Positions 1 through 27,570 of a stretch of DNA of 27,570 nt are shown here, in pieces. The stretch comes from a virus, in IMG/VR virus record IMGVR_UViG_3300020222_000142, positions 1 to 27,570 of that record. The stretch is one strand, 5' to 3'. The first letter of the stretch is position 1, and each line of letters starts with the position of its first letter. The position numbers were made by a program, and so were the translations under genes. The notes beneath the pieces were generated by a model. It saw only the letters and a list, made by a program, of their open reading frames with translations. It made no database searches and was not told where the DNA came from.

Positions 1-1799
1 TTAATTGTGACGGTACAGGAAATTCTTGTAAAAAAAGAATCAGTAGAAAATCCACGTTCTGCATGAGACTTCAAAGAAAGATTATCCAATCTAAATTTTT
101 TAATGTTTACAGGAACAATTACGATAGTACCAACATAATCGTTTAAAAAATACAATTCGTTAAAATCTTTTTTAGTAAATCTTTTAAAATTAGTTCCTAT
201 TGGTAAAACATATTGATGTAAAATTAATCCTTTATCCACCGAATAATTTTTTTCTACTATCGCAGATGAAGTGTTGTAGGAGCCAGTAAAATAAAATAAT
301 AGCTTACTTTCTAAAGATGCAGAGATTTTTTCAATTTCTAAATTAGCCGAGAATAAATAATCAGCATTTTTATATAATTTTATAAAATTAGAATCATATG
401 ATGATCCTGTTTGAATTAAAAATGATGCATCGTCATAGTCTATATATGATGAAGAATGTTCATTTTTAGTTTTCAAAGACGTGTCATTTTTTATGATGAT
501 GTATCTAGATTGGTCAAGATTCAAATCTTTTATATTACACACAAGAGAATTTAAAACTTCAACCGAACTGTGTGACAGTGATAAATCTGAAGAACTTGTA
601 TAATAATATCTATTTATGTGGTCTAAATTATAAAATTCTCCTATATTTGAATAAAATCGGTTGATCGTGGAGGTATCGGCTATAAATTCTTTTTCCAACA
701 ACGGTTCATCCGCAATACATTCAAAATCAGAGGCTTTATTTAAACTTCGTCTATAAATTTTGTGACGATGAACTTTTCCTGTAAGAGTTTTTAAATTTTT
801 ATAAGTTACATCTAAAAATGATTCTTTTAAAAATTTAGTTTCACCTTCTATTTGTTGATTTAAAAAAACAGTCGGAGCAGGAGTTCCATCTCCACTTCCT
901 GTAAGACCCGATGAAGTGATATATATATTCGAAAAGAATTTATGATTAAAAGACGCGGAAATAATTGGCACAACTTGATTAACGGTGTTTATTTTATATA
1001 TAAATGGTCTATCTAATTGCAATTCAAAATTATTTATTACGTTTTTTACATTAAAAGACTCTGTGATATTTAACGAAGCTGTTTTTAATACATTATTATC
1101 TAAATAAGCTATTTCTTTTATATTAAGAATTATTTCATTATTTATATTATCTTTAGAAAATAAGTTTAAAAAATTCACAGAAGAAGTATCTATATAACGT
1201 AATCGATAATCGGAATCAAATTTAGTAAAATCTATAGATTTAATATCTGAATATGCTTTTGGAAAATTACTATAACAATATATATTTCCTGAAATTTCAT
1301 TAATAAATTGTTGCTGTTGAGAGATATTTTGATTTAAAATAAATGACAAAAATTCAGAAATCTCAATTTTTGGATCCTGGAAAAACACTACTCTAGAAGA
1401 GTTTTCTAATTTAGAGTTTATTTTTATATTTGTAGACCATCGAACTGACTTCCCATCTACCGTTGTTCCAAGTAATGTTACTGTGCCAAACCCAATAGGC
1501 GTAGATTCATATACATGTACGCCAACGATCAAATCTGTAGTATCTAAATATTTGAAATAACCACTTTTTGCAGTTTCATAATATAAAACGTTATTTTCAG
1601 AGTCGACAATTTCTAATAATATTGCCGCGTTAGGTTTTAATTTATTCGAACCATTTATAGTAAAAAAGTTTTTTCCTGATGTCAATGTATAACCCAAGTC
1701 CGACACAATAAAATAGTCGGATCTATAAGATTTGTCGATGATATCCACATCACGACTTAATAAATTGTATACTGTTCCCTTTTTGTTACCACCATGCAT
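1..1799 (-). CDS. Large virion-type protein, N-terminal 599 codons (partial)
   Basis: An uninterrupted reading frame runs on the minus strand from an ATG at 1799 to the window edge, so the C-terminus is missing. The start reads MHGGNKKGTVYN and lies in the AT-rich TATG context used by other genes here, 29 bases after the stop of the SbcC/SbcD fusion gene. The sequence is rich in Ser, Thr, Asn, Tyr and beta-prone stretches. An early segment (about residues 60-115, with ILLEIVDSENNV and VHVYESTPIGFGTVTLLG) resembles Ig-like or sheet-rich phage structural domains. There is no signal peptide or membrane segment. I do not recognise the family. A structural role is inferred from composition, size and the surrounding tail genes. 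An ATG at 1795 is in another frame and closes after twelve codons. Confidence 0.75.
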   Translation of the reverse strand, partial: MHGGNKKGTVYNLLSRDVDIIDKSYRSDYFIVSDLGYTLTSGKNFFTINGSNKLKPNAAILLEIVDSENNVLYYETAKSGYFKYLDTTDLIVGVHVYESTPIGFGTVTLLGTTVDGKSVRWSTNIKINSKLENSSRVVFFQDPKIEISEFLSFILNQNISQQQQFINEISGNIYCYSNFPKAYSDIKSIDFTKFDSDYRLRYIDTSSVNFLNLFSKDNINNEIILNIKEIAYLDNNVLKTASLNITESFNVKNVINNFELQLDRPFIYKINTVNQVVPIISASFNHKFFSNIYITSSGLTGSGDGTPAPTVFLNQQIEGETKFLKESFLDVTYKNLKTLTGKVHRHKIYRRSLNKASDFECIADEPLLEKEFIADTSTINRFYSNIGEFYNLDHINRYYYTSSSDLSLSHSSVEVLNSLVCNIKDLNLDQSRYIIIKNDTSLKTKNEHSSSYIDYDDASFLIQTGSSYDSNFIKLYKNADYLFSANLEIEKISASLESKLLFYFTGSYNTSSAIVEKNYSVDKGLILHQYVLPIGTNFKRFTKKDFNELYFLNDYVGTIVIVPVNIKKFRLDNLSLKSHAERGFSTDSFFTRISCTVTI

Positions 1800-1807
1800 A
1801 TTTTATA

Positions 1808-1825
1808 ATACCTATAAATAGGTAT
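1808..1825. repeat. Perfect 8-bp inverted repeat in an intergenic spacer
   Basis: The arms ATACCTAT (1808-1815) and ATAGGTAT (1818-1825) are perfectly complementary around a 2-base AA centre. The dyad fills most of the 29-base spacer between the stop of the SbcC/SbcD fusion gene (1829) and the next start (1799). A 2-base centre is too tight for a normal RNA hairpin loop, so a protein-binding dyad or promoter-associated site is more plausible than a terminator. No U-tract follows on the minus strand. The function is unknown. Confidence 0.45.
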
Positions 1826-1828
1826 CAA

Positions 1829-4800
1829 TCATATGAATTTAACGGAAGAAAATCCATCTATTTTGTTTATTTCTAAATGATTATCTACTGCATCTTTCAT
1901 TGAGTCTATATGTGAGATCACTAAAATAAAATCAAAACTATTTTTTAATATAGAAAATAGAGGGCTAACCGCCGAAAGATTTGTTCCATCCATTGTTCCC
2001 CACCCCTCATCGACGGCTATAAAGTTCGGCCTGGGTAAATTTGATACATTTATCAATGCAACTCTTATCGCTAAAGATGTTAAAAATTTTTCTAAACCAC
2101 TAGATAACTCTAACGCCCACTTTTTATCATTGTAAACCAAATATGTCATAACATTTTTTCCATCGGTTTGTATATTAACAGAAAATTCTACTATCTGATT
2201 TAATATCGAGTTTACTTCTTTTTCTATAACAGGTACTATATTGGTAATCAATTCAAATGGGATGCCGTCACGAGAAACTGACTGAACATACAACGTATAT
2301 GCATCTATTTTTTTCTGAATTGTTTTTATTTTTTCTATGGCAGATTTTTTATATAACAAATCTTTTTCTATAGCTGTAATTTTTGAAGATAAAAAAACAA
2401 GTTCATCTGTATTTCTTTTTATATCTATTCCCAACGTTTTAATTTTCCCTTGAATATCTCGCATGTTTTTATCTATCAGTTGATTGTGTTTTATATTTGA
2501 TTCTTGTTCAAAGTAGTTTTTAAGATCAATTTCAACCTTTTCTAATTTAGATCCGATTATTTGTATATTATTATCTAATTTCAAAATATTATTAGTTAAT
2601 ACACCACACTCGGTTTCTGTTTTTAATTTGCTATTTTTTAATAACTCATATTTGTTATATAACTCCGAGACATCATTTAATTCTTGAATTTGAATATTTA
2701 GTTCGTTGTAATCTTTAATAATTTGGTCCGCTTCAATTTTATCTTGACCCAAAGAATTTTGAGCTTCAATTGCATCTTTTACAAAACTATTATTAATACA
2801 ATATTTGCAATTCGGATCATATTGATGTGATTTTAATTTATGTATTTTATCTACCTTAGATGTTATGAAAATTTTTTTCTTTTCAATCTCGTGTTTTAAA
2901 TTAGAAAGTTTGTTTTTTAATTCTATAAGTTGTTGATGTTTTACTGTTACATCAGAAGACTCTATTTGTTTAATTTCTAAATCTAATTTTTCTTTTTCCG
3001 ACATTAACTCAACAAATTTATTTTCTTGTAAATTTTTTGTAGATTTCAATTTTGAAATGTCTGAATTCAAGGTTTGACTTTCAGACTGCATTTTGATTAG
3101 ATTGGTGGCGATAGACGAATCTAATTTAACTAACTTCTTAGTTTCTTCCAATAGATTTTCATCTTCATTTTGTTTTGTTTTATTAAACTCATCAAGTTTT
3201 TTTCGGATCGAGACTAAATTTGTTTTTAAATTTTCTAAATCAACTTCCATATCGGCAATAATATTTTGATCGATATCTTTATTTAAAGATTTTAATTCGA
3301 TTGATAGTTCCTTCAATGCGTCGGATGATTTTTGATACAACATGTCAAAAATATTTATTCCCATAAACTGAGAAATCAAATCTTTACGTTCTGTTTGTCC
3401 CATATCTACAAAAGTTCCGCTTTTATTGTTTTGAATAGACAGTACTGTTAAAATAAAATCTTCATAAGATCCCAAATAGTCACGAATCATATCGTTAGTA
3501 CTTCTGCGAGCTTCTCCATTTAATTCTATAATTTTTTTGTCTTCTTCTTTCCAAAATTTCACATCAACTTTCACATTTCCTTTTTTATCTGATTTGCCCG
3601 ATCTTTCTATAAAATAATCAACCTTATCTATTTCAAAATTAAATTTACAATTAAAACCTACCTTTTGTGAATTTAATATGTGAGAAGCCTTAAAGGCTCT
3701 GTCACATTTGTCAAATATACAAAAACTCAACGCCGATAATATAGAAGATTTTCCTGATGCATTTGAAGCAAATAATCCCACGGTATCTTTCATCTTTGAA
3801 AAGTCAATTACATTATTTTCACCGTAACTAAACATATTGCTAAACTCAAATTTTTTAGGTTTCCATCGAATATTTCTGGTTAATTTATCTCTGTCAATGT
3901 TTTGATTATAGTGTTTATTTATTTCAAATATATTTTCAAACATTTCTTCGGATAATTTTTGGTTAGGTAATTGTTTATTTAAATAAGATTTAATAAGCTG
4001 GTTTTGATAATCCGCCGACGATAAATCAGTTAATTTTAAAGAGGTAGAATTTACTATATTTTTTGATAAATGTTGATCCACGTCAACTCTTACATACGTT
4101 AATTCAGCTATATCATAATTTTCTTTTATCTTAGAAACTATCGACTTTACTTCCGACGAAACCGATTCAAAACATTTAACCCTTAGTCTTGCTTTTTTAG
4201 GCAAATTGGATAGATCGGTGACCAATTTTCCTTTATTAACATCCACAGTATAAAAACCATATTCATTTTCAATGTCCAATTGTTTAAAAGTTTTTTGATT
4301 TAAATTCCACATCACATATCCGTGTCCCAATAATTCTTCACCGTGATTTTGTTGAATTAAACTGCCTGGATATACAATTTTGGTTTTGGTATTTGGAGTT
4401 TCCAACACCTGATGTTTGTGAATATCTCCAACCAACACCAAATCGTGGCCATCAAATAACTCAGGCTTTATCAAACTGTTACTCACATAATATCCCATAT
4501 CAGTTATTGCCATGTGAATAGATCCGTGAAATAATCCAATTAAATATTTAGTATCATTTTTATAAATACTTGGGATGTCCGAAGATTTTATATAATTTTC
4601 CATCGTATCAAATACAGACATGTGATTAAACAATATGTCTCCTAAAATAAAGAGGCCAGTATCTTTTAAATAAAACAAATTTTTATGTTGTAACGCATCA
4701 ATAATTGGACTCAGGCTATCGAGTCTGTTTTTATTGTTTAATGTAGCATCGTGATTGCCTGCTATGACCACGGTGGGACGAATATCAGCCAGACTTTTTA

Positions 4801-5032
4801 AAAAATCTGAGGCCAGCTTAACGCATTCAGGACTTAAATCCGATTTAGAATGAAATACATCACCCAAAACCGCAATACAGGTGTTAGGAGGAGTTTTATG
4901 CGCTACATCATATAGCTTTTTAAATACAGACAGATATTCTTCATGTCGTTTTGTTAATCTAATATGTATATCTGCGACGTGTAATATTCCTATAAAATTT
5001 TTTACATCACAATTTAATTTAGTTACGTTCAT
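1829..5032 (-). CDS. Fused Mre11/SbcD-like nuclease and Rad50/SbcC-like ATPase (T4 gp47-gp46 type)
   Basis: One 1067-residue chain carries both subunits of a DNA end-processing complex. Residues 1-385 are an Mre11/SbcD/gp47 metallophosphoesterase, with D21-x-H23, GDVFH (57-61), GNHD (92-95), H169/H173 and GDIHKH (202-207). Residues 395-1067 are a Rad50/SbcC/gp46 ATPase: Walker A ASNASGKSS (422-430), Q-loop near Q534, coiled-coil arms (about 565-910), a CKYC zinc hook (742-745), signature LSSGLEKF (976-983), Walker B and D-loop (1004-1015), and H1041. All key residues are present, so it should be active in double-strand-end resection and recombination-dependent replication. In T4 and most bacteria the two subunits are separate genes. 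The start overlaps the primase gene by 14 bases, suggesting translational coupling. The stop is TGA. Confidence 0.93.
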   Translation of the reverse strand: MNVTKLNCDVKNFIGILHVADIHIRLTKRHEEYLSVFKKLYDVAHKTPPNTCIAVLGDVFHSKSDLSPECVKLASDFLKSLADIRPTVVIAGNHDATLNNKNRLDSLSPIIDALQHKNLFYLKDTGLFILGDILFNHMSVFDTMENYIKSSDIPSIYKNDTKYLIGLFHGSIHMAITDMGYYVSNSLIKPELFDGHDLVLVGDIHKHQVLETPNTKTKIVYPGSLIQQNHGEELLGHGYVMWNLNQKTFKQLDIENEYGFYTVDVNKGKLVTDLSNLPKKARLRVKCFESVSSEVKSIVSKIKENYDIAELTYVRVDVDQHLSKNIVNSTSLKLTDLSSADYQNQLIKSYLNKQLPNQKLSEEMFENIFEINKHYNQNIDRDKLTRNIRWKPKKFEFSNMFSYGENNVIDFSKMKDTVGLFASNASGKSSILSALSFCIFDKCDRAFKASHILNSQKVGFNCKFNFEIDKVDYFIERSGKSDKKGNVKVDVKFWKEEDKKIIELNGEARRSTNDMIRDYLGSYEDFILTVLSIQNNKSGTFVDMGQTERKDLISQFMGINIFDMLYQKSSDALKELSIELKSLNKDIDQNIIADMEVDLENLKTNLVSIRKKLDEFNKTKQNEDENLLEETKKLVKLDSSIATNLIKMQSESQTLNSDISKLKSTKNLQENKFVELMSEKEKLDLEIKQIESSDVTVKHQQLIELKNKLSNLKHEIEKKKIFITSKVDKIHKLKSHQYDPNCKYCINNSFVKDAIEAQNSLGQDKIEADQIIKDYNELNIQIQELNDVSELYNKYELLKNSKLKTETECGVLTNNILKLDNNIQIIGSKLEKVEIDLKNYFEQESNIKHNQLIDKNMRDIQGKIKTLGIDIKRNTDELVFLSSKITAIEKDLLYKKSAIEKIKTIQKKIDAYTLYVQSVSRDGIPFELITNIVPVIEKEVNSILNQIVEFSVNIQTDGKNVMTYLVYNDKKWALELSSGLEKFLTSLAIRVALINVSNLPRPNFIAVDEGWGTMDGTNLSAVSPLFSILKNSFDFILVISHIDSMKDAVDNHLEINKIDGFSSVKFI

Positions 5033-5984
5033 AAGTTAATTTCAATTTTAACAACTCATCGAAGCTTACAATTTTTGCCGATTTAATTGCTTCCCAAGTT
5101 TTCTCAAATCCGATTTCAGACGGGTCTTTGCCATTTAATGTCACAAATTTAGTTTTAATATCGTTTTTTATTAAAAATTCTAAAATTTTAATAGATTCTT
5201 TTACAGCGTCGTTATCTAGTAATAAATTTACAGTCAAAACTTTATTTATAATTAACGATTCTTTTAATTTTTTTGACAACGTTTTTCCAAATAAAGGAAT
5301 GCAATTATATCTCACAGCAAAAGCGTCAAATACACCTTCCACCAAAGTAATTTCTTGAGAAAAATCTACCAACGATTCAAATCCTATAATATTTTTGCTA
5401 AATTCACAATTATTATATTTAAAATTCACGTCTTCATAGTAACTTCTACCTATAAAGAAATTTAAAAGATTATCTTTATCAAAAGACGGAACAATAATTC
5501 TTTGTCTAAAAATTCCACTTTCACAATAGCCAATTTGATAACGATATATATCGTGTTTAGTTACGTTTCTAGACAATAAATATTTTATTGCATTTTTATA
5601 TTCTATAGAATTTCTATATTCATATAAAGGAATATATTCTGTAGGCAGTTTTTGTATTTCCGTAGAACTCTCAACGTGTTCTTTGAATAAATTATCGAGA
5701 TCGATTGCGTCATTTGAAGACAGATTGTCTGAACGTGAATTTGGTTTTATTAAATTATATAACTCGCAAGATAGATTTAGTTTTTTAAATAAACTTTTAA
5801 AACTTGTTCCTGAAAAATTACAAACCCAGCAGTTATATTTTCCCGTAAGCAAATTTATTTCTAATTTTCTTTTATAATGTTTACAACTTGGACAAAAATA
5901 AACCGCATCGGTTCCTTTTCTAATTTTAGCTTTTTGATTTAAAGCTTTATTTAAAATGCCTACAATCTCATTCTGAAGCAACAT
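5019..5984 (-). CDS. DNA primase, DnaG/T4 gp61-like (zinc ribbon plus Toprim)
   Basis: This 321-residue protein is close to the length of T4 gp61 (342). A zinc ribbon is formed by CPSC (31-34) and CWVC (52-55). A DnaG-type core follows (about 130-205, with GYCESGIFRQRIIVPSFD), then a Toprim fold with the catalytic E216-G217 in TLVEGVFDAFA, the acidic pair D257/D259 in LLLDNDAVK, and a DPSE motif at 287-290. It should make RNA primers for lagging-strand synthesis. No helicase domain is attached, so it is a stand-alone primase as in T4 and unlike T7 gp4. It lies in a trio with the RuvC-like gene upstream (36-base gap) and the fused nuclease downstream (14-base overlap). Confidence 0.9.
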   Translation of the reverse strand: MLLQNEIVGILNKALNQKAKIRKGTDAVYFCPSCKHYKRKLEINLLTGKYNCWVCNFSGTSFKSLFKKLNLSCELYNLIKPNSRSDNLSSNDAIDLDNLFKEHVESSTEIQKLPTEYIPLYEYRNSIEYKNAIKYLLSRNVTKHDIYRYQIGYCESGIFRQRIIVPSFDKDNLLNFFIGRSYYEDVNFKYNNCEFSKNIIGFESLVDFSQEITLVEGVFDAFAVRYNCIPLFGKTLSKKLKESLIINKVLTVNLLLDNDAVKESIKILEFLIKNDIKTKFVTLNGKDPSEIGFEKTWEAIKSAKIVSFDELLKLKLTYERN

Positions 5985-6020
5985 ACGTTATAACATAAAC
6001 TCGAAACTAAATTCGTCAAT

Positions 6021-6518
6021 TTAAAATAAAGACAACACCATAGCATCATACATGTCCGCATTTCTTTTATCCCAACTTCCTTTAGCGTTTAAAACGTCAA
6101 AGTCATGAATCGGATGAATTTTCTCCAAATATGTTTTTACAAACTCTTTAGATTTCATTCCTTTTTCACGACACTTTCCTATCACTTTTTTTCTAGCCGT
6201 ATTGACATTTAATAGTTCTAAATCAACGTTCCAACGTTCAGTCAAAATATATTCAAATACCGCGTTAAATCTTGATAGAGTTATTATAACTTGTTGAGAA
6301 GTAAATCCACCCGCAAAACCACTTAAAGCCGATTCCAAGTAAATTTTATTTACGGCTGAAAAATTTTTATTTTTTTCTATGTGATTTATTACCAAAAATG
6401 ATTTATCTTTATATGTGAGGCCAGATTTTATATTTATAAATCCAGCATCCACAATATTTTTATTTTCAGAAAACGCCCAACCAACGGTTGACGTTGAAGC
6501 ATCAAAACCTAATACCAT
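6021..6518 (-). CDS. RuvC-like Holliday junction resolvase
   Basis: The 165-residue protein has the length and motif order of RuvC-type RNase H-fold nucleases. The N-terminus has the first catalytic aspartate in GFDASTSTVGWAF (D6), a second acidic residue in YLESALSGF (E62), and a C-terminal acidic cluster with D150, D155 and D158 in WDKRNADMYDAMVLSLF. The expected role is cleavage of branched DNA and Holliday junctions during recombination and before packaging. T4 uses the unrelated endonuclease VII (gp49) for this, so a RuvC type here is a difference from T4. It is the first gene of the resolvase-primase-nuclease trio, 21 bases after the small disordered protein gene. Confidence 0.82.
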   Translation of the reverse strand: MVLGFDASTSTVGWAFSENKNIVDAGFINIKSGLTYKDKSFLVINHIEKNKNFSAVNKIYLESALSGFAGGFTSQQVIITLSRFNAVFEYILTERWNVDLELLNVNTARKKVIGKCREKGMKSKEFVKTYLEKIHPIHDFDVLNAKGSWDKRNADMYDAMVLSLF

Positions 6519-6539
6519 ATAAGATATATAGTATTATTT

Positions 6540-6809
6540 TTAGGGTTTATATTTTTTATTAGAGAACCCTTTTATAAAAGAAGATAGTTCTTTAGATTTT
6601 GTTCCTTGCGCATCTTTGAATTCGCTTTGATTTAACGGAGCCTTAGTTTTGAATCCTTCAGCCGAGGTGAATGTTTTTTCTTGAAGACTCGTTGGAATTG
6701 TCGACGCGCCGGCGGTTTTAGCATCATATGCTCCACCAGTCGTATCCGATAGGTATCTTTTTTCCAGTGGTGTGTCTATTGATTTTCTCTCTATAGGTGT
6801 ATTTGCCAT
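6540..6809 (-). CDS. Small hydrophilic, probably disordered protein
   Basis: The 89-residue protein is rich in Lys, Thr, Ser, Ala and Gly, with no hydrophobic core, signal peptide or membrane segment. It begins MANTPIERKSIDTPLEKRYL and ends in basic residues (FSNKKYKP). I do not recognise it. Its place directly after the giant propeller genes and before the recombination trio, together with the disorder, would fit a small virion or assembly-associated protein, but that is only inference. Its leader shares 16 bases including the start codon (CATATATTATAAATAT on the plus strand, 6807-6822) with the leader of the gene at 26996-27403. Confidence 0.7.
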   Translation of the reverse strand: MANTPIERKSIDTPLEKRYLSDTTGGAYDAKTAGASTIPTSLQEKTFTSAEGFKTKAPLNQSEFKDAQGTKSKELSSFIKGFSNKKYKP

Positions 6810-6822
6810 ATATTATAAATAT
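6807..6822 (-). promoter_or_regulatory. Shared leader motif before the 89-residue gene
   Basis: On the minus strand the bases just before and including the start codon read ATATTTATAATATATG. Exactly the same 16 bases occur before the gene starting at 27403. Several other genes with a real upstream spacer carry a related TATTTAT element 8-25 bases before the ATG (1799, 15406, 17165). It may be a promoter element or an initiation-enhancing leader. In such AT-rich DNA chance similarity is possible. Confidence 0.25.
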
Positions 6823-6825
6823 CAT

Positions 6826-9800
6826 TTAAATATCAAAACGTATTATAAAATTTAAAGGAAATTTTCCTTCGTTTTTTATAGGCGTCCCTAACTTTACCAC
6901 GCCAATCAAATCTAAGTTATTATATAATCCTATAGTGGTAATATATGGAGATAAAAATGACTGTGTAGTAAAATTTGAACTTGTAACATATCGACGATGA
7001 AATACATCTTTGATTAGATGTTTATGACTTTTGCCAGTAATTGTATCCAAATAGTCCCTAGCCACTGAATATATACTCCGTGAGCTCGTAGATTTACTAG
7101 TAGTGAACATTTCATAGTTATCAGCGGTCAAAGTATCTGCGAAATATTTCCACAGTATAGTTAAATCCATATTATCAGTCAAACCATCTTGGTTTATATC
7201 CAAAGTGCTATCTAAATTATTAACAATATAATTATATTCTTCGGTAGTAAGTATAGAATCTGTTAAATTATACAAAGTTTCGTTCTTTATTGATTGTGTT
7301 AGATAATATTCAAATTTACTCTTTTCTACAACATTTTCAAACCCAATTGGATATTCCAATTGTAACAAATTCCACCACTGTTCATTTCCGTTGAACTTTT
7401 TATATATACCCCTCAAAATTTTGTCGCAGTCTTGAAAATCAAATTTTCCGTTTTTGTTCAAATCCAATTGAATCAAACTTGGAACATGGGCAGTCGGATT
7501 TGTAGAATAATTAAACTCGCCTGGACTCACCGTACAAATTATTTGTTTTTCATACAAAGAAGTTTTGCTGTTATATGAAATATCATAAACTGGTTCATCG
7601 TTTACATCGTTATTAAACATATTATCAAATACAGACGCCGAATTTGAAAATACCATTTTACCATTTCTATAAAACACATTTCCCACATGATGGTGTGATT
7701 CAAATTCATTTAAATTAAAAATAGAAAAATTTCCATGTAAATTTTCCGCGACGTTTTCTTTATCTTCAACTATTTCAATGATTCTATTCGAGTCGGTCAA
7801 AGCTATGGGAGATCCCACAATCAAGTTTTTTTTATGTATAGAAACATCATGTGCAAAAAAGTTAAACGGATAACCAAATCTTTTTCTAGGTTTAAATTTA
7901 GCATATATATTGTTCCAATTTTCTTCTTGTTTATCATATATATAAAACATTCCCAAATAATCATTTTCGGTAAGATCATCACAATCGACTGATTTAAATA
8001 AAGTATTTTGTACGTAAGAAGATGAAAATTCAGATAAAAACTTGGGACAAGAAATTAAAAGTTTGTCTTCGGAGATGTCTACCGAATGACCAAATCTATT
8101 AAACTTAAACGAATCTACATCACCAAATAATTTTGTCTCTTTCCAACCCAACTCATTAACTGAACAGGTCGACGGAGTATTATATAAAAAAGTTTCTAAA
8201 AACGAACTATCAAAATCACCGTTACGAGTGATTCTAACTACTCGATTACAATTTTTTCCATTATACTTAGAAAAATCTCCGACAAGAACCATTTTACCAT
8301 CACTTTGAAAATCAAGATCAAGAATGATTGCGTTTGTTGATTCGCCAGGATTAAAACTAGTATCAAGATCACCATTGTTGTGTAGTCGCGCGATCTTATT
8401 AATTGATATGCCGTTGAATGTGGTGAAGGAGCCAATAATCATAATTTTACCGGAGGATGGAACAGTAAAAATTTTATGAATATCTTGACCAGCACCTATT
8501 CCTGACCCGACGAAAGAAGTGTCAAACGTGCCGTTTTCATTAAGTCGAAATATTCCTCTTTTGGAATAGTTAACCCCATCGATACTAACAGAAGTGAAAC
8601 TTCCTCCGACAAGTATTTTATTATCGATTTGTCCGACTATTGTGTTTACTATGCCTCCTTTACATTTTGCCGTAAAAGTTTGGTCGAGGGTGCCGTCCGA
8701 GTTGAGCCGAACGATATGGTCCGTCGTTACATTGTCGTAAAACGGTAAATGACCTCCGACAAGTATTTTATTGTTTGATAACGGAAGAATAGCACTAATT
8801 GCCGGGGCGGGGACAGGCCGACGCTGCGCAGGCCTAAATGGTCCTGAACCTGTATGTGAAAATGTAGGGTCAATTTCACCCGTGGTGCCGTTTATTCTAG
8901 ATATGTAATTGCTTCCTGTAGTAGTGTTGTTGATGACTGACGGCACGGTGCTTTGGCTAAAGTCGTTCCCTCCCCACGCCACCACGGTGCCATCCGACTT
9001 CAAGGCCACGGTGTGACGCTCACCCCCCGCGATGGCCACCACGCCGCTCAGTCCGTCGGGCACGGTGGTTTGGCCAGCGTAGTTGGCTCCCCACGCCACC
9101 ACGGTGCCATTCGATTTCAAGGCCACGGTGTGCTCCTCACCCGCCGCGATGGCCACCACGCCGCTCAGGCCGGCGGGCACGGTGGTTTGGCCAGAGCCCC
9201 ACGCCACCACGGTGCCATCCAACTTCAAGGCCACGGTGTTATACAAACCCCCCGCGATGGCCACCACGTCGCTCAAAATCTGGCCGTTCAATGTGACCGG
9301 ATTTGCCGTCGCGGTGTAAGGAGCGGCGGTTGTTGGTGTGCCGGTAGTTTGGCCAAAGTAGTTGTTTCCCCACGCCACCACGGTGCCATCCGACTTCAAG
9401 GCCACGGTGTGATTCTCACCCGCCGCGATGGCCACCACGCCGCTCAGGTTGAAGGGCACGGTGGTTTGGCCATAGTCGTTGCTTCCCCACGCCACCACGG
9501 TGCCATCCGACTTCAAGGCCACGGTGTGAGAATTACCCGCCGCGATGGCCACCACGCCGCTCAGGCCGGCGGGCACGGTGCGTTGGTCCACGTTGTTACT
9601 TCCCCACGCCACCACGGTGCCATCCGACTTCAAGGCCACGGTGTGAGCCCAACCCGCCGCGATGGCCACCACGTTTCTCAAAACCTGGCCGCTCAATGTG
9701 ACCGGATTTCCCGTCTCGATGTGAGGCGGGGCGGTTGTTGGTGTGCCGGTGGTTTGGCCCTCGTTGTTTAATCCCCACGCCGCTACGGTGTTATCTCGTT

Positions 9801-11424
9801 TTATAACCACGGTGTGATAAAAACCTGCTGTGATTTCTTTCACACCTCTAGTAAAATTTCCACTAATTAAAATCTTATTGTCAGCGGTAACCGCGACACA
9901 GCTCAAACCGTTACCGTCAGCTATAACAGACTCGACATTATTAAAAAACGTATTATCATCGTTATCGGTGCTACCGTCGCTAGAATTAAACCGACCCAAA
10001 CGAGGATGTATACCTCTTGTAATTATTTTACTACCGGTTTTAATCAGGTCGCGCACGGTGCTACCGAAAAGTGAAGCGGTTAAAGATGTAAGTTCGCCGT
10101 CTTTAGAAAGTTTTACCAGTCGATTACGAAAGTTAGATTCATCATTATAATATATGAATTCTCCACCAATAAATATCGAATCATCTGGCTGAACAAGAAC
10201 GGCTCTCGCACTATGACCCACATTTGGAAAATGAAATAACCCCTTAACTATATTTGATCCGACAATAGTAGATTCGCACTTTCCGCTTGGCAATATACAA
10301 TTTTTTGAATTGTAAACATATACACAACCATCTCGATAACAATTTGAACCACTAAATTCTTTATAAATTCTGTCGTATGGCGCACCAACCGCGACCGCCA
10401 CATCTGTAGAAGAAGAACAGTAAATAGATACTGAATTGCCATATCCGTCAGGAAGAGCAATTACAGGATCGTGTTGTGGTACGGGTAAAATTTTTAGATT
10501 TTCGACGGTTTTATTAGATGTAAATTCTTGAATTAACTCCCATTTATCTGTGGTTAATACATATTCATATAAATAAGCTTTTGAATTATTATCGATAATA
10601 CTTCCATTTCCTACTATCAACTTATTAAAGTTTTTGTCTAATTTCAAACAAGAACCAAACAAGTTTTGTCCGCTAGAAGTAATGTAACTATGATAGGTAT
10701 ATTCGTCCGAGTCACGTTTAAATATAAAAACCGACCCACTATTCTTTGTATAAGGACTTCCCACCACAAGAAAATCTTTATTGATAGATACTGACCATCC
10801 AAATGAATTTGATCCTGTATCTATAGATGTAAAATTTAAAAACGACGAATTGATAGGAGCAAATATAGTTTGAGTCTTTGATTTTTCTTTTGAAAGATCG
10901 TGAATTTCTATGCAACCTTCTTCGTTTCTAATTACTTCATCCATGTTTAAAAACGTATAAGTCATTCTAGTACAACCTATCGCACATAAATTTTCATATA
11001 TATCTAAACTTCTACCAAAGTCAGATGATAATGTAAACATGTCTTCTGAGTTTGCTAATAAAAATTCATAGTTGTTAAATATGGCAACAGATCCAGAATT
11101 AGAACCTGAAGTGTTCGTTTCTGTCGATAACGAATAACTTCCCGATAGTGACGCAATAGAGTTTGAGCTTGTGGTATAATTTTCTGTATATAACGCATAA
11201 TAATCTTCTTTCAAAGAAGATAATTTTATTGTTCTATCATATATAAAAGTTGAACTAGTATTAGAATTATATTTATACACATCCACCGAACCCTCTTCTA
11301 AAATTGGATTTGCAGATGAACTGTTAAAAGACTCAAAAGATGGATTTCCTATTAAAGCGTATACGTCGCTTATAGCTACCGAATAACCAAAATCTTTTTT
11401 ATCTATGTAAATATTTTTATGCAT
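6826..11424 (-). CDS. Giant nested beta-propeller protein (FG-GAP, delta-60, RCC1) with dockerin-like loops
   Basis: About 1532 residues, numbered from ATG 11424. ATG 11430 and GTG 11436 are possible alternatives; 11424 has the usual TATATG context and overlaps the upstream stop by 8 bases. FG-GAP-like blades (FGxSVxI..LxVGxP..GxVxIF) lie at about 10-52, 133-177, 205-239, 253-290 and 325-373, then at 1108-1168 and 1187-1239. Between them sit seven delta-60 repeats (404-526 and 839-1079); the third is split by seven RCC1 repeats (about 527-831, IAAGxxHTVALKSDGTVVAWG type). The C-terminal module has GNVFYRNGKMVF (about 1247), EFNYSTNPT (1303) and TTIGLYNN (1496), and is interrupted by two calcium-loop motifs (D1321-x-N-x-N-G...D1332; D1409-x-N-x-D-G...D1420). 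It is probably a virion appendage or adhesin. No signal peptide or catalytic motif was seen. Confidence 0.85.
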   Translation of the reverse strand: MHKNIYIDKKDFGYSVAISDVYALIGNPSFESFNSSSANPILEEGSVDVYKYNSNTSSTFIYDRTIKLSSLKEDYYALYTENYTTSSNSIASLSGSYSLSTETNTSGSNSGSVAIFNNYEFLLANSEDMFTLSSDFGRSLDIYENLCAIGCTRMTYTFLNMDEVIRNEEGCIEIHDLSKEKSKTQTIFAPINSSFLNFTSIDTGSNSFGWSVSINKDFLVVGSPYTKNSGSVFIFKRDSDEYTYHSYITSSGQNLFGSCLKLDKNFNKLIVGNGSIIDNNSKAYLYEYVLTTDKWELIQEFTSNKTVENLKILPVPQHDPVIALPDGYGNSVSIYCSSSTDVAVAVGAPYDRIYKEFSGSNCYRDGCVYVYNSKNCILPSGKCESTIVGSNIVKGLFHFPNVGHSARAVLVQPDDSIFIGGEFIYYNDESNFRNRLVKLSKDGELTSLTASLFGSTVRDLIKTGSKIITRGIHPRLGRFNSSDGSTDNDDNTFFNNVESVIADGNGLSCVAVTADNKILISGNFTRGVKEITAGFYHTVVIKRDNTVAAWGLNNEGQTTGTPTTAPPHIETGNPVTLSGQVLRNVVAIAAGWAHTVALKSDGTVVAWGSNNVDQRTVPAGLSGVVAIAAGNSHTVALKSDGTVVAWGSNDYGQTTVPFNLSGVVAIAAGENHTVALKSDGTVVAWGNNYFGQTTGTPTTAAPYTATANPVTLNGQILSDVVAIAGGLYNTVALKLDGTVVAWGSGQTTVPAGLSGVVAIAAGEEHTVALKSNGTVVAWGANYAGQTTVPDGLSGVVAIAGGERHTVALKSDGTVVAWGGNDFSQSTVPSVINNTTTGSNYISRINGTTGEIDPTFSHTGSGPFRPAQRRPVPAPAISAILPLSNNKILVGGHLPFYDNVTTDHIVRLNSDGTLDQTFTAKCKGGIVNTIVGQIDNKILVGGSFTSVSIDGVNYSKRGIFRLNENGTFDTSFVGSGIGAGQDIHKIFTVPSSGKIMIIGSFTTFNGISINKIARLHNNGDLDTSFNPGESTNAIILDLDFQSDGKMVLVGDFSKYNGKNCNRVVRITRNGDFDSSFLETFLYNTPSTCSVNELGWKETKLFGDVDSFKFNRFGHSVDISEDKLLISCPKFLSEFSSSYVQNTLFKSVDCDDLTENDYLGMFYIYDKQEENWNNIYAKFKPRKRFGYPFNFFAHDVSIHKKNLIVGSPIALTDSNRIIEIVEDKENVAENLHGNFSIFNLNEFESHHHVGNVFYRNGKMVFSNSASVFDNMFNNDVNDEPVYDISYNSKTSLYEKQIICTVSPGEFNYSTNPTAHVPSLIQLDLNKNGKFDFQDCDKILRGIYKKFNGNEQWWNLLQLEYPIGFENVVEKSKFEYYLTQSIKNETLYNLTDSILTTEEYNYIVNNLDSTLDINQDGLTDNMDLTILWKYFADTLTADNYEMFTTSKSTSSRSIYSVARDYLDTITGKSHKHLIKDVFHRRYVTSSNFTTQSFLSPYITTIGLYNNLDLIGVVKLGTPIKNEGKFPLNFIIRFDI
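8972..9815 (-). repeat. GC-rich RCC1 repeat array inside the nested propeller gene
   Basis: Seven copies of a block beginning CCCCACGCCACCACGGTGCC on the plus strand start at 8972, 9089, 9197, 9368, 9485, 9602 and a diverged one at 9773. Spacings are 117, 108, 171, 117, 117 and 171 bases, which is a three-unit super-repeat present twice (396 and 405 bp). Each block encodes one RCC1 blade on the minus strand. The line 9001-9060 has 44 of 60 G or C, against 15 of 60 in the line at 7921 in the same gene. The high similarity between copies implies recent duplication or homogenisation. Confidence 0.9.
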
Positions 11425-14400
11425 ATACATTATCACTTGTATTATTCTTTATATATTTAATAAAAAATTGTTCATCATTTATTATGGAATTCATATTAGA
11501 TGACGTTGTATATAAAAATATTTCATTAAAATAAAATTTATCAAATTTAGAATTGGATAAATCAAGTTCATCTATAATTTCATATACGTTAATTTTTTCA
11601 AAATCTATTGCCCAATTGTTATGAACCAAGTTGTCTGTCGCCGAATCAATATATACAGTTAATTTATTCTGAGATTTATTATAATTTAAAAACTTTCCTG
11701 TCATAGTTACATTATAATTTCTAGAACCTGTTTGTCCCATTGAAATGTCACTTGTTAGTTGTGTAATATAAACGGGAACGTTTCTATAACCACCATAATG
11801 TAAATCCGCTAAATTCAAAGATCCTGTATTTAAATAAAATTCCTTGACACCCACTGACATAGAAATGTTATTTATATTTGGTATCTCATTTTCAAAATTA
11901 GATTGTGCTTTATTTGAAGCAATATATGAATATTTTTCTTTATTATTATATTTTTTAGTTAAAATTTCTAATCCTGAAAATAGTCGAGTTCCATGCGGTT
12001 CGTGCGTGGGTAGAATTTTAACGTCATAGTTGGTTAAATTATATTGTTTTGTAGTATTTAAATTTATAGTAAAATTGACGTCGGTAAAAAAATCAAAAGT
12101 TCCTTTCATCACTTTAGGCGAAGTATAATCATTATTATAAATAAATTTTTGATATCTTATATTTGGGTCTAAAAAAGTAAAATTTCTACCCAAACCAATA
12201 CTTTTAAACATGTATTTTGTTACAAAAGGATGTTCACCCCAAGAAAATCCAAATTTAAATGCATGTCCAAATTCAGATTGCAACAGACTAACATCTGTAT
12301 ATTTTTTTATATAAACCGCACTTCTGTCGGCTTTAGCGTCAATCGAAACTCCATCAATTAAACCCTTTGTCGCGACCGACGTTGGCGGAGGAGGATTAGA
12401 CCACGACGAATTAATATTTTGTCCAAACGGTATAAAAGATTGTGAATAATCATTTTTTCCCCACGCCACACACTCACCATTATTTTTTAAAATAATAGTA
12501 TGATCATCTCCACATTGAACATCCGATATGTTGACATTTTCTAAATTTGGAATTTTTGATTGACTGTATGTATCGTTCGCCCCCCAAGAATACAAATTAC
12601 CATCATTATCTAAAATCATTCCATGCGATTTTCCAAATGATATTTTTTTAACATTAGATTTTTGTGGAATTTTTGATGCGGTAAAAAATGAACTTGTTAA
12701 ACTGTTGTGTCCAAATCCATAAATTGATCCGTTTTTATGAATAATCACACTTCCACTTGGACCTGCTTTTATATAAGAGTAATTATTATCGACAAAAGTT
12801 GGTATAGAACCAGTATACAACGAATTTCCCCAAACATAAACTTTACCGTTTTCATCTAAAGCAATCATATGATGATCTCCCGCCGATATATCAATAAGTA
12901 GGCCACCAAAAATTGGAACAGATTTAGACACCTCACTTTCTCCCCAAACAACTAACTGACCGTTTGTTTTTAAAATTGCGGCAAAATTATCTCCACACTC
13001 TATTTTTCTAAAATTACCCAAAAGTTCATCGTGAGGTATTTTAGTTAACGAAACCGACTGCGTAGTTTGAAGCCTTCCGTTGTTATTAAGCCGAGCAATA
13101 TTATTGACACTCTGACCATCATATGTGGAAAACTTTCCGCCTATCATTATTCTACCATCTGACAGTGGTTTGATGGAATCAACAGCTTTAAGCAGCCCCT
13201 CGGCGAGCGGCAACCCGCTCCTAAAGGTAGTGTCGAGCTCACCATCAGAGTTTAGACGAAGGATACTATGTTGTTCTGGTGTGTTATCATATCTATTGAA
13301 AATGCCGCCGAGAAGTATTTTACCGTCCGACTGTAAAGCAACAGAAAATGATCTTGAAGGATAAGCTTCAGTGCCAGTCTGTGTCGGTGGAATGTTAAAG
13401 GTTTCATCACGGCTAACCGTTATGTTCGTCGTCGGCGGTTTAAGTCGTTGAATTCCGTGTGGATTAGAACCGAAACTGCCGGCAATAATTATTTTTTCAT
13501 CTGGTAATAATACCATATCATTAATTCCACCCGCGTGGTTGTAATATCCGAAGTCGTTGTCAAACTCACCGTCTTTTTTGAGTCGTATAAGATACCGATC
13601 GCGGTTAACAGGCCCGCCCGATGATGTAAGAGCAATAAACTCTCCACCGATCAAAATTTTGTCTGTATTATTTCCCGTGGGATAGACAATTACCTTGTTC
13701 AGAATATTCAAGGCTGGAGTAGGTGGATTGGGTTGATTTGTCCAGTAGCCAGAAGATGTAAACGTGGTGTCGATTTCGCCATTTTTATTCAATCTAACTA
13801 TTGAAGGAACGGTGTAACCATTGTAACTGGTGAAACTCCCAACCGCAATGATTTTTTCATCAGACTGTAATGCGATATCAGTCACTACGTTATTAAATCC
13901 AACACCTACACCGTTGAATGTCTCATCAAGCGTACCATTGGAGTTAATTCGAACAATTCCTTGCTTTCCGGAATAAATGAAATTGCCGCCGATAAGAATT
14001 TTGCCTGAATTATTACTGCTCGTCGGATAAATCAAAATAGATGTAACATAGTTATATACGTTACCTCTGAAGGAAAGATTAAGATTGTTGTTGAAGGGTC
14101 CATCCAAAGTACCGTCAATGTTTATTCGAGCGAGAATAGAGCTTGGTGTATTGTTGTAACTGGTGAATCTTCCGCCGATAAGCACTTTGTCATCGGTTTG
14201 TATAGCCATAGCCATAACCGAAGCACTATCAGAGTTTTCGCTGTGTTGTATTCCACCGCCAACGTCAAAACCAGCATCTCCAATATACATTAGATAAGAC
14301 TCTACTTCTTTTGGTTTTATTTTATTTGTAGTATCATATCCATAAATGTAAAAATCGTGTGCGAAGTTTCTATCGACAAAAAGAATATTATTTTTGTAAT

Positions 14401-15406
14401 ATTGCCAATTTAATTCCGTCACAGAATCTTCGTTTAAAAAGAATTCGACCCCATCAAAATTTACACAAGAACAAGAATTAAAATGGTTTATATCTTTATT
14501 TTGATCCGATGTAATTACGCCGAATACTTTTTCTTTTACATGTAAATTGCCTTTGCCATCATCCACTACTGTGTAAGTTTGATCGCTAGAATTTTCTATT
14601 ATTTCCACGCTATTTTCCATTATTTTATCACCAAAATAAGCTTGTGGGATAGTTACTACTTTAATTCTGTCATATATAACTCTTTTTTTTCCGTCCAAAA
14701 TCACGTCTAAATTTTCTAATCCCAATAACTTAGTTGGATCTTTAGAATCGTTATAAAATAAATTTTTAGTCTGATCGTATATTATTCTTTTATATGTATC
14801 ACTCAAATTTTGAACCTCGATGTCTGGATCGAATTTTATAAATTGTTCAGTCTTTATTCCATCTTCTATAGTTAAAAAATTATCTTCCGTTTGTTCTAAA
14901 CAAAGATTACATATAGAATTTGTAAACGGCACATCCATAGCCAAATCAAATCTATACGAAGGTCCGTTGTATGGAGATTTGCTGTTACTTATATCTGCAT
15001 ATGATTCGAGTAACCAATAATCCGAAGATCCCTGCACATGCAAATCCACTTGACCACTACTTGTATCTTCCATTATTATTGAATATGTTGGTTCGGCGAC
15101 CAAAGAAGAAGTGCAACCAAATTGCCAACCATCACCATAATCAAGATATTCTATAGCAAACGGCTTTGTTGAAAGCAAACCAACTGACTGAACCGTATTT
15201 TCAGCAACAAACTTATTTGTAAAAGATTTAGATTCTGATATAAATTTATGAGTTTTAGACTCTGAAACAAAATTGGCGTCAGTAAATAGATACTCGAAAT
15301 CCACATCCCCCAATAAATTTATATTAGATTTGCTTGTGGCTCTCCATCTTTTTGATACAACAAATGGAACTGAATTTATGTCATCTTTATTTAGACTTTT
15401 AATCAT
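11417..15406 (-). CDS. Giant structural protein with tandem delta-60 and RCC1 propellers
   Basis: This has 1329 residues. Residues 1-390 are a sheet-rich region I do not recognise. Residues 396-782 hold seven delta-60 repeats (pattern IALQSDxKIxxGGxFTxYN...IxRLNxDGxLDTTF), enough for one seven-bladed propeller. Residues 798-1000 hold five RCC1-like repeats (for example SAGDHHMIALDENGKVYVWG and QCGDDHTIILKNNGECVAWG), with a possible sixth half-repeat at about 1020. Residues 1045-1329 are an unrecognised C-terminal domain. Unlike the next gene, the two propellers are in series and the RCC1 DNA is AT-rich. The delta-60 DNA (13061-14221) is richer in GC than its flanks. There is no signal peptide or catalytic motif. 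A tail or appendage role is inferred from context and from the related propellers in the adjacent gene. Confidence 0.83.
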   Translation of the reverse strand: MIKSLNKDDINSVPFVVSKRWRATSKSNINLLGDVDFEYLFTDANFVSESKTHKFISESKSFTNKFVAENTVQSVGLLSTKPFAIEYLDYGDGWQFGCTSSLVAEPTYSIIMEDTSSGQVDLHVQGSSDYWLLESYADISNSKSPYNGPSYRFDLAMDVPFTNSICNLCLEQTEDNFLTIEDGIKTEQFIKFDPDIEVQNLSDTYKRIIYDQTKNLFYNDSKDPTKLLGLENLDVILDGKKRVIYDRIKVVTIPQAYFGDKIMENSVEIIENSSDQTYTVVDDGKGNLHVKEKVFGVITSDQNKDINHFNSCSCVNFDGVEFFLNEDSVTELNWQYYKNNILFVDRNFAHDFYIYGYDTTNKIKPKEVESYLMYIGDAGFDVGGGIQHSENSDSASVMAMAIQTDDKVLIGGRFTSYNNTPSSILARINIDGTLDGPFNNNLNLSFRGNVYNYVTSILIYPTSSNNSGKILIGGNFIYSGKQGIVRINSNGTLDETFNGVGVGFNNVVTDIALQSDEKIIAVGSFTSYNGYTVPSIVRLNKNGEIDTTFTSSGYWTNQPNPPTPALNILNKVIVYPTGNNTDKILIGGEFIALTSSGGPVNRDRYLIRLKKDGEFDNDFGYYNHAGGINDMVLLPDEKIIIAGSFGSNPHGIQRLKPPTTNITVSRDETFNIPPTQTGTEAYPSRSFSVALQSDGKILLGGIFNRYDNTPEQHSILRLNSDGELDTTFRSGLPLAEGLLKAVDSIKPLSDGRIMIGGKFSTYDGQSVNNIARLNNNGRLQTTQSVSLTKIPHDELLGNFRKIECGDNFAAILKTNGQLVVWGESEVSKSVPIFGGLLIDISAGDHHMIALDENGKVYVWGNSLYTGSIPTFVDNNYSYIKAGPSGSVIIHKNGSIYGFGHNSLTSSFFTASKIPQKSNVKKISFGKSHGMILDNDGNLYSWGANDTYSQSKIPNLENVNISDVQCGDDHTIILKNNGECVAWGKNDYSQSFIPFGQNINSSWSNPPPPTSVATKGLIDGVSIDAKADRSAVYIKKYTDVSLLQSEFGHAFKFGFSWGEHPFVTKYMFKSIGLGRNFTFLDPNIRYQKFIYNNDYTSPKVMKGTFDFFTDVNFTINLNTTKQYNLTNYDVKILPTHEPHGTRLFSGLEILTKKYNNKEKYSYIASNKAQSNFENEIPNINNISMSVGVKEFYLNTGSLNLADLHYGGYRNVPVYITQLTSDISMGQTGSRNYNVTMTGKFLNYNKSQNKLTVYIDSATDNLVHNNWAIDFEKINVYEIIDELDLSNSKFDKFYFNEIFLYTTSSNMNSIINDEQFFIKYIKNNTSDNVYA

Positions 15407-15436
15407 TCTACCATAAATATCAATCGAATTGTAATT

Positions 15437-16528
15437 TTAGAAATCTAATCTCACTCTAATCAACAATTCCGTGGTAAAGTCTTTTTTCGTTGGTCTACTT
15501 AATTTAGCTACTGCAACCAATTCATTCAGGTCGTTATACAAACCCACCGTAGTCACAAAAGTCTTGGGCTCAGTTTGGAGACCATTAATTATATCTCCCT
15601 TTGTAGTATTTGCATCTGTCGTTTGATGAATAAAAGATGGATTATTTGAGAAATTATAGTCTTGATTTTTAACTCTAATAAAATAGTGTGTTGATGGGAC
15701 CACCTCAGTTTTTCTTACACGCATTACAGAATTAGTCGCGCCTTTTAATTTTTTGAATAGTTCTTGATGATTTATTATCGATGAGGCGGTCGTGTTATCA
15801 AAAACATGACCGGCGTATTGTGCTAATTTGTTTGCGTTTAAAACAATGATTCCGTTTTTAGGATAAAACAATCCCAAACCATGATATTCGCGGGAAGAAA
15901 TTGTTCCATTCTGTCCTGTAGCTGCGTTATAACTTCCAGTAATAACTTGATATACCAACCGTTGTTCCTTTTGTTCCGTTGAAGATAGAATAGGATATTC
16001 ATCAATTAAAGATAAACTACTAGAACCAAAAGAACCTGAAATAGTAAACGACCACTGACCTCTATCAATTTGATCCTTCATCAAATCCGAACTAAATGCA
16101 ATTATAAACACTTCCGAACTCGTGATAAAAGTAGAAGAACCTATACTACCTGTTTTAAAACTAAATTTTCCATCTAAATCTGAAATTCCTAATAATATGT
16201 TTTTATATTGATTGTAAATTGCGGCCGAACTAGAAAATACCGAGTTGGCAGTACTTGTTCCTCCGCCACTTGTAGAACCATATGCAATCGAAAATAATAG
16301 TTGTGGATTACTTATACTGTTATTATATACATTAGTATAATACAATCCATTTAACACATCATAACTACCATTTGAACCTATTAATTTTGTCTGAGCACTT
16401 GAAGTTAGAAAAAAAGACTGTGAAATACTAATGTCACCTCCAGGAAAATAACCGCTAGAAACTCCTGTGGTTTTTCCTGAAATTATGTCAGTCGATTCAA
16501 ATGGTTGATAAATTTTAAAATTTGCCAT
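15437..16528 (-). CDS. Phage structural protein with conserved TTVGLYND C-terminal module
   Basis: This has 363 residues. The N-terminus MANFKIYQPFESTDIISGKT leads into a Ser/Gly/Thr-rich, sheet-prone body. The C-terminal part has three ordered motifs: GLGLFYPKNGIIVL (about 217-230), RVKNQDYNFSNNPSF (285-299) and TTVGLYNDLNELVAVAKL (326-343), ending IRVRLDF. The same three motifs, more spread out, close the nested propeller protein at 6826-11424. From memory, proteins with this module are common among environmental T4-like phages, where they are annotated only as structural proteins. The start is 4 bases after the upstream stop (TAA CTTT ATG), so translation is probably coupled. A baseplate or tail position is inferred from the neighbours. 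Confidence 0.78.
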   Translation of the reverse strand: MANFKIYQPFESTDIISGKTTGVSSGYFPGGDISISQSFFLTSSAQTKLIGSNGSYDVLNGLYYTNVYNNSISNPQLLFSIAYGSTSGGGTSTANSVFSSSAAIYNQYKNILLGISDLDGKFSFKTGSIGSSTFITSSEVFIIAFSSDLMKDQIDRGQWSFTISGSFGSSSLSLIDEYPILSSTEQKEQRLVYQVITGSYNAATGQNGTISSREYHGLGLFYPKNGIIVLNANKLAQYAGHVFDNTTASSIINHQELFKKLKGATNSVMRVRKTEVVPSTHYFIRVKNQDYNFSNNPSFIHQTTDANTTKGDIINGLQTEPKTFVTTVGLYNDLNELVAVAKLSRPTKKDFTTELLIRVRLDF

Positions 16529-16532
16529 AAAG

Positions 16533-17165
16533 TTATTCGACGGTTATAGTTACAGGAATACTTACACCACCGCCACTTTCGTTTCCTATGATAGTTAGTG
16601 TGGTAGTGGTGGTCTGTGATAATTTTGCAGAAGGTGTAAATGCAAATTCTAATCCTACCAAAGCTTGTGAATTTTCCGAAGATTGATCACCAGCGAACGC
16701 CGTTACTGTACCTACGTTGGTGGTTATGGGAGCTTCAATCGTGACAATCAACGTTCCAACTTTAGAATTTCCCAATATCGCAGTATATCCTCCATTAGCA
16801 TTATAATTTGATGGTGTGGTCGATGGCGATATTACGATACGACCGTTATATGTAGATACCACACTAATTGAAGATTGTGCGATTGTAACAGTAGGAATAA
16901 ATGTAGTTCCCTGATCTAAGGTAACTAACTTATATTTCATCGTCTGTGTGTCATCGACCGTAGGTTCAAAAATAGGAGTGTTTATTAGAGCAATCTCCTT
17001 TAGGTCCTCGGATGCCGCGTTTTCGTTATAAAGTCCATAATTTATTTCGTCGTCGGCTAATGCAAACGATGTTATTTGTAAGCTTCCATTTTTGGCTAGA
17101 AGTTCTCTACCTTTTTTTGTTAAAACTGCATCAACTACGATGGATTTGTTGTCTAAGTATGCCAT
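16533..17165 (-). CDS. Conserved phage structural protein (LTKKGRELLAKNGS family)
   Basis: This has 210 residues. Residues 1-60 contain MAYLDNKSIVVDAVLTKKGR, ELLAKNGS, ITSFALADDEINYGLYN and LINTPIFEP. I recall this N-terminal pattern as a recurring one in structural-gene clusters of environmental myoviruses, with no assigned function. Residues 80-210 are Thr- and Ser-rich and sheet-prone, resembling an Ig-like domain, and end in IPVTITVE. There is no membrane segment. A 48-base AT-rich spacer separates it from the 1647-residue protein gene upstream, and 4 bases separate it from the next gene. A TATTTAT element lies just before the start, similar to other leaders here. Confidence 0.75.
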   Translation of the reverse strand: MAYLDNKSIVVDAVLTKKGRELLAKNGSLQITSFALADDEINYGLYNENAASEDLKEIALINTPIFEPTVDDTQTMKYKLVTLDQGTTFIPTVTIAQSSISVVSTYNGRIVISPSTTPSNYNANGGYTAILGNSKVGTLIVTIEAPITTNVGTVTAFAGDQSSENSQALVGLEFAFTPSAKLSQTTTTTLTIIGNESGGGVSIPVTITVE

Positions 17166-17213
17166 ATTTTAATTAATAAATAGTTCAAAATTTTATTTTT
17201 TATTATTTTTTAT

Positions 17214-20200
17214 TTACAATCCTCTCCCACCAAATAACACATTTGGTTGAAAATCTTCTGGAATTCTATATTTAGTATATTGTTTTATAGTCGTGGTGGA
17301 ATTTTCATTTATTAATTGAGAGCCGTTTAAGATTATTTCTCCACTCGATATATACAATTTAGCCGTATTAAATCTATTTTTGGTTTCTATGTCTATTACA
17401 GATCCAAGGTATGGCGAAGCAAATCTCGGTAGTTTTCTTAGATTTCCAAACCAAGGTAGAAGTTGTAATCTAGATATTGAAGAGGTGATCGGAGTTCCTA
17501 TCACCGCTTGGCTAGTATCAATTCTAATTATTGGTTCTCGGTTATCGTTTCCAGATTCATTAATTGTTGTAAATCTATTTTGTCTACCTTTACCGAAATA
17601 ACTCGGAGGTAAATCTACGTCAGCAAGACTGCCTGTAACATAATACAGTTCTTTTCTAAGCGATAAATTTTTTCTACTTATATGTGGAAAATTTCGCAGA
17701 TCAGAAAGTATATTATGTGCAGAAGATGTTGTAAACGAACTGCCGCTATTAATTAATTCTACAGAAATAAAATCTTTAGTAACATTTGAAGACGTAATAT
17801 TATCCGAAGAATAAGTCACAGTTTTTTTATTAATTTTACTATATGCAAAATATTTTTTTCCATCTACGTCAGCCAATCCATTATGGTCGACAAATATATT
17901 ATTCATATACAAATCAGGAACATCAGTTATAGATTTGTATCCTTCAAACGAATAATCACCAAACACAAAACTGTTTTTATATAATTTTAAGTCGACAATA
18001 GAATTTGTGAGATAACTAATAGTAGAACTATCTACGTCACCTAAGATATTAGATAATTGAATACTGGCAGTTAAAACGTGTAAATTGGTTATATTGACAG
18101 GTTTTTCTTCAATCCTATTTCTTTCTAAAATTGTAGGTTCTATTAACAGCCCGGTATAAACTTTATTTCTAGCGGGTAATAAGTTTTTAAGAGTATCAAA
18201 AATACTTCCGTCAACATACGTTTTATAAATTGTAAATAATTCGTTAAATAAAATTTTATTTATGTAATTTTCTCCATAATAATATTCTCTTAATTTCTCA
18301 AGCCCTAAATATTTTCTTCCAAAACGTTCTCTTGGATCTGAAATTGAAGAAACAATTTCATAATTTCCAAAAAAATCTAATATAGATTTATTTCGCTCAT
18401 GAATGGGAGATAAAAACACCCCAATTTTATTAGTATCTACATAGTATTCATTCTTATTTTTATAAGTTTGAGATTTCAATGGAGAAAGAGTGCCATCGTA
18501 TGTATATCTCACACTTTTATTTACTTTATCATTTTCGAATCTACTAGGACCTATTTCTGCTGTAAAATATTCGTTCCTAATATTAAATTCACGAGTCTGA
18601 TGCGGAAATATAGAATATGATTCGCTTACACAACTTGACGTATTAAAACGATTGTAATAATTATTTCCCACTACATTATGAACGGCTGCATATATGTTAT
18701 TATAACGTGGATTTACATTATTTACCTTATATCCGTCTTCTAAAAAAGAACCAGAAATAATATCTATCGGAACGCCTAAATTAAATCTAAACAAAATATC
18801 GTCGTAACTCGAAGACGGTTGGCCCTGATAATAAGAATTAAAATTTTTACATTTTGTATAAAAGTTCTCGTCTGAAATCGGGGTTTTTTGTATGGTAATT
18901 TTATCCAAACAACCATAAAACTTACTGAGTGAATATTGTTGCAACTCCGTAAATCTAAAGAAATCATTATAATCAAATTCTGTAACTAAATCGGTTATAT
19001 CACCAACGTTACCAAAACTCTCAGAAATTACCCCTTGTAAAATGGCCTCTCTACTAACGATCGGTATGTTACTAAGTTCTGAAATTAAATCTATTTTTTC
19101 GTTTGGATTTCCAAAAGCCGTAATTGCACCTAAACTATTAAATTTTTCATTATATGATCCTGATAAATAAAAACTAAATTTTTTGTCAATTGGATCGACG
19201 CAAAATTCATTTTGATGTATGACTATATCATACTGAATAGGTAATATATTTTCATCTATAGGATGCTCAAATTTTTTTGAAGCCTCGTTTTTTCTTAATA
19301 AAATGTTCATTACTTCTCCGTTAAACATATAAAATGGAGAGGTTATATACACGACAGGCAAGAAATTTTCGTTTTTTATTATGAAGTATAAACTGCCTAA
19401 CTTCTCGGTAAATTTTATGAACCCTAAAGAGTAAACCGGATCACCGAGATCGTTGAAAGTTCCGTGAATAGGAACAATCAGTCTGTTTAAATTTTTATAT
19501 TTTTCTTTATCAATAAAAAGTTTAAAATCTATAGATTTATAGGGAGTTAAATTTTTAATTTCAACATACTCGTCGTCTCCACCAACAAACTCCAACAAAT
19601 ACTCTTTTTCATCTACCAAATATGAAGAACTTATTTCATTTTTTGTATAACCGCCGCCAAATTCTTTTACCAAAATCATATTATTTGGTATTCCATAAAT
19701 TGAAAATATCTGTCTAAGACATTCTTCAGTTCCTTTAGTTTTGTAAATCGATGGTAAATTATTTAATATTCTTTTCCATATAATTTTAGTTTTTTTATCT
19801 AAAGATATAGAATTTTTTAAATCGGCCTTTTTAAATTTGTCCAAATAACATTCTTCAATCGATGCATTTTCTAATATCCCACTTACATTTGGAGGCGTAT
19901 CAAACCCAAAGCTAGAAAGAATATGATTTATAAAATCGGATGAAATTCCCGTCGAATAATCTTCACCAACTTTTTTATAAATCCCTATGGATGATATGTA
20001 TAAATAAATGTTATCAAAAGTATGTCCTATCATACTTAAAAACTTCAAGTATTCGTCATTATTTTCATTTAGGTAGACATATTCAGGAGTATTATTTATG
20101 AGTGAGTCTCTATTATTTTTATCATAATACGTTGAATCGTTTAATAATTGATCCACGAAATCGGAAGAAGATTTATTTGTTTTAGATTCCGTAAACTTTT

Positions 20201-22157
20201 TTAAAGTCGAATTATATATAAATTTATTTGTATTATAAAGATATGATTCGTATCCATCAAATCCAGAATATATTTCATCGATCTCTTTATTATTGTCTTC
20301 AATTTTTTTATGAACGTTAAATTTATCATTTACGGATGATCCACTGGAATCTAACGATTTCAATTTTTGATTTTCTTCATCCAACAAAGTTTCTTTTATT
20401 ATTTTATTTTGAAATATTTTAATACGTAAATTTGCTGAAGAAAACACCACAAAATTGCTAAAATTTGTATAATCAACATTTATATTTTTAATTTTTTTAT
20501 CCGCGTTAATTTTATTGTTATCAATTCTGTTTAATTTTAACTCGTTATTATTAAAATATTGAGAACCGATAGTTCTAGTTGACGGCTCATTTATGTCTAT
20601 ATTAAAATTTGGCCGAGTCAGTTTTATAGTTGATTTAATCGAATCAGTTTCAAAATTAATTATTTGAAAGAAGGGGGTATATGAATTATTTGAAATTTCA
20701 CAAAAATCTCCTGCGTTATAGTTATCTGGAATAGGATCTTTTAATTTTACTAAAAACTCATCATTTTGAATTTTCGAATTCAAAATAAAAAATAATTCAT
20801 TTTCTTTAAATTTTATTGTATTTTTTAGTGGCGATTTAAATTTTGATAAATATTGTAATTCGATTGAATTTATTACATATGTTAAGAATTCTGACATTAC
20901 AGTTGACACATATCTAAAAGAATCAACATACTGTTGTTTGGATTGTTTTGATATGTTAACATTTGGATTAAAAAATAATAATCTTTTATTACAGGTAAAA
21001 TTATTAATGTTAGAAAAAATTGTTCGTGTATAATCAAATGTATTGATAAATTCGTAATTAAATTTGAGATAATTTATTATATAGTCTTTAATACCTAATA
21101 ATTTTTTTTGTTTTCTTAATGTAGCATCATAATAACTTTCTCCATAATAGATCGAACGTAGTATTCCCATTACACCATCATCGTCGACTAAGGAAAATAA
21201 AAATTTCAAAGAATTTATCTCAGTTTCATAGTTGTCTTTTGTTTTTGAAAAAATCTCTGATAAACTAAATGAATTCAAATAATATTCAAACTCGCTGCAT
21301 AATTTTTTATTTATAAAACTTTTTTGTTCTAACGCTAAAAATTCGGTATTTAATTTAAAAATTTTACTATCAACTTCTCCTTCAAACTGTATAATGGCGT
21401 TATTATCTTTAAAATTTCTATTGTATACAAATAAAGTGTTGGGAATATCTTCCGTAGCGTCTAAAATAATTTGTTTTGTGGATTGTTTATATAATATATT
21501 TTTAACATAATCTGAACCACCACTAAAAAATTTTCCATCTTTAGTTTTACTAAATCTAACTATATTTATATCTTGATTAGTAAAATTTAAGTTATAAACG
21601 GTTCCTTTTTTTATTTTTATCTCTTGATTACCATTAAGCAATATTTGATTACCATTAAACGTAACAGATATATCATTTATCACACTTTCATCTGCGAAGT
21701 TTTTTATGAATTTTATTTCTTTTCTAGAATTACTTATTTCTTTGATGATTAATGGATTTTTTTGAGAAAAAAACGGAGACGTCGGCGTAATCGATAGATA
21801 AAAATTATTATTTGTAACAGACTGTGAATCTATAATATCTTCTATCGAAATCAATATATTTTTGTTTAAATCTTGAATTAAATTTGATTTGATGGGAAAA
21901 TAATAATCCTTAAATATATTTCCATCGACGTCTTCATAATCATAATATACCTTTAAGTTAGATGACGATCCCGTTATTTCTCCTGAAGAAATCAACTGTT
22001 TTTGAGAATCAAAAATGCCCACCGAAATTAAATCCGTGTCTTGTTCTCCAAAGAAGTATTCCCTAGAAGAACTCAGAGATAACAATTCCGAATCTTTTAG
22101 AGATAAAAAACTTATCTGATTGATTTTATCGGATGACTGTGTAATAATACTCAACAT
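17214..22157 (-). CDS. Very large tail/baseplate structural protein with LamG-like segment
   Basis: This has 1647 residues. It lies downstream of the gp25- and gp6-like genes, where T4 has the large wedge gene 7 (1032 residues), so a wedge or tail-periphery role is plausible by position only. Motifs seen: FLSMIGHTFDNIYLYISSIG (about 706-725) and LPSIYKTKGTEECLRQIFSI with YGIP (801-824). The latter resembles a conserved segment of large tail proteins in environmental phages and perhaps the P2 gpI type. A concanavalin/LamG-like segment spans about 855-1100 and ends FYGCLDKITIQKTPISDENF, the usual closing strand pattern. The N-terminal 700 residues are Asn/Lys-rich and unrecognised. There is no signal peptide. 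Confidence 0.78.
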   Translation of the reverse strand: MLSIITQSSDKINQISFLSLKDSELLSLSSSREYFFGEQDTDLISVGIFDSQKQLISSGEITGSSSNLKVYYDYEDVDGNIFKDYYFPIKSNLIQDLNKNILISIEDIIDSQSVTNNNFYLSITPTSPFFSQKNPLIIKEISNSRKEIKFIKNFADESVINDISVTFNGNQILLNGNQEIKIKKGTVYNLNFTNQDINIVRFSKTKDGKFFSGGSDYVKNILYKQSTKQIILDATEDIPNTLFVYNRNFKDNNAIIQFEGEVDSKIFKLNTEFLALEQKSFINKKLCSEFEYYLNSFSLSEIFSKTKDNYETEINSLKFLFSLVDDDGVMGILRSIYYGESYYDATLRKQKKLLGIKDYIINYLKFNYEFINTFDYTRTIFSNINNFTCNKRLLFFNPNVNISKQSKQQYVDSFRYVSTVMSEFLTYVINSIELQYLSKFKSPLKNTIKFKENELFFILNSKIQNDEFLVKLKDPIPDNYNAGDFCEISNNSYTPFFQIINFETDSIKSTIKLTRPNFNIDINEPSTRTIGSQYFNNNELKLNRIDNNKINADKKIKNINVDYTNFSNFVVFSSANLRIKIFQNKIIKETLLDEENQKLKSLDSSGSSVNDKFNVHKKIEDNNKEIDEIYSGFDGYESYLYNTNKFIYNSTLKKFTESKTNKSSSDFVDQLLNDSTYYDKNNRDSLINNTPEYVYLNENNDEYLKFLSMIGHTFDNIYLYISSIGIYKKVGEDYSTGISSDFINHILSSFGFDTPPNVSGILENASIEECYLDKFKKADLKNSISLDKKTKIIWKRILNNLPSIYKTKGTEECLRQIFSIYGIPNNMILVKEFGGGYTKNEISSSYLVDEKEYLLEFVGGDDEYVEIKNLTPYKSIDFKLFIDKEKYKNLNRLIVPIHGTFNDLGDPVYSLGFIKFTEKLGSLYFIIKNENFLPVVYITSPFYMFNGEVMNILLRKNEASKKFEHPIDENILPIQYDIVIHQNEFCVDPIDKKFSFYLSGSYNEKFNSLGAITAFGNPNEKIDLISELSNIPIVSREAILQGVISESFGNVGDITDLVTEFDYNDFFRFTELQQYSLSKFYGCLDKITIQKTPISDENFYTKCKNFNSYYQGQPSSSYDDILFRFNLGVPIDIISGSFLEDGYKVNNVNPRYNNIYAAVHNVVGNNYYNRFNTSSCVSESYSIFPHQTREFNIRNEYFTAEIGPSRFENDKVNKSVRYTYDGTLSPLKSQTYKNKNEYYVDTNKIGVFLSPIHERNKSILDFFGNYEIVSSISDPRERFGRKYLGLEKLREYYYGENYINKILFNELFTIYKTYVDGSIFDTLKNLLPARNKVYTGLLIEPTILERNRIEEKPVNITNLHVLTASIQLSNILGDVDSSTISYLTNSIVDLKLYKNSFVFGDYSFEGYKSITDVPDLYMNNIFVDHNGLADVDGKKYFAYSKINKKTVTYSSDNITSSNVTKDFISVELINSGSSFTTSSAHNILSDLRNFPHISRKNLSLRKELYYVTGSLADVDLPPSYFGKGRQNRFTTINESGNDNREPIIRIDTSQAVIGTPITSSISRLQLLPWFGNLRKLPRFASPYLGSVIDIETKNRFNTAKLYISSGEIILNGSQLINENSTTTIKQYTKYRIPEDFQPNVLFGGRGL

Positions 22158-22193
22158 ATTAATAACTATTAAATATATTTAATATTTTTGGTA

Positions 22194-22667
22194 TTATTCT
22201 GGAGTTTCTAAAGAAACATACGGAAAATCTTCGCTAAAATCCGTTGCACTTTTACCTTCGCCGTTTAAAATTCTTAATTCAATTATAACATCTTTTATAG
22301 CTAGTTTTTCTGCGTTTTTTGCATCTTTTTCCGCCGTCGATTGATTTGCAACTTCTAATTGGGTTTGTAAGTCCACAACCTGATTTTCCAAATCAGTAAT
22401 TTTTTCATTTTGGGCAGCTAAAGTAGTGTTCGATGAATCTGTTTGTTCACGTGTGACAAATTCTTCAAATTCTATAGGAAAAAATTTCAATATTTTTTTG
22501 TTATCATATTCTAAATTTTTTATGTCCACTTTCAGAAACTGTTGGTTTAATTTTGAGGAGTTAGATTTAAAAAATAAATTATCCACAGAATTAAAACTAT
22601 GCGTATAATTCAATAATCCGTTTCTAAACGTTTGAATATCGTTTCCAAATTTATTTATATCGGCCAT
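22194..22667 (-). CDS. Coiled-coil protein of the baseplate cluster
   Basis: This has 157 residues. Residues 1-70 (MADINKFGNDIQTFRNGLLN onward) are mixed. Residues about 83-135 are a clear coiled coil with heptad-like spacing (LAAQNEKITDLENQVVDLQT), followed by an acidic tail ending VSLETPE. No family is recognised. The start lies one base after the TGA stop of the DNRLRE-type gene, so the two are probably translated together. The coiled coil suggests an oligomeric structural or chaperone-like role in tail assembly. That is inference from position and fold only. Confidence 0.72.
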   Translation of the reverse strand: MADINKFGNDIQTFRNGLLNYTHSFNSVDNLFFKSNSSKLNQQFLKVDIKNLEYDNKKILKFFPIEFEEFVTREQTDSSNTTLAAQNEKITDLENQVVDLQTQLEVANQSTAEKDAKNAEKLAIKDVIIELRILNGEGKSATDFSEDFPYVSLETPE

Positions 22668-22668
22668 A

Positions 22669-23910
22669 TCATCTCACAATTTTAAAAATGTCTCCGTTAT
22701 CGAATATCTGAATCGATCCGTCAGAAAGTTCAGTTTTTATTAATATTCTGTAATATCTTTCTTGCGGAAGTCCCGTGGTATCTAAGTAAAAATAATTTCC
22801 ATTTTCGTCGCAACTTAACTTAGTATAAGTATCAAAATCAATAATTGATTCTTCGCTTTCATTATCTTTTATAGAATAGAAGCTAGATGTCGGTAAATAT
22901 TTTGGTGTTAAATATGAAGTTTGAAAAGAAGTAAATTGTTTTTTTGGATTTTGTTCACGTGCAAAAACGGTAAATTTCACTTTTGATCCGCCTTTATATT
23001 CTTTTCTTAATCCTTTTATTGAAACCGAAATTCCCAAGCTAGATGTGATAGGAGATAAACTACCTGTGTCAAAAGTAAAATCCGACCATTGGACGTCTAT
23101 GTATGGAGAGTATATCGTATTACTTTCTCTGCTAAAAAACTTTAAATTGCTAGTTGCTTTGGGGTTTAGCTCATCCGAAGTTAAAATTATAAGTCCCTCA
23201 TTAGGTATACATCCACATATCCACGCTTGACATATTTTTGTTATATCCAATTGAATATCAGATTTTGAATATTCAAATGACTGTGTACAAATATAACTAG
23301 CTCCAGAAATATTTGCACAAAAACTTTGTGAATTATTAACTATGTCGGTGGGCGCAGAATAATACCATGTTCCACCACCTTTAGTAAATGGTGCGGTAGA
23401 AGCGGAGTTTAAATAATCTATTCCCGAAATATCCGACTCCATATCAATATTTGAATACCAAACACTTGAAGTGTCCGGATATTTTCTATATTTCCAATTG
23501 ACTCCTGAATTTCCACCGCCTGCCGCAAAAGTGCCTATTCCCATATCCCAACTTTGACTTATAGGGAACGCATAGATTTTATAATCCAACGGAACCTCCG
23601 TAGATTCAATAGTTTTTAAATTTAAAATAAATCGAGGGTTAGATATATATCCTGAAGAAATAGAAGCACTTATAGAACTTAAATCAAATTTTAAAATAGA
23701 CCTTTTTAAAAAAGATTTAAAACTTGTCAAATATCTGTTTACAACTTCATAATAAGTTCCTGAAATATATCCTGTAAGAATTCCTGAAAAATTTACTAAA
23801 CTTCCAGTGTATCCACACGCAGAACCTGTAAAAGAACCTGATAAAGTTCCTGAAACACACGCACTTCCTGTCACGCCTGTAAAACTATCTACTGTAAAAG
23901 TTAATGCCAT
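22669..23910 (-). CDS. Structural protein with DNRLRE-like domain and Gly/Ser/Thr repeat N-terminus
   Basis: This has 413 residues. Residues 10-52 form a Gly-Ser-Thr-Phe-Cys repeat block (FTGVTGSACVSGTLSGSFTG), like a short beta-solenoid or stalk. Residues about 68-276 match the DNRLRE pattern of secreted, carbohydrate- or surface-associated domains: RSILKFDLSS at the start, many W residues, LDITKICQAWICG, NEGLIIL, and a final LKFFSRES...YSPYIDVQW. Residues 330-413 are an Ig-like C-terminal segment (YYRILIKTELSDGSIQIFDN) that I recall from other environmental phage tail proteins. The gene sits in the baseplate cluster. A host-contact or wedge-decoration role is inferred. The glycine block is shared with the two small genes upstream. 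Confidence 0.77.
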   Translation of the reverse strand: MALTFTVDSFTGVTGSACVSGTLSGSFTGSACGYTGSLVNFSGILTGYISGTYYEVVNRYLTSFKSFLKRSILKFDLSSISASISSGYISNPRFILNLKTIESTEVPLDYKIYAFPISQSWDMGIGTFAAGGGNSGVNWKYRKYPDTSSVWYSNIDMESDISGIDYLNSASTAPFTKGGGTWYYSAPTDIVNNSQSFCANISGASYICTQSFEYSKSDIQLDITKICQAWICGCIPNEGLIILTSDELNPKATSNLKFFSRESNTIYSPYIDVQWSDFTFDTGSLSPITSSLGISVSIKGLRKEYKGGSKVKFTVFAREQNPKKQFTSFQTSYLTPKYLPTSSFYSIKDNESEESIIDFDTYTKLSCDENGNYFYLDTTGLPQERYYRILIKTELSDGSIQIFDNGDIFKIVR

Positions 23911-23939
23911 ATTTATAAGTATAAAATTTAATCTATATT

Positions 23940-24323
23940 TTATTGAAAATAATAGAAGTCCTCAGGACCAGTAAGTATAATTATATTACCATTTTCATCG
24001 ACAATAATATTTCCATTATCGTCAACCGAATTAACCGGCTCACAAATTCCGCCGGGTTGATTGATAGATACACAATTTATTATACCACTTACGGAACCAG
24101 ACGCACAGTGAATACTTCCTGTAAAATTTCCAGTAAAATTGATTAAATTTTCTGAAATTAATTTATTTGAAAAAATTGATTGTAAATTAGACTTTTCATA
24201 ATTAAAATCCAATTTGCTTACCGCTCCAATTTCCAAAAATTTATCCAATGAAAAGTTTTTATCAAACAAAACTTCATCGTTTAATATAAGCGTGTCTTTT
24301 TTACAAAAAATAAAATGGTGCAT
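23940..24323 (-). CDS. Small Gly/Ser-repeat protein, paralog of its upstream neighbour
   Basis: This has 127 residues from ATG 24323. The frame could begin at 24344 (134 residues), but that overlaps the previous gene by 17 bases. Starting at 24323 gives MHHFIFCKKDTLILND, which aligns with MHKFIHCSSDFFIWND of the neighbouring gene and leaves a 4-base gap. The N-terminal half continues with DKNFSLDKFLEIGAV, matching LKNFGRDEILEVESV in the neighbour. It then has a Gly-repeat block (NFTGNFTGSIHCASGSVSGI) and an acidic, Asp/Asn/Gly-rich tail (VDDNGNIIVDENGNI). I do not recognise the family. Location directly after gp6 and the shared Gly block suggest a baseplate accessory protein. Confidence 0.7.
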   Translation of the reverse strand: MHHFIFCKKDTLILNDEVLFDKNFSLDKFLEIGAVSKLDFNYEKSNLQSIFSNKLISENLINFTGNFTGSIHCASGSVSGIINCVSINQPGGICEPVNSVDDNGNIIVDENGNIIILTGPEDFYYFQ

Positions 24324-24327
24324 ATAT

Positions 24328-24615
24328 TTAACACGTATGAACATCCTCTATATACATCCCACTGCCAGATACACTTCCAGAAACAAATCCGGATCCTGTA
24401 ATACATCCGTTAATGTATCCATAAAAATTTAAAACAGAAAGTCCTATTCGTTCTCGCGTAGAAGATATTTGTGCTGAAGAGGTATATACAAATGTTCTAA
24501 TAGGTCTATGAACAGATTCAACTTCTAAAATCTCGTCTCGACCAAAATTTTTCAAGATATAATCCCCATCATTCCAAATAAAAAAGTCTGAAGAACAATG
24601 TATAAATTTATGCAT
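24328..24615 (-). CDS. Small Gly/Ser-repeat protein, first of a tandem paralog pair
   Basis: This has 95 residues. The ATG overlaps the stop of the gp6-like gene by one base (TAATG), a classic coupling arrangement. The N-terminus MHKFIHCSSDFFIWNDGDYI and the segment NFGRDEILEVESV align with the next gene. The C-terminal third is a Gly/Ser/Cys repeat (INGCITGSGFVSGSVSGSGM) followed by YIEDVHTC. There is no signal peptide or membrane segment. It is not a family I recognise. A baseplate-associated role is inferred from coupling to gp6. Confidence 0.7.
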   Translation of the reverse strand: MHKFIHCSSDFFIWNDGDYILKNFGRDEILEVESVHRPIRTFVYTSSAQISSTRERIGLSVLNFYGYINGCITGSGFVSGSVSGSGMYIEDVHTC

Positions 24616-26579
24616 TATAATGTCCTTCCCTTGATATCTATGTCTGGATTTTTAATCTCAAAAATAGCAGGATCAATAGGAGGATATATTATTTTATTTT
24701 TAGTGGCGGATTTCAAATCGTATTCACAAATTGAATAACCAGAATCGATTATATTAACAATCTCTATATCTGCCACAGATTGAACTCCTTCTATTTTTGC
24801 AATTTCCAACTCCAACTGATTTATATTTATTGGTTGAGAAATTTGCCACAAATCAATATTAAAAAAATTCTTTATTGCATCGATACAGTTATTTAATACT
24901 TCTTTTTTATTATAATTAGAATATGTTAACAATGTAAAATTTACTCCTATATTAATAATAAACGCGTCGATAATATTAATTCTATCAGATAACATTCTAT
25001 ATCTAGATAGATAATTTCTAAGATTGTATGTCAGTGCTTCATTTGCTACTTCTAAGTTTTTATTTTCATTATATGTTAATACATATAAATTTATAGCATT
25101 CGGATTAACACCATCTAAATTAATTTTTCTAAAATCTTTATTTTTTTCGTCGACAATTATGTTATTATTTTTGTCTATTAATCCTGTAATAAAAGATGTA
25201 TTATTAGTATATAAATCGTTTTCCGTTGTAACATATGCTTTAGCAATTTTTCCATACTCAGGCGACATACTAAAAACTCTAGCAATATAGTCTTCTTTAG
25301 TAACTATTCTATCTTGTGCAGCAAAATTAAAAATGGCATTATTTTTTATTTCTTCTATAGTTTCGGGTCCAGAACCTCCTATAGCAGAAATTGAATTTTC
25401 AACTTTTAAACTATTTTTTATAGTGCCTATTAATGCCGCTTCGGTCGGTAAATATTCATGTAAATCTATAAATTCTATTTTACTTACTTTTGTAATATCG
25501 CCGACGTTTACATTAGATTCTATTCCACCCCCAACAACATATGTTATTTCTAACGTAGTGTTAAACGGCGACAATCCGTATGCATTAGACTTCAAAAAAG
25601 AAGTAGGGTCTAGTGTCAAATTATATTTACTTATATTTGAAAAACCAACTCCTATGTTGTCGGAATTTGGCACCAAAAGTTCTTCTTCTATACTATCTGT
25701 AGATGGACCAAATTGTAAAAACGTTTTATTGTTTTCATCTACATTCACTGTAAATCTTCTATTGGTCCGTAAGAATCTTATAATATTAGGAACGGTAGAT
25801 TTAAACTTTGAAAATTTTTCAAAATCGTATTGGTTATTTTCAACCGATAACGAAATTAAATCCTGAGCCAGATAATCTACTTGATACCACGTATTATTAT
25901 CCGCATCTTTTACATTTAAAATTTTAATAATATTATTCTCAGTGAATTCAATTCTTAAATTTGGTTCGTCAGATCCCACTATAACAGATTTAGTTATTTT
26001 TTTACCACTATAAGCTTGAACAGACTTTTTTAATAAATAAAATTCAGGCTCACCGACATCATTTCTAGAAAATACTTCATCGGTTCTAGGAAAAAGTTCA
26101 CTTTTTAAAGAAAAATTCACCTCGTCGGTTGTTAAAAATGAAACTCCTGTCGAAGAAACAACCTCCATTCCCTCCGAAATACTTACCATGTATCTTTCGT
26201 CGGGCGAAAACTTTCCGTCCAAATTTCTTTTGGCTGGAGCGATCATGTATAAATCTAAAGTAGTAATTGATGGTTTAGATGGTTTTGTAGTATATCCTAA
26301 ATATTTTGCCAAATTTATTACATTCTTTCGTTCTTCTGAAAATTCTATAAGTCCTTCTTTGAACTGATAATCAATATAAAAAGAAAGAACGTCTCCGACA
26401 TATGATGCCATGTCTATAAACATCATTCCAGGAGAAGCTTCACTAAAATCTTTATACGATTTAGGATAATATTGTTTTGCAAAATTTATTAAATTTTGTT
26501 TAATTTGATTAAAATCTCGACCGAGATATTTTACTTCTCTTGCCTGAGGTTTAAAATTTTTATCTAATATAGTTGCCAT
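24615..26579 (-). CDS. Baseplate wedge protein, T4 gp6/J-like
   Basis: This has 654 residues, against 660 for T4 gp6. The N-terminal region has the gp6-type layout: LGRDFNQIKQNLINFAKQYY, then EASPGMMFIDMASYVGDVLS (about 48-67) and YIDYQFKEGLIEFSEERKNV. The middle part has the gpJ-like strand-rich region (FLTTDEVNFSL, FLQFGPSTDS). The C-terminal part includes IVTKEDYIARVFSMSPEYGK, typical of J-family baseplate proteins, and QPININQLELEIAKIEGVQS. Gp6 forms the dimeric ring that holds the wedges together and drives the baseplate change on host contact. Here it follows the gp25-like gene with 2 bases between, as partners in the wedge core often do. Confidence 0.9.
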   Translation of the reverse strand: MATILDKNFKPQAREVKYLGRDFNQIKQNLINFAKQYYPKSYKDFSEASPGMMFIDMASYVGDVLSFYIDYQFKEGLIEFSEERKNVINLAKYLGYTTKPSKPSITTLDLYMIAPAKRNLDGKFSPDERYMVSISEGMEVVSSTGVSFLTTDEVNFSLKSELFPRTDEVFSRNDVGEPEFYLLKKSVQAYSGKKITKSVIVGSDEPNLRIEFTENNIIKILNVKDADNNTWYQVDYLAQDLISLSVENNQYDFEKFSKFKSTVPNIIRFLRTNRRFTVNVDENNKTFLQFGPSTDSIEEELLVPNSDNIGVGFSNISKYNLTLDPTSFLKSNAYGLSPFNTTLEITYVVGGGIESNVNVGDITKVSKIEFIDLHEYLPTEAALIGTIKNSLKVENSISAIGGSGPETIEEIKNNAIFNFAAQDRIVTKEDYIARVFSMSPEYGKIAKAYVTTENDLYTNNTSFITGLIDKNNNIIVDEKNKDFRKINLDGVNPNAINLYVLTYNENKNLEVANEALTYNLRNYLSRYRMLSDRINIIDAFIINIGVNFTLLTYSNYNKKEVLNNCIDAIKNFFNIDLWQISQPININQLELEIAKIEGVQSVADIEIVNIIDSGYSICEYDLKSATKNKIIYPPIDPAIFEIKNPDIDIKGRTL

Positions 26580-26581
26580 AA

Positions 26582-26995
26582 TTAAATTCTATTAGATTGT
26601 AATTCCAACACTAAATTATCCGATTCATTAGTTTTATTTATAATAAAATCTAAAGAAATGTATATTTTATATCCGTCAGTATTTTCCCTATCAGATTTGT
26701 CAGAAATTATAATTTTCTCTATCGTGACCTCTGGTACCCAATATTTTATTTCTTCATTTATTATATTTTTTGTTATTTCGATTGTAGTTTCATCAATTTG
26801 TTCAAATGCTACATCATATAATTTAGTGCCGAATTGAGGAAACATTCGTCTTTCTCCTTTTTTAGTTTTTAAAAAATTTAAAAGATTTTGTTTTACTTGA
26901 CTGTTAGTATCGAACGTTTGTTGAAAATAACCATTATTACCTCTTGTAAAAGGCACTTCTAATCCGATAGGAGAATATGAGGAAGTTATAGTCAT
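26582..26995 (-). CDS. Baseplate wedge protein, T4 gp25-like
   Basis: This has 137 residues, against 132 for T4 gp25. Conserved features include IGLEVPFTRGNNGYFQQTFD near the N-terminus, LLNFLKTKKGERRMFPQFGT (about 38-57; the RRGER...PEFG signature of the gp25/lysozyme-like family) and an EIKYWVPEVTIEKI segment near the C-terminus. Gp25 forms part of the wedge core bundle and links the baseplate to the sheath initiator. Despite the family name it is not an enzyme in T4 phages. The start is directly after the upstream stop (TAA ATG), and the gp6-like gene follows after 2 bases. Confidence 0.9.
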   Translation of the reverse strand: MTITSSYSPIGLEVPFTRGNNGYFQQTFDTNSQVKQNLLNFLKTKKGERRMFPQFGTKLYDVAFEQIDETTIEITKNIINEEIKYWVPEVTIEKIIISDKSDRENTDGYKIYISLDFIINKTNESDNLVLELQSNRI

Positions 26996-27403
26996 TTATA
27001 ATCTTTTTTCTTTGACTTTCTCATCTACAGCTTTTAACAAAGAAGAGTAATTTTTTGTAAAAACAGAAGACAACGTATCAGGCAAGTTTTCAGTATTATT
27101 TAAGACTGACGGCGTGGAATTTGTTATGGGAGATATTTCATTATCGTTAGGAATTTTGACAACCGTTTCATTCAAAATATCATTCAACACCGAATTATTT
27201 TTGATATACGTCTTTTTTTCTAAATTTGTCTTTGTTTCTTTTACACCTTTTGAAGCATCTAATATCTTTTTAAGACTTCCCTCGTTATTTTTAGGTAAAG
27301 ATAGGTTTCTTGAAAAGAACTCATTTAGTATTTGCGGCAATACAACTTTTAATTCCTCATTTACAGTTTCTTTTATCATTTTCTTAAATGTCTCAGTATT
27401 CAT
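26996..27403 (-). CDS. Small conserved-looking protein upstream of gp25
   Basis: This has 135 residues. It begins MNTETFKKMIKETVNEELKV, an amphipathic helix, followed by a Lys/Asn/Ser/Thr-rich, probably disordered middle (residues 35-110) and a C-terminal helix ending DEKVKEKRL. I recall proteins with a similar N-terminal helix beside gp25 in environmental T4-like phages, but no function is known to me. It abuts the gp25-like gene with no gap, so it is likely co-translated and possibly structural or assembly-related. The leader contains the 16-base motif also found before the gene at 6540-6809. Confidence 0.72.
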   Translation of the reverse strand: MNTETFKKMIKETVNEELKVVLPQILNEFFSRNLSLPKNNEGSLKKILDASKGVKETKTNLEKKTYIKNNSVLNDILNETVVKIPNDNEISPITNSTPSVLNNTENLPDTLSSVFTKNYSSLLKAVDEKVKEKRL

Positions 27404-27416
27404 ATATTATAAATAT
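27401..27416 (-). promoter_or_regulatory. Shared leader motif before the 135-residue gene
   Basis: The minus-strand bases ATATTTATAATATATG (including the start codon) are identical to those before the gene starting at 6809. The 33-base spacer has no Shine-Dalgarno sequence and is almost entirely A and T. The motif could be a promoter element or an initiation context. Confidence 0.25.
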
Positions 27417-27436
27417 AAACTTATTTAAATAAACTA

Positions 27437-27570
27437 TTAAACAATTCTAGAGATGTTCGGAACCGAAGGCAAACTCGGAACCGAAGGCAAACTCGGAACC
27501 GAAGGCAAACTCGGAACCGAAGGCAAACTCGGAACCGAAGGCAAACTCGGAACCGAAGGCAAACTCGGAA
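27437..27570 (-). CDS. C-terminal end of a protein with SLPSVP hexapeptide repeats (partial)
   Basis: On the minus strand a frame enters from the window edge and reads SLPSVP six times plus a partial copy, then NISRIV and a TAA stop at 27437-27439. It lies 33 bases before the next start, the same spacing and orientation as all other genes here, so it is probably the C-terminal tail of an upstream tail or baseplate gene. The repeat DNA is also open in other frames, including a plus-strand ATG at 27453 giving MF followed by Gly-X-Y-type GTEGKL repeats, so the coding strand is not certain. Confidence 0.5.
   Translation of the reverse strand, partial: PSLPSVPSLPSVPSLPSVPSLPSVPSLPSVPSLPSVPNISRIV
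27459..27570. repeat. Perfect 18-bp tandem repeat, at least 6 copies
   Basis: The unit GGAACCGAAGGCAAACTC (plus strand) is repeated without any mismatch six times from 27459 to 27566, and a seventh copy begins at 27567 and leaves the window. The unit is 10/18 GC, clearly above the surrounding DNA. Its length is a multiple of three, so copy-number change would keep any frame. Identical copies point to recent expansion by slippage, or to an assembly end effect. Confidence 0.97.

Follow-up and report, generated by a model that had tools for sequence, protein, structure and literature searches.

Evidence for three nested beta-propellers in a predicted tail or baseplate appendage protein of a phage

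The gene and its surroundings

The window, that is, the whole stretch of viral DNA analysed here (27,570 nt), carries on its minus strand a long gene whose product combines repeats of three propeller families. The gene was delimited correctly in a previous sequence-only reading of the window: it starts with ATG at 11424, ends with a stop codon at 6826-6828 and presents one uninterrupted frame of 1532 codons. All three families exceed the curated Pfam cut-offs, namely FG-GAP_2 (2.3e-16), DUF5122, containing the delta-60 repeats (3.3e-48), and RCC1_2 (5.9e-71). They are three different Pfam families, and no WD40 repeat reaches its Pfam cut-off. Segments of the protein are listed in Table 1, where strands are named after the usual blade order and the strands of an AlphaFold model. 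We consider it highly probable that the architecture is a nested one, with RCC1 repeats placed in a loop of the delta-60 propeller and the delta-60 propeller placed in a loop of the FG-GAP propeller.

Table 1. Features of the nested propeller gene and its neighbour (positions in the window)
Feature	Position	Strand	Remarks
Predicted nested propeller protein, whole gene	6826..11424	minus	single open frame, 1532 aa
FG-GAP propeller part 1: blades 1-4 and strands A-C of blade 5	10300..11424	minus	residues 1-375; G+C 0.31
Delta-60 (DUF5122) propeller part 1: blades 1, 2 and strands A-B of blade 3	9847..10299	minus	residues 376-526; G+C 0.39
Seven RCC1 repeats within delta-60 blade 3	8911..9846	minus	residues 527-838; G+C 0.62, GC3 0.75
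Delta-60 propeller part 2: remaining blade 3 and blades 4-7	8167..8910	minus	residues 839-1086; G+C 0.40
FG-GAP propeller part 2: strand D of blade 5 and blades 6, 7	7699..8166	minus	residues 1087-1242; G+C 0.28
C-terminal region: two dockerin-like loops (~1320-1341, ~1407-1428) and conserved final module (1494-1532)	6829..7698	minus	residues 1243-1532
Stretch apparently exchanged between the window phage and its relative L002	8169..10280	minus	no blastn match inside
Neighbouring gene: delta-60 (~392-789) in a linker, then RCC1 (from ~790), as beads	11417..15406	minus	contrast case

Tail genes lie on one side of the gene, and on the other side are genes whose matches are SbcC/SbcD-like, primase and RuvC-like; matches to baseplate wedge proteins are found at 24615-26995. 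Judged by this gene order, its product is likely a phage appendage protein. Relatives of the neighbouring genes are present in Flavobacterium phage immuto, whose source is a Baltic Sea mesocosm, and in Microcystis phage Mel-JY01. The positional counterpart in Mel-JY01 has the C-terminal module in common (44% over 50 residues), but a laminin-G domain stands there instead of the propeller. The same holds for another relative, L023. The C-terminal module thus seems to be the more constant part of these proteins and the domain preceding it the variable one. By sequence, this module is also common to other genes of the related phages.

Two dockerin-like loops precede the final module (DLNKNGKFDF... 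and DINQDGLTDN..., window 7141-7467, residues about 1320-1428) and are kept in four aligned homologs. Their matches to dockerins or EF-hands in Pfam and PDB are weak, in the relatives as well, and all of them stay under the cut-off. A PDB sequence search with the C-terminal part gave no convincing match beyond these weak dockerins.

Two further open frames of the window can be mentioned. One of 272 aa on the plus strand (8953-9771) runs antisense to the RCC1 repeats; it is probably a by-product of the G+C-rich repeats and is not counted as a gene. The other (17214-22157) lies among the tail genes and codes for a protein of 1647 aa, which gave no match either in PHROG (E 0.01) or in Pfam (E 1).

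The outer ring: FG-GAP propeller

The sequence-only reading had counted five FG-GAP blades in front of the delta-60 insert and two behind it and had added them up to one seven-bladed propeller. This count is upheld by blade profiles of 12 homologs, by relatives with an uninterrupted propeller and by alignment of both halves as a single ring (see below), with blade 4 being weak by sequence. In a leave-one-blade-out profile test, run after long additional loops had been trimmed in four rows, blades 1, 2, 3, 5 and 6 scored above the 99th percentile of shuffles in 12/12 homologs, blade 7 in 11/12 and blade 4, the weakest one, in 9/12. In a smaller test with four homologs, blade 4 fell within the shuffle range and blade 7 was marginal. 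The delta-60 insert enters the C-D hairpin of blade 5. An extra degenerate blade near residue 110, admitted as possible in the previous reading, is unlikely: the stretch is of variable length, and three of the 12 homologs lack it. A PDB sequence search with the FG-GAP part yielded no convincing match.

The middle ring: delta-60 propeller

Five stretches of DUF5122 (PF17164) were recognised by Pfam in this gene, four of the five places being above the cut-off. Blades were further scored with a blade profile of our own, which gave 39.0 bits for blade 1. The same profile bears out the proposal that blade 3 is interrupted and then resumed behind the RCC1 repeats. Taken alone, the first half of this blade scores 20.3 bits (profile positions 3-19) and the second half 10.1 bits (positions 27-42), while the joined halves reach 30.2 bits. 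This true join ranks first: the best of 116 wrong partners stays 4.3 bits lower (25.9 bits), and the best of 300 shuffles reaches 10.2 bits. The point of RCC1 insertion corresponds to the B-C loop of blade 3.

Of the proposed seven delta-60 blades, six, the rejoined blade 3 included, have profile support, and the models fit single propeller chains. Blade 2 remains at noise level (4.4 bits against 6.0 for the best of 300 shuffles) and is unrecognisable by sequence.

The inner ring: RCC1 repeats

In the window copy, Pfam recognises seven stretches of PF13540, in repeats mostly of 39 aa, in agreement with the claim of exactly seven RCC1 repeats. The claim does not extend to the near-identical relative L001, which has six units, provided that its assembly is taken as right. 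Apart from this, L001 and the window share 99.7-99.9% identity; L001 is shorter by a single RCC1 unit (117 nt), and its junction shows an exact overlap of 49 nt, which fits either unequal recombination or assembly collapse. BLIP-II is a propeller of seven blades. The RCC1 profile matches BLIP-II with 1.6e-55, and by this homology the RCC1 repeats would be expected to close into a ring of their own.

Repeats 2, 3, 4, 6 and 7 share 86-92% mutual identity over 90 nt. This similarity would be expected if one or two blades had been captured and then multiplied on the spot, instead of a ring being captured whole; for other propellers, PMC9218822 describes amplification from single blades, including cases in which proteins that are identical in other respects differ in their number of blades. 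Such an origin is nevertheless improbable for the array as a whole. Repeat 1 (58-68%) and repeat 5 (58-77%) are divergent, the longer loop of repeat 1 is present likewise in repeat 1 of the relative L030, and bacterial RCC1 domains, in a set of the best 80 of at least 548 loci, match across most of the domain.

Structure models and the alternative of tandem domains

Two AlphaFold models were analysed. The first one comprises residues 4-1203 of L001 with its six RCC1 units (the window's own nest is longer than 1200 residues) and is based on an alignment of six rows. The second one comprises the window insert alone and is based on three rows. Their mean pLDDT is 46.6 and 44.2, respectively, with pTM of 0.40-0.44; pLDDT of the RCC1 repeats is only 20-39 and 24-46, too low for a ring to be read from them. 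The structural aligner reports first and last aligned residues only. A Foldseek list, with rmsd mostly >18, was used for its integrin rows only.

Despite the poor quality of the models, both split propellers appear to align as single rings across their inserts: the delta-60 propeller in both models and the FG-GAP propeller in the first one. In the first model, FG-GAP halves match integrin alpha-L (5e6s_E; Z 23.5, rmsd 4.0, 341 residues aligned over the low-confidence model range 6..1200) and the outer parts match 4v6w_Ag (Z 23.8, rmsd 3.4, 283 aligned). Altogether, ranges of about 6..1200 fit single propellers with rmsd of 3.0-4.2. With long low-confidence stretches excluded, the delta-60 part aligns over the model range 400..1026 with 8ova_A7 (Z 23.3, rmsd 2.6, 270 aligned) and, in the first model, with the CylK propeller 7ron (Z 24.4, rmsd 3.6, 324 aligned). 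In the second model it again aligns as a single ring across the RCC1 gap, matching 7ron (Z 20.9) and 8hmc_B (Z 20.4, rmsd 3.1, 271 aligned); RCC1 was kept in for all rows of this model.

Low confidence of the models leaves some room for an arrangement of the domains as beads on a string, or for blade sets intertwined in a different manner. Four of 50 structural-match rows of the L001 model do fit tandem-propeller chains (about 8-208..1026), yet with high rmsd of 12.8-17.8, and in the neighbouring gene (11417-15406) delta-60 and RCC1 domains really stand as beads. In that gene the delta-60 domain is absent in L003, L004 and L030, and we accept a tandem arrangement for it. For the gene at 6826-11424 we reject it: FG-GAP halves are directly joined in relatives with an empty site, the joined delta-60 blade 3 outscores every wrong partner, and the split parts fit single rings as described above. 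No beads-on-a-string outcome, named beforehand by the sequence-only reading as speaking against nesting, was seen here, and we regard it as very improbable.

Empty, filled and swapped sites in relatives

Thirty loci related to the gene were collected. After removal of 16 identical ones, the remaining 14 and the window make up 15 distinct copies; L023, having only the C-terminal part in common, is not included. Neither insert is found in 10 of the 15 copies. FG-GAP_2 is above the cut-off in all ten of them, and DUF5122 or RCC1 is detected at E 0.01 in none. The FG-GAP propeller is uninterrupted at the blade 5 site in these ten copies and in L030, so that homologs devoid of the inner domains at the same point do exist for this site. 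In L003 and L004, which are 71% and 57% identical to the window in the N-terminal part, the sequence is continuous from GCVY[IV] to W[KR]ETKLFGD with about 15 residues between, L003 reading CVYIYDLIKCQIDDTTSSFWKETKLFGD.

A delta-60 domain occupies the blade 5 site in four of the 15 copies: the window, L001, L002 and L007. L002 and L007 are truncated by contig ends, L007 beginning within RCC1. As the window, L001 and L007 represent nearly one phage, the complete nest has been seen in one lineage only. L030 has a different constitution. Its blade 5 is intact and delta-60 is absent, while seven RCC1 repeats are situated in the B-C loop of FG-GAP blade 7.

The last type of variation is a swap. L002 and the window share 98.2% identity along 7145 nt, ending at window position 10280. 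From there down to 8169 no blastn match exists, and then identity of 100% follows over 127 nt up to the end of the L002 contig. The edges of the swap lie about 20 nt or less from the delta-60 boundaries (10299 and 8167). Within them L002 contains a different delta-60 domain, with 32% amino acid identity over 254 aligned residues. Such a difference between near-identical phages points to exchange of the cassette by recombination, and we find it quite probable that the insert is an exchangeable module. Between delta-60 blades 3 and 4, the L002 cassette has about 130 additional residues (L002:7717-8140), near the place taken by RCC1 in the window; no Pfam match was found for this stretch.

Every copy is an assembled contig and RCC1 repeats are easily misjoined, which raises the question of a chimera arisen in metagenome assembly. 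We reject this explanation as scarcely credible: L001, a separate 103-kb contig, repeats all four junctions in frame, L007 repeats the last two of them, and L030 carries a different RCC1 insertion, in frame as well.

Smaller additions were noticed in four of the ten copies that have neither insert. L128, L129 and L130 have stretches of some tens of residues added between FG-GAP blades 2 and 3, and L136 has one of similar size in the B-C loop of blade 7. In L125, L126 and L127 the propeller gene is preceded by an in-frame segment resembling, by eye, the N-terminal region of the neighbouring gene; it gave no RCC1 match. When the outer parts and the insert-free L128 and L125 were compared with 50,697 phage records by tblastn (E 1e-5), none matched, records very near the window being possibly omitted from this set.

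Base composition and origin of the inserts

Base composition changes in steps along the nest. From the outer layer inwards and out again, G+C content is 0.309, 0.386, 0.621, 0.395 and 0.284, and GC3 is 0.22, 0.30, 0.75, 0.32 and 0.22. The RCC1 repeats of L030 have a similarly high G+C content of 0.595. RCC1 repeats of the neighbouring gene have GC3 of 0.21, and the RCC1 family as such is therefore compatible with low GC3. Because its composition is foreign to the surrounding layers, RCC1 would be the last insertion.

For RCC1 of both the window and L030, the best nucleotide matches (among the best 80 of at least 548 bacterial loci) fall on two loci within a single Verrucomicrobiales genome (G+C content 0.64). 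A tree was calculated from 32 RCC1 rows, comprising 30 of the best 80 of at least 548 bacterial loci, the window and L030. It leaves 22 of 29 inner branches open, and the window and L030 appear as sisters in 3% of 200 bootstrap trees. The two arrays may come from one or two captures, a single origin being among the possibilities.

Taken together, empty sites, the second site in L030, the swap in L002, nested steps in G+C content and single-ring models agree with the recursive insertion put forward in the sequence-only reading.

A proposed role of the nest

We propose, with a probability of roughly 60%, that the protein presents an exchangeable, recursively inserted propeller module on a tail or baseplate appendage, probably serving in adsorption; both location and function are deduced indirectly. 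The gene product would most likely be a tail or baseplate appendage protein, whose constant part would be composed of the seven-bladed integrin-like FG-GAP propeller, the two dockerin-like loops and the C-terminal module. Certain loops of the FG-GAP propeller would accept whole extra propellers, and recombination within the flanking gene would exchange the cassettes. In a propeller, C-D loops lie on one face and B-C loops on the opposite one. For this reason, delta-60 is expected to emerge from one face of the FG-GAP ring, with RCC1 standing on the opposite face type of delta-60. Propellers stacked in this way could protrude from the virion and offer binding surfaces open to exchange, and a swap of the cassette would alter adhesion of the particle with the anchored outer domain unchanged. 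We give even chances to an adsorption or receptor-binding role as such.

The inserts might also be mere passengers: foreign domains tolerated in the loops of a robust propeller, near-neutral and short-lived, with no role in binding. Composition of RCC1, far from that of the remaining gene, makes its insertion look recent, both inserts are missing in most copies, and the number of RCC1 units varies between almost identical ones. On the other hand, an open frame of about 2.1 kb is retained, L002 retains a different delta-60 domain and an extra stretch at the same site, RCC1 is found in another loop of the same protein in L030, and the neighbouring gene too has a delta-60 domain absent in relatives. 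We therefore regard passengers as rather unlikely and prefer exchangeable modules with a function in binding.

A broader view of the same reading can be offered tentatively. Loops of propellers may serve as landing sites for further propellers, whose loops serve in turn, so that adsorption proteins could grow and be re-equipped recursively. The process may still be ongoing in this phage group, with vacant, singly filled, doubly filled and swapped sites side by side, and RCC1 rings from G+C-rich bacteria may have entered at least two loops. With the vacant site, the lone insertion at another place and the swapped cassette seen in relatives, the two-level nest of three propeller families offers a rare direct view of how a large multi-domain protein is assembled. 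It also makes a general question amenable to testing, namely which loops of closed rings take up entire folded domains and whether phage binding is altered by this.

Relation to known propeller proteins

Proteins with several propeller rings, inserted domains of integrins, RCC1-type proteins of phages, modular tail proteins and the exchange of binding domains in phage tails are already known. Unusual here are the depth of the nest and its good documentation by the protein's own relatives, in which no insert, a different insert or an insert placed elsewhere suggests that rings are added and exchanged as modules. A search of mainly open literature, covering titles and abstract starts on nested or inserted propellers, phage propellers, RCC1 with delta-60, DUF5122, FG-GAP and DDB1, brought no description of a three-family nest.

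Integrin alpha-L has an inserted domain between its blades. The nest resembles integrin alpha chains (PF14312; 5e6s, 3v4p) in its seven FG-GAP blades, and the models match integrins alpha-L and alpha-4, but its insert is itself a propeller, holding a further propeller. Delta-60 propellers (DUF5122, PF17164) are represented by repeats above the Pfam cut-off, and the ring is best matched by the propeller of CylK; unlike in other propellers of this kind, blade 3 is divided by RCC1 repeats. With RCC1 and BLIP-II proteins (PF13540, PF00415; 1jtd, 3qhy) the nest shares seven repeats, mostly of 39 aa, and its RCC1 profile matches BLIP-II. It differs from them in that its RCC1 part lies inside another propeller, contains several almost identical blades and has a composition unlike that of the remaining gene.

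In proteins of the DDB1 type, one propeller is inserted among others. DDB1 is a eukaryotic adaptor built from one WD40-like family, with no cassette exchange, whereas the nest combines three families, one inside another. The likeness consists in three seven-bladed propellers per chain, as described for DDB1-type proteins in PMC3271066 and PMC7281272. Modular receptor-binding proteins of phage tails and of eCIS, in the fibres of which propeller lectins are described (PMC12923769), likewise join a constant anchor to variable binding domains. In the nest, however, the variable part sits within loops of the constant domain, two levels deep, and receptor binding is putative. As to RCC1 in phages, eleven RCC1-like proteins of unknown role are mentioned for the jumbo coliphage phAPEC6 in PMC7247149, and the insert finds matches in 16 of the 50,697 phage records, mostly via RCC1.
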